This document shows, piece after piece, positions 1-64,000 of a DNA stretch of 64,000 nt. This stretch comes from Thiobacillus sp. Lineage in GTDB: Bacteria > Pseudomonadota > Gammaproteobacteria > Burkholderiales > Thiobacillaceae. The stretch is from the NCBI GenBank assembly GCA_024709165.1, contig JANJXF010000077.1, positions 1 to 64,000 of the forward strand, given 5' to 3'. The notes below the pieces were generated by a model, which saw nothing but the letters and a program-made list of their open reading frames with translations, had not been told where the DNA came from and searched no databases. Made by a program: the position numbers and the translations under genes. Positions within the stretch are counted from its first letter, which is position 1, and every line of letters starts with the position of its first letter.

Positions 1-686
1 AATTCGAGCGTGGCGCCGACACCGGAACGCTCGAGGACATGGCCGAGGTCGGCGAGCAGGCCGTCGGAAATGTCGATCGCCGCGGAGGCGACGCCACGCA
101 GCGCGATGCCCAGCTCGACGCGCGGTGTGGGCAGATAAAGCGCGGGCAGCACGCGTGCGGCGTCGATCTGCTCCATGAACAGACGCCCCTGGCGATAGGC
201 CAGGGCGGCGGCGGCCGAACCGAGCACGCCCGACACCCAGATGTCGTCGCCGGGGCGTGCGCCGTCGCGGCGCAGCGCCAGCCCGGGCGGCAGCTCGCCG
301 ACGACGGTGAGCGAAAGTGTCATCGGCCCGCGCGTCGTGTCTCCACCGACCAGTTCGATACCGTACTGTTCGGCAACCCGGAAGAAACCGCGCGCGAACG
401 CCGTGAGCCACGCGTCGTCTGCGGCCGGCAGTGCGATCGCCAGCGTGGCCCAGCGCGGCGTCGCACCCATCGCCGCGAGGTCCGACAGGTTCACTGCGAG
501 CGCCTTGTGCCCGATCCCGGCCGGCCCATCCTGCGGCATGAAATGACGGCCTTCGAGCAGCATGTCGGTCGACACCGCGAGCTGCATGCCCGGTGTGGGC
601 GCCAGAAGCGCGCAGTCGTCGCCCACACCGAGCACCGCACCGGGCGCGGCGCGGGCGAAGTGGCGGGCGATGAGGTCGAATTCCAT
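1..686 (-). CDS. thiL: Thiamine-monophosphate kinase, C-terminus cut by window edge
   Basis: ThiL phosphorylates thiamine monophosphate to thiamine diphosphate with ATP, the last step of thiamine cofactor synthesis. The N-terminal 228 residues are present and the gene runs off the left edge. Translation from the ATG at 684-686 starts [10 protein letters not shown]. It contains the family's metal and phosphate binding motifs: GVGDDCALL near residue 20, [11 protein letters not shown] near 40, a [13 protein letters not shown] segment near 65, GGDTTRG near 115 and [10 protein letters not shown] near 212. It follows nusB on the same strand, a usual order at the end of the rib operon. The gap to nusB is filled by a heptanucleotide repeat that ends 3 bases before the start codon, and no Shine-Dalgarno sequence is visible. 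Confidence 0.95.
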
Positions 687-689
687 GGT

Positions 690-792
690 TAGGGACTGGG
701 ATCTAGGGGCTTGTACGGCTGCGCAGCGCTTGATGAATTCGGAAATTTCCGCATGTTTCCACTGACCCCCAGTCCCTAAATCCTAGCCCCTA
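690..792. repeat. Convergent heptanucleotide repeat arrays between nusB and thiL
   Basis: The plus strand at 690-710 reads three 7-base units: TAGGGAC, TGGGATC, TAGGGGC. The minus strand at 792-765 reads TAGGGGC, TAGGATT, TAGGGAC, TGGGGGT. The two arrays face each other around a core of about 55 bases containing the palindrome CGGAAATTTCCG (740-751). TAGGGACTGGG (690-700) and its exact inverse (768-778) could pair in RNA. The right array overlaps the end of nusB: its last codons AGG GGC and the TAG stop lie in the repeat. The left array ends 3 bases before the thiL start codon. Confidence 0.75.
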
Positions 793-1220
793 TTCTTTGC
801 CGCCCCGATCTCTACCGCACGCACGTCCTGCGCCAGCTTGTCGAGCACGCCGTTGATGTACTTGTGACCGTCGGTGCCGCCAAATTTTTTCGCCAGTTCG
901 ACGCCTTCGTTGATGGCGACGCGCCAGGGGACGTCGGGGCAGTTGACGAGTTCGTAGGCGCCGAGCAGCAGGATGCCGCGTTCGATGGGGGAAAGTTCCG
1001 CGATGGGGCGGTCGAGCAGGGGTGCGATGCGCGAGCTCAACAGGTCCTCCTCCTTCAGCACACCGTACAGCAGGGTGCGGAAGTAGTCTTCGTCGGCACG
1101 GCGGAATTGCTCGTCCTCCTTGAGATTGGCGGCGATGAGCGTGGCATCGGCACCGCCGACGAGCCAGGCGTACAGGCCCTGCAGGGCGAATTCGCGTGCG
1201 TGCTTGCGCGAGCCTGCCAT
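783..1220 (-). CDS. nusB: Transcription antitermination factor NusB
   Basis: NusB (145 residues, normal length) binds boxA RNA with NusE/S10 and supports antitermination of rRNA operons. The protein starts MAGSRKHAREFALQGLYAWL, the usual helix-1 signature. It continues with the family segments DYFRTLLYGVL (residues 45-55), LSPIERGILLLGAYEL (76-91) and AINEGVELAKKFGG (101-114), and ends near the conserved YINGVLDKLA. It lies downstream of ribH, the common ribH-nusB-thiL order. The final Arg-Gly and the TAG stop are encoded inside a heptanucleotide repeat, so the extreme C-terminus was probably set by repeat insertion or slippage. Confidence 0.97.
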   Translation of the reverse strand: MAGSRKHAREFALQGLYAWLVGGADATLIAANLKEDEQFRRADEDYFRTLLYGVLKEEDLLSSRIAPLLDRPIAELSPIERGILLLGAYELVNCPDVPWRVAINEGVELAKKFGGTDGHKYINGVLDKLAQDVRAVEIGAAKNRG

Positions 1221-1250
1221 TAGAGTCCACCTTTCGAAAACACGGCTTGT

Positions 1251-1275
1251 CCCTCTCGCCCCTGATGCGAGAGGG
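1251..1275. repeat. Hairpin of the CCCTCTC...GAGAGGG type between ribH and nusB
   Basis: CCCTCTCGC (1251-1259) pairs perfectly with GCGAGAGGG (1267-1275) across a 7-base loop, giving a 9-bp stem. No T-run follows on the minus strand, so it is not a canonical intrinsic terminator. A related and longer hairpin sits at 8447-8472, which suggests a dispersed repeat. Confidence 0.55.
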
Positions 1276-1326
1276 TCGGGATAGGGACGCGCATGTTCGC
1301 GTGGCCCGGGCGGGGCACCATCGCGG

Positions 1327-1794
1327 TCACAGCTGCTTCAGCAGATTGGCCATCTCGATGGCCACGCGCGCGGCGTCGCGGCCCTTTTCGGCCATGCGCT
1401 TGTGGCCTTGTTCCTCCGTCTCGACGGTGAGGATGGCGGTGGCGATAGGCACGCCGGTTTGCAGTTGCACATCGAGGATGCCGCGCGCCGATTCGTTGGA
1501 AACCACTTCGAAATGATAGGTGTCGCCACGTACCACGGCGCCCAGGGCGACGAGTGCATCGAATTTTCCGGACTGCGCCATTTTCTGCAGCGCGAGCGGG
1601 TGTTCGAGTGCCCCAGGCACGTTGACCAGCAGGATGTCCTCGCTGGCGACGCCGAGTCGCCTGAGCTCGATCTGGCAGGCCGACAACAGGCCTTCGCAGA
1701 TGTCCTTGTTGAAACGGCTCATGACGATGCCGATGCGCAGTCCCTTGCCTTGGTAGACCGGGTCGAGTTCTGAGATGTCGCTGGTGGTTCCCAT
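1327..1794 (-). CDS. ribH: 6,7-dimethyl-8-ribityllumazine synthase
   Basis: RibH condenses 5-amino-6-ribitylaminouracil with 3,4-dihydroxy-2-butanone 4-phosphate, the penultimate step of riboflavin synthesis. The ATG at 1792-1794 gives 155 residues ([10 protein letters not shown]) and has a GAAGGA Shine-Dalgarno about 6 bases upstream. An in-frame TTG at 1815 would add seven residues but lacks this support. Family motifs present: [10 protein letters not shown] near the N-terminus, [28 protein letters not shown] (substrate and phosphate binding), and [16 protein letters not shown]. It sits 21 bases after ribBA and before nusB in the same operon. Confidence 0.96.
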
Positions 1795-1815
1795 GGTGCG
1801 TCCTTCGTCAAACAA

Positions 1816-2901
1816 TCAGGCTTTTTCGGAATAGCCGGCGACTTCGAGGCCGAAGCCGTCCATCGCCGGCATCTTGCGTGGGCTGGCGAGCAGGCGCATC
1901 TTGCCGACGCCGAGATCGCGCAGGATCTGTGCGCCGATGCCGTAGTCGCGCAGGTCGTATTTATGGCCGGCGACCGGCGCCGGATCGACACGGGCGAGCA
2001 GCGCGTCGGCGGTCTCCGGCCGATGCAGCAGCACGAGCACGCCAGACTGCGATTCGGCGATACGCTCCATCGCACCAAGGATGGGCCAGGAGTGGCCGCT
2101 GCCGGTGACGTCGAGAAAATCCATCACCGAGAGCGGTTCGTGCACGCGCACCAGGGTTTCGCGGTCGGCGTGAATCTCGCCCTTGACCAGTGCGAGGTGG
2201 GTTTCTCCGGCGCACTTGTCGCGGTAGGCGATGAGCCGGAACGCACCGTACACGGTCTGTACCAGACGGTCGGCAGCGCGCTCAACCAGGCTCTCGGTCT
2301 GGCTGCGGTAATGGATGAGATCGGCGATGGTGCCGATCTTCAGCCCGTGTTCCTGAGCGAACGGCACGAGATCGGGCAGACGCGCCATGTTGCCGTCGTC
2401 CTTGAGGATTTCGCAGATCACCGCCGCGGGTTCGAGGCCGGCGAGCGCGGCGAGATCGCAGCCGGCCTCGGTGTGTCCGGCGCGCACCAGCACGCCGCCC
2501 GGCTGCGCGCGCAGCGGGAAAATGTGGCCCGGCTGAATGATGTCGGAGGGGCCGGCGTCCTTCTTCACGGCGGCCTGGATGGTAACGGCGCGGTCGGCGG
2601 CGGAAATGCCAGTGGTCACGCCCTGGGCGGCCTCGATCGATACGGTGAACGCGGTACCGTGTGGGGTCTGGTTGTCGGATACCATCTGCTTCAGGCCCAG
2701 TTGGCGGCAGCGCGCGTCGGTAAGCGTGAGGCAGATGAGGCCGCGGCCGTACTTCGCCATGAAGTTGATGGCGTCCGCGGTGACGTGTTCGGCGGCCATG
2801 ACGAGGTCGCCCTCGTTTTCGCGGTCTTCCTCGTCGACCAGCACGACCATGCGGCCGGCTTTCAATTCTTCGATGATTTCGGGGGTGGAGGCGAGGCTCA
2901 T
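1816..2901 (-). CDS. ribBA: 3,4-dihydroxy-2-butanone-4-phosphate synthase with degenerate GTP cyclohydrolase II-like domain
   Basis: The 361-residue protein has an intact RibB half (about residues 1-205), which makes the four-carbon riboflavin precursor from ribulose 5-phosphate. The VVLVDEEDRENEGDLVMAAE region carries the acidic metal-binding loop, followed by MAKYGRGLICL and a GHTEAGCDLAALAG segment. The C-terminal half has the RibA fold outline (VYGAFRLIAYRD, HLALVKGE) but lacks the zinc-binding and catalytic SECLTGD...RCDC block. In its place it reads RVHEPLSVMDFLDVTG. GTP cyclohydrolase II activity is therefore unlikely and a separate ribA should exist elsewhere. The ATG at 2899-2901 shares one base with the ribE stop (TGATG), implying translational coupling. 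Confidence 0.95.
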   Translation of the reverse strand: MSLASTPEIIEELKAGRMVVLVDEEDRENEGDLVMAAEHVTADAINFMAKYGRGLICLTLTDARCRQLGLKQMVSDNQTPHGTAFTVSIEAAQGVTTGISAADRAVTIQAAVKKDAGPSDIIQPGHIFPLRAQPGGVLVRAGHTEAGCDLAALAGLEPAAVICEILKDDGNMARLPDLVPFAQEHGLKIGTIADLIHYRSQTESLVERAADRLVQTVYGAFRLIAYRDKCAGETHLALVKGEIHADRETLVRVHEPLSVMDFLDVTGSGHSWPILGAMERIAESQSGVLVLLHRPETADALLARVDPAPVAGHKYDLRDYGIGAQILRDLGVGKMRLLASPRKMPAMDGFGLEVAGYSEKA

Positions 2902-3506
2902 CAATCTTGGTCCGTGTGTTGGGTGAATTGCAGCATGCGCTCGACATAGCGCGCGATCATGTCGACTTCGAGGTTGACCCGGGCGCCGGCCTGCAGGTGC
3001 TTGAGCGTGGTCATCTGCAGGGTGTGCGGAATCAGGTTCAGGGTGAAGCGCGCGTCCTCGACATGGTTGACCGTGAGCGACACGCCGTTCACCGTGATCG
3101 AGCCCTTGCGCAGGATGTAGCGCGCCAGCCCGCGCGGCGCGTCGATTTCCAGCAGGTGCGATTCGCCAGCGGGCACGAAGCGGTGCACCACACCGACACC
3201 GTCGACGTGGCCCGACACCATGTGGCCACCGAGGCGGTCGGCCAGGCGCAGTGCCTTTTCCAGGTTGACTTCGGCGCCGGGCACGAAGCCTTCGGTGCAG
3301 TTGAGCGTTTCCGCCGAGACGTCGACGGTAAAGCGGTCCGGCGTCAGTGTCACGGCGGTCAGGCACACGCCGTTGACCGCGATGCTGTCGCCGACCGCGA
3401 CGTCGGCGAGGTCCAGCCCGCCGGCGTGGATCGTCATGCGTGCGTCGGCGCCGCGCGCGTCGTACTCGTGGATGCGGCCGATGGCTTGAACGATTCCGGT
3501 GAACAT
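2901..3506 (-). CDS. ribE: Riboflavin synthase alpha subunit
   Basis: Riboflavin synthase dismutates two 6,7-dimethyl-8-ribityllumazine molecules to riboflavin and the pyrimidine precursor. The 201-residue protein starts MFTGIVQAIG, the family's invariant N-terminus. It shows the expected internal duplication: VNGVCLTAV in the first lumazine-binding repeat and VNGVSLTVN in the second, with GHMVSGHVDGVG between them. It is the first gene of a minus-strand operon ribE-ribBA-ribH-nusB-thiL. A candidate promoter lies about 80 bases upstream. I see no FMN riboswitch in the 262-base gap to the divergent lepA. Confidence 0.97.
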   Translation of the reverse strand: MFTGIVQAIGRIHEYDARGADARMTIHAGGLDLADVAVGDSIAVNGVCLTAVTLTPDRFTVDVSAETLNCTEGFVPGAEVNLEKALRLADRLGGHMVSGHVDGVGVVHRFVPAGESHLLEIDAPRGLARYILRKGSITVNGVSLTVNHVEDARFTLNLIPHTLQMTTLKHLQAGARVNLEVDMIARYVERMLQFTQHTDQD

Positions 3507-3585
3507 GGCGACGGTCGAGATTCCTGGATGAGGCCGGAGCGTGGCGCGTGTGCGCCGTGGAGGAGCCGGCCGGCAAAGACCCTGC

Positions 3586-3614
3586 ATTGTAGGCGTTTCG
3601 CCCGGGCGGGTGAA
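3586..3614 (-). promoter_or_regulatory. Candidate sigma-70 promoter for the rib operon
   Basis: On the minus strand TTCACC (3614-3609) and TACAAT (3591-3586) are separated by exactly 17 bases, matching four and five of six consensus positions. Transcription would begin near 3580, leaving a leader of about 75 bases before ribE. The fit and position are good, but there is no experimental support. Confidence 0.45.
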
Positions 3615-3711
3615 CTCCCCGCGACACTCCCCGGCGGCACACCGGAGGACATCGGCAAGGGGGGCGGCAAGGACGAAGCGCAGGAACCCACCGGAGTCGG
3701 GCCAAATCCGC

Positions 3712-3717
3712 TAAAAT
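3712..3717 (+). promoter_or_regulatory. Possible -10 element for lepA
   Basis: TAAAAT matches five of six -10 positions and lies 51 bases before the lepA start, upstream of the leader hairpin. No convincing -35 box is seen at the right spacing, so this is weak. Confidence 0.3.
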
Positions 3718-3741
3718 TGATCGGTTAACGCCTCCCTAGAC

Positions 3742-3768
3742 CGGGCACGGAAACGTGCCCGTTTTGTT
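3742..3768 (+). promoter_or_regulatory. Terminator-like hairpin in the lepA leader
   Basis: CGGGCACG (3742-3749) pairs perfectly with CGTGCCCG (3754-3761) over a GAAA tetraloop and is followed by TTTTGTT. The lepA GTG start is at 3769, only 7 bases after the stem. The structure has the form of an intrinsic terminator or attenuator and occupies the place where a ribosome-binding site would be. The alternative is an end signal for an unseen upstream transcript, but the neighbouring gene is divergent. Confidence 0.6.
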
Positions 3769-5568
3769 GTGTCGCAGAACCTGATCCGCAATTTTTCCAT
3801 CATTGCCCATATCGACCACGGCAAGTCGACGCTCGCCGACCGCCTGATCCAGTATTGCGGCGGCCTCACCGCGCGCGAGATGGAGGCGCAGGTGCTCGAC
3901 TCCATGGACCTGGAAAAGGAACGCGGCATCACCATCAAGGCGCAGACCGCCGCGCTCACCTACAAGGCGCAGGACGGCAAGGCCTACCGCCTCAACCTGA
4001 TCGACACCCCGGGTCACGTCGACTTCTCCTACGAGGTCAGCCGCTCGCTGTCGGCCTGCGAGGGCGCGCTGCTGGTGGTCGACGCCTCGCAGGGCGTGGA
4101 GGCGCAGACGGTGGCCAACTGCTACACCGCGATCGACCTCGGTGTCGAAGTCATTCCAGTGCTGAACAAGATCGACCTGCCGGCGGCCGATCCCGACCGC
4201 GTGGCGGTGGAGATCGAGGACATCGTCGGGCTGGACGCCAGCGAGGCGGTGCGCGCGTCCGCCAAGACCGGGCTTGGCATCCAGGAGATTCTCGAAGTCG
4301 TCGTGAAGCACGTGCCGCCGCCACGTGGCAAGGAAGACGCGCCCCTGAAGGCGCTGATCATCGATTCCTGGTTCGACAACTACGTCGGCGTCGTCATGCT
4401 GGTGCGCGTGGTCGACGGCGTGCTGCGTGCGAAGGACAAAATCCGCTTCATGGCGACCGGCGCGCAACATCTGACCGAGCATGTCGGCGTGTTCACTCCG
4501 AAGTCCGTCGACCGCGAACAACTGTCGGCGGGCGAAGTCGGTTTCGTCATCGCCGGCATCAAGGAGCTCAAGTCGGCACAGGTCGGCGACACCGTGACGC
4601 TGGTCGACAACCCTGCCACCGAACCCCTGCCGGGCTTCAAGAAGGTGCAGTCGCAGGTGTTCGCCGGCCTCTACCCGGTCGAGTCGCACGACTTCGAGGC
4701 TTTGCGCGAAGCGCTCACCAAGCTGCAGCTGAACGATGCCGCGCTGCAGTTCGAACCGGAAGTCAGCCAGGCGCTCGGCTTCGGCTTCCGCTGCGGCTTT
4801 CTGGGACTCTTGCACATGGACATCGTGCAGGAGCGGCTCGAACGCGAGTACGACATGGACCTCATCACCACCGCGCCGACGGTGGTGTACGAGGTCGTGC
4901 TGAAGGACGGCTCCACGATCAACGTCGAGAACCCGTCCAAGCTGCCCGAGCCTTCGAAGATCGACGAAATCCGCGAGCCCATCATCACCGCGACGATTTT
5001 CGTGCCTGAGGAGTTCGTCGGCAACGTCATCACCCTGTGCAACCAGAAGCGCGGCGTGCAGATCGACATGCAATACCACGGCCGGCAGGTCATGCTGCGC
5101 TACGACCTGCCGATGAACGAGGTGGTGATGGACTTCTTCGACAAGCTCAAGTCGACCAGCCGCGGCTACGCCTCGCTCGACTATGAATTCAAGGAATTCC
5201 GTCCCGGCGACCTGGTGAAGCTCGACATCCTCGTCAACGCCGAGAAGGTCGATGCGCTGTCCTTGATCGTGCACCGCGCAACCAGCGTGTACCGCGGGCG
5301 CGAACTCGCTTCCAAGATGCGCGAGTTGATTCCGCGCCAGATGTTCGACGTTGCGGTGCAGGCGGCGATCGGCGCCAGCATCATCGCGCGCGAGAACGTC
5401 AAGGCGATGCGCAAGAACGTGCTGGCCAAGTGCTACGGCGGCGACATCACGCGCAAGAAGAAGCTGCTGGAAAAGCAGAAGGCCGGCAAGCGCCGCATGA
5501 AGCAGGTCGGCAACGTTGAAATCCCGCAGGAAGCCTTCCTTGCGATCCTCCAGGTCTCCGACAAATGA
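3769..5568 (+). CDS. lepA: Elongation factor 4 (LepA), ribosome-associated GTPase
   Basis: EF4 is a translational GTPase that acts on the ribosome, linked to back-translocation and 30S maturation. The 599-residue length is normal. G1 is AHIDHGKST (residues 12-20), the switch region ERGITIKA, G3 DTPGHVD, and G4 NKID. The C-terminal EF4-specific domain includes the run of basic residues before the end ([18 protein letters not shown]). The start is the GTG at 3769 ([10 protein letters not shown]), matching the usual LepA N-terminus. No Shine-Dalgarno is visible; a terminator-like hairpin ends 7 bases upstream. lepB follows with a 4-base ATGA overlap. Confidence 0.97.
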
Positions 5569-6374
5569 ACTTCGCCCTCATTCTGTTCATCGCGCTGGCG
5601 GCAACCGGTGGTGTCTGGCTGCTCGATGTGCTGCTGTTCAAGCGCCGCCGCGCCCCGGATGCGCGTGAGCCGATGCTGGTGGAGTACGCGCGCAGCTTCT
5701 TCCCGGTCATCCTCATCGTATTCGGCCTGCGTTCCTTCCTCGTCGAGCCGTTCAAGATTCCGTCCGGATCGATGATGCCGACGCTGTTGATCGGCGATTT
5801 CATCCTGGTCAACAAGTACACCTACGGCATCCGCCTGCCGGTGGTCAACCAGAAGATCGTGCAATTGAACGACCCGCAACGCGGCGATGTCGTCGTGTTC
5901 CGTTATCCGGCGGACACCAGCCTCGACTACATCAAGCGGGTGATCGGCGTGCCGGGGGATCGGGTCGAATACCGCGACAAACAGTTGATCATCAACGGCA
6001 AGCCGGTTGCCGCGCAACACACCGGCACCTACAGCTACGTCGGCAACGGGCTGAACTACGTCACCGCGATGGTGTACGATGAATCGCTCAACGACCAGGG
6101 GCACACCATGATGACCGAGCCGGGCAAACCGTCGGTGTTTCCGCCCCAGGTGACGGACTTTCCCTTCCATGAGAACTGCTCCTACAATGCTGACGGCGAG
6201 GGGTTTGCGTGCACGGTTCCGGCCGGGCACTATTTCGTCATGGGCGACAACCGCGATGCCAGCAACGACAGTCGTTACTGGGGTTTCGTGCCGGACCGGA
6301 ACATCGTGGGCAAGGCCTTCTTCATCTGGATGAACTTCGACGAATTCAGTCGCATCGGCACCCGCATACGATAA
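5565..6374 (+). CDS. lepB: Signal peptidase I
   Basis: LepB is the inner-membrane serine protease that removes signal peptides from Sec and Tat exported proteins. The 269-residue protein has two N-terminal membrane segments (about residues 2-20 and 43-60). The catalytic serine box is [11 protein letters not shown] and the catalytic lysine lies in [11 protein letters not shown]. The signature [17 protein letters not shown] is near the C-terminus. The ATG at 5565 overlaps the lepA stop by 4 bases (ATGA), indicating coupled translation. The lepA-lepB-rnc-era-recO-pdxJ order is conserved in proteobacteria. Confidence 0.97.
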
Positions 6375-6383
6375 GGAGACAGC

Positions 6384-6788
6384 ATGAAGCGTTTTTCCTC
6401 CCCTGGCGCCCGGCAGCAGCGCGGGCTGTCCATGATCGGTTTTCTGCTCGTCGCCGCGCTGGTTGTGATGGCGGCGATGCTGGCGATGAAGCTGGTGCCG
6501 GCCTATATCGAGTTTTTCTCGGTGAAGAAAATTCTCGTCTCGATGGGACAGGAGACCAGTCTCCAGGGCAAGAGCAATGCCGACATCCGCTCCGATTTTT
6601 CCCGCAGGACCGCCGCGGACTATGTATCCGTGGTGAAAGCCGAAGACCTCATGGTCGACCGCAGTTCCGGTACCCCGGTCGTTTCGGTCGATTACGAGTT
6701 TCGCACCAAACTGATCGGCAACGTGAGCCTGGTCGTCGATTTCAGCGCCAGCTCCGACTCGACCGCCGCGTCGCGCCGGATTGAGTAA
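6384..6788 (+). CDS. DUF4845 single-pass membrane protein
   Basis: This 134-residue protein carries an N-terminal pilin-like segment ([20 protein letters not shown], about residues 13-32), which is a single membrane anchor, followed by a small periplasmic domain with a conserved [15 protein letters not shown] start. Proteins of the DUF4845 family occur at this place between lepB and rnc in many beta- and gammaproteobacteria; their function is not known to me. It follows lepB by 9 bases (AAGGAGAC Shine-Dalgarno at 6373-6380) and touches rnc, so the three are probably cotranscribed. Confidence 0.85.
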
Positions 6789-6795
6789 TCCCCTC

Positions 6796-7461
6796 ATGAT
6801 CCAACGCCTGCAGCAGGCGCTGAGCTACACATTCAGCCGTCCCGAACTGCTGCGCCAGGCATTGACGCATCGCAGCTCTGGTGCCTCCAACAATGAGCGG
6901 CTGGAATTTCTCGGTGACTCGGTGCTCAACTGCACGGTAGCGCGCGCGCTGTACGATGCGTTTCCCGATCTGCCGGAAGGCAGCCTGTCGCGTCTGCGCG
7001 CCAACCTGGTGCGTCAGGAAACGCTCGCGGACATCGCAATTGCCCTGAAGCTCGGCGACAACCTGCGAATGGGCGAGGGCGAGCTGAAGAGCGGTGGTTT
7101 TCGGCGTCCGTCGATTCTTGCCGATGCGCTCGAATCCCTGTTCGGCGCGATCTTTCTCGAAGCGGGATTCGACGCCGCGCAGCGTGTGGTGCGCGGCCTG
7201 TTCGATCCACTGGTCGCGCAGATCGACCCACGCGCCTCCGGCAAGGATGCCAAGACGCAGCTGCAGGAGCTGCTGCAGTCGCACCGCCTGCCGTTGCCCA
7301 CGTATCAGCTGGTGAGCACGGAAGGCGAGGCGCACGATCAATCCTTCACCATCGAATGCGTGCTCGAGAAGCCAGCAATGGTCACGCGCGGAACGGGCAA
7401 GAGCCGCCGCGCCGCCGAGCAGGACGCCGCACGCCTGGCGTGCGTGCAACTGCAAGCATGA
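6796..7461 (+). CDS. rnc: Ribonuclease III
   Basis: RNase III cleaves double-stranded RNA, including the rRNA precursor. With the ATG at 6796 the protein is 221 residues. An in-frame TTG at 6781 would add five residues and overlap the preceding stop by 8 bases. The catalytic signature [13 protein letters not shown] is near residue 33, a second acidic site is [17 protein letters not shown], and the C-terminal double-stranded-RNA-binding domain runs from [18 protein letters not shown] to [15 protein letters not shown]. The stop TGA overlaps the era ATG by 4 bases. Confidence 0.96.
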
Positions 7462-8345
7462 ATACCCCCTACCGCTGCGGTCTCGTTGCCCTCGTCGGTC
7501 GGCCCAACGTCGGCAAGTCGACCCTGCTCAACCGGCTGGTGGGACAGAAAGTCAGCATTACCTCGAAGAAGGCACAGACCACGCGCCACCGCGTGACGGG
7601 CATCCATACTACCGGCAACGCGCAGTTCGTCTTCGTCGACACGCCCGGTTTCCAGACCCGCCACGCCGGCACCATGAACCGCGCGATGAACCGTCGCGTG
7701 CGCGAGACGCTGTCGGATACCGACGTGGTGATGATGCTGGTGGAGGCGGGCCGGCTGACACGCGAGGATCGTCAGGTCATCGAGTTGTTGCCGGGCGACC
7801 GGCCGCTCATCCTGGTCGTCAACAAGATTGACCAGGCGAAGGATCGCGCGGCCTTGATGGCCTATCTGCAAGAGATCGCCGGCGTGCATGTCTTTACCGA
7901 AATCGTGCCGGTGTCGGCGAAGAACGCCGCCAACCTCGATGAATTGCTGAAGACCCTGGAAAAACACCTGCCTGAAAACCCGCCGCTGTTCGACGCAGAC
8001 GACGTCACCGATCAGACCGAACGCCAGCTCGCTGCCGAACTCGTGCGCGAGAAAGTATTTCGCCTGTGCGGCGAGGAGATTCCCTACGCCGTCGCCGTCA
8101 CCATCGACAAGTTCGAGGAAGTCGGCAAGCTGCGCCGCATCTACGCCACCATCCTCGTCGACCGCGACAGCCACAAGGCCATCGTCATCGGCAAGGGGGG
8201 CGAGAAGCTCAAGACCATCTCCACCCAGGCCCGGCAGGATATGGAACGAGCCTTCGACGGCAAGGTCTATCTCGAAGTGTGGGTGAAGGTGAAGGGTGGC
8301 TGGGCAGACGACGTGCGCATGTTGAAGACGCTGGGAATCGATTGA
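7458..8345 (+). CDS. era: GTPase Era
   Basis: Era is an essential GTPase that binds the 3' end of 16S rRNA and helps 30S assembly. The 295-residue protein has G1 GRPNVGKST, the effector region [10 protein letters not shown]3 DTPGFQ, G4 NKID and a VSAKN motif as G5. The C-terminal KH domain contains [17 protein letters not shown]. The ATG at 7458 overlaps the rnc stop (ATGA), so translation is coupled. recO follows after a 176-base gap filled by a composite repeat. Confidence 0.97.
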
Positions 8346-8350
8346 TTGTT

Positions 8351-8512
8351 TCATCCGCGAAGGACGCCAACGGACGCGAAGACAGCCTGACGCAGGCGAA
8401 TCACGCGGAAGTCGGGTGTGCCCCAAGGCCGTCCCGCTCTCTCCCACCCCTCTCCCGCACGCGGGAGAGGGGATTTTCTTTCGCATTTCTTCGTGTCCTT
8501 CGCGGATAAAGG
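8351..8512. repeat. Dispersed palindromic element, copy 1 (era/recO gap), with nested hairpin
   Basis: The left arm begins TCATCCGCGAAGGACGC at 8351 and the right arm ends TCCTTCGCGGATAAAGG at 8512. ATCCGCGAAGGAC and its inverse pair over 13 bases. Between the arms is a second element, the CCCCTCTCCCGC hairpin at 8447-8472. The right end contributes AAAGG (8508-8512), which lies 9 bases before the recO GTG and probably serves as its ribosome-binding site. Related copies are at 26799, 52096 and 53258. Confidence 0.75.
8447..8480 (+). terminator. Terminator-like hairpin after era
   Basis: CCCCTCTCCCGC (8447-8458) pairs perfectly with GCGGGAGAGGGG (8461-8472), a 12-bp GC-rich stem, followed by ATTTTCTT. 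It could attenuate transcription between era and recO. The same stem type occurs at 1251-1275 without a T-run, so it may equally be just a repeat. Confidence 0.45.
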
Positions 8513-8521
8513 TTTTCGCCC

Positions 8522-9271
8522 GTGTCTCACGACGCTCGCATCAACAACGAGCCTGGCTTCGTTCTCCACACTTATCCATTCAAGGAAACGAGCGTGGTGG
8601 CCGAGGTGTTCACCCGCGGGCATGGCCGTGTCGCGCTGATCGCGCGTGGGGCGCGCCGGCCGGCATCCGCCGTGCGCGGACTGATGCAGCCGTTCACCCC
8701 GTTGTTGCTGTCATGGTTCGGCAAGTCGGAGCTGAAGACCCTCCATGCGGCCGAATGGCAGGGTGGTCTGCTCGTTCCGCAGGGGCGCGCGTTGATGTGC
8801 GGGTTCTACCTCAACGAACTGCTGCTGCGCCTGCTCGCGCGGGGCGACGCGCACACAGCCCTGTACGACTGTTATGCCGGGACGCTGGAACGGCTGACGG
8901 ACGTTGCCGGCAGTTCGGAAAGCGAACGTGCGGCCTGCTTCGAGAGGATATTACGCGGCTTCGAGAAGGGCCTGCTTGCGGAAATCGGCTATGGCGCGAC
9001 CTTCGACGTCGACGCCGACGGCGGGGTGGCGATCGAGGCCAATGCCCGCTACGTGTTCCAGCCCGAACGTGGCGCGGTGCGTGCCGCCGGTCAGCCGGGC
9101 TGCCCGGTATCGGGCCAGACCTTGCTCGATCTGGCAAGCGATCGTTTCGACCGGCCGGCCACGCTCGCCGAAGCGAAGACGCTGATGCGCACCCTCATCA
9201 ACCATACCCTCGGCGCCAAGCCGCTTTATACTCGGCAGTTGCTGCGCGAACTTACAGATCTGAATCCATGA
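8522..9271 (+). CDS. recO: DNA repair protein RecO
   Basis: RecO works with RecR to load RecA on SSB-coated single-stranded DNA. The 249-residue protein starts at a GTG ([20 protein letters not shown]). It shows the N-terminal OB-fold pattern [27 protein letters not shown] and a C-terminal helical domain including [22 protein letters not shown]. Its probable Shine-Dalgarno (AAAGG) belongs to the right end of the upstream repeat. The TGA stop overlaps the pdxJ ATG by 4 bases, the usual recO-pdxJ coupling. Confidence 0.95.
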
Positions 9272-9996
9272 GTATTTATCTTGGCGTCAACATCGACCAT
9301 ATCGCCACCTTGCGCCAGGCGCGCAACACCCGCTATCCCAGCCCGGTCGAGGCCGCGCTCATGGCCGAGACGGCAGGTGCCGATTCGATCACCCTGCATC
9401 TGCGCGAGGATCGCCGTCATATCCAGGATGCCGATGTCACGATCCTGCGCCAGACACTGAAAACCAAGATGAATCTGGAAATGGCGGTGACCGAGGAAAT
9501 GCTCGGCGTCGCCCTCGCTGTGCGCCCGCAGGACGTGTGCCTGGTACCTGAAAAGCGCGAGGAGCTTACGACCGAAGGCGGGCTCGACGTCGCGGGCCAG
9601 CTGCCGAAACTGAGCGAAGCCTGTGCGCGTCTGGCGGATGCGGGGATTCGCGTGTCGCTGTTCATCGATGCCGACTTCGCCCAGCTCGATGCCGCCCGTG
9701 CCGCGGGTGCGCCGGTGGTCGAGATTCATACCGGTCATTACGCCGACGCCGCGACCGACGCGGCACTCGGTGTCGAATTCGAGCGCATCCGTATGGCCGT
9801 CGCCTATGGCCGCAGCCTTGGCCTGACGGTGAACGCCGGCCATGGCCTCACTTACCACAACGTGCAGCCGATCGCCGCGCTGCCGGGCATTCACGAGCTC
9901 AACATCGGCCACGCCATCGTCGCGCAGGCCCTGTTCGTCGGCTGGCGGGAGGCGGTGGCGGAGATGAAGCGCCTCATGGTCGAGGCAACGGGCTGA
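9268..9996 (+). CDS. pdxJ: Pyridoxine 5'-phosphate synthase
   Basis: PdxJ condenses 1-deoxy-D-xylulose 5-phosphate and 3-amino-1-hydroxyacetone 1-phosphate to pyridoxine 5'-phosphate. The 242-residue TIM barrel starts [20 protein letters not shown], the signature N-terminus. It has the expected [41 protein letters not shown] and [14 protein letters not shown] segments that form the active site. Its ATG overlaps the recO stop (ATGA). Confidence 0.97.
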
Positions 9997-10005
9997 AGGG
10001 AATCC

Positions 10006-11280
10006 ATGGACGAGCCGGAACAACGCGTCAGCATCGACCAGTTGCAAGTCGGGATGCACATTCGGCTGGAAACGTGGATGGACCACCCCTTCCTCTTCAG
10101 CAGTTTCAAGATCCGCAACGAAAAGCAATTGCAGCAGTTGCGCTCCCTCGGGATTTCGCACGTGTTGTGCGACCTTGGCAAGAGCGACCTGCCGCCGCTG
10201 CCGCCGCGGACCGCGGGCGCACCGCCTCCACCCCCGCCTCCGCCCGACCCCGAACTCGAGGCGATGTGGGAGGAGAAGAAACGCCGGCGTGACAGGCTTC
10301 TGCGCCAGCGCGAGGCGCTCGGCCAATGCGAACGGCAGTTCGCGGCCGGAGCGTCCACCGTCAAATCCCTGCTGCGCAACCTGTTTTCCCGTCCGCACGA
10401 ATCGATTGAACAGGCGCAGTCACTCGTGTCGGGGATGGTGGACTCGATGCTGGCGGACAAGGACGTCGTCCTGCACCTGGTGAATGCCAAGGCGGGCGAC
10501 GAAAACGCGTACTACCATGCCCTCAACGTCACGGTGCTGGCGCTGATCCTCGGAAAAGAGGCGCAGCTGAGCGCCGGCGACATGCGTGGGCTCGGGCTCG
10601 GTGCCTTGCTGCACGACATCGGCCGGGAGAAGATTCCCAGCCAGATCCTGTTGAACAAGTCGCCCTGGACGAAGGCCGAGTGCAGTTTTTACCAGCAGCA
10701 CGTGGCGTATGGCGTGGACATGGCGCGGCGCCTGCCGGGCATGTCCGATACCGCGACCGAGATCATTGCCAAGCACCACGAGATGCTGGATGGCAGCGGT
10801 TATCCGGAGCGTCTGAAGGAGGGGCAGATCGGCCGGCTCGCGCGCATCGTCGGCATTGCCAATGCGTTCGACAACCTGTGCAACCGTCCGAATCCCGGTG
10901 ACTCCATGACACCGGCCGAGGCGATTTCCTTCATGTTCAAGAAGGAAACCGGAAAATATGATCTTGTGCTGCTGCAGCTCTTCATCCGCTGCATGGGGGT
11001 GTATCCCCCGGGAACCGTGGTGCAACTGAGCAACGGCCAGATCGGCCTGGTCATGAGCGTGAATCCCGGCCAGTTGCTGCATCCCTCGCTTCTGCTTTAC
11101 GAACCGGGCGTTCCCAAGGAAGAGGCTCTCTGGATGGACATGCGGGAATCGCCGGAGCTCGGCATCGCCAAGGTCCTGCGTCCGGCCGAGCTGGATCGTG
11201 CCGTGCTGGCCTACCTCGATCCACGCACGCGGGTCAGTTACTTCACCGAAGGTGCGCTCACCGCCAGGCGTGGCGTCTGA
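10006..11280 (+). CDS. HD-GYP domain protein with N-terminal DUF3391, probable cyclic-di-GMP phosphodiesterase
   Basis: The 424-residue cytosolic protein has an N-terminal DUF3391-like region (QLQVGMHIRLE, residues 13-23), a linker with eight consecutive prolines at 73-80, and an HD-GYP domain at about 150-350. The metal-binding HD is in LLHDIGREKIP (201-211), HH at 257-258 and the GYP motif in DGSGYPERL (262-270). HD-GYP proteins hydrolyse cyclic di-GMP; that activity is inferred here. A C-terminal segment (GTVVQLSNGQIGLVMSVNPG) resembles the tail seen in many DUF3391 proteins. It follows pdxJ by 9 bases with an AAGGGA Shine-Dalgarno. The polyproline tract may make synthesis depend on EF-P. 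Confidence 0.88.
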   Translation: MDEPEQRVSIDQLQVGMHIRLETWMDHPFLFSSFKIRNEKQLQQLRSLGISHVLCDLGKSDLPPLPPRTAGAPPPPPPPPDPELEAMWEEKKRRRDRLLRQREALGQCERQFAAGASTVKSLLRNLFSRPHESIEQAQSLVSGMVDSMLADKDVVLHLVNAKAGDENAYYHALNVTVLALILGKEAQLSAGDMRGLGLGALLHDIGREKIPSQILLNKSPWTKAECSFYQQHVAYGVDMARRLPGMSDTATEIIAKHHEMLDGSGYPERLKEGQIGRLARIVGIANAFDNLCNRPNPGDSMTPAEAISFMFKKETGKYDLVLLQLFIRCMGVYPPGTVVQLSNGQIGLVMSVNPGQLLHPSLLLYEPGVPKEEALWMDMRESPELGIAKVLRPAELDRAVLAYLDPRTRVSYFTEGALTARRGV

Positions 11281-11304
11281 GCCGGCCGTGTGCCGGCGCT
11301 CCGC

Positions 11305-13179
11305 TCAGATTTCGAGCTGTGCGCCGAGTTCGACCACCCGGTTGGCGGGAATCCTGAAGAAAGTCATCGGGCTGGCAGCATTGCGCGCCATCGCGGCGAA
11401 CAGGTGCTCGCGCCAGAGTTTCATGCCCTCGCCGCGTGTGGGGATGAGGTTTTCCCGACTGAGGAAAAATGTGGTGTCCATCATTTCGAACTGCATGCCG
11501 CAGGGACACGCCGCCAGCGCCCTGGGAATGTCGACGTCGTCCATGAAACCGTAACGGATGACGACGTGATAGACCCCCTCGGCCAGCGTTGCCAGTTCGA
11601 GCCGGCGGTCGTCGACCACATGGGGCACTTCGGCGTAGCGTACGTTGAGGATCACCACGCGTTCGTGCAGCACCTTGTTGTGCTTGAGGTTGTGTAGCAG
11701 GGCCGACGGCACCACGTTGGCGTGTGCCGTCATGAATACGGCGGTGCCGGGCACACGCATCGGCGGAGCCGCCAGCAGGCTCTCGACGAAAGGTGCAAGC
11801 GGCAGGGCCTTTTCGCGCAGCCGCAGTGTCACGATCTCACGACCGCGCTTCCAAGTGACCAGGAGGGTGAAGATGATCGATGCCACGACCAGAGGAAACC
11901 AGCCACCCTGGGGAATCTTCACGATATTCGCGCCGAAGAATGCGAGGTCGATCACAAGAAAGAACGCCACTGCCGCGGCGGCGAATCCGGCACCGAAATC
12001 CCATCGCACGCGCATGACCAGGCCCAGCAGCAGGGTATCGATGGCGAACGTCGCGGTGACGGCAATGCCGTAGGCCGCGGCGAGGTTGCTCGAACTCTGG
12101 AAGCCCAGTACCAGCAGGGCCACGCCGCTTGCCAGAGTCCAGTTGACGAAGGGGATGTAGATCTGGCCGGCCTCGGAAGCCGAGGTGTGACGGATGAACA
12201 GCCGCGGCGCGTAGCCCATCTGAATCACCTGGCGGGCAACCGAGAACGCGCCCGAGATAACGGCCTGCGAGGCAATCACTGTCGCTGCGGTGGCCAGGGC
12301 GATCATGGGATAAAGCGCCCAGCCTGGCGCAAGCAGGTAGAACGGATTGCGCACCGCCTCGGGCGTGGTGAGCAGCAGTGCGCCCTGGCCGAAGTAGTTG
12401 AGCACCAGGGCAGGCAGAACATAGGCGAACCAGATCAGCCGGATCGGACGACGGCCAAAGTGGCCCATGTCGGCGTACAGGGCCTCCGCGCCGGTGATCG
12501 CCAGCACCACGGCGCCGAGAATGAAAAAGCTTGCCACGCCGTGCGCGGCGAAGAATTTCAGGGCGTGGATCGGCAACAGCGCAACGAGAACCTGTGGATG
12601 CTGGAGAATGGCGAGCGTCCCCAGCAGGGCCAGCACGCCGAACCAGACCAGCATGACGGGACCGAACAAGGTGCCGATCGAGGCGGTACCGTGCTGCTGG
12701 ATGGCGAACAGACCCACCAGGATGCCCAGTGCGAGCGGCGCGATGAAGGGATGCAGGGCCGGTGCGCCCATTTCCAGGCCTTCCACGGCGGACAGCACGG
12801 AGATGGCCGGTGTGATGAGGGTGTCGCCGAAGAACAGCGAGGCGCCGAGAAAGCCCAGAGACATCACGATCCAGCGGCTGCGTGACGCCAGGGGAACATG
12901 CCCCTGCAGGAGAGAGAGCAGGGCGAGAATGCCGCCTTCCCCCTTGTTGTCGGCGCGCATCATGACGCTGACGTACTTGAGTGAGACCACCAGCATCAGC
13001 GACCAGAAGATCAGCGAGAGAATGCCCAGCACATTGTCCTGGCTCAGTGCCAGGCGATGCCCGCCGAACACTTCCTTCATCGTGTACAGGGGACTGGTGC
13101 CGATGTCGCCGAAGACGACCCCCAGAGCCCCGAGTGCGAGGGCGCTGGCCGTGGTGTGTGCCGGGCGGGGCTGGCTCAT
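11305..13179 (-). CDS. kup: KUP-family potassium uptake protein
   Basis: Kup is an inner-membrane K+/H+ symporter. The 624-residue protein has about twelve membrane segments in its first 430 residues and a hydrophilic C-terminal domain of about 180 residues. The conserved N-terminal signature GALGVVFGDIGTSPLYTMKE is at residues 17-36. Other family segments are ADNKGEGGILALLSL, GDTLITPAISVLSAVEG and GAEALYADMGHFG. It converges on the HD-GYP gene with a 24-base gap. It is followed on its own strand, upstream, by 135 bases before the dedA stop, so it may have its own promoter, although I found no clear one. Confidence 0.95.
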   Translation of the reverse strand: MSQPRPAHTTASALALGALGVVFGDIGTSPLYTMKEVFGGHRLALSQDNVLGILSLIFWSLMLVVSLKYVSVMMRADNKGEGGILALLSLLQGHVPLASRSRWIVMSLGFLGASLFFGDTLITPAISVLSAVEGLEMGAPALHPFIAPLALGILVGLFAIQQHGTASIGTLFGPVMLVWFGVLALLGTLAILQHPQVLVALLPIHALKFFAAHGVASFFILGAVVLAITGAEALYADMGHFGRRPIRLIWFAYVLPALVLNYFGQGALLLTTPEAVRNPFYLLAPGWALYPMIALATAATVIASQAVISGAFSVARQVIQMGYAPRLFIRHTSASEAGQIYIPFVNWTLASGVALLVLGFQSSSNLAAAYGIAVTATFAIDTLLLGLVMRVRWDFGAGFAAAAVAFFLVIDLAFFGANIVKIPQGGWFPLVVASIIFTLLVTWKRGREIVTLRLREKALPLAPFVESLLAAPPMRVPGTAVFMTAHANVVPSALLHNLKHNKVLHERVVILNVRYAEVPHVVDDRRLELATLAEGVYHVVIRYGFMDDVDIPRALAACPCGMQFEMMDTTFFLSRENLIPTRGEGMKLWREHLFAAMARNAASPMTFFRIPANRVVELGAQLEI

Positions 13180-13314
13180 TCTTGTGCCGGAGCTGTCACA
13201 GGCGGACGGCGTCCTGACGGGCGATCTTTATCCGGCATTGTCTGGCGGGGCGTCCGAAGTCATTCAGAATAGCATGGTCGCTGTGCTTCGGGCACTCCGG
13301 CACGGGCAGCGGAT

Positions 13315-13917
13315 TCACGCTGGCCGGCGACGTTGCCACCATACATAGGCGCCAATGATGAGGGTGACGAAGGCGATGACGCCCGCGGTGATGAAGTGCT
13401 GGTATTCGCGGATGAGCGCCTCGTTGCCGCCGAGGAAATAGCCGAACAGCGTGAGCACGACCGACCACAGGCCGGCACCGAGACAGGTATAGAGCGCGAA
13501 CGCGGCGAGGTTCATGCGCGTGAGCCCGGCGGGAATCGAGATCAGGTGACGGATTCCCGGAATCAGGCGGCCGGTGAAGGTGGACACCGCGCCGTGCCTC
13601 GCGAAGAAGACATCGGTCCTGCGCAGCAGTTCGGGACGCACGAAGAACCAGCGGCCCCATCGTTCCAGGAAGGGGCGGCCGAGCCACAGCGCGACGACGT
13701 AGTTGAACGACGCGCCGACCAGACTGCCGACGGTCGACGCCAGCACGATCAGTCCGAAGTTCATCTGTCCCTGGTGCGCGAGATAACCCGCCGGGATCAG
13801 CACCAGTTCGCTCGGCACCGGCAGCACCGTGGACTCCAGCGCCATCAGGACGAAGATGCCGGTATAGCCCCAGTCATGGACGGTGGCGAGGATCCAGTCG
13901 ATGAAGTCGTGGAGCAT
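13315..13917 (-). CDS. DedA family membrane protein
   Basis: The 200-residue inner-membrane protein has the DedA/VTT layout: an N-terminal reentrant and membrane region with the acidic ESTVLPVPSELVLIPAGYLA motif (28-47), GSLVGASFNYVVALWLGR, and the arginine-containing FTGRLIPGIRHLISIPAG signature (113-130). A helical C-terminus ends in a basic tail. DedA proteins are polyprenyl-phosphate or lipid flippases, or are needed for membrane homeostasis; the substrate cannot be told from sequence. Four bases separate the ATG from a heptanucleotide array that fills the gap to secF. There is no recognisable Shine-Dalgarno. Confidence 0.9.
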   Translation of the reverse strand: MLHDFIDWILATVHDWGYTGIFVLMALESTVLPVPSELVLIPAGYLAHQGQMNFGLIVLASTVGSLVGASFNYVVALWLGRPFLERWGRWFFVRPELLRRTDVFFARHGAVSTFTGRLIPGIRHLISIPAGLTRMNLAAFALYTCLGAGLWSVVLTLFGYFLGGNEALIREYQHFITAGVIAFVTLIIGAYVWWQRRRPA

Positions 13918-13920
13918 GAT

Positions 13921-14015
13921 GGTGAGCGGTGAGCGGTGAGCGGTGAGCGGTGAGTGGTGAGTGGTGGGCTCTGAGCGGGTTATATCGTCTCACTGTTTAC
14001 CGTTCACCGTCTCAC
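13921..14015. repeat. Convergent heptanucleotide arrays between secF and dedA
   Basis: The plus strand has seven tandem units at 13921-13969 (GGTGAGC four times, GGTGAGT twice, GGTGGGC) and a divergent eighth, TCTGAGC. The opposite side at 13988-14015 reads on the minus strand GTGAGAC, GGTGAAC, GGTAAAC, AGTGAGA. In RNA the two sides could form a long imperfect stem. The right array includes the secF stop codon (14012-14014) and the left array ends 3 bases before the dedA start codon, so the repeat fills the whole intergenic gap. Confidence 0.85.
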
Positions 14016-14944
14016 ACGACAGCTTCTTCCTTCTTCTCCACCGGCTTGATGAAGTGCTCGCGCTTGACGCCGAACATCAGCAGCAGCGGGCTGGCGACCA
14101 GGTTCGAGGAGTAGATGCCAAACATGATGCCAATGGTCAGCGCAAGCGCGAAGTTGTGCAACGCCTCGCCGCCGAAGAACAGCATGGAGAGCACCATGAT
14201 CTGGGTCGAGCCGTGGGTGATGATGGTGCGGCTCATGGTGCGGGTGATGGCGTCGTCGATGATGTGAGGGATGGTCGCGCCGCGCATCTTGCGGATGTTC
14301 TCGCGGATGCGGTCGAACACCACCACCGATTCGTTGACCGAGTAGCCGAGGATCGCCAGCACGCCGGCCAGCACGGTCAGCGTGAACTCCCACTGGAAGA
14401 AGGCGAATACACCAAGGATGATCACGATGTCGTGCAGGTTGGCAAGCATCCCCGCCACCGCGAAGCGCCATTCGAAGCGCACCGCGAGATAGGCCATGAT
14501 GCCGAAGGAAACCACCAGCAGCGCCAGTGCACCGTTGTCGTAGAGTTCCTTGCCGACCTGCGGGCCGACGAAGTCGACGCGCTTGAGTTCGACCGTTCCA
14601 TCAGTGGCCTTCAGGGCCGTCATGACACGGTTGCTGGTGTCCGCCGCGTTGGCGTCACCCTTGTTGGGCAGGCGGATCAGCACGTCGTGGCTGGTGCCGA
14701 AGTTCTGCACGGAGATTTCGGGCAGGCCCGTCTTTTCCAGTGCGGTGCGGATGGCAGGGAGGTTGGCTGGCTGGGTGTAGCTGACCTCGATCAGCGTGCC
14801 GCCGGTGAAATCGACGCCGAGATTCAGGCCGCGGTCCCACAGCGCCCATATCGAGAACAGGAAGGTGATCAGCGAAATCGCCGTCGTCGCCTTCCCCCAG
14901 CTCATGAAGGGAATGGTTTTCCGGAAGGGGAAGAATTCAAGCAT
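14012..14944 (-). CDS. secF: Protein translocase subunit SecF
   Basis: SecF pairs with SecD in the proton-driven SecDF complex that helps pull proteins out of the SecYEG channel. The 310-residue protein has one N-terminal membrane segment (about 20-38), a periplasmic domain starting at GLNLGVDFTGGTLIEV, and five more membrane segments. The second half holds the conserved LGYSVNESVVVFDRIREN (about 219-236) and the RTIITHGSTQIMVLS region. It ends in a basic, Glu-Lys-rich tail. It follows secD by 10 bases in the order yajC-secD-secF. Its stop codon lies within a heptanucleotide repeat. Confidence 0.97.
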   Translation of the reverse strand: MLEFFPFRKTIPFMSWGKATTAISLITFLFSIWALWDRGLNLGVDFTGGTLIEVSYTQPANLPAIRTALEKTGLPEISVQNFGTSHDVLIRLPNKGDANAADTSNRVMTALKATDGTVELKRVDFVGPQVGKELYDNGALALLVVSFGIMAYLAVRFEWRFAVAGMLANLHDIVIILGVFAFFQWEFTLTVLAGVLAILGYSVNESVVVFDRIRENIRKMRGATIPHIIDDAITRTMSRTIITHGSTQIMVLSMLFFGGEALHNFALALTIGIMFGIYSSNLVASPLLLMFGVKREHFIKPVEKKEEAVV

Positions 14945-14954
14945 GATCGGTTCC

Positions 14955-16769
14955 TTAGATCGAAACCTTGGACAGACGCGGCTGACGGCCGTAGCTGAGG
15001 TTGACCATCGCGCGCGACACGGTTACCGCGCTGAACATGGATGTGAGAATACCCAGGCACAACACCACCGCGAAGCCGCGCACCGGGCCGGAGCCCAGCC
15101 AGAACAGCGCGATGCCGGCGATCAGGGTGGTGACGTTGGAGTCGAGAATCGTGGCCCAGGCGCGTTCGTAGCCGGCGTGGATCGCGGCCTGCGGCGTGGC
15201 GCCGTTGCGCAGTTCTTCCCGTACGCGTTCGTTGATCAGCACGTTGGCGTCGATCGCCATGCCGAGGGTGAGGGCGATCGCCGCCATGCCGGGTAGCGTC
15301 AACGTGGCCTGCAGCATGGAGAGCAGGGCGACCAGGAAAAAGCCGTTGATGGCGAGCGCGACCGAGGAGAACAGGCCGAACACGCGATAGTAGATGGTCA
15401 TGAAGGCCACCACCGTGAGGAATCCCCAGATATTGGAGTGGAAGCCTTTGGCGATGTTTTCCGCGCCCATGCTGGGGCCGACGGTACGTTCCTCGACGAT
15501 CTGCATCGGCGCGGCCAGCGCGCCGGCGCGTAGCAGCAGCGCGACGTCGGATGCTTCCTGGGCGGACTCCATGCCGGTGATCTGCACCCGGCCGCCGCCG
15601 ATTTCCTCACGGATCACCGGTGCGGTGATTGCTTCGGCGACCCCCTTCTCGATCAGCAGGATGGCCATGCGCTTGCCGACATTCTCGCGCGTGATGTCCT
15701 TGAAGATGCGCGCGCCCTTGCCGTCGAGGTTGATGTGTACCGCCGCCTGGCCGCTCTGGCTGTCGAAGCCGGGCGAGGCGTCGGTGATCGAGTCGCCGGT
15801 CAGCACCACGTCTTTTTTCACCGCAATCGGCACGCCTTCGCGGCTTGGCACGATCTCTGCCCCAAACGGCGCCTGGCCCTGGCCGATGGCGATCGGGTCG
15901 GCCTGCTCGTCGACCATGCGCACTTCCAGCGTGGCGGTGCGGCCGAGGATGTCCTTCGCCTTGGCGGTGTCCTGCACACCGGGCAGCTGCACGACGACGC
16001 GGCTGGCGCCCTGCTGCTGAATCACTGGCTCGGCGACCCCGAGTTCGTTGACGCGGTTGCGCAGTGTGGTGATGTTCTGTTGCAGGGCGAATTCCTGCAC
16101 GCGCTTTTCCGATTCGGGCTTGAGGCGTGCGGTGAGGGTGAAGCCGTCGGCCTGGTCTTCGGAGGTGAAAGCCAGATCGGTGAACGTCGTGCCCAGCTTG
16201 TTGGCGGCGGCGTCGCGCTGGTCGCGCGTGGCGAAGTGGACCGTGACGGCGTTGCCCTCGCGGACGATGCGGCCGTAGCGGATCTTGTCGCTACGCAACT
16301 CCGTGCGAAAGTCGTTCTGGTAGCGCACCGCGGCTTTTTCCAGTGCCGCCTTCATGTCGACTTCCAGCAGGAAATGCACGCCACCGCGCAGGTCGAGGCC
16401 GAGGTACATCGGCAGTGCATTGATCGAGGAGAGCCAAGCCGGCGAGGCCGACACGAGGTTGAGCGCGACGGTGTAACGGTTGCCGAGCGCGGTCTGCAGC
16501 ACGTCCTTCGCCTTGATCTGCGTATCGGTGCTGGCGAGGCGGACCTTGACGCTGTTGCCCGCCAGTTCGGCGCCGTGATAGGCGAGCCCCCCTGTTTTCA
16601 GTGCGGCCTCGATCTGGCCCAGCAGTGCCGTATCGGCCTTTTCGGTGGTACGCACCGGCGAGACCTGGACAGCCGGCACCTCGCCGAAAAAGTTGGGCAG
16701 GGCGAAAAGAAAGGCCACCACCAGCGTGATGCCGACGAGGATGTATTTCCAGAGCGGATAGCGGTTCAT
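14955..16769 (-). CDS. secD: Protein translocase subunit SecD
   Basis: SecD is the large periplasmic-domain subunit of SecDF. The 604-residue protein begins with a membrane segment (YPLWKYILVGITLVVAFLFA), then the GLDLRGGVHFLLEVD signature at about 122-136, the P1 head and base domains with RNRVNELGVAEPVIQQQG, and six C-terminal membrane segments. The region IALTLGMAIDANVLINERVR contains the conserved aspartate of the proton path. It lies between yajC and secF on the minus strand. A heptanucleotide array separates it from yajC. Confidence 0.97.
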   Translation of the reverse strand: MNRYPLWKYILVGITLVVAFLFALPNFFGEVPAVQVSPVRTTEKADTALLGQIEAALKTGGLAYHGAELAGNSVKVRLASTDTQIKAKDVLQTALGNRYTVALNLVSASPAWLSSINALPMYLGLDLRGGVHFLLEVDMKAALEKAAVRYQNDFRTELRSDKIRYGRIVREGNAVTVHFATRDQRDAAANKLGTTFTDLAFTSEDQADGFTLTARLKPESEKRVQEFALQQNITTLRNRVNELGVAEPVIQQQGASRVVVQLPGVQDTAKAKDILGRTATLEVRMVDEQADPIAIGQGQAPFGAEIVPSREGVPIAVKKDVVLTGDSITDASPGFDSQSGQAAVHINLDGKGARIFKDITRENVGKRMAILLIEKGVAEAITAPVIREEIGGGRVQITGMESAQEASDVALLLRAGALAAPMQIVEERTVGPSMGAENIAKGFHSNIWGFLTVVAFMTIYYRVFGLFSSVALAINGFFLVALLSMLQATLTLPGMAAIALTLGMAIDANVLINERVREELRNGATPQAAIHAGYERAWATILDSNVTTLIAGIALFWLGSGPVRGFAVVLCLGILTSMFSAVTVSRAMVNLSYGRQPRLSKVSI

Positions 16770-16778
16770 TTCCGAGGT

Positions 16779-16884
16779 TGGGCGTTAGGAGTTGGCGGCT
16801 AGGGAATTCGGGGGATGCAGGGCTGGATATCGCATGCACGAGGCCGCAAAACCCTGGCCCCTGGATTCTGGTTCCTGTTCCCTT
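16779..16884. repeat. Convergent heptanucleotide arrays between yajC and secD
   Basis: The plus strand at 16779-16813 reads TGGGCGT, TAGGAGT, TGGCGGC, TAGGGAA, TTCGGGG. On the minus strand the right side reads the degenerate units CAGGAAC, CAGAATC, CAGGGGC, CAGGGTT (about 16876-16849). The arrangement is the same inward-facing one as at 690-792 and 13921-14015, but unit conservation is weaker. The array starts 4 bases beyond the yajC stop and ends 9 bases before the secD start. Confidence 0.55.
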
Positions 16885-16888
16885 GCAG

Positions 16889-17206
16889 TCACAGGCTCTT
16901 GATCGTGCCCTTGGGCAGCAGCGTCTGGATCGCCTGCTTCTGTACGTGAGTGATCACGCCGTCGGCGATTTCCAGTGCGACGTACTGCTCGCCGAGCTTC
17001 GTTACTTTGCCGACCTGGCCACTGGCAGTGACGACCTCATCGCCCTTGGTCAGGTCCGACAGCATCTTCTTCTGCTCCTTGGCGCGCTTCATCTGCGGGC
17101 GGATGAGCATGAACCAGAACAGGATGAAAATGATGATGAGCGGCAGGAAATCCGTGAGACCGGGGGTGGCCGGCGCGGCGGCCTGGGCATGCGCAAGTGA
17201 AATCAT
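16889..17206 (-). CDS. yajC: Preprotein translocase subunit YajC
   Basis: YajC is a small inner-membrane accessory of the SecDF complex. The 105-residue protein has a single membrane segment (LTDFLPLIIIFILFWFMLI, about residues 17-35) with the characteristic RPQMKRAKEQKKM just after it. The C-terminal SH3-like domain contains GDEVVTASGQVGKVTKLGEQYVALEI-type residues. It precedes secD and follows tgt by 46 bases, the common tgt-yajC-secD-secF order. Confidence 0.96.
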   Translation of the reverse strand: MISLAHAQAAAPATPGLTDFLPLIIIFILFWFMLIRPQMKRAKEQKKMLSDLTKGDEVVTASGQVGKVTKLGEQYVALEIADGVITHVQKQAIQTLLPKGTIKSL

Positions 17207-17252
17207 GGAATGAAGCTCCAGTTCAGGGCGATTCGACTAAAACCTAAGGATT

Positions 17253-19387
<2,135 letters not shown>

Positions 19388-19410
19388 GGGGCGCGATTAT
19401 AGCCGCCGCC

Positions 19411-19439
19411 TTGCAGCGCCTCGGGCGAACGGTGATAAT
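19411..19439 (+). promoter_or_regulatory. Probable promoter of tRNA-Leu
   Basis: TTGCAG (19411-19416) and GATAAT (19434-19439) are separated by 17 bases. A GC-rich discriminator (GCGCGGC) follows, a feature common in stringently controlled stable-RNA promoters. The start of transcription would be near 19446, about 34 bases before the tRNA. Confidence 0.55.
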
Positions 19440-19453
19440 GCGCGGCTTCCGTG

Positions 19454-19473
19454 CCGGCCGCGTTCGCGGCCGG
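19454..19473 (+). other. Strong hairpin in the tRNA-Leu 5' leader
   Basis: CCGGCCGCG (19454-19462) and CGCGGCCGG (19465-19473) pair perfectly over a two-base TT loop (or an 8-bp stem with four loop bases). It ends 6 bases before the mature tRNA. It would lie in the precursor leader and may affect RNase P access. Confidence 0.5.
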
Positions 19474-19479
19474 TCCCTT

Positions 19480-19564
19480 GCCCGGGTGGCGGAATCGGTA
19501 GACGCAGCGGATTCAAAATCCGCCGCCGCAAGGTGTGGGGGTTCGAGTCCCCCCCCGGGCACCA
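19480..19564 (+). tRNA. tRNA-Leu (anticodon CAA)
   Basis: The 85-base class II tRNA reads GCCCGGG at the acceptor 5' side and CCCGGGC at 19554-19560, with discriminator A at 19561 and an encoded CCA at 19562-19564. The anticodon stem GCGGA/TCCGC encloses the 7-base loop TTCAAAA, giving anticodon CAA, which reads UUG. A long variable arm follows and the T-loop is GTTCGAGTC. It stands alone, with its own upstream promoter. Confidence 0.97.
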
Positions 19565-19903
19565 GCAGTCCAGTTATGGAGATGGCGCGTAGAGCCACGG
19601 GATACCAACCGGGGCGCGACGGGCTTTACGATACCAGGAGCCTCCGGGGTGGCCTGCGAACGCGATCTGATCGCGTCGATGGCAAGCGGGAGCGACTGCC
19701 GCCATTGCAAAGAGCATCGGTTTACAGAACCAATCGGCCAGGCCCACGCCCGTCGCGGGTGCCCCATCGCTTGCGGCCGATCCTGGCCGCCGCTACAATC
19801 TCCCCGGACGTGTCGCACGTCCAGCGCCCTTGCATGGCGCTCTCCTTTGGCTCATCGCTTTCACCGGCGAAGGGTTTCATTCGTTCATTTCAAGGAGAAA
19901 ACC
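19565..19903. other. Gap between tRNA-Leu and the CxxC protein gene
   Basis: No convincing gene is seen in these 339 bases. Small open frames lack codon bias and start signals. The region holds a 15-base near-palindrome, CGCGATC-T-GATCGCG (19661-19675), and a good promoter at 19771-19799. No T-rich terminator follows the tRNA. Confidence 0.5.
19771..19799 (+). promoter_or_regulatory. Candidate promoter for the CxxC protein gene
   Basis: TTGCGG (19771-19776) and TACAAT (19794-19799) are spaced by 17 bases. Transcription would start near 19806, giving a leader of about 98 bases before the ATG at 19904. Confidence 0.5.
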
Positions 19904-20272
19904 ATGCGTCAAACCCGCACCAAAACCATTCAGGAAGACATCGTCGTCTGCGACCGTTGCCATCGCGAGATGGACCCGGAGAGCACGGATCTCGAGTGGC
20001 AGGAACGAATCGCGATACGTTTCCGCGCCGGCTATGGCAGCGTGTTCGGCGACGGCAATCTGGTCGAAGCCGATATCTGCCAGTACTGCCTGCAGGAAGT
20101 CTTCGGGAAATATCTGCGCATCACGGAGGACGATCCCTTCGACCCCAAACACAAGCTTGGCGATGAAGCATCCAGGGGCTACCAGGAATATCAGTTGCAG
20201 CAAATTCTGGCGACGGAGAATTTCCTGAAGAACTTCCGCGAGGCGGTTCAGGCCAGGCAAGAGAAAGACTGA
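19904..20272 (+). CDS. Unrecognised small protein with two CxxC motifs
   Basis: I do not recognise this 122-residue protein. It has an N-terminal CDRC (residues 16-19) and a second pair CQYC near 64-67, arranged like a zinc ribbon with a loop of about 45 residues between them. That loop includes the unusual FRAGYGSVFGDGNLVEADI. The C-terminal third is charged and helical. No signal peptide or membrane segment is present, so it is probably cytosolic. The start is supported by an AAGGAG Shine-Dalgarno 6 bases before the ATG, and a promoter lies upstream. It precedes a GNAT gene by 46 bases containing a strong hairpin. A structural zinc site is an inference from spacing only. Confidence 0.75.
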   Translation: MRQTRTKTIQEDIVVCDRCHREMDPESTDLEWQERIAIRFRAGYGSVFGDGNLVEADICQYCLQEVFGKYLRITEDDPFDPKHKLGDEASRGYQEYQLQQILATENFLKNFREAVQARQEKD

Positions 20273-20281
20273 ACCTTCGGC

Positions 20282-20301
20282 GCCCCGGCAGATGCCGGGG
20301 C
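20282..20301 (+). other. Intergenic hairpin between CxxC and GNAT genes
   Basis: GCCCCGGCA (20282-20290) and TGCCGGGGC (20293-20301) are perfect inverse copies. The gene on the left stops at 20272. No T-run follows, so it may act as a barrier or RNA-stability element rather than an intrinsic terminator. It also argues against the in-frame start of the next gene at 20292, which would fall inside the stem. Confidence 0.5.
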
Positions 20302-20318
20302 CTGATGAGCATGGAAAC

Positions 20319-20765
20319 ATGGACATTCGACCCATCCGACCGACTGAGTTGAATGCGCTGATCGCGCTGTATGCGCATCTGCACACGTCGGACGATCCCC
20401 TTCCGGAGCCAGTGGTCGTCGACGCCGTCTGGCAGGAACTCATGGCGAACCCGCGTGACAGGGTTTTCGGCGTCTACGTGGACGATAGCCTGGTCTCAAG
20501 CTGCGCCCTCACCGTCGTTCCGAATCTCACACGCGGGTGCAGGCCGTATGGCGTGATCGAGAATGTGGTGACCCATCCGGCCCATCGGAATAGGGGCTAC
20601 GGCAAGGCGTTGCTGTCTCATGCGCTCTCGTTCGCCTGGTCCGTCGGCTGCTACAAGGTCATGGTGTTCACGGGAAAAAAGGACCCGGCGACGCGTCGAT
20701 TCTACGAGGCGGCCGGATTTGATCGCCATGAAAAGCAAGCCTTCGTTGCCACGCCGACGGACTGA
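20319..20765 (+). CDS. GNAT family N-acetyltransferase
   Basis: The 148-residue protein (from MDIRPIRPTE) has the GNAT fold signatures: an N-terminal strand-helix RPTELNALIALYAHL, the central beta strands around VFGVYVDDSLVSSCAL, and the acetyl-CoA-binding motif A ENVVTHPAHRNRGYGKALL with the Q/R-x-x-G-x-G/A pattern. A motif B region contains PATRRFYEAAGFDR. The acceptor substrate cannot be deduced. An upstream in-frame ATG at 20292 is rejected because it lies in a hairpin. Confidence 0.88.
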   Translation: MDIRPIRPTELNALIALYAHLHTSDDPLPEPVVVDAVWQELMANPRDRVFGVYVDDSLVSSCALTVVPNLTRGCRPYGVIENVVTHPAHRNRGYGKALLSHALSFAWSVGCYKVMVFTGKKDPATRRFYEAAGFDRHEKQAFVATPTD

Positions 20766-21074
20766 TCTTGCGCGCCCCGGCGACTGGTTCGCCCCTCCCC
20801 GATGCTGGCGCCTCCCCGATTGCAGCGAAGGGGCTACTGGGCTAAACCCGGATTGTCCATTAGCCCCGCTTGCGGGAGAGGGCGAAAACCAGTCCATGCA
20901 CCACGTTTGATGTCCAATGGACAATTTGGGCTAAAAAGAAAAAAAGACATGCAATTTTTTGCCATGTCATGCACGTCTTGCGGGTATCTGCTAACTTCGG
21001 CCATAGGCGGGCGGCGGCGGTGGCGAGCACCGGGCGACCGTCATGGCATCCCGGTGGAACAGGAGGTTGCACGC
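20766..21074. other. Gap upstream of pgi holding a repeat remnant
   Basis: No gene is supported in these 309 bases. It contains an inverted repeat (20839-20940), half of a CCCTCTC-type hairpin (GCGGGAGAGGG at 20872-20882) and an AT-rich segment near 20930-20962 with the imperfect hairpin GACATG...CATGTC. The AGGAGG at 21061-21066 is the pgi Shine-Dalgarno. Confidence 0.5.
20839..20940. repeat. Inverted-repeat element, possible MITE remnant
   Basis: ATTGTCCATT (20852-20861) and its inverse AATGGACAAT (20916-20925) frame about 55 bases. GGGCTAAA occurs as a direct repeat outside both arms (20839-20846 and 20928-20935). The second arm is itself almost palindromic (TTGATGTCCAATGGACAATT). The arrangement of inverted arms between short direct repeats resembles a decayed miniature transposable element, but no second copy is present in this window. 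Confidence 0.4.
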
Positions 21075-22742
21075 ATGTCTTCAGCGGTTCAGGCGACACA
21101 GGGTGGCACGCACGAGGGCGCGTCGCTGCATGGCCCGATCTGCCGGCAATTGCAGGGGCATTACGCGCAGATTGCATCGGTGCACATGCGCGACCTCTTT
21201 GCCGCCGATACGCAGCGCTTCGAGCGCTTTTCGCTGCAGGTGGGCGACATCCTGCTCGACTATTCGAAGAATCGCGTCACCCCGGAAACCATGCAGCTGC
21301 TGGCGCAGCTGGCCGGGCAGGCGGATGTCGTCGCATGGCGCGAGCGCATGTTTGGCGGCGAGAAGATCAACAACACCGAAAACCGCGCGGTGTTGCACGT
21401 GGCCTTGCGCAATCGCAGCAACCGCCCGGTGATCGTCGACGGCGAGGACGTGATGCCGAAGATCAATGCGGTGATCGCGCGCATGAGTGCGTTCGCCGAG
21501 CAGGTGCGCAGCGGCGAGTGGCGTGGTTATACCGGCGAGCGCATCACCGACGTGGTGAACATCGGCATCGGTGGCTCCGACCTCGGCCCGCAGATGGTGT
21601 ATCAGGCGCTGAAGCCGTACCGCCATCCGCGCTTGAAGGTGCACTTCATCTCCAACGTCGACGGTGCGCATGTCAAGGAAACGCTGGAAACGCTGAACCC
21701 GGAGACGACGCTGTTCATCGTGTCGTCGAAGACCTTCGCCACGCAGGAAACCATGACCAACGCGCATTACGCGCGCGACTGGTTTCTCGCGCAGTCGCAA
21801 GCGGAAAAGCACATCGCACGGCATTTCGTCGCAGTGTCGACGAACCGCGAGGCGGTGGCGGCGTTCGGCATCGATCCGGCCAATATGTATGAGTTCTGGG
21901 ACTGGGTGGGAGGGCGCTATTCACTGTGGTCGGCGATCGGCCTGTCGATCGTTCTGGCGGTCGGCAGGGAACGGTTCATCGAACTGCTGGAGGGCGCGCA
22001 CGCGATGGACGAGCATTTCCGGCACGCGCCGCTGGCACGCAACATGCCGGTGATCCTGGCGCTGCTGGGAATCTGGTACAACAACTTTTTCGATGCGGAA
22101 TCGCACGCGATCCTGCCCTACGACCATTACCTGCGGAGCCTGCCGGCGTATCTCGAACAGGCCGACATGGAATCCAACGGCAAGTCGGTCGACCGCGACG
22201 GCAATGCGGTCGACTACGCCACCGGGCAGATCGTGTGGGGCGCCAGCGGCATCAACGGCCAGCATGCGTTCTACCAACTGCTGCACCAGGGCACCAAGAT
22301 CATCCCTGCCGACTTCATCGTCTCGGTCACGCCGCACACCGAACTGCAGGAACACCACGACATCCTCATCGCCAATTTCCTGGCGCAGACAGAGGCGCTG
22401 ATGCGCGGCCGCACGCGGGAGGAAACGCAGGCGCAGACCGGGCAGTTCGTGTCGCACAAGGTGTTCGAGGGCAATCATCCGAGCAACGCCATCCTGCTGC
22501 AGAAACTCACGCCGCATACGCTGGGGATGCTGATTGCGCTGTACGAGCACAAGATCTTCGTTCAGGGTGTGATCTGGAATCTCAATTCCTACGATCAGTG
22601 GGGCGTGGAGCTCGGCAAGCAGCTCGCCAGCCGCATCCTGCCGGAATTGCATGCCGATGCCCCGGTTTCCGGCCACGATGCGTCGACCAACGCGCTGATC
22701 AACTACTATCGACGCATGAGCCAACGCCAGGATGACGTGTAG
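21075..22742 (+). CDS. pgi: Glucose-6-phosphate isomerase
   Basis: Pgi interconverts glucose 6-phosphate and fructose 6-phosphate, feeding the glycogen genes that follow. The 555-residue length is that of the bacterial enzyme. Motifs include [19 protein letters not shown] (about 154-172), [17 protein letters not shown] with the catalytic region, [11 protein letters not shown], and [20 protein letters not shown] near the C-terminus with the catalytic lysine beyond it. The ATG at 21075 has a perfect AGGAGG Shine-Dalgarno 8 bases upstream. It begins a plus-strand run of eight carbohydrate genes. Confidence 0.97.
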
Positions 22743-22754
22743 TATAGGGGTACC

Positions 22755-23738
22755 ATGAACCTCATCGCGGGCGACATCGGCGGGACCAAGAGTGGACTGG
22801 CCTGGGTGCGGGACGATGCCGTGAGCCCGCGCTTCGAGCGGGTCTATGCGAGCGCCGCGTTCGCATCCGTCGACGACCTGTTGCGGCAGTTCATCGCCGA
22901 CGCCGGCGAGGTGGCCCCGCCCGAGCGCTTCCTGCTCGCGGTGCCGGGACCGGTCGATGCGCAGCGCAGCCGGCTCACCAATCTCGACTGGATACTGGAT
23001 GCGGCCGCGCTCGGCCAGCGCCTTGGCGGCGCGGCGGTGCGGCTCGTCAACGATTTCGAGGCAGCGGCAGCAGGGGTGACGGCGCTGGCGCGGCACGAAT
23101 TCGTCGCGCTCAATCCGCGTCCGGTCGAGGCGGATGGCGTGTGTGCCGTCACAGGGGCGGGAACCGGGCTCGGCCTTGCCTTTTTCGTCGGCGCAGCGCA
23201 GATGCCGCGCATCTTCCCCAGCGAGGGAGGGCACAGCGATTTTGCGCCGGCCGACGCACGCCAGGCACGCCTGCTCGACAGGCTGCGGGCACGTTACGGC
23301 CATGTGTCGTGGGAGCGTGTGGCCTCCGGCTCCGCGCTCGACGATCTGTACCGCTTCTGCTGCGCCGAACGCGGGGAGGCGCCGGGCGACACGCCGGTCG
23401 ACGGGGCCGCGCTGTCGGCGCGCGCGGCCGCAGGCGACCCCGCCGCCGATGCGGCGCTCGATCTTTTCACCGACCTCTACGGAGCCTGGGCCGGCAATGT
23501 CGCCTTGCTGTTCCAGCCGCGCGGCGGCCTGTATCTTGCCGGCGGGGTCAGCCGCCATCTGCGCGAACGCCTGCTGGCGCCGCGCTTCATGCGTGCGGCC
23601 ACGGACAAGGGGCGCATGCGCGGCGCGGTCGAACGAACACCGATTTTTCTGGTCACCAGTGAGCGGCTCGGCGTGGCCGGCGCCATGGTGCTCGGCCAGA
23701 CCCCTTCACTGCGGCAATTCAATTCAACAAACGTTTGA
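22755..23738 (+). CDS. glk: Glucokinase
   Basis: Glucokinase phosphorylates free glucose with ATP. The 327-residue protein starts MNLIAGDIGGTKSGLAWV with the phosphate-1 motif. It contains RLTNLDW, VRLVNDFEAAAAGV with the catalytic aspartate, and TGAGTGLGLAFF, followed by FPSEGGHSDFAP, the bacterial glucokinase signature. It lies 12 bases after pgi and 15 before glgC, so it is probably in the same transcript. In this cluster it would recycle glucose released by 4-alpha-glucanotransferase or amylase action. Confidence 0.95.
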   Translation: MNLIAGDIGGTKSGLAWVRDDAVSPRFERVYASAAFASVDDLLRQFIADAGEVAPPERFLLAVPGPVDAQRSRLTNLDWILDAAALGQRLGGAAVRLVNDFEAAAAGVTALARHEFVALNPRPVEADGVCAVTGAGTGLGLAFFVGAAQMPRIFPSEGGHSDFAPADARQARLLDRLRARYGHVSWERVASGSALDDLYRFCCAERGEAPGDTPVDGAALSARAAAGDPAADAALDLFTDLYGAWAGNVALLFQPRGGLYLAGGVSRHLRERLLAPRFMRAATDKGRMRGAVERTPIFLVTSERLGVAGAMVLGQTPSLRQFNSTNV

Positions 23739-23753
23739 ACCGGGAGGAGCTCC

Positions 23754-25073
23754 ATGACGATTTCGAAGGACGAGCAGGCACGGCGTTTCCGCTACTACAC
23801 CGAACCGCGCATGGTGACCGCGCTGACGCGACGCACACTGGCGCTGGTGCTGGCCGGCGGCGAAGGCTCGCGCCTGAAGGACCTGACCGCTTGGCGCGCC
23901 AAGCCGGCCGTGCCGATCGGCGGCAAGTACCGCATCATCGATTTTCCCCTGTCCAATTGTGTCAATTCGGGAATCCGCCGTATCGGTGTGCTGACCCAGT
24001 ACAAGTCGCATTCGCTGATCCGCCACCTGCAGCGCGCGTGGGGTTTCATGCGCGCCGAGATTGGCGAGTTCGTCGAGATCCTGCCTGCGCAGCAGCGCAC
24101 CCACAAGAAGGAGTGGTACCAGGGGACGGCCGATGCGCTGTACCAGAACATCGACATCATGCAGCGTCATCACCCCGACTACGTGCTCGTGCTCGGCGGC
24201 GATCACGTCTACACCATGGATTACTCCGACATGCTGCTCCATCATGTGCAGCAGGAGGCCGATTTCACCGTGGGCAGCATCGAGGTGCCGATCGGCGAAG
24301 CCAGTGCCTTCGGCGTGATGTCGGTCGACGAGAACCTGCGCATCACGCGCTTCAGCGAAAAGCCAAAGCATCCCGACTGCGTCCCCGGCAAGCCGGACAC
24401 CGCGCTGGTGTCGACCGGCATCTATATTTTCTCCAAGGATTTTCTCTACAGGACGCTCATCGAGGACGCCGCCGACAGCGATTCCTCGCACGACTTCGGC
24501 AAGGACATCATTCCCTCGAAGATCGGCAGCGCCCGCGCGGTGGCCTATCCCTTCCGCAACAAGGCCGGCCGCCCCGCTTACTGGCGCGACGTCGGCACGC
24601 TGTACTCCTACTGGCAGACCAACATGGAACTGTGTTCGGTCGAGCCAGAGCTCAACCTGTACGACCGCGACTGGCCGATCTGGACCTACCAGCCGCAGTA
24701 TCCGCCGGCGAAGTTCATCTTCGACGACGAGGGGCGGCGCGGCGAGGCGATCGACTCGCTGATCGCCGGCGGCTGCATCCTGTCCGGTGCCCGCGTGAAA
24801 CGGTCGGTGCTGTTCTTCGCCACCACGGTGGAACAGCAGACGCTCGTCAAGGACAGCGTGATCCTGCCCAAGGTGAGCATCGGTCGCAACTGCCGCATCA
24901 CCCGTGCGATCATCGACAAGGGCACGGTCATTCCCGACGGCTTCGTCATCGGCGAGAACCTTGCGGAGGATGCCCGGCGTTTCCACGTGACCCCGGAGGG
25001 CATCGTGCTGGTGACGCCAGCGATGCTGGGGCAGAATCTCTACGCGCGCTGGCAGGACGAATTCGATGGCTGA
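23754..25073 (+). CDS. glgC: Glucose-1-phosphate adenylyltransferase
   Basis: GlgC makes ADP-glucose, the committed step in bacterial glycogen synthesis. The 439-residue enzyme has the N-terminal nucleotide-binding LVLAGGEGSRLKDLT, the fructose-bisphosphate/ATP region RAKPAVPIGGKYRIIDFPLS, GTADALYQN, and GDHVYTMDYSDML. A left-handed beta-helix C-terminal domain follows (hexapeptide pattern around ILPKVSIGRNCRITRAIIDKG). A GGAGG-type Shine-Dalgarno (GGGAGGAGC) precedes the ATG. Its end overlaps the GH57 gene by 8 bases. Confidence 0.97.
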   Translation: MTISKDEQARRFRYYTEPRMVTALTRRTLALVLAGGEGSRLKDLTAWRAKPAVPIGGKYRIIDFPLSNCVNSGIRRIGVLTQYKSHSLIRHLQRAWGFMRAEIGEFVEILPAQQRTHKKEWYQGTADALYQNIDIMQRHHPDYVLVLGGDHVYTMDYSDMLLHHVQQEADFTVGSIEVPIGEASAFGVMSVDENLRITRFSEKPKHPDCVPGKPDTALVSTGIYIFSKDFLYRTLIEDAADSDSSHDFGKDIIPSKIGSARAVAYPFRNKAGRPAYWRDVGTLYSYWQTNMELCSVEPELNLYDRDWPIWTYQPQYPPAKFIFDDEGRRGEAIDSLIAGGCILSGARVKRSVLFFATTVEQQTLVKDSVILPKVSIGRNCRITRAIIDKGTVIPDGFVIGENLAEDARRFHVTPEGIVLVTPAMLGQNLYARWQDEFDG

Positions 25074-26787
25074 GCAGCTCAATGTCGTGCTGTGCTGGCA
25101 CATGCACCAGCCGTATTACCGCGACGGACTCGCCGGGGCCTACCGGCTGCCCTGGGTCTACCTGCACGGCATCAAGGACTACAGCGACATGGCGGCGCAT
25201 CTGGAGGACCACCCCGCCATGCGCGCGGTGATCAACTTCGTTCCGGTGCTGCTGGAGCAACTCGACGACTATGCGGGCCAGCTCGAAGACCTGCTGAAGG
25301 GCGGACGGGCGACGCAGGATCCCATGCTCAACCTGCTGGCCGGAGTCGAGCCGATTCCGGCCGATCCCGCGAAGCGTCTGCGCATCATTCTTGATTGCCA
25401 GCGTGCGCACACGCAGCGCATGATCCAGCCGCATGCCGCCTTCGCGCGCTTGCTGGAACTGGGGGGGGGCAGCGGGGATGCCGTCGATGGCAGCCCGGCC
25501 ACACCCTGGCAGTTGGGCTACCTGTCGGAGCAATATTTTCTCGATCTGGCGACCTGGTATCACCTTGCCTGGCTCGGTCATTCGCTCGCACGGCAAGCCC
25601 TGCCGCAGCGTCTCATGGCGCAGGAGAAAGGGTTTGGGGAAGCCGACCGGCGCGCCCTGCTGGATCTCATCCAGCACACGCTTGCCGGGCTGGTGCCGCG
25701 CTACCGGGTGCTCGCCGAACGTGGGCAGATCGAGTTGTCCATGACGCCGTGGGGACATCCCATCGTGCCGCTGCTCAACGATTTCACCAATATGCGCGAC
25801 GCCCTGCCCGATGCGCCGGCACCGGTCGCGGCAGCGTATCCCGGCGGTGCGGAGCGCGTACGCTGGCACCTGCGCTACGGTCTCGAAGTGTTCGAACGCC
25901 ATTTCGGCAGCAGGCCGGCCGGCGTGTGGCTGTCGGAAGGCGGCGTTAGCGAGGATGCGTTGGCCCAGCTCGACGAATTCGGTATCCGCTGGACGGCGTC
26001 GGGAGAGGGCGTGTGGCGCAACAGCTGCGTCAAGTCGGGTTGCCCGATGGAGCAAACCACGGCGAAACGCGGGCTGTTCTCGCCGGCACGCTTCGACGCG
26101 CGGGACGTGCGGGTGTTCTTCCGCGACGACGGATTGTCGGATCTGATCGGCTTCAAGTACAGCAATTGGCACGCCGACGACGCCGTTGGTGATTTCATCC
26201 AGCACCTGGAAAACATCGCCGGTTTCTTCGGCGACGAGGCGGACAAACATGTCGTGTCGGTCATTCTTGACGGTGAAAATGCCTGGGAGTACTACCCGGA
26301 CAACGGCCATCACTTCCTCGATGCGCTGTACCGCAGACTGTCCACGCATCCGACCCTGCAGATGCGCACTTTCGCCGGCGTTGCGGCGGAGCTGCCCGTG
26401 CGGCAGATGAAGACGCTCGCAGCGGGCAGCTGGGTCTACGGCAGCTTTTCCACCTGGATCGGTTCGGAGGACAAGAACCGCGGCTGGGACCTTCTGGTGG
26501 CGGCCAAGCGCGATTTCGACGAGGCCGTTGCCGCCGGCGATCTCGGTGGCGACGCGCTGCGGCAGGCGACGCGCCAGCTCGCCGTATGCGAAGGGTCCGA
26601 CTGGTTCTGGTGGTTCGGCGATTACAATCCGGCGGGCAGTGTCAGCGATTTCGAGCAGCTGTTCCGCGCCCAGTTGCGCGAACTTTACCGCCTGATCGGC
26701 GTGGCGGCGCCGCTCACGCTCGATGTGCCGCTGTCGCACGGACGCGGTCATGCAGAGAACGCCGGCACCATGCGCAGGAATACCTGA
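25066..26787 (+). CDS. Glycoside hydrolase family 57 protein (alpha-amylase or glucanotransferase type)
   Basis: The 573-residue cytosolic protein has the GH57 conserved regions in order: VVLCWHMHQPYYRDG near the N-terminus (region 1), ELSMTPWGHPIVPLL (region 2), GVWLSEGGVSEDALAQL with the expected nucleophilic Glu (region 3), LIGFKYSNWHADDAVGDF (region 4), and VSVILDGENAWEYYP (region 5). GH57 enzymes cleave or transfer alpha-1,4 or alpha-1,6 glucan bonds. Which of amylase, amylopullulanase or glucanotransferase applies cannot be decided here. It overlaps glgC by 8 bases and precedes malQ, so it is part of the glycogen operon; it may supply the trimming role that GlgX has elsewhere. Confidence 0.88.
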   Translation: MAEQLNVVLCWHMHQPYYRDGLAGAYRLPWVYLHGIKDYSDMAAHLEDHPAMRAVINFVPVLLEQLDDYAGQLEDLLKGGRATQDPMLNLLAGVEPIPADPAKRLRIILDCQRAHTQRMIQPHAAFARLLELGGGSGDAVDGSPATPWQLGYLSEQYFLDLATWYHLAWLGHSLARQALPQRLMAQEKGFGEADRRALLDLIQHTLAGLVPRYRVLAERGQIELSMTPWGHPIVPLLNDFTNMRDALPDAPAPVAAAYPGGAERVRWHLRYGLEVFERHFGSRPAGVWLSEGGVSEDALAQLDEFGIRWTASGEGVWRNSCVKSGCPMEQTTAKRGLFSPARFDARDVRVFFRDDGLSDLIGFKYSNWHADDAVGDFIQHLENIAGFFGDEADKHVVSVILDGENAWEYYPDNGHHFLDALYRRLSTHPTLQMRTFAGVAAELPVRQMKTLAAGSWVYGSFSTWIGSEDKNRGWDLLVAAKRDFDEAVAAGDLGGDALRQATRQLAVCEGSDWFWWFGDYNPAGSVSDFEQLFRAQLRELYRLIGVAAPLTLDVPLSHGRGHAENAGTMRRNT

Positions 26788-26798
26788 TGATTTCGGCG

Positions 26799-26935
26799 TC
26801 ATCCACGAAGGAACGCGAAGAAGGCGACGTCCTGCGTGTCGGCGCTGCCGGAATTCCGGTGCACGGACACGGCCAGACAGGGACAGACTGTTTCCTTCGC
26901 GTCCCGTCGCACCCTTCGCGGACAAACAAGGGGTT
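26799..26935. repeat. Dispersed palindromic element, copy 2 (before malQ)
   Basis: The left arm TCATCCACGAAGGAACGCGAAG (26799-26820) and the right arm CCTTCGCGTCCC...CCCTTCGCGGACAAA (26894-26926) are degenerate inverse copies, matching the family at 8351, 52096 and 53258. The right end gives CAAGGGG (26927-26933), which lies 8 bases before the malQ ATG and is its probable ribosome-binding site. Confidence 0.65.
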
Positions 26936-26941
26936 TCCCGC

Positions 26942-28294
26942 ATGATCCGGTCCGCGCGCCGTGCCGGGGTGCTGCTGCATCCGACCTCGCTGCCTTGCGG
27001 CACACTGGCGGACGCCCCGCGCTGGCTGGAGTTCCTGCACGCTTCCGGGTTTTGCGTATGGCAGATGCTGCCGCTTGGGGTCCCGCTCGCCGGCTTGTCG
27101 CCTTACCAGTCCGTGTCCGCCTTCGCGGTCGATCCGTCGCTGTTCCCCGAAGGCGATATCGACCCCACCGGCTATGCCGACTGGCAGGCACGGCAGGCGC
27201 ATTGGCTCGACGATTTCGCGCGCTTCACGGTGATCAAGGCAGAGCAGGGCGGCACGCCGTGGACCGAATGGCCGCAGGCGCTGCGTGACCGCGAGCCCGG
27301 CGTGATGGTGCGTTTCGACATCGCGCACGGCGAGGCGCTGGACACGGTCAGGCGCGCGCAATACCGCGCGGTGACGTACTGGCATGGCCTGCGTACACAG
27401 GCCGCGGCACGCGGCATCCTGCTGTTCGGTGACATGCCGATCTTCGTCGCCCACGACAGCGCCGACGTGTGGGCGCGGCGCGACCTGTTCCTGCTAGACG
27501 CCGGCGGCTATCCGGAAGTCGTCACCGGCGTGCCACCCGACTACTTTTCCGCGACCGGGCAGCGCTGGGGCAACCCGCATTACAACTGGGCGGCGATGCA
27601 GGCCGACGGCTTTGCCTGGTGGCGCGCGCGGCTGGCGGCGCATTTTGACTGGTTCGACCTGGTGCGCATCGATCATTTTCGTGGCCTGGCCGCCAGCTGG
27701 CACATCCCGGCGAGCGAGCCCACCGCGGCACACGGCGCATGGGTGCCGACCCCGGGTGCCAATCTGCTGCAGGCGATTGCCGACACCATGGGGCCGTTGC
27801 CCCTGGTGGCCGAGGATCTCGGCATCATCACGCCCGATGTCACCGCCCTGCGCCAGCAGTTCAAGCTGCCCAACATGGCGGTGTTGCAGTTCGCTTTCGA
27901 CGGACACGCCAATAATCCGCACAAACCGGAGAACGTGCAGGCGGACACGGTTTATTACACCGGCACCCACGACAACGACACCACGGCCGGCTGGTGGCAG
28001 GCGCTGCCCGAAACGGTGCGCGAACAGGTCATGGCGCAGCTTGGCGCCGTCGATGCGGCGGCGGTGCCGGACATCATGGCCGACGCCGTGCTGCACAGCC
28101 GCGCCGGGCTTGCCATCCTGCCGTTGCAGGATTTGCTCGGCCTCGGTAGCGTGGCGCGCATGAACACGCCTGGCACGGTCACCGGCAACTGGACCTGGCG
28201 CTTCGCATGGGATGCGCTGACGCCCGAACTGATCTCGCGCCTGCTTGAAAAAAACCGGAAAGCCCAACGATGCCCCATACCAAACAGCGGATGA
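26942..28294 (+). CDS. malQ: 4-alpha-glucanotransferase (amylomaltase)
   Basis: MalQ transfers alpha-1,4-glucan chains between acceptors and releases glucose. The 450-residue protein has the GH77 N-terminal [15 protein letters not shown] and KEQ-like segment ([19 protein letters not shown]). The catalytic sites are in [12 protein letters not shown] (nucleophile Asp), [12 protein letters not shown] (acid/base Glu) and [13 protein letters not shown] (third Asp). It is shorter than the roughly 500 residues common in the family, mainly near the C-terminus. The ATG follows the repeat's AAGGGG. It overlaps glgB by 25 bases, and an ATG at 28291 would overlap its stop in an ATGA. Confidence 0.93.
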
Positions 28295-30492
28295 ACGTCC
28301 CCGGCCCGGCCGCGCCCCTGCAGGTGATCGATGAATCGATCGCGCGCCTGCAGGCCGGCACGCACCACGACCCCTTCGAGGTGCTGGGCTTGCATGTCCA
28401 GAGCGACGGCCACAGACTGTTCCGCGTCTTCCTGCCGCCGGCCGAAGCGATCGAGGTGGCGGACACGCGCATGACGCGCATCGCCGGTACCGATTGTTTC
28501 GAACTCCGCATTCCGCCCGGCGCGGCTGTCGAGCCGCACCCCCTGCTGCGTTGGCAGCACAAGAGAACCGGTCACTGGCACACGGCACGCTCGTCCTATA
28601 CCTTCGCCCCGCAGCTTGGTGAGCTCGATTTGCACCTGCTCGGCGAGGGCCGCCATCTCCAGGCGTGGAAGGTGCTCGGCGCGCGCCTGGCCTGCGTCGA
28701 CGGCATCGACGGCTGCCAGTTCGCCGTGTGGGCACCAGCGGCGCAGCGCGTCAGCGTGATCGGCGACTTCAACGACTGGGACGGCCGTCGCCACCCCATG
28801 CGCTGCCGCGGCGCCACCGGCATCTGGGAGCTGTTCATCCCCGGCCTTGCGGCGGGGCAGGCGTACAAGTATGAAATCCTCGGCCCGCACGGCCAGCTGG
28901 TGAAAAAAACCGATCCGTATGCACGCCGCATGTTCCTGCGCCCGGAAACCGCCAGCCGCGTGCCGGAAGACCAGACCCACGTGTGGGGCGACGCCGCCTG
29001 GGTCGACGCCCGCGCCGGCTTCGACTGGCAGCATCGTCCCATCAGCGTCTACGAGGTGCACCCCGGCTCGTGGCGGCGGCACGCGGATGGCAGCTTCTAC
29101 GGCTGGAACGAGCTCACCGCCGAACTCATCCCCTACGTGCAGGAACTCGGCTACACCCACATCGAACTCCTGCCGGTGGCCGAGCATCCGCTCGACGCCT
29201 CGTGGGGCTACCAGGTGTCGGGTTACTACGCGCCCACTGCGCGCTTCGGCACGCCCGACGATTTCCGCGCCTTCGTCGACGCCTGCCACCAGGCCGGTAT
29301 CGGCGTGCTGCTCGATTGGGTGCCGGCGCACTTCCCCAAGGACGACTGGGCGCTCGCCCGTTTCACCGGCGAGGCGGTGTACGAACATGCCGACCCGCGT
29401 CGTGGCGAGCACCAGGACTGGGGCACCCTCATCTTCAACTTCGGTCGTCACGAAGTACGCAACTTCCTCATCGCCAATGCGCTGTACTGGCTGGAGGAAT
29501 TTCATATCGACGGCCTGCGCGTCGACGCCGTCGCCTCCATGCTGTATCTCGATTACTCGCGGCGCGACGGCGAATGGCTGCCCAACGCCTATGGCGGACG
29601 CGAGAACATCGAAGCCATCCATTTCCTGCGCGAGCTGAACACCGCGGTGCACGGGCGTTTTCCCGGTGTGCTCACCATCGCCGAGGAATCGACCGCCTGG
29701 CCTGCGGTATCCCGCCCGGTCGAACTCGGCGGACTCGGTTTCTCGATGAAGTGGAACATGGGCTGGATGAACGACAGTCTTGCCTACATCGAGCAGGACC
29801 CCGTGCATCGGAAATATCACCACAACCGACTCACTTTCAGCCAGATGTACGCGTGGACCGAGAACTTCGTGCTGCCGCTGTCGCACGACGAGGTCGTGCA
29901 CATGAAAAAGAGCCTGCTCGACAAGATGCCGGGCGACACCTCGCAGCGTTTCGCCAACCTGCGCCTGTTCTATGCCTGGCAGTATGCCCATCCAGGCAAG
30001 AAGCTGCTGTTCATGGGCGGCGAATTCGCGCAATGGAACGAATGGCGCGAGGCCGGCCAGCTCGACTGGGCGCTGCTGCGTTTCCCCATGCACGACGGCA
30101 TCCGCGCGCTGCTGCGCGACCTCAACCGGCTCTATCGCAGCGAAGGCGCATTGCACGATTACGACTTCGACCCACGCGGCTTCCGCTGGATCGACTGCCA
30201 CGACGCCGACCAATCCGTGTTGAGCCTGCTGCGGCAGGGGCGGGACGAGTCCGACCGTATGGTGATTCTGCTCAACTTCACCCCCGTACCTCGCCATGGC
30301 TATCGCATCGGCGTGCCGGCCGCGTCCGCGTGGGGCGAAGTGCTCAACAGCGATTCCATGTATTACGGCGGCGGCAACCTCGGCAACGGCGCGCCGATCG
30401 CCGCGCAAAACCAGCCGTGGATGGGGTTCGAGCAGTCGATCGAAGTCGTCCTGCCGCCGCTGGGTGCGATCTTTCTCAAGCCGTGCCCGTAA
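28270..30492 (+). CDS. glgB: 1,4-alpha-glucan branching enzyme
   Basis: GlgB moves a segment of linear alpha-1,4 glucan to make alpha-1,6 branches. The 740-residue length is typical of the long form with the extra N-terminal beta domain. GH13 motifs: [17 protein letters not shown] (region I), [20 protein letters not shown] with the nucleophile Asp (II), [12 protein letters not shown] with the acid/base Glu (III), and [14 protein letters not shown] (IV). The ATG at 28270 has GGAAAG 7 bases upstream and is chosen. An alternative ATG at 28291 overlaps the malQ stop as ATGA and would shorten the protein by seven residues. glgA follows after a hairpin. Confidence 0.96.
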
Positions 30493-30502
30493 AATACGGG
30501 CA
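30484..30502 (+). other. Intercistronic hairpin at the glgB stop
   Basis: TGCCCGTA (30484-30491) and TACGGGCA (30495-30502) are perfect inverse copies around AAA. The glgB stop codon TAA (30490-30492) lies in the top of the stem. No T-run follows. It may modulate glgA expression relative to glgB, or simply protect the upstream RNA. Confidence 0.5.
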
Positions 30503-30525
30503 AGACAACGATACAAAGCGGAGCA

Positions 30526-31980
30526 ATGAACATTCTTTTTGCCGCCAGCGAGGCGTATCCGCTGGTGAAGACCGGCGGCCTGGGTGACGTCGCCTACAGC
30601 CTGCCCAAGGCCCTGCACGCACGGGGCGCGGACATCCGTCTGGTCCTGCCGGGCTACCACAGCCTGCTGCGCCAGCTCGACGCGATACGCATCGCCGGCT
30701 GGCTGGACGTGCGCGGCAGCGAGCGCACGTTCGGCGTGCGCGTGCTGGAAACGCGCCACGCTGCCTATCCGTTTCCGCTGTGGATCGTCGACTGCCCGCC
30801 GCTGTTCGATCGCCCCGGCAACCCCTACGTCGGCGAGAACGGCCGCGACTGGCCGGACAACGCTGAGCGCTTCGCGGTGTTCGCGCGCGCCGTCGCGCTG
30901 CTCGCGCAGGATGCGCTGGGTGTCGGCTGGCGCCCCGACGTGGTGCACAGCCACGACTGGCAGACCGGACTGGTGCCCGCCTTTCTCGCCGACCTGGCGG
31001 CTCCGCCGCGGACCGTGTTCACCATCCACAATCTGGCTTATGGCGGCTATTTTCCGCATGCCGATTTCGTTCGTCTGCAATTGCCGGCGCACTGGTGGAA
31101 CCCGGAAGGCGCCGAGTTTCATGGTGGTCTCTCGATGCTCAAGAGCGGCATCGTCTACGCCGACGCCATCACCACCGTGAGCCCGACCTACGCGGAGGAA
31201 ATCTGCACCCCGGGGTTCGGCTACGGGCTCGATGGCCTCCTGCGCTCGCGCCGCCACAAGCTCACCGGCATCCTCAACGGCATCGACACCGACGCGTGGA
31301 ACCCCGCCACCGACCTGCATCTGCCCGCGCACTATTCGAAACTGCGCATTCAGCCGGGCAAGCGGCACAACAAGCGGGCCCTGCTTGAACGTTTCCAGCC
31401 GGTGGACGACGAACTGCTCGACGCCCCCCTGCTCGGCATGGTCGGACGTCTCGTCGAGCAGAAGGGTATCGACTGGATTCTTGCCGCAATGCCGGTACTG
31501 CTCGCCGAAACGGATGCGCGCTTCGTCGCGCTCGGTAGCGGCCAAACTTTGTACGAGCAGAAACTGCAACGCCTGGCGCAGCAGCATCCGGATCGCATCA
31601 TGGTTGAAATCGGCTACGATGAAGAACTGGCGCATCGCATCGAGGCCGGTGCGGACATTTTTCTCATGCCGTCGCGTTTCGAGCCCTGCGGGCTCAACCA
31701 GATGTACAGCCTGCGCTACGGCACGCCACCGGTGGTGTTCCGTACCGGCGGTCTGGCCGACACCGTGGTCGACGCCGACGCGGCGCATTGCGCCGACGGT
31801 ACCGCCACCGGCTTCGTGTTCGACCAGCCCGAAGTTTCGGGCTTCCTCGATGCCATCCGCCGCGCGCTCGACCTGTACCGGCAGCCCAAGGCGTGGCGCC
31901 GGCTGCAGCAGACCGGCATGCGCCAGAACTTCGACTGGTCCGAAAGTGCGGGCCATTACCTGTCCCTCTATGCCACCTGA
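30526..31980 (+). CDS. glgA: Glycogen synthase (ADP-glucose dependent)
   Basis: GlgA extends alpha-1,4 glucan from ADP-glucose. The 484-residue GT5 enzyme starts [22 protein letters not shown], with the KTGGL substrate-binding site. It contains [26 protein letters not shown], a [21 protein letters not shown] segment, [18 protein letters not shown], and the C-terminal [18 protein letters not shown] nucleotide-binding site. It follows glgB by 33 bases and precedes glgP by 17, so it is in the same operon. Confidence 0.97.
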
Positions 31981-31997
31981 TAGTTGCCGGGGTTGTC

Positions 31998-34499
31998 ATG
32001 TCCGCCAAAACATCCGAAGAACTCTGCACACTTTCCGCCTGTCCGTTTTCGCTGAAACCGCTGCCGGCGGACACCGAGGCCCTGCGTCGCGATTTCGAGC
32101 GTTACCAGTATTACCATCTGGGCCGCCCGTACGGCTCCCCGCCGCTGTACACCTACCATGCGCTCGCCTGGTCCCTGCGCGACCGCATCATGTCCGACTG
32201 GATGAACACCTACACCGGGCGCGACCAGCCGGGCCGCCGCCGCGCCTACTACCTGTCGCTCGAATTCCTCATCGGTCGTGCACTGGGCAACCATGTCCTG
32301 AATCTCGACCTCGACGCCCCGACGCGCGAAGCGCTGCAAAGCTTCAGCCACACGCTGGAAGATGTCGTCGAGCAGGAGCCGGACGCCGGCCTCGGCAACG
32401 GCGGCCTCGGCCGCCTGGCCGCCTGTTTCATGGACAGCTGCGCCACCCTCAAGCTGCCGGTCATGGGCTATGGCATCCGTTATGAATACGGCATGTTCGG
32501 CCAGCGCATCGAGAACGGCTACCAGAAGGAAGAACCCGATCACTGGCTGCGTGCGGGCAATCCGTGGGAAGTCGAGCGCTCCGAGTTCACCTGCCGAGTG
32601 CACTTCGGCGGGCGCGTCGAGCATTTCCGCGACCCCGCCGGCATCCCGCGCGCGCGCTGGATCGACACCGACGACGTGCTGGCCATTCCGTTCGACATGC
32701 CGATCACCGGCTACCGCAACCGCGCGGTCAACACCCTGCGTCTGTGGAAGGCCGCCGCCACCGACGAATTCAACTTCGACGAATTCAGTGCCGGCAGTTA
32801 TGGCGAGGCCGTACAGGCGAAGAACGAGGCCGAGCACATCTCGATGGTGCTCTACCCCAACGACAGCAGCGAAAACGGGCGCGAACTGCGCCTGCGTCAG
32901 CAGTATTTCCTTGCTTCTGCAAGTCTGCAGGACGTCATCCGCCAGTGGCGTGCGGCCGACAACAGCGATCTGGCGAAGTTCGCCGAACACAACGTGTTCC
33001 AGATGAACGACACCCATCCCTCCATAGCCGTCGCCGAGCTGATGCGCCTGCTGCTCGACCAGGAACGCCTCACCTGGGACCAGGCGTGGGCCATCACGCG
33101 CAACTGCATGGCCTACACCAACCACACCTTGCTGCCCGAAGCGCTGGAAAAATGGCCCGTCTCCCTGTTCGAGCGGCTGCTGCCGCGTCTTCTGGAGATC
33201 ATCTACGAGATCAACGGTGCCTTGCTGCGCGAAGTTGCCACCCGCTGGCCCGGCGACATCGACCGTCGGCGCCGCATGTCGCTCATCGAGGAAGGCGAGG
33301 TACGGCAGGTGCGCATGGCCTGGCTCGCCATCGTTGGCAGCTTTTCCGTAAACGGTGTTGCCGCCCTGCATTCGCGCCTGCTGCGTGAAGGGCTGTTCCG
33401 CGACTTCTACGAACTATGGCCCGAGAAATTCAACAACAAGACCAACGGCGTCACCCCGCGCCGCTGGCTCGCGTACGCCAACCCCGGTCTTTCCGCGCTC
33501 ATCACCCGCGAGATCGGCGATGGCTGGGTCGCCGATCTCGCCCAGCTCTCGCGCCTGCGGCCCCTCGCCGAGGCCGGACACGAGGCCTTCCAGGCCGAAT
33601 GGCGCGCGGCCAGGCGTGCCAACAAGGTCCGTCTGGCCGCGCTGGTCAGGACTGAATGCGGTATCGAATTCAATCCCGATGCCCTGTTCGACGTGCAGGT
33701 CAAACGCATCCACGAATACAAGCGGCAGCTCCTCAACATTCTGCACGTCATCCACCTGTACAACCGCATCAACCAGCACCGCCTCGACGGCTGGGTCGAC
33801 CGCTGCGTTCTCATCGGCGGCAAGGCCGCGCCCGGCTACCTCATGGCCAAACGCATCATCAAACTCATTACCAGCGTCGCCGATGTCGTCAACAAGGACC
33901 CCGACGTCGGCGGCCGGTTACGCGTCGCCTTCCTGCCCAATTACCGCGTCACCAGCATGGAAATCATCGCGCCCGCCACCGATCTGTCCGAGCAGGTTTC
34001 CACCGCAGGCAAGGAAGCCTCCGGCACCGGCAACATGAAATTCATGATGAACGGCGCCGTCACCATCGGCACCTACGACGGCGCCAACATCGAAATCCTC
34101 GAGACGGTGGGCGAGGACAACTTCTTCCTCTTCGGCCTGCGCGCGGAGGAAATTGAGGAGCTGCGTCCGGACTACAATCCGCAGGCCTTCATCGACAGCG
34201 ATCCTGACCTGCGCGATGTCGTCGGGCTGCTGCAATCCGACCATTTCAGCCTGTGCGAACCCGGCATCTTTCAGCCCATTCTCGATGCCATGCTGGACCC
34301 GAACGATCCCTGGATGACGCTGGCCGACTTCCGCAGTTACGTCGATGCGCAAAATCGCGTCGAGCAGGCCTGGCGCAATCCTGCCGGATGGACCCGCATG
34401 AGCATCCTGAATACTGCGTCGAGTGGCTATTTCTCCACCGACCGCACCATGCGGGAGTACAACGACGAGATATGGAAGCTGGTTGCGAACGGGGGGTGA
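31998..34499 (+). CDS. glgP: Glycogen/maltodextrin phosphorylase
   Basis: GlgP removes glucose units from alpha-1,4 glucans as glucose 1-phosphate. The ATG at 31998 gives 833 residues (MSAKTSEELCTL), normal for the family. The substrate motif GLGNGGLGRLAACFMDS is at about 132-148 and NGVTPRRWLAYANPGL lies centrally. The C-terminal half contains VKRIHEYKRQLLNILHVI and the pyridoxal phosphate site EASGTGNMKFMMNG, with the Schiff-base lysine at 681. The gene follows glgA by 17 bases and closes the glycogen cluster, giving one strand both synthesis and breakdown. Confidence 0.97.
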   Translation: MSAKTSEELCTLSACPFSLKPLPADTEALRRDFERYQYYHLGRPYGSPPLYTYHALAWSLRDRIMSDWMNTYTGRDQPGRRRAYYLSLEFLIGRALGNHVLNLDLDAPTREALQSFSHTLEDVVEQEPDAGLGNGGLGRLAACFMDSCATLKLPVMGYGIRYEYGMFGQRIENGYQKEEPDHWLRAGNPWEVERSEFTCRVHFGGRVEHFRDPAGIPRARWIDTDDVLAIPFDMPITGYRNRAVNTLRLWKAAATDEFNFDEFSAGSYGEAVQAKNEAEHISMVLYPNDSSENGRELRLRQQYFLASASLQDVIRQWRAADNSDLAKFAEHNVFQMNDTHPSIAVAELMRLLLDQERLTWDQAWAITRNCMAYTNHTLLPEALEKWPVSLFERLLPRLLEIIYEINGALLREVATRWPGDIDRRRRMSLIEEGEVRQVRMAWLAIVGSFSVNGVAALHSRLLREGLFRDFYELWPEKFNNKTNGVTPRRWLAYANPGLSALITREIGDGWVADLAQLSRLRPLAEAGHEAFQAEWRAARRANKVRLAALVRTECGIEFNPDALFDVQVKRIHEYKRQLLNILHVIHLYNRINQHRLDGWVDRCVLIGGKAAPGYLMAKRIIKLITSVADVVNKDPDVGGRLRVAFLPNYRVTSMEIIAPATDLSEQVSTAGKEASGTGNMKFMMNGAVTIGTYDGANIEILETVGEDNFFLFGLRAEEIEELRPDYNPQAFIDSDPDLRDVVGLLQSDHFSLCEPGIFQPILDAMLDPNDPWMTLADFRSYVDAQNRVEQAWRNPAGWTRMSILNTASSGYFSTDRTMREYNDEIWKLVANGG

Positions 34500-34867
34500 G
34501 GAATACGACGGACTTTCCGTTCTTCCCTGCCCGGGTCCTGGAGGGCGGCGCAACATGGGACACCTGCGCAAAACGCCGCCGGCAAGTGCGGCGTCACCGC
34601 CGCCACCACGGCGTGTACGGACTGCGGACTGTATGGCAGCCAGCAGAACGACATATGGGGTGACGGGCCGAATGGCGCCGGCTTCAAGGCGCTCCGCGCA
34701 TCGAAAGCGTTCGTCGCAACAGGACAACGGCAGCACGAAGATACCAGTGGCCGCTCGTCAGGTGTCGCGTTTTTCGGTATATCATGAAAACCTAATATAT
34801 TGCGTTCCACAAGTTTCGGTATCCGGCTCTTGGGCCTTTCGTTTTCGTTCTCTATCTGGAGTCTTCC
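34500..34867. other. Gap between glgP and the Met-rich repeat protein
   Basis: No gene is supported in these 368 bases. ACGCCGC (34572-34578) and GCGGCGT (34587-34593) form an inverted repeat. An AT-rich stretch at about 34770-34805 (including TATATC and TAATATAT) stands out against the GC-rich surroundings and probably holds the next gene's promoter, although no -35/-10 pair at normal spacing is convincing. GGAG lies at 34858-34861, 6 bases before the next start codon. Confidence 0.45.
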
Positions 34868-36214
34868 ATGCAGATCAAACCCCTTCTGGTCGCCGTGACG
34901 ACCGTGCTTGCTGGCCTGTCTGCGCCGGCGGGTGCCCAGCTTCTCCCCCCTGTGCTGCCGGTCCCGGCAGGTACGCCGCAATCGGCTGATCAGTGGATGA
35001 ACCGCATGATGGATTTCACGCAGAATGCGTCGGCCTTCAAGGACCCGGCCGCGTTCGCGGCGTGGACCAACGCGATGACCGATCCGGCGATGGCCACTGC
35101 CATGGCCAGTCATCTGATGGAGCCGGGCAACCTGCTGCGCGCGATGACCACGATGATGCAGCCGGGCACGACGGCCAACTACATGCAGTTCCTCGACCCC
35201 AATATCTATCTGCGCTGGGGCGGGGCGATGATGAATCCGATGTGGTACACGCAGATGGCGCTGAACATGGCCGATCCCGGCAAGATGATGCGCTGGATGC
35301 TGCTGCCGATGGACCCCAAGGTGTGGAAGCTGGGGATGCAGATGATGGATCCCAACCTCTACGTGAAGTGGATGATGACGCCGACCGATCCGCGCGCGAT
35401 GGCGCTGATGTTCGCGCCGATGAACCCGCAGCTCTACGGCAGCATGCTGGGTGGGGCGTTGAATCCGCAGCTGGTCGGCGGGCCGAACTCGACCTGGGGC
35501 ACCTTCATGTACCCGGCGCAGCCGGTGGTGCAGGTGCAGGGCCATGCGCCGGTGGCCAGCCCGATCAACGTATGGGACCCGAGCACCTGGTTCAGCATGC
35601 TCAACATGTTCGGCATCAATCCTTCGGGCGGAACGGCCGGGACGGGTGCGACGACATCGTTCTTCCCCACCTTCGGCAGCGGCCCCAACCCCTATCTGCC
35701 GGCACCGCAGCCCGCGCAACCGTCCGCCGCTGCGGCACCCGTCGCCGTGCCGGCAGTCGCTCCGGCGCCTGCGGTTGCCCCCGCAGTGGCCCCCGCACCC
35801 GCCGGATTCGCGGTCCAGGCGGGCGCGCCGTCGACCCTGAGTCTCGGCGGTGATGCCCTGTTCAAGACGGGCAAGTCGTCCATCAAGGACCTGACCCCGG
35901 AAGGGCGCGCAAAACTCGACGATCTGGTTGCGAAGATCAAGGCATTCGGCGCGATCGACAGCATCAAGGTCACCGGCCATGCCGACAAGATGGGCAAGGC
36001 GTCCAGCAACAAAAAGCTGTCGCTGACGCGCGCGAAGGCGGTGACTGCCTATCTCAAGTCCAAGGGCGTGAAGGCCAAGACCTTTGCCACGGCGGGCGTG
36101 GGCGACACCCAGCCGGTCGTCGACTGCGACATGAAGCTGGCGAAGGATGCGCTGAAGGCGTGCCTCGCGCCCAACCGCCGGGTGGACATCGAGGTCGCCG
36201 GCGCGAAGAAATAA
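34868..36214 (+). CDS. Secreted Met-rich 13-residue repeat protein with OmpA-like C-terminal domain
   Basis: The 448-residue protein has a signal peptide (about 1-23, ending PAGAQ). Residues 59-210 form about twelve units starting at 59, 72, 85, 98, 110, 123, 136, 149, 161, 174, 186 and 199, each 12 or 13 residues long. The consensus is [D/N/E/Q]P at positions 1-2, an aromatic or Met near 5, Trp or Met near 8 or 9, and Met near 12. Examples are DPNIYLRWGGAMM and DPGKMMRWMLLPM. A Pro/Ala-rich linker follows (about 275-320). The C-terminus (about 323-448) matches OmpA/MotB-type peptidoglycan-binding domains: LFKTGKSSIKDLTPEGRAKL, VTGHADKMG, LSLTRAKAVTAYLKSKG and APNRRVDIEV. This suggests an outer-membrane or periplasmic location tethered to peptidoglycan. 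I do not recognise the repeat. A bidirectional terminator separates it from panD. Confidence 0.85.
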   Translation: MQIKPLLVAVTTVLAGLSAPAGAQLLPPVLPVPAGTPQSADQWMNRMMDFTQNASAFKDPAAFAAWTNAMTDPAMATAMASHLMEPGNLLRAMTTMMQPGTTANYMQFLDPNIYLRWGGAMMNPMWYTQMALNMADPGKMMRWMLLPMDPKVWKLGMQMMDPNLYVKWMMTPTDPRAMALMFAPMNPQLYGSMLGGALNPQLVGGPNSTWGTFMYPAQPVVQVQGHAPVASPINVWDPSTWFSMLNMFGINPSGGTAGTGATTSFFPTFGSGPNPYLPAPQPAQPSAAAAPVAVPAVAPAPAVAPAVAPAPAGFAVQAGAPSTLSLGGDALFKTGKSSIKDLTPEGRAKLDDLVAKIKAFGAIDSIKVTGHADKMGKASSNKKLSLTRAKAVTAYLKSKGVKAKTFATAGVGDTQPVVDCDMKLAKDALKACLAPNRRVDIEVAGAKK

Positions 36215-36305
36215 GACATCGGGCGGGACGCATTGGGGCGTAACCCGCAAAGCGGAGACGCTGCATTGCTTCATGGCGTCTGCACTTTTCACGGTGCACG
36301 CGGAC

Positions 36306-36340
36306 ATGAAAAAGGCCGGGACGTACCCGGCCTTTTTCAT
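36306..36340. terminator. Bidirectional intrinsic terminator
   Basis: ATGAAAAAGGCCGGG (36306-36320) and CCCGGCCTTTTTCAT (36326-36340) are exact inverse copies around a 5-base loop. The GC-rich stem is flanked by A-runs and T-runs on both sides, so it can end transcription of the Met-rich protein gene (plus) and panD (minus), which converge here. Confidence 0.9.
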
Positions 36341-36352
36341 GGATAAAGCGGA

Positions 36353-36733
36353 TCAGGCGGCCTGTACGGGGATTGCCTGGCGCGTATCGAGGATACGGTT
36401 GTCCGCATCCACGTATACCAGGTCCGGCGCGTAGCGCGCCAGTTCCAGCTCGTTGTAGGTGGCGTAGGTGGCGATGATCACGAGATCGCCCGGCCTGGCC
36501 TTGTGCGCGGCCGCGCCATTTACCGAGATGATCCCCGAATCGCGCGCCGCGCGGATGGCGTAGGTGGTGAAGCGCTCGCCATTGCTGACGTTGTAGATCT
36601 GGATCTGCTCGAACTCGTGGATGCCGGCCGCGTCCAGCAGGGTCTCGTCGATCGCGCAGGAACCTTCGTAATGCAGCTCCGAATGGGTGACGGTGGCCCG
36701 GTGCAGCTTGGACTTGAGCATCGTTCTCTGCAT
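36353..36733 (-). CDS. panD: Aspartate 1-decarboxylase, pyruvoyl-dependent
   Basis: PanD makes beta-alanine from aspartate for pantothenate and coenzyme A. The proenzyme (126 residues) starts [20 protein letters not shown]. It is cut autocatalytically between Gly and Ser in [16 protein letters not shown] to form the pyruvoyl group. [10 protein letters not shown] and INGAAAH-like [18 protein letters not shown] follow as in the family. The chosen ATG at 36733 has GAGGG 7 bases upstream, while the longer frame upstream would cross the promoter. A perfect TATAAT lies about 37 bases before the start. Confidence 0.96.
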
Positions 36734-36769
36734 GACGGTGCCCTCAGGGAATTGCGAAAAAGGATCGAC

Positions 36770-36775
36770 ATTATA
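36770..36775 (-). promoter_or_regulatory. -10 element of the panD promoter
   Basis: The minus strand reads a perfect TATAAT, giving a leader of about 30 bases before the panD ATG. No good -35 sequence is found 16-18 bases upstream, so an activator or extended element may be needed. Confidence 0.45.
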
Positions 36776-36960
36776 CTCCCCTTCGACCTGCAAACCCCGT
36801 GGACGGTTCAATCGTGGGGGGTCGCCTGCGGGGTGGCGCGGCGTCACGTGGCCGGCGGGTTCAAGTTGCGGCGATCCACGCCGATTATCCTTTCAGGGGC
36901 CTTGGGGGCCTTGCGGACGGTCGCGACTGCGCGGCCCGGCATGACGCGGCTGGAGACGAT

Positions 36961-37794
36961 ATGGCGCAGCAGCAAAAAACACTGGATGATTGGCTGGCCT
37001 TTCTGGGCGCGGCCGATATCCCCGCGCTCCGGCATACCGCGCGCGAGCTGGGGCGGCTGCATGCCGACGAGGCACGCTTCACCGCCCGTGCCGTCGCGGA
37101 TGTGGTGACCGACGATCCCTTGATGACGCTCAAGCTCCTGCGCCATCTGCAACGTCACAAGCTTCGTCGGCAGGAATACGAACTGGTTGATGTCAGGCAG
37201 GTGCTTCTGATGATGGGGCTGGACGCCTTCCTGCGCGACGTGCCGGCCTCGCCGCTGGTGGAGGAGATGCTGCATGCCCACCTGGATGCGCTGGTGCAGC
37301 TGCTGCAGACTGTGCGGCGTGCCCAGCGCGCGGCGTATTACGCTTACGACTGGGCGTTGCGGCTGCACGATCTACATGCGGAAGAGGTCTACGTTTCGGC
37401 GCTGCTCACCCATGCCTCGGAGATGCTGATGTGGTGTTTCAACCCCGGCCCGATGCTGGAGATACGCAGCCGCCAGCGCGCCGATGCCGCGTTGCGCAGT
37501 GCGGATGCGCAGCGCCAGGTACTCGGCTTCACCGGCATGGAATTCCAGCGTCGCCTGACGCTCGACTGGGGGCTGCCCGAATTGTTGCAGAATTTGACCG
37601 ATCCCATGCTGGCGCGGTCGAGCCGGGTGCGCAACGTGATGCTTGCGGTGAATCTGGCGCGCCACTCGGCACAGGGCTGGGACGACGCCGCGCTGCCCGA
37701 CGACTACCGTGCGATCGGCGAACTGCTGCGCATGGATCCGGAGGAGGCGCAGCGTCTGGTGCGCCGGTTGCCGGCCGCCGACGCTCCGCCGTGA
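36961..37794 (+). CDS. HDOD-domain signalling protein
   Basis: The 277-residue cytosolic protein resembles HDOD proteins: an N-terminal helical region with DDWLAFLGAADIPALRHTARELGRL, the VVTDDPLMTLKLLRHLQRHKL segment typical of the HDOD core, and LVDVRQVLLMMGLDAFLRDV. The HD metal-binding pair is not evident, as expected for HDOD. HDOD proteins work in regulatory or output roles in motility, stress and second-messenger networks; the partner is not known here. The ATG at 36961 has GGAGA upstream (36951-36955). It converges with the FleN-like/GGDEF pair, 12 bases away. Confidence 0.8.
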   Translation: MAQQQKTLDDWLAFLGAADIPALRHTARELGRLHADEARFTARAVADVVTDDPLMTLKLLRHLQRHKLRRQEYELVDVRQVLLMMGLDAFLRDVPASPLVEEMLHAHLDALVQLLQTVRRAQRAAYYAYDWALRLHDLHAEEVYVSALLTHASEMLMWCFNPGPMLEIRSRQRADAALRSADAQRQVLGFTGMEFQRRLTLDWGLPELLQNLTDPMLARSSRVRNVMLAVNLARHSAQGWDDAALPDDYRAIGELLRMDPEEAQRLVRRLPAADAPP

Positions 37795-37806
37795 CGGATG
37801 CCGGCT

Positions 37807-38628
37807 TCAGGCGGGTCTGGGTGCGACGATCTTTTCCACCAGGGCGGCGAGGCGGGTGATCGCCTGCGCCGCGGGACAGCCGGGTTTTGCCAGCAGCAGC
37901 AGCTGGCGGCGCATGATCGCCTGACGCACTTCCGGATCGGACGGAATCTCGCCCATCGACTGCAGCCGGATCTCGCGTCCGGTTTCGCTGGTGACGAAAC
38001 GGTCGAGCACCTGCTGCAGCTGTGTGGCGATGGTCTGCCCCGCGCCGGCCCGCGCGGCCTGGTTGACCACCAGGCGCACGAGCTGGCGCTGCTGCTGGCC
38101 TGCGAGCACCTTCACGGTGGCGTAGGCGTCGGTCAGCGAGGTCGGTTCCGGCGTCGCCACCATCAGCACTTCCGCGGCGAGCGACACGGCGAACAGCACC
38201 ACGTCCGAAATTCCCGCGCCGGTGTCGAGCAGGACGATGTCGTAGCGCGGCACGACAGCGTAGATGGTGCGCATGAACTCGTCGCGCACTTCCGTGGTCA
38301 GGCGCGAATACTCGACCATGCCGGAGCCTGCCAGCAGCACCGAAAAGCCGCCGGGAGCCTGCAGGATCGCCTCGTCGAGCGCGCACTTGCCGGTGAACAC
38401 GTCGTGCAGTGTCAGCTTGGGATAGAGATTCAGCACGACGTCGAGGTTGGCGAGGCCAAGATCGGCATCGAGTACCAGCACGCGGTGTCCGCGCTGCGCC
38501 AGCGCGGCAGCGAGGTTGGCAGCGACGAAAGTCTTGCCCACGCCGCCCTTGCCGCTGGTGATGGCGATCACCTTGTCGAGCGGCTTGAGCGGTGGCAGAG
38601 CGGCAGGCGTCGGCGAGGCAGCAGTCAT
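37807..38628 (-). CDS. FleN/MinD-like P-loop ATPase
   Basis: The 273-residue protein is a ParA/MinD-type ATPase with the deviant Walker A SGKGGVGKT (residues 25-33), DADLGLANLDVVLNL and LLDTGAGISD (Walker B region). Its order of motifs and its length are closer to FleN/FlhG, the flagellar-number regulator, than to MinD. A C-terminal MinD amphipathic helix is not apparent. It overlaps the GGDEF gene by 4 bases (38625-38628), so it is coupled to cyclic-di-GMP synthesis. No flagellar gene is near, so a role in pilus or polar localisation is equally possible. Confidence 0.85.
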   Translation of the reverse strand: MTAASPTPAALPPLKPLDKVIAITSGKGGVGKTFVAANLAAALAQRGHRVLVLDADLGLANLDVVLNLYPKLTLHDVFTGKCALDEAILQAPGGFSVLLAGSGMVEYSRLTTEVRDEFMRTIYAVVPRYDIVLLDTGAGISDVVLFAVSLAAEVLMVATPEPTSLTDAYATVKVLAGQQQRQLVRLVVNQAARAGAGQTIATQLQQVLDRFVTSETGREIRLQSMGEIPSDPEVRQAIMRRQLLLLAKPGCPAAQAITRLAALVEKIVAPRPA

Positions 38629-39383
38629 GGTTTTCCTTGGGATGCGACGGCTGGCGCGGATTCGGCTTCGTTGCCGAAGTGTTCGAACAGCAAGCCCTTT
38701 TCCTCTGCACTGACCGAAACCTGGCGCGGCAGGTCGATGGCGCAGCGGTTGCGGCCGCCACGCTTGGCACGATAGAGCTGCAGATCGGCGCGTTCGAGCC
38801 AGAGCTCCGTGGTGGAGCGGATCCACTCGGGGGCGAATGCGCCGCCGATGCTGATCGTGACGTGCAGGTCGAGTACCGGCGAGGCGGCAATGGCGAGCGC
38901 CTCGATCGCGCGCCGGATGCGTTCGGCCACCTTCTCCCCGTAAAGCGGCCGGCAGTTCGGCAGCAGGATGGAAAACTCCTCGCCGCCGTGGCGTGCGACG
39001 GTATCCATCGGTCGCACGCAGTGGGTCAGGCATGCGGCGACGGCCCGTAACACTTCGTCGCCGGCCTGGTGGCCGTGGGTGTCGTTGATTGTCTTGAAGT
39101 GGTCGATGTCGAGCAGCAACAGCAGCACCGAGTCGCCCGAGCGCGCGACGGTTTCGATCGCGCGTTCGAGCAGGGCACGGAAATGGCGGCGGTTGGCCAG
39201 GCCGGTGAGCGGGTCGCGCGCTGAAAGCTCGCACAGGCCGTCGATCACGCGCTGCAGGTAGGCGGTCGGCGACTCGTCAGGCGCGGGCGTACTGTCCTGC
39301 ACGGTGTGACTCAACAGGGCGCACGCGTCGTCGAGCCGCAGTGCGTCAAGGTCGATCGATGCGGAAGGGGCGCGTGGGGCCAC
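38625..39383 (-). CDS. GGDEF diguanylate cyclase
   Basis: The 252-residue protein has a short N-terminal region (1-55) and a GGDEF domain (about 56-220). The DPLTGLANRRHF signature is at 57-68, LDIDHFKTINDTHGH at 91-105, the active site GGEEF at 133-137, and the inhibitory site RPMD at 124-127, exactly five residues before it. It should therefore make cyclic di-GMP and be product-inhibited. No sensor domain is visible. The start is a GTG at 39383; an in-frame TGA lies 27 bases upstream. Its TGA overlaps the ATG of the FleN-like gene. Confidence 0.93.
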   Translation of the reverse strand: MAPRAPSASIDLDALRLDDACALLSHTVQDSTPAPDESPTAYLQRVIDGLCELSARDPLTGLANRRHFRALLERAIETVARSGDSVLLLLLDIDHFKTINDTHGHQAGDEVLRAVAACLTHCVRPMDTVARHGGEEFSILLPNCRPLYGEKVAERIRRAIEALAIAASPVLDLHVTISIGGAFAPEWIRSTTELWLERADLQLYRAKRGGRNRCAIDLPRQVSVSAEEKGLLFEHFGNEAESAPAVASQGKP

Positions 39384-39689
39384 AGAAAATGGGCGGTCGG
39401 GTAGGTGTCGTCACGGCGTCCCCTTTGCGGGGTGCGCCGGCATTGCGACAGAGTATGCGGGGGAATGTGTGGCGGATCAAGCACCCGCACCAACTCAGCA
39501 CCCGTAACAACTGCCCGTGGCTTGATCCGGCAGGCAGGGCGCAACCGGGAGAAGCAACGAACTGCCGACCGTTTCCATCACCCTTCACGGGAAACAGAGC
39601 GTTGGATACCCTCGCGCCCCGTCGCCGACCAGCCTGGCGAGGACTGCCGGACTGAAGCCCGATTGGACGGCCAGATGGGCGGCCCCGGC
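39384..39689. other. Gap between the GGDEF gene and the DsrC-like gene
   Basis: No gene is supported in these 306 bases. CGGATCAAGC (39473-39482) and its exact inverse GCTTGATCCG (39520-39529) form a 10-base inverted repeat around a 37-base core that contains GCACCCG twice. It could be an operator or RNA structure. A shorter GTTTCC...GGAAAC pair lies at 39571-39594. Confidence 0.45.
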
Positions 39690-40061
39690 TCAGGCGGCGC
39701 TGCCAAAGCTCCTGTCGATCGCGTTTGCCGGCGCGATGAGCCCGCCGAGGCGGCTGATCTGCGCGATGGGCCCGCCCGGGAACAGCGTGTAGAGATATTT
39801 CAGGCCACCCTGGTGGTGGAAATGCTCCTCCAGCGCGTCGTGCAGTTCGCGCAGGGTGAGGGTCGTGTCGTCGGCATGGCGGGCGTAATAGCCCTGCATG
39901 GCACGGATTGCGTCCCAGTGGACGTCGGTCAGGGTGAGCCCTTCCTCGCGTGCGGCAGCCATGGCATCCTCCCGGGTCCAGTCGAGCGGGGCCTGCGGAA
40001 AATCCGGGTCGATGTCGCGTTCGCGGGTGAGCTGGTTGATGTCGGTGGAAGTGTGCAGCAT
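39690..40061 (-). CDS. DsrC/TusE-like protein lacking all cysteines
   Basis: The 123-residue protein follows the DsrC/TusE/DsvC fold: an N-terminal acidic region, DWTREDAMAAAREEGLTLTDVHWDAIRAMQGYY (helices; segment about 27-60), TLTLRELHDALEEHFHHQGG, and the family's KYLYTLFPGGPIAQISRLGGL. Active DsrC has two conserved cysteines in its C-terminal arm and TusE has one. This protein contains no cysteine, and its tail ends IDRSFGSAA. It cannot carry persulfide by the known mechanism. A regulatory role like that proposed for cysteine-less DsrC homologues is plausible. The ATG has AAGGAG 7 bases upstream. Confidence 0.85.
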   Translation of the reverse strand: MLHTSTDINQLTRERDIDPDFPQAPLDWTREDAMAAAREEGLTLTDVHWDAIRAMQGYYARHADDTTLTLRELHDALEEHFHHQGGLKYLYTLFPGGPIAQISRLGGLIAPANAIDRSFGSAA

Positions 40062-40137
40062 GGTCGTACTCCTTGCAGAAAACGAAGCACCGAAAAGCGC
40101 CGGATGGAGGCTCGCGGCGCACTCCTTACGGTTTTTT

Positions 40138-40165
40138 ACTCTAGGCCAGAACGCCGCGGATTCAA
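40138..40165 (-). promoter_or_regulatory. Candidate promoter of the DsrC-like gene
   Basis: On the minus strand TTGAAT (40165-40160) and TAGAGT (40143-40138) are 16 bases apart. It would give a leader of about 70 bases before the ATG at 40061. Confidence 0.35.
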
Positions 40166-40184
40166 GCGCGCGCAGCCCCCCCTA

Positions 40185-40212
40185 TTGACGCATGGCTGCG
40201 ATGCGCTACGGT
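40185..40212 (+). promoter_or_regulatory. Candidate promoter of the HAMP-cyclase gene
   Basis: TTGACG (40185-40190, five of six matches) and TACGGT (40207-40212) are 16 bases apart. The start codon is at 40242, leaving a leader of about 24 bases. Confidence 0.4.
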
Positions 40213-40241
40213 GGCGGGATCGATGTGAAGAGAAACCTGCC

Positions 40242-41966
40242 ATGCGGCTTCCCATCAGCCTGAAAATCTTCAGCATCACCCTGGCGCTGCTTGCGCTGAT
40301 GGTCGTCGTCACCTGGCTGTCGGTGCTGAATTTTCGCAGTCTCAACAACCAGGTACGCGCGCTGTCCGACTGGTATCTGCCGCTGGAGCAGCAGGTGGCG
40401 AGCGTGGAAATCCTCATCCGCCAGCAGATGGTGCACATGGAACGCGTGCTGGCGGGCATGGAGGCGGCACGCCCCGATCCCGAATACCTTGCACGCGAGT
40501 CGAACGGTTTCGACATGCGCGGCGTCAACGCCGACCAGATCGTCGATTCTTCGCTGCGCATGCTGGGCGAAGCCGGGGCGCAGCAGGACATCCGCCTCGA
40601 CCGCGTGACCCTGGCGGTGCTGGGACGGCAGCTGCCGGCGATCCAGACCGCGCGCCAGCATTTTCATGCGACGTTCCGCCAGTTCCAGATCGAGGCCGAG
40701 GAGGGCAACCCACGCTCGGAAGAACGGGTCCGCGAGGCGCTGCTGCGCGAAAAGGACAGCGTCGACATCGAGATCGGCAAGACGCTCGACCTGTTGAACA
40801 CACTCACCCGCGACACCGCCGTGGCGGCAAAGCGGGAGGAGGCGCGCGCGACGACGCTCAATTGGATCGTCACCGGTATCGCCACCGCGCTGGGGCTCAT
40901 CTTCGCCGCCTTCGTCACCCGCTCGCTGGTCGATCCGGTCAAGCGCCTCCTGGGCGGCACCCGCGCCGTCGAGGCGGGCGACCTCGACGTGGAGATCAGC
41001 GTGCGCACCCACGACGAACTCGCCACGCTCGCCAGTTCGTTCAATCACATGGTGGTCGGTCTGCGCGAGAAGGAACGCATCCGCGAGACCTTCGGTCAGT
41101 ACGTCGATCCGCGTATCGTCAAGAGCCTGCTGGAGAGCCGCATCGCTGCGGACCGTGGCGAGCGCCAGGTGATGACCGTGTTCTTCTCCGACCTTGAAGG
41201 TTTCACACGCATGTGCGAAGACCTCACGCCGGACGCCGCGGTGCGCTTCCTCAATCGCTATTTCGCGATGATGGCCGAGGTCGTGCGCGGCGAGGAAGGA
41301 ATCATCGACAAGTACATCGGCGATTCCGTCATGGCGTTCTGGGGGCCGCCGTTCACCGATCCCGCCGAGCACGCACGGCGGGCGTGCGTGGCGGCACTGG
41401 GGCAGATGGAAAAAATGGTGCAATTCCGCGCCGCACTGCCGGAACTGTTCGGCGTGAAACACGGGCTGCCCGAAGTCAACGTGCGCATGGGATTGGCCAG
41501 CGGCGAAGTCACCGTCGGCAATATCGGCTCCGACACCTCACGCGGCTACACGGTGATCGGCGATACGGTCAATCTGGCTTCGAGGCTGGAGCAGGCCAAC
41601 AAGTTCTATGGCACGCGCATTCTGGTGAATGAAACGACGCGTCGGCTCGCCGGCGACGCGCTGGCGTACCGTGAGATCGACAGCTTGCGCGTGGCAGGCA
41701 AACTGGAGCCGGCCCGGGTGTACGAGCTCGTCGGGCTTGTCGAGGAGCTGGATGAAACCACAGCGAAGGCTGTGCACGCCTATGAGACGGGGCTCGCACG
41801 CTATCGTGCGCAGGACTGGGACGCCGCCGAAACCGCATTCAGGGAATGCCTCGCGCGGGTGCCGGACGACCGGCCCGCCCAGGTCATGCTGCAACGCGTG
41901 GGTGTGTTTCGGCACGCGCCGCCCGGCGCGGACTGGGACGGGATCTGGGTTGCCCCGAGCAAATAA
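40242..41966 (+). CDS. Membrane adenylate/guanylate cyclase with HAMP domain
   Basis: The 574-residue protein has a first membrane segment at about 8-29, a periplasmic helical domain to about 205 with no recognised ligand motif, a second membrane segment at about 205-225, a HAMP domain (about 226-280, LVDPVKRLLGGTRAVEAGDLDVEI), and a class III cyclase domain. The metal-binding aspartates are D317 in FFSDLEGFTRM and D361 in KYIGDSVMAFW. GYTVIGDTVNLASRLEQ holds the transition-state Asn and Arg. The purine-selecting residues do not decide between cAMP and cGMP here. The C-terminal region (YETGLARYRAQDWDAAETAFRE) resembles one TPR-like hairpin. The gene is divergent from the DsrC-like gene. Confidence 0.92.
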   Translation: MRLPISLKIFSITLALLALMVVVTWLSVLNFRSLNNQVRALSDWYLPLEQQVASVEILIRQQMVHMERVLAGMEAARPDPEYLARESNGFDMRGVNADQIVDSSLRMLGEAGAQQDIRLDRVTLAVLGRQLPAIQTARQHFHATFRQFQIEAEEGNPRSEERVREALLREKDSVDIEIGKTLDLLNTLTRDTAVAAKREEARATTLNWIVTGIATALGLIFAAFVTRSLVDPVKRLLGGTRAVEAGDLDVEISVRTHDELATLASSFNHMVVGLREKERIRETFGQYVDPRIVKSLLESRIAADRGERQVMTVFFSDLEGFTRMCEDLTPDAAVRFLNRYFAMMAEVVRGEEGIIDKYIGDSVMAFWGPPFTDPAEHARRACVAALGQMEKMVQFRAALPELFGVKHGLPEVNVRMGLASGEVTVGNIGSDTSRGYTVIGDTVNLASRLEQANKFYGTRILVNETTRRLAGDALAYREIDSLRVAGKLEPARVYELVGLVEELDETTAKAVHAYETGLARYRAQDWDAAETAFRECLARVPDDRPAQVMLQRVGVFRHAPPGADWDGIWVAPSK

Positions 41967-41992
41967 GGTGCGGATCGCGTGCGCGCGGATGC

Positions 41993-42262
41993 TTATTCGG
42001 CGAAGCCGTCCTCGCCGTGGCACGTGCACCCCGGCTCCTTGCTGACGCTGCCGTCGCAGCAGACGATCTTGCCGGCGCGGCAGCCGCAGATGCCCTTGTG
42101 CCCTTTGCAGCATTCGGTCTGGGTGAGCTGGGCGAGATGGTCGACAGGCGGGCAGGCGACGGCAGGGGGCGGCGCTTCGATGACAGCAGGGGGCGGGGCG
42201 TCGGCGGCCAGGGACAGTGCCGGCAAGAGGAAGAGCAGGGCGATCGACAGGCGTGAGAACAT
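41993..42262 (-). CDS. Small secreted cysteine-rich protein
   Basis: The 89-residue protein has a signal peptide (MFSRLSIALLFLLPALSLAA, about 1-20), a Pro/Ala-rich segment, and a C-terminal domain with nine cysteines, including two CC pairs (TECCKGHKG and KIVCCDGS), a CGC and a CTC. It is probably exported to the periplasm, where the cysteines may form disulfides or bind metal. I do not recognise a named family. A GGGAAG Shine-Dalgarno lies 6 bases before the ATG. It converges with the HAMP-cyclase gene, 26 bases away. Confidence 0.75.
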   Translation of the reverse strand: MFSRLSIALLFLLPALSLAADAPPPAVIEAPPPAVACPPVDHLAQLTQTECCKGHKGICGCRAGKIVCCDGSVSKEPGCTCHGEDGFAE

Positions 42263-42345
42263 GAGCGGCTTCCCGGGATGGTGATGCGGATGTCAGTGTA
42301 TCTGATCGCAGGACGCGGCATGGGTTCCATCGTGTGGCGACCTTC

Positions 42346-42549
42346 ATGAACGAGCTGCCATGCGCCGCCTTCGGCGACGTCCGCGAGTCGGGTGCGTCGT
42401 CCGGCCGTGTTGCGCCCGACGATTGGGCGCCGGCCGTTGTCGCGGCCCTGGCGGTATCGGATGCACAGCTGGAAGCCCATGCTGCACTGCTCGAAGCGGG
42501 TTATCGTTCCAGTCTTGCAGAATGCACACCCCTGTCGTCGGGACAGTGA
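42346..42549 (+). CDS. Possible small hypothetical protein
   Basis: The frame from the ATG at 42346 encodes 67 residues (MNELPCAAFGDVRESG...), with a GTG at 42334 as an alternative. Codon use is moderately GC-rich at third positions, and the C-terminal half reads as an amphipathic helix (QLEAHAALLEAGYRSSLAE). No domain, signal or Shine-Dalgarno is seen. It is included as a weak possibility because it fills the gap before the Lon-like gene. Confidence 0.3.
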   Translation: MNELPCAAFGDVRESGASSGRVAPDDWAPAVVAALAVSDAQLEAHAALLEAGYRSSLAECTPLSSGQ

Positions 42550-42588
42550 TTCGGCATAATCGAGGCTGTCCCCCTCTCCGCCTCAGCC

Positions 42589-45024
42589 ATGTCCGCTGCC
42601 GCCCTGTCGCCCGCCGAACTGCGTCTCACCATCGATCCCGCGACCCTCGATTTCGACGACACACGCGCGCTGGTCGACGAACCGCTGCCATGGATCGGGC
42701 AGGAACGTGCCGAGGCAGCGGCACGTTTCGGGCTGGCGATGGAGGCACCGGATTACAACCTGTTTGTGCTGGGCGAGACGGGCAGTGGACGCAGTTCGAT
42801 GTTGCGGCAGGCGATGCGAGACGTGGCGGCGCAGCGCCGGGTGCCGCCGGATCTGTGCTACCTGCACAATTTCGATGCGCCGGAACGGCCTCTGGCGTTG
42901 CGTCTGCCGGCGGGCGAGGGCCGCCTGCTGCGGCAATCGCTGGGGCATGCGATGAAAACCCTGCAGGAGGAAATACCGCAACGTCTCGATGGACCGGACT
43001 ACAAGGCGGAAGCCGCGCATATCGAACAGGCGTGGAAAGATGAGGTGGCAGGCCTGTATGCCGAACTCTCGGCGTTTGCCGAGATGCGCAGCTTTTCACT
43101 TCACCGTGAAGACGGGCGCATGGTGTTCACCCTCACCGGCAAGAAGGGACAGGCGCTGACCGAAGATGAGGTGCTGGCTCTGCCGAAGGCACGCCGCACC
43201 CAGGTGGAGCGCGGCGAACAGGAATTGCGTGCCGAGATCACTCGCTATATCGAAACGACCCAGCCACTGGAACGGGCGATGAACGAGGCGCTGGCAACGC
43301 TGCGCCGGCGGATGGCCAGGCCGTTGGTGGAGCGTGCCCTGGAGGCGATTCGCGAAGCCCTCAAGAAACAGATCAAGGATGCGGCCAAGCTGAACGCCTG
43401 GCTCGATGCGCTGCAAGCCGACCTGCTCGACGGGCTGGAGCTTTTTCACGGCGACGGCGAGGACGCCGAGCGGCTGGACGCGCTGCAAACCGTGCTTGCA
43501 CGTTATCGTGTCAATGTCGTCGTCGACAACAGCCGTCTCGCGGGGGCGCCGGTGATCGTCGAGGAGAACCCGCTGTTCCGCGCCTTGTTCGGCAGCATCG
43601 AATACCAGACCGAGAACGACGTGCTGGTCACCGACTTTTCGCGCATTCGTGCCGGCAGTCTGCTGTGCGCACACGGCGGTTTCCTCATGCTGCATCTCGC
43701 CGACGTGCTCGCCGATCCGCTGGTGTGGGAAAAGCTGCGGCGTTTTCTGCGCAGCGGCCGCCTGCAGATCGAGGAACCGGGGGTGTCGTTCTCGCCCATC
43801 GCCACGGTGTCGCTGATGCCGGAGGCGATCGACGTCGACGTCAAGCTGGTACTGATCGGCTCGCGCGAACAGTATTACGAACTGCAGGCGGCGGCACCCG
43901 ATGTCGCGCGCCACTTCCGCGCCAAGGTCGATTTCGCCGACAGGTTTCCTGCCAGTGCGGAGACGCGTCGCGCCTCGGCGATCTTCGTCGCGCATACCTG
44001 CCGCCAGCACGGCCTGCCGCACTTCGGCGGGGCGGCGGTGGCGCGTCTGCTGGAGGAGTCGCACCGTGAGGCAGGCGATCGCACCCGCCAGAGCGCATTG
44101 TTTGCACGCACCGAGGCGCTGGTGATCGAGAGCGCGACGCAGGCCCGCGCACGCGGGGCCAGCCGGGTGGACGCCATCGATGTCGAGGCCGCGCTGGCTG
44201 CGCGCGTGGCGCGCCACGACCATCCTGAGCAGCGTCTGCGCGAGGCCATCGTCGAGGGTGACGTGCTGATCGACGTGTTGGGTACCGCGACCGGCCGGCT
44301 CAACGGGCTGAGCGTGATCGACCAGGGCGACTATCGCTTCGGGATGCCGGTGCGCCTGTCCGCACGCGCATTCGCCGGCGACGCCGGGCTTCTCAATATC
44401 GAGCGCGAAGTCGAGCTGTCCGGCCCGGTGCACGACAAGGGCGTGCTGATCCTGGAACACTATCTCAACGGTCTGTTCGCGGCGAACACGCCACTCTCGC
44501 TCAGCGCCTCGATCGCATTCGAGCAGCAGTATCACGGCGTCGAGGGCGACTCGGCGTCCTGCGCGGAACTGTATGCGCTGCTCTCCGCGCTCTCGGGGCT
44601 GCCGCTTGCACAGGGCATCGCCGTGACCGGTGCGGTCAACCAGCACGGAGAGGTGCTGCCGGTGGGCGGCATCAACGAGAAGATCGAAGGCTGGTTCCGC
44701 GTGTGCGCGCAGATCGGCCTTGACGGCTGCCAGGGCGTGCTGATTCCAGAGCGTAACCGCCGCCACCTCATGCTGGACCCGGAGGTCGTCGCTGCGGTAA
44801 CGGCAGGACGCTTTCATGTCTACGCTGCGGCGACGGTGGCCGAGGGTATCGAGCGGCTCACCGGCGTGGCAACGGGCGATGCCGACGCCGCCGGGCGCTA
44901 TCCTGCGCAGAGCGTATTCGGGCGCGTGCAGACGCGGCTGCAGGCGTTCCGGCGTGCTTGCCGGGCCGCGCCCGAGCGTCGATCGCGCGCGAGTACCCCG
45001 CGCAAGCCCGGTCAGCCGGCCTGA
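42589..45024 (+). CDS. Lon-like ATP-dependent protease (LonB/YcbZ type, AAA_32)
   Basis: The 811-residue protein joins an atypical ATPase module to a C-terminal Lon protease domain. The nucleotide loop reads LGETGSGRSS (61-70), with Arg instead of the usual Walker A lysine. A long helical insertion occupies about 110-300. EENPLFRALFGSIEY and AHGGFLMLHLADVLADPLVWEKL follow, as in the AAA_32 family. The proteolytic dyad is S655 in GVEGDSASCAEL and K698 in GGINEKIEG, 43 residues apart as in E. coli Lon. There is no Lon N-terminal substrate domain. It overlaps the convergent MFS gene by 13 bases. Confidence 0.9.
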   Translation: MSAAALSPAELRLTIDPATLDFDDTRALVDEPLPWIGQERAEAAARFGLAMEAPDYNLFVLGETGSGRSSMLRQAMRDVAAQRRVPPDLCYLHNFDAPERPLALRLPAGEGRLLRQSLGHAMKTLQEEIPQRLDGPDYKAEAAHIEQAWKDEVAGLYAELSAFAEMRSFSLHREDGRMVFTLTGKKGQALTEDEVLALPKARRTQVERGEQELRAEITRYIETTQPLERAMNEALATLRRRMARPLVERALEAIREALKKQIKDAAKLNAWLDALQADLLDGLELFHGDGEDAERLDALQTVLARYRVNVVVDNSRLAGAPVIVEENPLFRALFGSIEYQTENDVLVTDFSRIRAGSLLCAHGGFLMLHLADVLADPLVWEKLRRFLRSGRLQIEEPGVSFSPIATVSLMPEAIDVDVKLVLIGSREQYYELQAAAPDVARHFRAKVDFADRFPASAETRRASAIFVAHTCRQHGLPHFGGAAVARLLEESHREAGDRTRQSALFARTEALVIESATQARARGASRVDAIDVEAALAARVARHDHPEQRLREAIVEGDVLIDVLGTATGRLNGLSVIDQGDYRFGMPVRLSARAFAGDAGLLNIEREVELSGPVHDKGVLILEHYLNGLFAANTPLSLSASIAFEQQYHGVEGDSASCAELYALLSALSGLPLAQGIAVTGAVNQHGEVLPVGGINEKIEGWFRVCAQIGLDGCQGVLIPERNRRHLMLDPEVVAAVTAGRFHVYAAATVAEGIERLTGVATGDADAAGRYPAQSVFGRVQTRLQAFRRACRAAPERRSRASTPRKPGQPA

Positions 45025-46181
45025 AACAAACGGAACTGCGTGCCGAGCAGCACGGCAGCGGCGAGGAGAATCGCCGCGAGCAGGTTGAACGCGCTGGCAT
45101 AACCGGCGACCGTGACGACCCAGCCGGTGAGCACGGGCCCGATCGACTGGCCGACGTCCATCACCGTGCGCAACACGCCCATCGACGCGCCGAAGCGGCC
45201 ATTGCGCGTGAGGTCGGCAACCAGCGCTGAAGTGGAGGAGGTGACGGTGGCGAAGCCGAGGCCGAACACGAGGCTCAGCGCCGTGAGGCCGAAAATTTCC
45301 GACACCCACGGCAGCAGCGCGACGCTTGCGGCACCGAGTGCAAGTCCGGGCAGGATCACGCGGCGGCGGCCGATGCGGTCGGACAGCTTGCCCATCAGCG
45401 GCTTGGTGAAGACGATGCTGACCAGCTGCACTCCGAGGATGATGCCGATCTGCCACGGCGGCACGCCGAGTGCGGCGGCGTACAGCGCGAGGAACGCCTC
45501 GATCGCGCCGAACACCAGGTATTGCGCGGCTTCGATGGTGCTGACCAGGAGAATACCGCGGTCGCGCAACACCTCTTTCAGACTCGCCCAGAAACGCGGC
45601 CGCACCGATGCCCTGGCCGGCGCCGGCCTGCTCTCAGGGAGCAACAGGCCGGCGGCGAGCGCGAGTACGCCGCTGATCGCGCAGGCGACGTACACCGCCC
45701 CGTAGCTCGCCAGCGAGATCAGGAAACCGCCAAGAAACGGCGCCAGCGAGCGGCCGACGATAGTCGCCGAGGAATACGCGGAAAGACGCGTGGCGCGATC
45801 CTGCGTGTAGCGTTCGGCGATGGCCGCGCTCGCCACGGTGCCGAAGATGGCGGTGGCGAAGCCGTGGTAGAAACGCACGACCATGAGCTGCCAGGCGTTC
45901 TCGACCCCAAGATAGAGAAAGGGTGCGGTGGCGAACACGACCAGCGATGCGAGCATCACGCGCCGCGTGCCGAGATGGTCGGCGAGTGCGCCGGCCGGAA
46001 AGCTGATGAGCACGCCGGGGATCGTCGACGCAATGACGATCCAGCCGATCTCGGTCGGACTGGCGCCAAGCGACGCGGCAAACAGCGGCAGCACCGGCGT
46101 TTTTGACAATGTCGAACTGAAGATCGCCAGTGCGCCGATGGCCGCGATGAGAAAGAAGAAAGAGGGCGTGAGGGATTTCAT
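45012..46181 (-). CDS. MFS transporter
   Basis: The 389-residue protein has about twelve membrane segments. It includes the MFS loop motif after helix 2, GALADHLGTRRVMLASL (residues 64-80), and a repeated version after helix 8, MGKLSDRIGRRRVILPGLALG, as expected for drug/H+ antiporter-like families. The substrate cannot be told. On the minus strand TACAAT (46211-46206) lies about 25 bases before the ATG and may be its -10 element. Its end overlaps the Lon-like gene in opposite orientation. Confidence 0.88.
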   Translation of the reverse strand: MKSLTPSFFFLIAAIGALAIFSSTLSKTPVLPLFAASLGASPTEIGWIVIASTIPGVLISFPAGALADHLGTRRVMLASLVVFATAPFLYLGVENAWQLMVVRFYHGFATAIFGTVASAAIAERYTQDRATRLSAYSSATIVGRSLAPFLGGFLISLASYGAVYVACAISGVLALAAGLLLPESRPAPARASVRPRFWASLKEVLRDRGILLVSTIEAAQYLVFGAIEAFLALYAAALGVPPWQIGIILGVQLVSIVFTKPLMGKLSDRIGRRRVILPGLALGAASVALLPWVSEIFGLTALSLVFGLGFATVTSSTSALVADLTRNGRFGASMGVLRTVMDVGQSIGPVLTGWVVTVAGYASAFNLLAAILLAAAVLLGTQFRLFQAG

Positions 46182-46278
46182 CGCGGTGCTTTGGAGTGTT
46201 CACTGATTGTAGCAACCGGCGTCGGGGGGGCGCGCTGTGCGCGCCTATACTTGGAGCTTGCCCATACTCCGTTGCCTC

Positions 46279-46764
46279 ATGGAAACCCAACTGCTGCTCT
46301 GGTTGTCTGCTGCCGTTCTGATCGCCGTCGGCATTGCCGGATTGATCCTTCCACTGCTGCCGGGCATTCCGCTGGTGTTCGCCGGCCTCGTGCTGTTGGC
46401 CTGGGCGGAAAATTTTGCCTTCGTGGGCTGGCCAACGCTTGCGCTGCTGGGCGTTCTTGCGTTGCTCAGCTACGGTGTCGATTTCGTCGCCAGCGCACTC
46501 GGCGCGAAGCGCTTCGGCGCCTCGCCACGGGCGATCGTCGGTGCGGTGCTCGGCGCGGTGGTCGGTCTGTTTTTCGGCCTGCCGGGTATCGTGCTCGGGC
46601 CGTTTGCCGGGGCGGTCATCGCCGAATTCAGCCAGCGCGCCTCCGTCGGCGCCGCCACACGTGCGGGCGTGGGTGCTGTGGTGGGGCTGGTGTTCGGCGC
46701 GTTGCTGAAGGTCGCACTTGCGTTCACCATGATCGGCGTGTTCGTGGCCGCGCGCCTGCTCTGA
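46279..46764 (+). CDS. DUF456 membrane protein
   Basis: The 161-residue protein is almost entirely hydrophobic, with about five membrane segments and glycine-rich repeats such as GAVLGAVVGLFFGLPGIVLG (about 85-104) and GVGAVVGLVFGALL. It fits the DUF456 family, whose glycine-zipper-like pattern is typical; no function is established. The start is the ATG at 46279 (METQLLLWL). An upstream ATG at 46237 would add a hydrophilic leader and is not preferred. Confidence 0.78.
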   Translation: METQLLLWLSAAVLIAVGIAGLILPLLPGIPLVFAGLVLLAWAENFAFVGWPTLALLGVLALLSYGVDFVASALGAKRFGASPRAIVGAVLGAVVGLFFGLPGIVLGPFAGAVIAEFSQRASVGAATRAGVGAVVGLVFGALLKVALAFTMIGVFVAARLL

Positions 46765-46836
46765 GTGTGTGCTTTGTTTTTTTCCGCAAACTGATACGCT
46801 GAAAATACGCGTTGCGCGTAGCTGTGAGGAGGAATC

Positions 46837-47037
46837 ATGAGTGTTGCCAAGACCATCGAAATCACCGCCGCGTCGAAGAAGAGCTTTGACGATGCCATCA
46901 AGCAGGGTGTGGCAAAGGCGGCCGAGTCACTCGACAATATCACCGGCGCCTGGGTGATGGATCAGAACGTACACGTCGCCAAAGGCAAGATCAGCGAATA
47001 CGTCGTGCGCATGAAGCTGACGTTTGTGCTGAAGTGA
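46837..47037 (+). CDS. Dodecin, flavin-binding protein
   Basis: Dodecin forms a hollow dodecamer that stores or buffers flavins. The 66-residue protein has the family pattern: KTIEITAASKKSFDDAIKQG, the aromatic flavin-stacking Trp in ITGAWVMDQNVHVAKG, and ISEYVVRMKLTFVLK at the end. The ATG has AGGAGG at 46828-46833, just upstream. It stands between DUF456 and YbaN-type genes. Confidence 0.93.
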   Translation: MSVAKTIEITAASKKSFDDAIKQGVAKAAESLDNITGAWVMDQNVHVAKGKISEYVVRMKLTFVLK

Positions 47038-47073
47038 ACGGGCGGACCTGGCGTTGCCGGTGACGGAGAGAGG

Positions 47074-47493
47074 GTGAGCAAAGACGGCGGCGGGCATCAT
47101 CGCCATGCGGTTCCGGTGCGGATCGTATTCGCCGCGTTCGGCACACTGTTCCTGCTGCTCGGCGTGCTCGGCGTGTTCCTGCCGGTGTTGCCGACCACGC
47201 CTTTCCTGCTGCTGGCGACCGCCTGCTATGCGCGTGCGTCGCACCGTGTCTTCAACTGGCTGTTGAACCATCCGCGCTTTGGCGCCCTGATCCGCGAATG
47301 GCGCGAATACCGCAGCATTCCCTATCGGGCCAAACGTACGGCGCTTGTGCTCATCGTACTGAGCTTCGCGTTCTCGATTGTGTTCTTCGTGCCGGGCTGG
47401 CCGGCCAGACTGGCGATGGGTGCCGGCGGGCTGGTGCTGATGACGTGGATCGCCCGCATTCCCTCGCGTGACGCGCCGTCTGGCGCGGGGTGA
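47074..47493 (+). CDS. DUF454 (YbaN-type) membrane protein
   Basis: The 139-residue protein starts at a GTG (MSKDGGGHH). It has an N-terminal membrane hairpin, the conserved LPVLPTTPFLLLATACYARAS (about 38-58) and NWLLNHPRFGALIREW, followed by two more membrane segments. This is the DUF454/YbaN family of the inner membrane, function unknown. It follows the dodecin gene by 36 bases and may share its transcript. Confidence 0.88.
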   Translation: MSKDGGGHHRHAVPVRIVFAAFGTLFLLLGVLGVFLPVLPTTPFLLLATACYARASHRVFNWLLNHPRFGALIREWREYRSIPYRAKRTALVLIVLSFAFSIVFFVPGWPARLAMGAGGLVLMTWIARIPSRDAPSGAG

Positions 47494-47697
47494 AACGCCG
47501 GGGTGACGGACAAGGCGATGGCGAAGCGCGACAGTCCGCGGGCACGCGTACTGGATCGCTGACGGAGGCGGGGCCGGCGCGGCTTCCCCGTGGCAACACA
47601 CCGTCCTCGGTGTCCGGGGGGTGTTCAGGCTGCCTTTGGCGCAGAAAAGAGCGGCATCTGCGGATACCGGCTCCGCGGTCGTGGATAATCACGCCGC

Positions 47698-48837
47698 ATG
47701 AATGCGCTTCCCTACTGGCGCCTGTCCGGTTTCTATTTCTTCTACTTCGCTTTCGTCGGCGCGATGTCGCCGTTCTGGGGCTTGTATCTCAAGTCGTTGG
47801 CGTTCAACGCTTTCCAGATCGGCGTGCTGATGTCGCTGCTGCAGGTGATGCGGATCTTCGCGCCCAACATCTGGGGCCACATCGCCGACCACAGCGGGCG
47901 CCGCACCGCCATCGTGCAGATCGCGGCGTTCGGCAGCGTGCTGGCCTTCGCCGGGGTGTTCTTCGGCAGCGGCTTCTGGTGGCTGTTCGCGGTGATGGCG
48001 GCGCTGAGCTTCTTCTGGAGCGCGTCGCTGCCGCTGGTCGAGGCGATGACCTTGTCGCATCTGGGCGAGCGCACCGACGCCTACGGCCGCATCCGCCTGT
48101 GGGGCTCGGTCGGCTTCATCGTCATGGTGGTGGGGCTGGGCTATGCCTTCGATCACGTGTCGATTGCCTGGCTGCCGTGGGCGGTGCTGGCGGTGATGCT
48201 GGGCATCGCCGCGTTCGCGCGGGTGATCCCGGAGGCGGAGATCCTCGCCCACCCGGCCGACCACATCCCGCTGTGGGACGTGGTGAAGCGCCCGGAGGTC
48301 GCCTCGCTGCTCGCCGCCTGTCTGCTGATGGCGGTGACGCACGGGCCGTATTACACCTTCTACTCGATCTACCTGGTCGACCACGGCTACGACAAATCCA
48401 CCGTCGGCTGGCTGTGGGCGCTCGGGGTGATCTGCGAGATCGGCATTTTCCTCGTCATTCCGCGCATCTTCGCCCGGGTGACCCCGCGCCGGCTGATCCT
48501 GGCGAGCTTCGCGCTGGCAGTGCTGCGCTTCCTGCTGATCGCCTGGGGCGTCGAGTCGGCGTGGGTGGTGTGGGGCGCGCAGACGCTGCACGCCTTCACC
48601 TTCGGCACCTACCACGCGGCGGCGGTGGCGCTGATCCACCAGCATTTCCGCGGTCGTCACCAGGCGCGCGGGCAGGCGCTTTTCAACAGCCTGTCCTACG
48701 GCGTCGGCGGCACCCTGGGCGGCCTGGGCAGCGGCCTGACCTGGGAATCGCCGGGGCCGGCGTGGACCTTTACGCTGGCTGCCATGAGCGCAGCGCTGGC
48801 GTGGGGGGTATACGCGGCATGGGGTAAACAGAAATAG
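47698..48837 (+). CDS. MFS transporter, HcaT/PPP-like
   Basis: The 379-residue protein has twelve predicted membrane segments. Its start YWRLSGFYFFYFAFVGAMSP, together with APNIWGHIADHSGRRTAI, GRIRLWGSVGFIVMVVGLGY and FNSLSYGVGGTLGGLGSG, fits the MFS_1-like family that includes E. coli HcaT, a putative 3-phenylpropionate transporter. The substrate is not determined. It follows the YbaN-type gene after 204 bases, which contain no clear gene. Confidence 0.85.
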   Translation: MNALPYWRLSGFYFFYFAFVGAMSPFWGLYLKSLAFNAFQIGVLMSLLQVMRIFAPNIWGHIADHSGRRTAIVQIAAFGSVLAFAGVFFGSGFWWLFAVMAALSFFWSASLPLVEAMTLSHLGERTDAYGRIRLWGSVGFIVMVVGLGYAFDHVSIAWLPWAVLAVMLGIAAFARVIPEAEILAHPADHIPLWDVVKRPEVASLLAACLLMAVTHGPYYTFYSIYLVDHGYDKSTVGWLWALGVICEIGIFLVIPRIFARVTPRRLILASFALAVLRFLLIAWGVESAWVVWGAQTLHAFTFGTYHAAAVALIHQHFRGRHQARGQALFNSLSYGVGGTLGGLGSGLTWESPGPAWTFTLAAMSAALAWGVYAAWGKQK

Positions 48838-49033
48838 CGGCGAGGCATTCGGATGGCGCTATAGGCCCACTGCCAATGGGGGCATGTTGGCAAGTTTGTG
48901 GCGAGTCAGTTGCATCGGCTCGATGAAATTACGCGGCAGCACGTTGCCGGGGTGGACGGGCGCGACGTGATCACGCGGTGAAGGGTGCAGGCTGGGTGCG
49001 TTTTAGGAGGGCGTGGGCCATTCCAGCGCCCAG

Positions 49034-49423
49034 TCAAGCCAGCACCAATTCAATACCCGTCAGTGTCTCAGCCCGCTTGATCAGTTTCCTGTCGAACGTG
49101 GCGAATCTTCCGGCGTGACGGCTGCTGGCAAGGTGGAGCGCGTCGGCAAAGTCGAGTCCCTGCTCGAAACCATCGAGCGCTTCAGCGATTTCTCGTTGCT
49201 GTTCAAGGACGACATTGGGCAGGCCGACGAGCTTGCGCAAAGCCTGCAAGATGACGTTGGGCGGCAGTTCGTAGGAAAAGCGCAAGACCCGTTCCGACTC
49301 AAGCAGCACGGTCTTCGAGAGATAGATCTGCTCGCTGCTGAACAATGCCGCCGCGCGGCGCGTTTGTGTCGCGTCGTCATTGGTGAGCAGTCTGACGATG
49401 AGATTGCTGTCAACGCCGAGCAT
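49034..49423 (-). CDS. PIN-domain ribonuclease toxin, VapC type
   Basis: The 129-residue protein (from MLGVDSNLIV) has the PIN-domain acidic residues: Asp in LGVDSNLIVRLL, Glu in LLESERVLRFSY, and Asp in DFADALHLAS with another in FDRKLIKRA. VapC toxins cleave tRNA or rRNA. The ATG at 49423 has AAGG 6 bases upstream. An upstream in-frame GTG at 49438 would add five residues. It overlaps the antitoxin gene by 14 bases, so translation is coupled. Confidence 0.88.
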   Translation of the reverse strand: MLGVDSNLIVRLLTNDDATQTRRAAALFSSEQIYLSKTVLLESERVLRFSYELPPNVILQALRKLVGLPNVVLEQQREIAEALDGFEQGLDFADALHLASSRHAGRFATFDRKLIKRAETLTGIELVLA

Positions 49424-49670
49424 GGCGCGCCTTGACACCTTTTTCGATGGCGTCTTCCATGTCCTGAAGTGTTTTCGCGGGCCCTTGGTAGCCGGTGCAG
49501 CCGATCACCTCTTCCAGGCGCGTGGGCTGGAAGGGCTTGGCAGGCCGAAGCAGAACGCCGTCGGGTGTGTCTTCGACCATGAATTCAGTGCCGGGCAACC
49601 AGTGATGGGAGTCCCGCACGGATTTGGGGAGGATGATCTGACCTTTGCTGGATAACCGGGTTGTTTCCAT
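49410..49670 (-). CDS. AbrB/MazE-type antitoxin, VapB
   Basis: The 86-residue protein starts METTRLSSKGQIILPKSVRD, the swapped-hairpin AbrB/SpoVT DNA-binding motif, then GTEFMVEDTPDGVLLRPAKPF. The C-terminal tail is the likely toxin-binding part. It should neutralise the downstream VapC and repress the pair. A strong promoter framed by an inverted repeat lies directly upstream. Confidence 0.88.
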   Translation of the reverse strand: METTRLSSKGQIILPKSVRDSHHWLPGTEFMVEDTPDGVLLRPAKPFQPTRLEEVIGCTGYQGPAKTLQDMEDAIEKGVKARHARR

Positions 49671-49678
49671 TGGGTGGC

Positions 49679-49739
49679 CCTGATTGTAAGATCAAGTAAG
49701 ATTCAACTATACGCCCGGTTGTTGCGGGTGACAATCAGG
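49679..49739 (-). promoter_or_regulatory. vapBC promoter and likely operator
   Basis: On the minus strand TTGTCA (49734-49729) and TATAGT (49711-49706) are 17 bases apart, each matching five of six consensus positions. CCTGATTGT (49679-49687) and ACAATCAGG (49731-49739) are perfect 9-base inverse copies, one overlapping the -35 box and one beyond the transcription start. A direct repeat GTAAGAT (49686-49692, 49696-49702) lies between. These are plausible binding sites for the VapB-VapC complex. Confidence 0.7.
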
Positions 49740-49907
49740 CTTCCTGCGTCAGGTCGAGCCATCAGGACCGTACTACGATTTCAAGCCAGAATGCCCTGAA
49801 GGCAAGGGCTGAGTCCGCGCAAGATCAACAATCAACATGATCCGTGCCAGCAGGCCCCAAGCTATGAAATAATTGGCCTTTTCCGCGTCGTATCGTTTTT
49901 TATTCGC

Positions 49908-51311
49908 ATGTCCGGTCAAACCCTATTCCAGAAACTGTGGGACGCCCACGTCGTCCACGTCGAGCCCGACGGCACCACGCTGCTCTACATCGACCGCCAC
50001 CTGGTGCACGAAGTCACCAGTCCGCAGGCGTTCGAGGGGCTGAAGCTCGCCGGCCGTACGCCGCGTCGCACCGACGCGGCGATCGCCGTGCCCGACCACA
50101 ATGTGCCGACCACCGACCGCAGCCAGGGCATCGCCGACCCGGTGTCGCGCCTGCAGGTGGAGACGCTCGACGCCAACTGCGCCGAGTTCGGCATCACCGA
50201 GTTCAAAATGGACGACATCCGTCAGGGCATCGTCCACGTCATCGGCCCCGAGGAAGGGCTGACCCTGCCGGGCATGACCGTGGTGTGCGGCGACTCGCAC
50301 ACCTCGACGCACGGCGCGTTCGGCGCGCTGGCGTTCGGCATCGGCACCTCCGAGGTCGAGCACGTGCTGGCGACGCAATGTCTGTGGCAGAAGCCGTCGA
50401 AGACCCTGCTGGTCAAGGTCGAGGGCACGCTGGGCCGCGGCGTCACCGCCAAGGACATCGCGCTCGCGATCATCGGCGAGATCGGCACGGCCGGCGGCAC
50501 GGGCTATGCCATCGAGTTCGGCGGATCGGCGATTCGTGCGCTGACGATGGAAGGCCGCATGACGCTGTGCAACATGGCGATCGAGGCGGGTGCGCGTGCC
50601 GGCATGGTCGCCGTCGACGCAACCACGATCGACTATGTGAAGGGCCGCCCCTATGCGCCCCAGGGCGAGGCCTGGGACAAGGCCGTGGCCTGGTGGAATA
50701 CATTGCACTCGGACGCCGACGCGCAGTTTGACCGCGTGGTGGAACTCGACGCCACAAAGATCGAACCGCAGGTCACCTGGGGTACCTCGCCCGAGATGGT
50801 GACGACGGTGAGCGGGCGCGTACCCAACCCCACCGATGCTCCGAACGAGGTCAAGGCCAACGACTGGTTACGCGCGCTCGACTACATGGGCTTGGCGGCC
50901 GGCACGCCGATTGCCGAAATCCCGGTCGACAAGGTGTTCATCGGCTCGTGCACCAATTCCCGCATCGAGGATTTGCGCGAAGCCGCCGCGGTGGCCAAGG
51001 ACCGCAAGATCGCGTCCGGCGTCAAGCTGGCGCTGGTGGTGCCGGGCTCGGGCCTGGTAAAACGCCAGGCTGAACAAGAAGGGCTCGACAAGGTCTTTAT
51101 CGAAGCGGGCTTCGAATGGCGCGAGCCGGGCTGCTCGATGTGCCTGGCGATGAACGCTGATCGGCTGGAGCCGGGCGAGCGTTGCGCTTCCACCTCCAAC
51201 CGCAATTTCGAGGGCCGGCAGGGGCAGGGTGGGCGCACCCACCTCGTCAGCCCGGCAATGGCCGCCGCCGCCGCGTGTGCCGGGCATTTCGTTGACGTAC
51301 GTCATTTTTGA
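49908..51311 (+). CDS. leuC: 3-isopropylmalate dehydratase large subunit
   Basis: LeuC forms with LeuD the iron-sulfur enzyme that isomerises 2-isopropylmalate in leucine synthesis. The 467-residue protein starts [16 protein letters not shown]. It holds [21 protein letters not shown], the [4Fe-4S] ligand region [15 protein letters not shown], and [20 protein letters not shown] with the other two cysteines. It leads the leuC-entericidin-leuD-leuB-asd run. Apart from its position and GC-rich codon use, no leucine attenuator peptide is seen upstream. Confidence 0.97.
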
Positions 51312-51323
51312 GGAACAATTCCC

Positions 51324-51449
51324 ATGAAACCTATGATCGCCGTCCTGATCACCGCCGTGATGACCCTGGCGGGGTGCAACACCATCCAGGGTATGGGTCA
51401 GGATATCCAGAAGGCCGGCGGTGCAATCGAGCGCGCCGGCAGTAAATGA
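51324..51449 (+). CDS. Entericidin-like small lipoprotein
   Basis: The 41-residue protein has a lipoprotein signal (about 1-18) with lipobox LAGC and the mature [19 protein letters not shown], the entericidin A/B pattern. It would be a small membrane-anchored lipoprotein, probably in the outer membrane. GAGGA lies 8 bases before the ATG. Its TGA stop overlaps the leuD start, so it is cotranslated with leuD. Entericidin-like genes are found at this spot between leuC and leuD in other betaproteobacteria, to my recollection. Confidence 0.9.
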
Positions 51450-52087
51450 TGCGGGCATTCACCACGCTTGACGGGCTGGTGGCGCCGCTCGACCGCGCCA
51501 ACGTCGACACCGACGCCATCATTCCCAAGCAGTTCCTGAAGTCGATCAAACGTGCAGGCTTCGGCCCCAACCTGTTCGACGAATGGCGCTACCTTGACCA
51601 CGGCGAGCCGGGTATGGATCCCGCCACGCGCCAGCCGAATCCGGATTTCGTGCTGAACTTCCCGCGCTATCAGGGTACCTCGGTGCTGCTGGCGCGCGAC
51701 AATTTCGGCTGCGGATCGAGCCGCGAGCATGCGCCGTGGGCGCTGGAGGACTACGGCATCCGCGCGGTCATCGCGCCGAGTTTCGCCGACATCTTCTACA
51801 ACAACTGCTTCAAGAACGGCATTCTTCCCATCGTCCTCGACGCCGTTGTGGTCGACCGGCTGTTCCAAGAATGCGAGGCGAGCGAGGGCTATCGTCTCGG
51901 CATCGATCTCGACAAGCAGACGGTGACGACGCCGGGCGGCGAAATCCTGAAATTCGAGGTCGACGGTGGCCGCAAGCATCGCCTGCTGAATGGGCTCGAC
52001 GACATCGGCCTGACGCTGCTGCAGGGCGACAAGATCAAGGCGTACGAAGAACGGCGCAAGCAGGAAGCGCCGTGGCTGTTTGCATGA
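51446..52087 (+). CDS. leuD: 3-isopropylmalate dehydratase small subunit
   Basis: LeuD supplies the swivel domain of the LeuCD isomerase. The 213-residue protein ([20 protein letters not shown]) contains [30 protein letters not shown] and the [17 protein letters not shown] segment. The first ATG (51446) overlaps the entericidin stop as ATGA. The next codon is also ATG, so the start could be 51449. leuB follows after a repeat element. Confidence 0.97.
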
Positions 52088-52095
52088 TTATTTTT

Positions 52096-52174
52096 TCATC
52101 CGCGAAGGACGCTAAGGTCACGAAGAAGAATCTCCCTTCGTGTTTCTTCGCGTCCTTCGCGGACAAAGGATTTT
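52096..52174. repeat. Dispersed palindromic element, copy 3 (leuD/leuB gap)
   Basis: TCCGCGAAGGACGC (52099-52112) and GCGTCCTTCGCGGA (52150-52163) are exact 14-base inverse copies, with further pairing between CACGAAGAA and TTCTTCG-type sequences inside. This is the most complete copy in the window. The right end reads ACAAAGGATTTT; AAAGGA (52165-52170) is the probable leuB ribosome-binding site. The element fills the whole leuD-leuB gap. Confidence 0.85.
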
Positions 52175-52180
52175 GAAAAC

Positions 52181-53257
52181 ATGAAAATTGCAGTCTTGCC
52201 GGGTGACGGCATCGGTCCGGAAATCGTCGCGCAGGCGGTGAAGGTGCTGGAGGCGCTGCGCGCCGACGGCGCGAAGATCGAGATGGAAACCGCGCCGATC
52301 GGCGGCGCCGGCTACGACGCGGCGGGCGACCCGCTGCCCGAGGCGACGCTCGCGCTCGCGCGCACGGCCGACGCCGTGCTGCTCGGCGCGGTCGGCGGGC
52401 CGAAGTACGACACGCTCGACCGTCCCCTGCGCCCCGAGCGCGGCCTCCTGCGTATCCGCAAGGAGCTGAATCTGTTCGCCAACCTGCGCCCGGCGCTGCT
52501 GTACCCGGAACTCGCCGGCGCGTCGTCGCTGAAGCCCGAGGTGGTGTCCGGACTCGACATCATGATCGTGCGCGAACTGACCGGCGACGTATATTTCGGT
52601 CAGCCACGCGGCATCGAAGTGAGGCCGAGTCCAACCGGGGGAAGCGAACGTGTCGGCTTCAACACCATGCTGTATTCCGAATCCGAAGTGCGCCGCGTCG
52701 CCCATGTCGCCTTCGGTATCGCGATGAAGCGCGGCAAGCGCCTGTGCTCGGTGGAAAAATCCAACGTGCTCGAATGCTCGGAACTGTGGAAGGAAGTCAT
52801 GATCGAGGTGGCGAAGAGTTACCCCGAGGTCGAGCTTTCACACATGTACGTCGACAACGCCGCGATGCAGATCATCCGTGCACCCAAGCAGTTCGACACG
52901 CTCGTCACCGGCAACATCTTCGGCGACATCCTTTCGGACGCCGCTTCCATGCTGTCGGGTTCGATCGGTATGTTGCCGTCGGCATCCCTGGACGAACGCA
53001 ACAAGGGTATGTACGAGCCGATCCACGGTTCCGCGCCGGACATCGCCGGGAAGAACATGGCGAACCCGCTCGCCACCATTCTTTCCGTGGCGATGATGTA
53101 CCGTTATACCTTCGCCGATCTCGATACTGCCGACCGCATCGAGAACGCGGTGAAGAAAGTGATTGCACAGAGCTATCGCACCGGCGATATCTGGACCGAG
53201 GGCACGCGCAAGGTGTCGTGCAGCGAGATGGGCGACGCGGTGGTGAAGGCTTTTTGA
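52181..53257 (+). CDS. leuB: 3-isopropylmalate dehydrogenase
   Basis: LeuB oxidises and decarboxylates 3-isopropylmalate to 2-oxoisocaproate with NAD+. The 358-residue protein starts [20 protein letters not shown], then [15 protein letters not shown], the substrate-binding arginines in [13 protein letters not shown], and the [14 protein letters not shown] and [14 protein letters not shown] segments. The final part includes [20 protein letters not shown], which binds the nucleotide. Its probable Shine-Dalgarno AAAGGA comes from the upstream repeat. Confidence 0.97.
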
Positions 53258-53325
53258 TTTTCTCGGCAAAGTACGCGAAATCAAGGTATTTCTTCGCGTT
53301 TCTTCGCGTCCTTCGCGGACAGGAA
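53258..53325. repeat. Dispersed palindromic element, degenerate copy 4 (leuB/asd gap)
   Basis: The right arm TTCTTCGCGTCCTTCGCGGAC (53300-53320) is nearly identical to copy 3, while the left arm (about 53260-53285) is degraded. AGGAATTT follows the arm, but the asd Shine-Dalgarno is probably the separate GGAGA at 53332-53336. Confidence 0.6.
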
Positions 53326-53345
53326 TTTAATCGGAGACAAACGAA

Positions 53346-54473
53346 ATGATGAAAGTAGGCTTGATCGGCTGGCGCGGCATGGTGGGTTCCGTGTTGATGG
53401 GGCGCATGAAGGACGAGCGCGATTTCGACCACATCGACCCGGTGTTCTTCACCACGTCGAACGTCGGCGGCAAAGGCCCCGACATCGGCCGCACGATCGA
53501 TGGGGGGCAGCTTCCGCCGCTGAAGGACGCCAACAGCATCGACGACCTGCGTGCCTGCGACACAATCATCAGCTGCCAGGGCGGCGATTACACCAAGGAA
53601 ATCTACCCGAAGCTGCGCGCTGCCGGATGGAACGGCTACTGGATCGACGCAGCCTCGACACTCAGGATGAAGGACGAGGCCATCATCATCCTCGACCCGG
53701 TCAACGGCAACGTGATTCGGGACGGCATCGCCAATGGGGTCAAGACCTACGTCGGCGGCAACTGCACGGTGTCCTTGATGCTGATGGCGATGGGCGGGCT
53801 GTTCGATGCAGGGCTGGTCGAGTGGGTGTCGCCGATGACCTACCAGGCGGCGTCCGGCGCCGGTGCGCGCAACATGAAGGAACTCATCATGCAGATGGGC
53901 GCCATCCACGGCGAGGTCGCCGACATGGTGGGCGACCCTGCGGCCGCGATCCTGGAGATCGACCGCAAGGTGGCCGAGTTCATCCGCTCCGACGACTACC
54001 CGCTGGACGCATGGCCGGTGCCGCTCGCGGGAAATCTCATTCCGTGGATCGACGTCGCGCTCGAATCCGGCCAGTCGAAGGAGGAATGGAAGGCGCAGGT
54101 CGAGGCCAACAAGATCATGGGCAGGAGCGCCAGTCCCATTCCCATCGACGGTCTGTGCGTGCGCGTGGGTGCCATGCGCTGCCACTCGCAGGCGCTCACC
54201 GTCAAGCTGACCCGCGACGTGCCGCTCGCGGACATCCACGGCCTGATCGCCGCGCACAACCAATGGGTGAAGGTGGTGCCGAACGACCGCGAGATCACCA
54301 TGCGCGAACTCACTCCCGCGGCGGTGACCGGCACGCTGACGGTGCCGATCGGCCGCATGCGCAAACTCAACATGGGGCCGCAGTACCTCGCTGCGTTCAC
54401 CGTCGGCGACCAGCTCCTGTGGGGCGCCGCAGAGCCGCTGCGCCGCATGTTGCGCATCCTGCTGGAGGCCTGA
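53346..54473 (+). CDS. asd: Aspartate-semialdehyde dehydrogenase
   Basis: Asd reduces aspartyl phosphate to the semialdehyde, the branch point for lysine, threonine and methionine. The 375-residue protein starts [20 protein letters not shown], the NADP-binding loop. It holds the active-site Cys in [32 protein letters not shown], and [17 protein letters not shown], the Gram-negative form of the enzyme. The second ATG (53349) is a possible start. It is the last metabolic gene before fimV, in a widely conserved order. Confidence 0.97.
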
Positions 54474-54603
54474 GGCGGACGAAAAACTCGCCGGATGGCA
54501 ATCTGGTGCGCTTGTTGCTCTAAAGATTGCGCCTGCCGAGCCGTCAATAGTGGCGTCGACGATTCAACAGCTCCGCCTGGCGGGGCGTACAGGGAGAAAC
54601 GGG

Positions 54604-57054
54604 ATGAAATTGAAGCGCTTCACCACATATCTGGCGGCTGCGGGACTGATCGCGCTGCCGTGGATGGCGCACGCTGCGGGTCTCGGAAAACTGTCCGTCA
54701 CCTCGGCACTGGGCCAGCCGCTGGCCGCGGAGATCGAGGTGTTTGCGGCGGACAAGGCCGAATTCGACAGCCTGACCGCCAATCTGGCGTCCGACCAGGC
54801 CTTTCGCGAGGCGCGGGTCGAGTTCGCACCCATTCTCTCCTCCCTGCGCTTCTCCATCGAACGCAAGCCCGACGGCAGGGCCGTGCTCAAACTCAGCACG
54901 AACCGTCCGGTCAACGATCCCTTCGTCGATCTCGTCCTTGAACTGAACTGGAACTCCGGCCGCCTGGTGCGTGAGTACACCATGCTGCTCGATCCACCCG
55001 GCATGGCGGCGCCGCAGAAGCCTGCGCCGGCGGTGGTGGTGGCACCCGTACAGATTGCCGCACCCAAGGCCACGTCCAAGCCGGCGCCTGCACCTGAACC
55101 GGCGGCGCCCCCGCCTGCTGCCGAGGCGCCCGCCGCACCGGCGCCCAAGGCCGCCACCAAGCCGGCGGAGAGTACGGAACCGGCCGCTGCGCCGACCCAG
55201 ATTGTCGTCAAACGCGGCGATACGCTGGCGAAAATCGCCAACCGAGTCCGCCCGCAAGGCGTCAGCCTGGAACAGGCCCTGGTCGGTCTGTACCGCGAGA
55301 ACGCCAAGGCCTTCGAAGGCAACATGAACCGGTTGAAGTCGGGCAAGACGCTCAACATCCCGGGCGCGGAAGCGCTGGCCGACATCACCCGGCAGGAGGC
55401 CGCGCGCGAAATCCGCCTGCAGGCCGAAGACTGGCGCGCCTACCGCCAGAAGCTCGCGGCCGCCGTGCAGGAAGCGCCTGTGGCCAAAGCCGAGCCGTCG
55501 CAGGCCGCAACGGGCAAGATCACCCCCAAGGTCGAGGACAAGGCCAAGCCTGCGCCCGAGGCGCAACAGGACGTGTTGAAGCTGTCCAAGGCACCGGCGG
55601 CCGCTGCAAAGGCGGATGAGGCACGCGCGTTGCAGGACAAGCTGCGCGCCCAGGAAGAAGACGCCATCGCACGGCAGAAGGCGCTCGACGAATCCGGCCA
55701 GCGTGTTGCTGCCCTCGAAAAACAGATCGAGGACATGCAGAAGCTGGTCGAGATGAAGGACCAGGAGCAGCAGGCACAGCAGCAGGAGGTTGCCCCCGAG
55801 CCCGCACCCGAGCCCAAGATGGAAACCCCGCCCGCACCCAAACCCGCTCCGGCGCCCGCGGTCACGGCACCGCCTGCCGCGCCGCCGGCCGGCGAGGCCT
55901 GGTACGCCCCGCTGCTGGAAAACCCGCTCTACTGGGGCGGCGGTCTGGCGGCGCTGGGTCTGGGAGGCGTGCTGTGGTGGATGCTGGCCGGCGGCGGGCG
56001 CCGCCGCAAGGCCACCGCCACCGCGCTGGAAGACAGCATCATGAGCAGCGGCGAAGTACGGCCGAACACCGTCATCGGCGCCGCATCCGGCGGCAGCGTG
56101 AACACCGGCGACACGTCTTTCCTCACCGATTTCAGCCAGGCGGGTCTTGGCACCATCGACACGCATGACGTCGATCCCATCGCCGAGGCCGAGGTGTACA
56201 TGGCTTACGGCCGCGATGCCCAGGCCGAGGAGATCCTCAAGGAAGCCATCAACAAGAATCCGGATCGCCACGAGATTCGCGTCAAACTGCTGGAAATTTA
56301 TGCGGCGCGCCGCAACACCCAGGCCTTCGGCGCAGGCGCAGGCGAGCTCTACGCGGCGCTCGGCAGCAAACAACATCCCCTGTGGGACAAGGTCTGCGAG
56401 ATGGGACGCAGCATCGATCCCACCAATCCGCTGTACGGGGGTGCGGAGTCCGCCGGGGCGGCTGCGACGGTTGCCGCCACCGACGCGATCGCCGGTGGTG
56501 CAGTGGCCTTCGGTGGCGACGTGCCGGCCGAGGCACCGGCTGCCGAGCCGGAGCCCGAAGTTTTTCCCACCTTCGCACCGGAACCGGAACCTGCGCTCGA
56601 AGCGGTTGATGTCGTCACATCCGGCCCGCTGGAGTTCGAGTCGGCCGGCAATGTCCTCAGCTTCGACACCCGCGCGGAAGCCGCGGTGGCCGCGGACATC
56701 CCGGCGACCGCCGAGCAGGCCTACGTGGAACCGGACACGCAAGGCCTCGATTTCGAACTGCCCGAGCTCGACCTCCCGGATGTGCAGGACGATGAACTGA
56801 AGCTGGACCTCGGCCTGGAGGAAGACAGCGGCCCCGACAGCAAATTCGATTTCAGCGGCCTCGACCTCGACCTGGGCGAAGCCGGCGGCAGCGAGCTCGA
56901 GCTCGACGAAGTCGGCACCAAGCTAGATCTTGCTCGTGCCTACGTCGAAATGGGCGACAAGGAAGGCGCCCGCGAAATTCTCAACGAAGTGCTGGCCGAA
57001 GGCAGCGACAGGCAGAAGACCGACGCCAAGGACATGCTGGGCGCGCTGGGCTGA
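54604..57054 (+). CDS. fimV: FimV-like pilus/polar hub protein
   Basis: FimV is an inner-membrane protein with a large periplasmic region that organises type IV pili and polar proteins. The 816-residue protein has a signal sequence (about 1-24), a conserved N-terminal domain (GKLSVTSALGQPLAAEIEV), and a Pro/Ala-rich linker. A LysM peptidoglycan-binding region starts near 199 (IVVKRGDTLAKIANR). A coiled coil spans about 337-399, then a membrane segment at about 440-462. An acidic cytoplasmic region leads to the FimV C-terminal domain at about 770-816 (KLDLARAYVEMGDKEGAREI). The ATG at 54604 has GGAGAAA upstream. It lies between asd and truA, as usual. Confidence 0.95.
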   Translation: MKLKRFTTYLAAAGLIALPWMAHAAGLGKLSVTSALGQPLAAEIEVFAADKAEFDSLTANLASDQAFREARVEFAPILSSLRFSIERKPDGRAVLKLSTNRPVNDPFVDLVLELNWNSGRLVREYTMLLDPPGMAAPQKPAPAVVVAPVQIAAPKATSKPAPAPEPAAPPPAAEAPAAPAPKAATKPAESTEPAAAPTQIVVKRGDTLAKIANRVRPQGVSLEQALVGLYRENAKAFEGNMNRLKSGKTLNIPGAEALADITRQEAAREIRLQAEDWRAYRQKLAAAVQEAPVAKAEPSQAATGKITPKVEDKAKPAPEAQQDVLKLSKAPAAAAKADEARALQDKLRAQEEDAIARQKALDESGQRVAALEKQIEDMQKLVEMKDQEQQAQQQEVAPEPAPEPKMETPPAPKPAPAPAVTAPPAAPPAGEAWYAPLLENPLYWGGGLAALGLGGVLWWMLAGGGRRRKATATALEDSIMSSGEVRPNTVIGAASGGSVNTGDTSFLTDFSQAGLGTIDTHDVDPIAEAEVYMAYGRDAQAEEILKEAINKNPDRHEIRVKLLEIYAARRNTQAFGAGAGELYAALGSKQHPLWDKVCEMGRSIDPTNPLYGGAESAGAAATVAATDAIAGGAVAFGGDVPAEAPAAEPEPEVFPTFAPEPEPALEAVDVVTSGPLEFESAGNVLSFDTRAEAAVAADIPATAEQAYVEPDTQGLDFELPELDLPDVQDDELKLDLGLEEDSGPDSKFDFSGLDLDLGEAGGSELELDEVGTKLDLARAYVEMGDKEGAREILNEVLAEGSDRQKTDAKDMLGALG

Positions 57055-57058
57055 TCGT

Positions 57059-57661
57059 TTGCACCCGCTCGCCCGCATCCTGTTGTGGTGCGGCTGGGCG
57101 GTGGCGGTCGAGCGCGCTGCCCCGCCCCTGCTGGCAATCCTGGCCGCCGCCTCCGCGACGGCCTTTCTGTTTGCGTCCTCGCGTGCCCAGCTGTTGCGGC
57201 TGCTGCGGCGCACCCGCTGGCTGCTTGCCGTGCTGTTCATCGCTCACGCCTACGCACTGCCCGGTGCCGCCGCGTGGCCCGCGCTGGAATGGGCGAGTCC
57301 TAGCGTCGAAGGCGTGCAGGCGGGTGGCCTGCGGGTCGCACGCCTGGTGCTGCTGCTCGCCGGCCTCGCGCTGCTGCTCGCCTACACTGCGCGGCCACGC
57401 CTGATTTACGGGCTGTACACCCTGGCCCGGCCGCTGGCGGCGCTTGGCTTCGACCGCCGTGCCTTTGCCGTGCGGCTCGGCCTGACACTCGACTATGTCG
57501 AACACGCGCCGAAGCCGACGCGCTGGCTCGATGCCCTGCGTGCCCCGATACCCGATGCGGAAACGCCGGTCAGCTATCGACTGGACGTCGAGCCCTGGCA
57601 AAGCCGCGACAGCGCCGCCATACTCGTGGGCTTGCTTCTACTGGGATGCGCTTTGGCATGA
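57059..57661 (+). CDS. CbiQ/EcfT-like membrane protein
   Basis: The 200-residue protein starts, on best evidence, at the TTG (57059-57061; [13 protein letters not shown]), 4 bases after the fimV stop. It has about four or five hydrophobic segments. The [19 protein letters not shown] region resembles the coupling helices of EcfT/CbiQ transmembrane proteins of cobalt and ECF transporters. No ATPase or substrate-binding partner is next to it. The role is unclear; a solitary CbiQ-like protein at this site is the simplest reading. Its TGA overlaps the truA ATG by 4 bases. Confidence 0.7.
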
Positions 57662-58437
57662 GAATCGTCATCGGCCTCGAATATCGGGGGCAGGGGTTTT
57701 GCGGCTGGCAGTCGCAGCCGCAGCGCTGCGGCGTGCAGGACGCCCTGGAAGCCGCGGTCGGCGCCATTGCCGGCATGAAAACGACGGTCACCGCCGCCGG
57801 GCGTACCGATACCGGCGTGCATGCTGCCCTGCAGGTCGCGCACTTCGACGTGTCGGTGGAGCGTCCGCTCACCGCGTGGGTACGCGGGGTCAACAGCCAT
57901 CTGCCCGAAGGCGTGGCGGTGCTGTGGGCGCGCGAAACGGCCGCGTCCTTTCATGCGCGCTTTGCCGCCATCCAGCGCGGCTATCGCTATGTGCTGCTCA
58001 ATCATCCGGTGCGCCCCGGTCTCAATGCAGGCCTCGTCGGCTGGCATCACCGCCCGCTCGACGCCGACGCGATGAAGCGCGCGGCGCTGCATCTTATCGG
58101 CCGGCACGACTTTTCTGCCTTCCGTGCCGCCGAATGTCAGGCGAAATCTCCGGTCAAGGAACTGCGTCGCGCGCATGTCGAACGGCGCGGCGACTATCTT
58201 CTGTGCGACTTCCAGGCCGATGGTTTTCTGCACCACATGGTGCGCAACATCATGGGCAGCCTAGTCCAGATCGGCGCCGGCGTGCAAGACGGCGAGTGGC
58301 TGGGCGAACTCCTGGCGAGCCGCGACCGCACCCGCGCGGCGCCGACCTTCGATGCCGCCGGGCTCTATCTCACCCATATCCGGTATCCTGCGCACTTTGC
58401 CCTGCCGGAGACCTCCGACCGATGGCTGTTCGCGTAA
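57658..58437 (+). CDS. truA: tRNA pseudouridine(38-40) synthase
   Basis: TruA makes pseudouridine at positions 38-40 of tRNA anticodon arms. The 259-residue protein starts [20 protein letters not shown]. The catalytic Asp is in [19 protein letters not shown] (about 42-60), and a [15 protein letters not shown] segment follows. The ATG overlaps the preceding gene's stop as ATGA. trpF starts inside the last codons, overlapping by 16 bases. Confidence 0.96.
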
Positions 58438-59038
58438 AAATCTGCGGCATCACCCGTCTGGCGGACCTGCGCGCCGCCTGCGACGCCGGTGCCGACGCGC
58501 TCGGCTTCGTGTTCTACGACAAGAGCCCGCGCCACGTGTCCATCCAAACTGCGGCTGCTCTGCTGCGCGAGCTGCCGCCCTTCGTGCAGTCGGTGGGACT
58601 GTTCGTCAACGCCGATCCCGCCTTCGTCGCGTCGGTGCTGAACGTCGTGCCGCTCGACCTGTTGCAATTCCACGGTGACGAGACGCCGGCCGGCTGTGCG
58701 CGTTATGGCCGGCCCTGGATCAAGGCGGTTCGCGTCAGTGCCACGACGGATTTGCTAAAATACGCGGCTGACTTCGCGGGCGCCCGTGGTCTGCTGCTCG
58801 ATGCCTTCGTGCCCGGTGTGCCGGGCGGCACCGGCGAACGCTTCGACTGGCGCCTGATCCCGCCGGACCTGCCGCTTCCGATCGTGCTTTCGGGTGGGCT
58901 CGATCCCGGCAACGTCGTCGAGGCGGTGCGCACGGTGCGGCCGTGGGCGGTCGACGTCTCCTCCGGCGTGGAGGCCGCGAAGGGCATCAAGGACGCGCAG
59001 CGCATTGCGCGATTCATTGCGAACGCGAAAGAAGCATC

Positions 59039-59042
<4 letters not shown>
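58422..59042 (+). CDS. trpF: Phosphoribosylanthranilate isomerase
   Basis: TrpF converts phosphoribosylanthranilate to its carboxyphenylamino-deoxyribulose form in tryptophan synthesis. The 206-residue TIM barrel starts [20 protein letters not shown] with the catalytic Cys, then [30 protein letters not shown], and the phosphate site [15 protein letters not shown] and [10 protein letters not shown]. It overlaps truA by 16 bases and trpB by 4 (ATGA), so translation is strongly coupled. Confidence 0.97.
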
Positions 59043-60238
<1,196 letters not shown>

Positions 60239-60240
60239 AT

Positions 60241-61149
60241 ATGGCGATTCCGGATTTTCAAAGCATCTTCCTGCCGCTTCTCAAGGCATGTGCGGATGGT
60301 CAGGAACACACCAAGCAGGAGTTGTTGCCTCTGCTGGCAAAACAGTTCGGCTTGAGTGACGGGGATCTTGCAGTCAAGCTTGCCAGCGGCAAGCAGGGGA
60401 TGTTCGATAACCGGGTGGGATGGGCAAAGAGTTATCTGAAGCAGGCTGGGTTGCTTGAGAACTTGCGTCGCGGTGTTTTCAAGATTACTGCGCGTGGGCT
60501 GCAGGTGTTGAATGAGAACCCCCAGCCCTTGAATGTCAGGTACCTCAAACGCTTTCCCGAATTTGTGGTTTTCAATGCCGGCAAACCCAAAGATGAGAGC
60601 AAACTTGCCGAATCCATTTCGGCAAACCAGGAAACCCCCGACGAACTTATTGCCGCTGGCTACAGGCAATTGCGTGAGGCGCTTGCGATTGAATTACTGG
60701 AGCGAATCCGAAGTGTCAGTGCCTGGCAGTTTGAAGAATTGGTCGTCGAACTGCTGCTTAAGATGGGTTATGGCGGTACGCAGGAAGATGCAGGGCGCGT
60801 CGTCGGGAAAAGTGGTGATGGTGGTATTGACGGCATCATCAATGAGGACCGGCTCGGCCTGGATGTGATCTACATTCAAGCCAAGCGATGGGAGGCAGAT
60901 GTGGGCCGCCCTGAAATCCAGAAATTTGTCGGTGCGCTGGCTGGAAACAAGGCTAACAAAGGTGTATTCATTACCAGTGCGGGCTTCTCAAAAGGCGCGA
61001 CCGAGTATGCGTCACAAGTGAATCACAGGGTTGTTCTGATCGATGGCCAGACGCTGGCAGAACTGATGATTGACCACGATCTGGGTGTCTCCACCAAGGA
61101 TGTCTATACAGTGAAACGCTTGGACACCGATTATTTTGAAGAAGACTGA
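60241..61149 (+). CDS. Mrr-type restriction endonuclease inserted in the trp operon
   Basis: The 302-residue protein has an Mrr N-terminal winged-helix-like region (about 1-95, with FDNRVGWAKSYLKQAGLLE) and a C-terminal PD-(D/E)xK nuclease domain (about 160-270). The catalytic residues fit E166/E167, D197 in SGDGGIDGII and Q213-x-K215 in YIQAKRWE. Mrr enzymes cut methylated DNA as type IV restriction systems. Base composition is clearly poorer in GC than the flanking trp genes, suggesting horizontal acquisition. It starts 2 bases after trpB and ends 3 bases before trpA, so it has been fitted into the operon without scar and must be cotranscribed with it. Confidence 0.92.
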   Translation: MAIPDFQSIFLPLLKACADGQEHTKQELLPLLAKQFGLSDGDLAVKLASGKQGMFDNRVGWAKSYLKQAGLLENLRRGVFKITARGLQVLNENPQPLNVRYLKRFPEFVVFNAGKPKDESKLAESISANQETPDELIAAGYRQLREALAIELLERIRSVSAWQFEELVVELLLKMGYGGTQEDAGRVVGKSGDGGIDGIINEDRLGLDVIYIQAKRWEADVGRPEIQKFVGALAGNKANKGVFITSAGFSKGATEYASQVNHRVVLIDGQTLAELMIDHDLGVSTKDVYTVKRLDTDYFEED

Positions 61150-61152
61150 ACC

Positions 61153-61959
61153 ATGAGCCGCATCGGCCCCACCTTCGCCGCGCTGAAAGCGCAAAACAAG
61201 AAAGCCCTGATTCCCTTCATTACCGCCGGGGATCCCGGCAAGGGCATGACCGTGCCGCTGATGCACGCACTGGTGGAAGCCGGCGTGGACATCATCGAGC
61301 TGGGGGTGCCGTTTTCCGACCCGATGGCGGATGGGCCGGTAATTCAGCGTGCGTCGGAGCGGGCGCTGGCGAACAAGGTGGGGTTGAAGGACGTCTTGGG
61401 CATGGTCGCCGAATTCCGCAAGGCCAATGCCGCCACGCCAGTGGTGCTGATGGGCTATGCGAATCCGGTGGAACGCATGGGCTATGAAAATTTCGCCCAG
61501 GCGGCGAAGGCAGCCGGAGTGGATGGCGTGCTGACGGTGGACATTCCGCCGGAAGAGGCGGCCGGTATCGCCGAGGCTTTCCGGACACATGAGATCGATC
61601 CGATCTTCCTCCTGTCGCCGACCACGCCGGAGTCGCGCATCGAGCAGGTGGCAGCGGTTGCCGGTGGTTTCATCTACTACGTGTCGCTGAAGGGCGTCAC
61701 CGGGTCGGCCAATCTCGATATCGACGAGGTGGCGCGCAAGATTGCCCTGGTGCGCAAGCATTGCGACCTGCCGGTGGGTGTCGGCTTCGGTATTCGTGAC
61801 GCGGAATCCGCGTGTGCGGTGGCGCGTGTCGCCGATGCCGTGGTGGTGGGCAGCCGCATCGTCGGCGAGATCGAGATCGCGCCGGAAGGCGGCTGTGTCG
61901 ACCGCGTGAAGTACCTGGTTGCAGAGTTGCGGCGCGGTGTGGACGCCGCAAGCAGATGA
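61153..61959 (+). CDS. trpA: Tryptophan synthase alpha chain
   Basis: TrpA cleaves indole-3-glycerol phosphate to indole for TrpB. The 268-residue TIM barrel has the conserved [16 protein letters not shown], the catalytic Glu in [31 protein letters not shown] with the second acid, and YVSLKGVTG and VGVGFGIRD phosphate sites. It follows mrr by 3 bases; initiation probably depends on coupling or on GAAGAAG at the end of mrr (61137-61143). Confidence 0.98.
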
Positions 61960-62038
61960 AATGAACGCCGGGGGTGCGCCGCACCCTCTCCCCGCCCCGT
62001 TCACTCAAGCGAGGGGCGATAACGTCAGGGACATTCCC

Positions 62039-62905
62039 ATGAGCTGGTTCCAGAAAATTCTGCCACCGAAGATCAAGCGCCGGGCGGATGCGCGCAAGTC
62101 GATGCCGGAAGGCCTGTGGTCGAAATGTCCGGCGTGCAACGAGGTGCTGTATCGCGCCGACCTCGAGAGCAACCTTGAGGTATGCCCGAAGTGCGGACAT
62201 CATCATCGCATCGGCGCGCGTGCGCGCCTGGCCATGTTTCTCGACGCGGAGGGGCGGCACGAAATCGGCATGCACGTGACGCCGCTCGATCCGCTGAAAT
62301 TCAAGGACAGCAAGAAATATCCCGACCGCTTGAAGGAGGCGCAGGGCGCCACGTCGGAGGGCGACGCGCTGGTGGTGATCGGCGGCAGCGTGAGGGCGGT
62401 GCCGGTGGTCGCGGCGGCGTTCGAGTTCAAGTTCATGGGCGGTTCGATGGGTTCGGTGGTGGGCGAGCGCTTCGTGCAGGGCGTGGAGGAGGCGATCGGG
62501 TCGAATTCGGCCTTCGTGTGTTTCTCCGCCAGTGGCGGTGCGCGCATGCAGGAGGGGCTGTTCTCGTTGATGCAGATGGCCAAGACCTCGGCTGCGCTCA
62601 CCCAGTTGTCGCGTCACCGCCTGCCCTTCATCTCGGTGCTGACCGATCCCACCATGGGCGGGGTGTCGGCGAGCTTCGCCATGCTTGGTGATCTCGTCAT
62701 CGCCGAGCCCAATGCGCTGATCGGGTTCGCCGGTCCGCGTGTGATCGAGCAGACCGTGCGCGAGACTCTCCCGGAAGGGTTCCAGCGCGCCGAGTTCCTG
62801 CTCGACAAGGGGGCGGTCGATCGTATCGTCGACCGGCGCGAGATGCGCGACGAACTCGCCGCCACGCTGACGATGTTGATGGGGCGGCCGGCACTGGCGG
62901 CCTAA
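62039..62905 (+). CDS. accD: Acetyl-CoA carboxylase carboxyltransferase subunit beta
   Basis: AccD with AccA transfers carboxyl from biotin to acetyl-CoA, giving malonyl-CoA. The 288-residue protein starts [15 protein letters not shown], then the zinc ribbon [16 protein letters not shown] and [11 protein letters not shown] with four cysteines. [47 protein letters not shown] and [16 protein letters not shown] follow. AGGGA lies 8 bases before the ATG. The trpA-accD-folC order is widely conserved. Confidence 0.97.
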
Positions 62906-62961
62906 CTCCGCCAGCCGCCGTCATGCGCGGTTCCCGGCGAGAACCGCGTGGAGAGCCGATC

Positions 62962-64000
62962 ATGTCCTATCCAGATTCGCTTCAGACCTGGCTCGCACGG
63001 CTGGAACGCCTGCATCCAAGCGCCATTGCGCTCGGACTCGACCGCGTGCGTCGTGTCTGGCAGGCGATGGCGCTTGCGCCGTGCTTTCCCGTCGTCATCG
63101 TCGGCGGCACCAATGGCAAGGGCTCGGTCTGTGCGATGCTTGACGCGATTCTCTGCGCTGCCGGCTACCGTACCGGGCGCTACACCTCCCCACATTTGCT
63201 GCGGTACAACGAACGCGTGCGCATCGGTGGACGTGAGGCGAGCGACGCGGAGCTGGTCACAGCGTTCGGCGAGGTCGACGCGGCGCGTGGCGACACCTCG
63301 CTGACCTACTTCGAGTTCGGCACCCTCGCGGCGATGGCGCAGTTCGTCGCGGCGGACGTCGACATCGCCATTCTGGAAGTGGGCCTTGGCGGACGCCTCG
63401 ATGCGGTCAACGTGTTCGACGCCGACGTGGCGCTGGTCACGACCGTCGATCTCGATCACCAGGATTATCTGGGCGATACGCGGGAAGTGATCGGCTTCGA
63501 GAAGGCCGGCATCTATCGTGCCGGGCGTCCGGCGATCTGTGCCGATCCGGCGCCGACGGCGAGCCTGGTCGCGCACGCCCGCGCCATCGGCGCGGATCTG
63601 CGCCTGCTGGGGCGGGAATTCTTCCACGAGACGGCAGGCGATGGCTGGACCTATCGCGGCTTGACGGTGAACTGGCCGGAACTGCCGCCCCCCGCGCTCG
63701 CCGGCAGTTTTCAGCTGCGCAATGCCGCGGCAGCGCTGGCGGTGCTCGAAGCCCTGCGCGAGCGTCTTCCGGTGGATGTTGCAGCGATTTGTGCGGGGCT
63801 GCGCGCGGTAGTCGTACCGGGCCGCTTCCAGCGCATCGCCTCGGCGCCGGAGACCATCGTCGATGTTGCGCACAACCCCGAAGCCGCGCGTGCGCTCGCG
63901 GCCACGCTGCGGGAAGGGCCGGCGTGCGGCCGCACGCTTGCGGTGGTGGGTATGCTGGCCGACAAGGACGCGCTGGGAGTGGTCGCCGCGCTCGCCGACA
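62962..64000 (+). CDS. folC: Folylpolyglutamate synthase/dihydrofolate synthase, 3' end beyond window
   Basis: FolC adds glutamate to dihydropteroate and folates. The first 346 residues are present and the gene runs off the right edge. It starts MSYPDSLQTWLARLERLHP. It contains the P-loop VGGTNGKGSVCAMLDAIL (about 49-66), YTSPHLLRYNERVRIGG, and VDLDHQDYLGDT, followed by the C-terminal Mur ligase-like domain with VPGRFQRI and VDVAHNPEAARALA. It follows accD after 56 bases. Confidence 0.96.
   Translation, partial: MSYPDSLQTWLARLERLHPSAIALGLDRVRRVWQAMALAPCFPVVIVGGTNGKGSVCAMLDAILCAAGYRTGRYTSPHLLRYNERVRIGGREASDAELVTAFGEVDAARGDTSLTYFEFGTLAAMAQFVAADVDIAILEVGLGGRLDAVNVFDADVALVTTVDLDHQDYLGDTREVIGFEKAGIYRAGRPAICADPAPTASLVAHARAIGADLRLLGREFFHETAGDGWTYRGLTVNWPELPPPALAGSFQLRNAAAALAVLEALRERLPVDVAAICAGLRAVVVPGRFQRIASAPETIVDVAHNPEAARALAATLREGPACGRTLAVVGMLADKDALGVVAALAD

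Follow-up and report, generated by a model that had tools for sequence, protein, structure and literature searches.

The mrr gene within the trp operon

This analysis revealed that the two tryptophan synthase genes are separated by an Mrr-type (type IV) restriction endonuclease gene, mrr, in the window, by which we mean the whole 64,000-nucleotide stretch of Thiobacillus sp. DNA that was analysed. All features described here lie on the forward strand. Upstream, trpF (58431..59042, from the ORF list, with an approximate start codon), which encodes phosphoribosylanthranilate isomerase, overlaps trpB by 4 nt. The beta subunit gene trpB (59039..60238, 399 aa; TIGR00263, 640 bits) is followed by a 2-nt gap (60239..60240), by mrr (60241..61149) and by the alpha subunit gene trpA (61153..61959, 268 aa; TIGR00262, 250 bits). 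The next gene in the conserved order is accD (62039..62905, taken from the ORF list and named from gene order and sequence knowledge). The last ~44 nt of trpB (60194..60238), delimited by tail-copy comparison, are present once in the window and are duplicated 3' of inserted modules in relatives. The 3' end of mrr together with the 3-nt spacer at 61150-61152, CGCTTGGACACCGATTATTTTGAAGAAGACTGAACC (61117..61152), doubles as the trpA leader, and a sequence resembling it precedes trpA also in relatives without mrr.

The trpB-mrr-trpA layout is not an artefact of a contig end, since it recurs in other genomes, one of them that of the isolate Thiobacillus denitrificans RG. From trpB to trpA, the coding strand showed no promoter-like or terminator-like match. 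Together with the spacing of 2 and 3 nt, this makes read-through from the trp genes likely and cotranscription of mrr with them plausible.

The mrr gene, identified from the ORF list, Pfam, PADLOC and an alignment with EcoKMrr of E. coli K-12, is an intact reading frame of 302 codons with an ATG start and a TGA stop, and its GC content is 0.53 versus 0.64-0.67 in the flanking DNA. Its product comprises a winged-helix-type Mrr_N domain, presumed to recognise DNA (residues 6-92, 60256..60516; PF14338, E 5.2e-30), and a PD-(D/E)xK nuclease domain, Mrr_cat (residues 157-276, 60709..61068; PF04471, E 1.2e-37). The PADLOC model mREase_IV covers the whole protein (E 5e-89). The catalytic residues D203 (60847-60849), Q213 (60877-60879) and K215 (60883-60885) form the D...QxK variant of the PD-(D/E)xK site and do not vary across 25 homologues. 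The Mrr domains, the nuclease site, the lower GC content and the two short gaps, all of which the initial annotation had read from the sequence, were thus confirmed. EcoKMrr (b4351), a type IV methyl-directed enzyme, aligns end to end with the window protein (39% identity over 314 columns) and has the same Mrr_N and Mrr_cat architecture and the same D...QxK site. In contrast to the window gene, E. coli mrr adjoins hsdRMS and mcrBC rather than trp genes.

With regard to structure, the AlphaFold model of the protein (pLDDT 83, pTM 0.55) had MspJI as its best Foldseek match (E 7.7e-5), with a low whole-chain TM-score of 0.34. MspJI and AspBHI, the best restriction-enzyme PDB matches of the model at such low whole-chain scores, are modification-dependent nucleases that share the nuclease domain of Mrr. 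A sequence search of the PDB with the single protein as query returned no match, whereas a search with an Mrr profile retrieved the nuclease domains of LlaBIII and MspJI. No NCBIfam model matched the nuclease. The window mrr adds a member to a known family, and it probably encodes a functional type IV restriction nuclease which, by family precedent, would cut foreign-methylated DNA. Modification dependence is not fixed by similarity of the nuclease domain alone (PMC3874153).

Pairwise dN/dS values of mrr range from 0.03 to 0.15, indicating that selection preserves the gene for as long as it is present. At comparable dS, protein-level divergence of the N-terminal half (60241-60675) is ~2-10 times as fast as that of the C-terminal half (60676-61149); between the window and locus L064, dN is 0.140 in the N-terminal half versus 0.031 in the C-terminal half, and dS is 1.30 versus 1.04. 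Such a pattern is expected if recognition shifts while cleavage stays, and it may be a sign of changing DNA or methyl specificity.

Occupancy and cargo of the trpB-trpA junction

The trpB-trpA junction was compared in 117 genomes of the family to which the window belongs, 102 of which have both genes on one contig; most of the surveyed genomes are MAGs. The gap is at most 90 nt in 72 of these 102 genomes, 241 nt in one, and 540-3066 nt in 29, so that 29 junctions are filled, defined as more than 450 nt between trpB and trpA. The adjacent junctions never exceeded 300 nt (trpF-trpB, 0/44; trpA-accD, 0/51), while trpB-trpA did so in 21 of 50 of the same loci, a comparison to be read alongside the unselected 29/102, as 16 of these loci had been picked for carrying Mrr. 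Filled junctions were found in 10 of 107 genomes that belong to the same order but to other families, the order being taken as Burkholderiales from those families that have names, and in none of 58 from other gammaproteobacterial families, in which the largest gap, counted by hand, was ~235 nt.

All 29 filled junctions of the family contain a restriction-modification (R-M), nuclease or methylase gene, a toxin-antitoxin (TA)-like pair, or both, as determined by reading the inserts and scanning representatives with Pfam. Mrr is present in 14 of these genomes, one copy being divergent. The insert of the window consists of mrr alone, with no methyltransferase domain between its trpB and trpA. Other cargo includes HicAB-type pairs, BrnT toxin genes, and DUF4160/DUF2442 and DUF4258/DUF2283 pairs, which we take to be TA-like from their arrangement and from general knowledge. 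An apparently complete R-M pair, a BglII-type nuclease with an MT-A70 adenine methylase, occupies the junction of G087 (locus L076, G087:C169), and a D12 adenine methylase with a winged-helix protein that of G089. G005 (L080, G005:C228) carries HicAB, a copy of the trpB tail and then a DpnI-type (Dam-replacing) nuclease gene. HARE-HTH/GIY-YIG cargo was found in G033, T5orf172 in G021, and a PD-(D/E)xK protein with a HEPN/nucleotidyltransferase pair in G025. The largest insert, 3066 nt in G026 (L082, G026:C58), holds several TA-like genes and an HSDR_N protein. In mixed inserts the TA pair lies toward trpB and the nuclease toward trpA, the HEPN pair of G025 being the exception. Cargo in other families comprises HicAB-type pairs (f14, f35 and f37), HicAB with Mrr (f14), a DUF4160/DUF2442-like pair (f20), and, in two f31 genomes and one f10 genome, a DNA methylase whose motif is DPPYGLGKDYGNDSD. 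No recombinase or other mobility gene was recognised in the cargo ORFs that were read or in 20 cargo proteins scanned with Pfam.

As is characteristic of defence hotspots, the same flanks are empty in some genomes and hold varied R-M or TA cargo in others, and trpB-trpA is occupied more often than the neighbouring junctions. These results support the view that the junction is a recurrent exchange site for restriction, methylation and toxin-antitoxin genes which leaves the operon unbroken. The initial annotation had proposed a recurrent site for DNA-modification genes, which the surveyed gaps bear out and extend to TA genes. It had also mentioned a methyltransferase gene between trpB and trpA in some other betaproteobacteria; this corresponds to BCAM0992 of B. 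cenocepacia, which its published account describes as an orphan adenine methyltransferase (GTWWAC) in that position (PMC7364216).

Entry, loss and exchange of modules

Nine of 43 inserts carry an additional copy of the trpB 3' end. These copies are 21-107 nt long and reach the stop codon or close to it, and none of the preceding four 180-nt segments of trpB has a copy in any of the 43 inserts. Their breakpoints vary (-26, -44, -60 and -107), six copies starting at -43/-44. In loci with HicAB and Mrr, the order is trpB, HicA, HicB, a tail copy from -43/-44, and Mrr directly after the copied stop codon. Similarly, T. denitrificans RG (G054) carries a BrnT-type module, a 61-nt trpB tail copy (95% identical) and then Mrr. 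This order indicates that the nuclease is the older resident and that the TA module arrived later, inserting just after trpB and displacing the old tail downstream. The copies between modules in these nine inserts thus point to the trpB 3' end as the place where new genes enter.

Because the breakpoints differ and no recombinase was recognised, recombination that is anchored by homology and partly illegitimate is a better explanation than a site-specific enzyme. Were the trpB 3' end instead the attachment site of a site-specific recombinase supplied in trans, TA and R-M cassettes would bring their own substitute for the trpB tail, in the manner of islands that integrate at tRNA 3' ends. This would account for the confinement of the repeats to the last 107 nt of trpB, for the six copies that start at -43/-44, and for the position of the newer TA modules on the trpB side, an order resembling that of cassette arrays. 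We consider it unlikely, since the breakpoints are not uniform, 34 of the 43 inserts have no detectable tail copy, and neither the cargo ORFs read nor the 20 cargo proteins searched contain a recognised recombinase. The -44 point shared by many HicAB inserts could reflect a site-specific event or one ancestral event carried along, and is explicable by descent of a single HicAB-plus-tail unit.

Under homology-anchored entry, the incoming DNA would most likely be taken up from related bacteria, for instance by natural transformation. ComEC and DprA were found in the genome of the window, which is compatible with DNA uptake; both are widespread and thus neither specific to this route nor proof of competence.

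Copies of trpA were also observed. The 2471-nt insert of the Nitrosomonadales MAG RH-23may17-230 (L108) contains a 107-nt trpB tail copy, an Mrr gene and a ~62-nt copy of the trpA head, and looks as if a whole trpB-mrr-trpA fragment had been inserted. The insert of L082 (G026:C58) has at its middle a 42-nt stretch copied from the start of trpA (90-98% identity to trpA heads of the family), suggesting that insertions left trpA heads behind too.

Remnants of a deleted mrr were found in three genomes (G097, G018 and G265), with trpB and trpA intact. In the nearest relative, G097 (L194), the 45-nt spacer consists of the opening bases of mrr fused, out of frame, to its final ~34 nt. The Mrr C terminus is retained in G018 and G265, and the N terminus also in G265. 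In a flank scan, G097 matched the mrr 3' end and trpA start of the window at 96.7% over 122 nt. The remainder of its trpA is ~81-83% identical to that of the window, compared with 91-93% for trpB and accD (92% for accD in the flank scan), which suggests a separate recombination of trpA in this genome. Presence and absence at the site require 14 changes on the TrpB tree, and gene loss at the junction is frequent. The description of the insertion as scarless therefore suits the window itself but not its relatives, which show trpB-tail duplications and deletion remnants.

We also considered whether most empty spacers are degraded mrr scars, and rejected this. Many of them do resemble the mrr 3' end significantly, but outside G097 the similarity is mostly confined to the last ~25 nt before trpA and may represent a shared trpA leader. 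A deletion direction was assigned for G097, G018 and G265 only.

The losses bear on why a nuclease should reside in this operon. The initial annotation offered two reasons: expression of the nuclease along with tryptophan synthesis would link restriction to nutritional state, or a polar effect on trpA would cause loss of mrr to be selected against. The 2- and 3-nt spacing, the lack of a match to a promoter of its own and the existence of an Mrr clade exclusive to the site are consistent with such coupling. Nevertheless, it appears improbable: most relatives have an empty site or unrelated cargo, mrr was lost with trpA left intact in the sister genome and others, and the slot holds differing restriction chemistries, the unrelated kinds of cargo arguing against a specific regulatory logic. 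The polarity argument in particular is contradicted by the three remnants beside intact trpA and by the 14 changes. Absence from relatives combined with decay to a pseudogene had been named as the pattern that would speak against the annotation. The gene is indeed absent from many relatives, but its low dN/dS values show that it is not a pseudogene.

A similarly improbable explanation is selfish retention, in which TA and R-M addiction modules landed by chance and survived best here, as large deletions would also remove trpA. The location within a biosynthetic operon fits this explanation, as does the presence of a TA-like and/or R-M or nuclease gene in every insert. However, neither Mrr alone nor an orphan methylase is a classical addiction module, clean small deletions are frequent, and the empty trpF-trpB and trpA-accD junctions are left unexplained.

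With regard to the history of the nuclease itself, a scan over 84,980 genomes listed 80 relatives of Mrr. The best 16 of the 80 (at least 60% identity) all adjoin trpB and/or trpA, 15 of them with both genes and the remaining one cut by a contig end, while none of the next 64 (at most 58%) adjoins either. In a tree of 53 Mrr proteins, 18 trp-linked sequences form one clade (SH-aLRT 100), the divergent copy of G022 standing apart. Among 252 sampled genomes from other families of the order, this Mrr was found at the trp junction in one (G249). The trp-linked lineage has thus long been tied to the slot, yet individual copies move. The TrpB proteins of the window, G097 and G065 form one clade (support 99), but G097 lacks Mrr and the Mrr of G065 belongs to another subclade; an AU test rejected the Mrr proteins of the window and G065 as sisters (p-AU 2e-8). 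Mrr alleles are therefore swapped between close relatives.

Transfer between families is probable rather than proven, and is suggested by a contrast in identities. The window and locus L103, which belongs to another family, share 87% identity in Mrr versus 78% in TrpB and 68% in TrpA, whereas several genomes of the same family as the window are 85-87% identical to it in TrpB but merely 62-63% in Mrr. An AU test did not reject a single clade of the eight Thiobacillus Mrr proteins (p 0.205), which keeps the transfer at this grade. That Mrr is a vertically inherited ancestral resident, differing among genomes through loss only, would accommodate the single trp-linked clade and the several proven losses but is highly improbable, as it conflicts with the TrpB tree, is already contradicted for the window and G065, and does not explain why Mrr is closer between families than TrpB.

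A plasmid or phage origin of the clade was considered and rejected: the best plasmid matches reached 52% identity and matches in the phage collection at most 39%, leaving the clade without a close mobile source. Besides its trp-linked Mrr gene, the genome G090 has another, divergent one (42% identity) that lies outside the trp operon (L100, G090:C64:4032-4958). In the Mrr gene of Betaproteobacteria RBG_16_58_11 (L112), which includes a stretch of Ns, the C-terminal half is a near-exact match to Thiobacillus; the gene is possibly a scaffolding chimera and was excluded from the careful tree.

Proposed mechanism and comparison with known systems

The reading that we favour, and consider probable, is that a functional Mrr nuclease is the current occupant of the trpB-trpA exchange site, reached by trpB-anchored recombination, expressed by trp read-through, and subject to swaps and frequent clean deletion. 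Conserved trpB (and trpA) sequence would anchor the recombination by which new modules are placed just after trpB. Where the right-hand join falls within the old trpB 3' end, a tail copy would stay between the old and the new module. Transcription of the incoming genes from the trp operon would make a promoter of their own unnecessary. Purifying selection would retain cargo for as long as it is useful. Whole alleles are exchanged among species, and cargo genes are deleted cleanly and often because the trpA leader survives. A broader proposal, which we regard as tentative, is that the trpB 3' end in Burkholderiales serves as an integrase-free acquisition port, at which defence and TA modules from other species would be received with a regenerated tail, stacked newest first and expressed from trp. 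If this were true, immunity genes would be held in a cassette array whose promoter is supplied by the operon of an essential pathway.

Most descriptions of defence hotspots place them between operons and on integrase-bearing mobile elements. The trpB-trpA junction is a less familiar sort of hotspot: it lies within a biosynthetic operon, inside a two-gene enzyme module, receives small modules, is apparently integrase-free, with no recombinase recognised, and still carries readable fossils, in the form of trpB-tail repeats and deletion scars, of how genes came and went. Such fossils open to direct testing how chromosomal defence genes spread without mobility of their own. The slot is, in addition, an easy target in searches for new R-M and TA systems in Burkholderiales. 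A search of the open-access literature found no paper on trpB-trpA as a TA or defence hotspot or on Mrr in trp.

The site shares conserved flanks, variable occupancy and stacked defence systems with the defence hotspots and islands of E. coli, which have been described as integration sites of mobile elements (PMC10121019). Unlike these, it is flanked by the two subunit genes of one enzyme, holds one to six small genes, and shows no recognised integrase or mobile element. Directional stacking at one end and direct repeats of the target 3' end are likewise found in integron cassette arrays and in islands at gene 3' ends. In contrast to integron arrays, no integrase or recombination site was recognised in the trp inserts, and the junction points vary. 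BCAM0992 occupies the same slot as the window mrr and is likewise DNA-modification cargo, being a methylase rather than a nuclease. The consulted passages of the report on it treat it as one gene of one operon and not as the occupant of an exchange site (PMC7364216). The present survey explains this known but isolated Burkholderia trp-operon methylase as one occupant among many.
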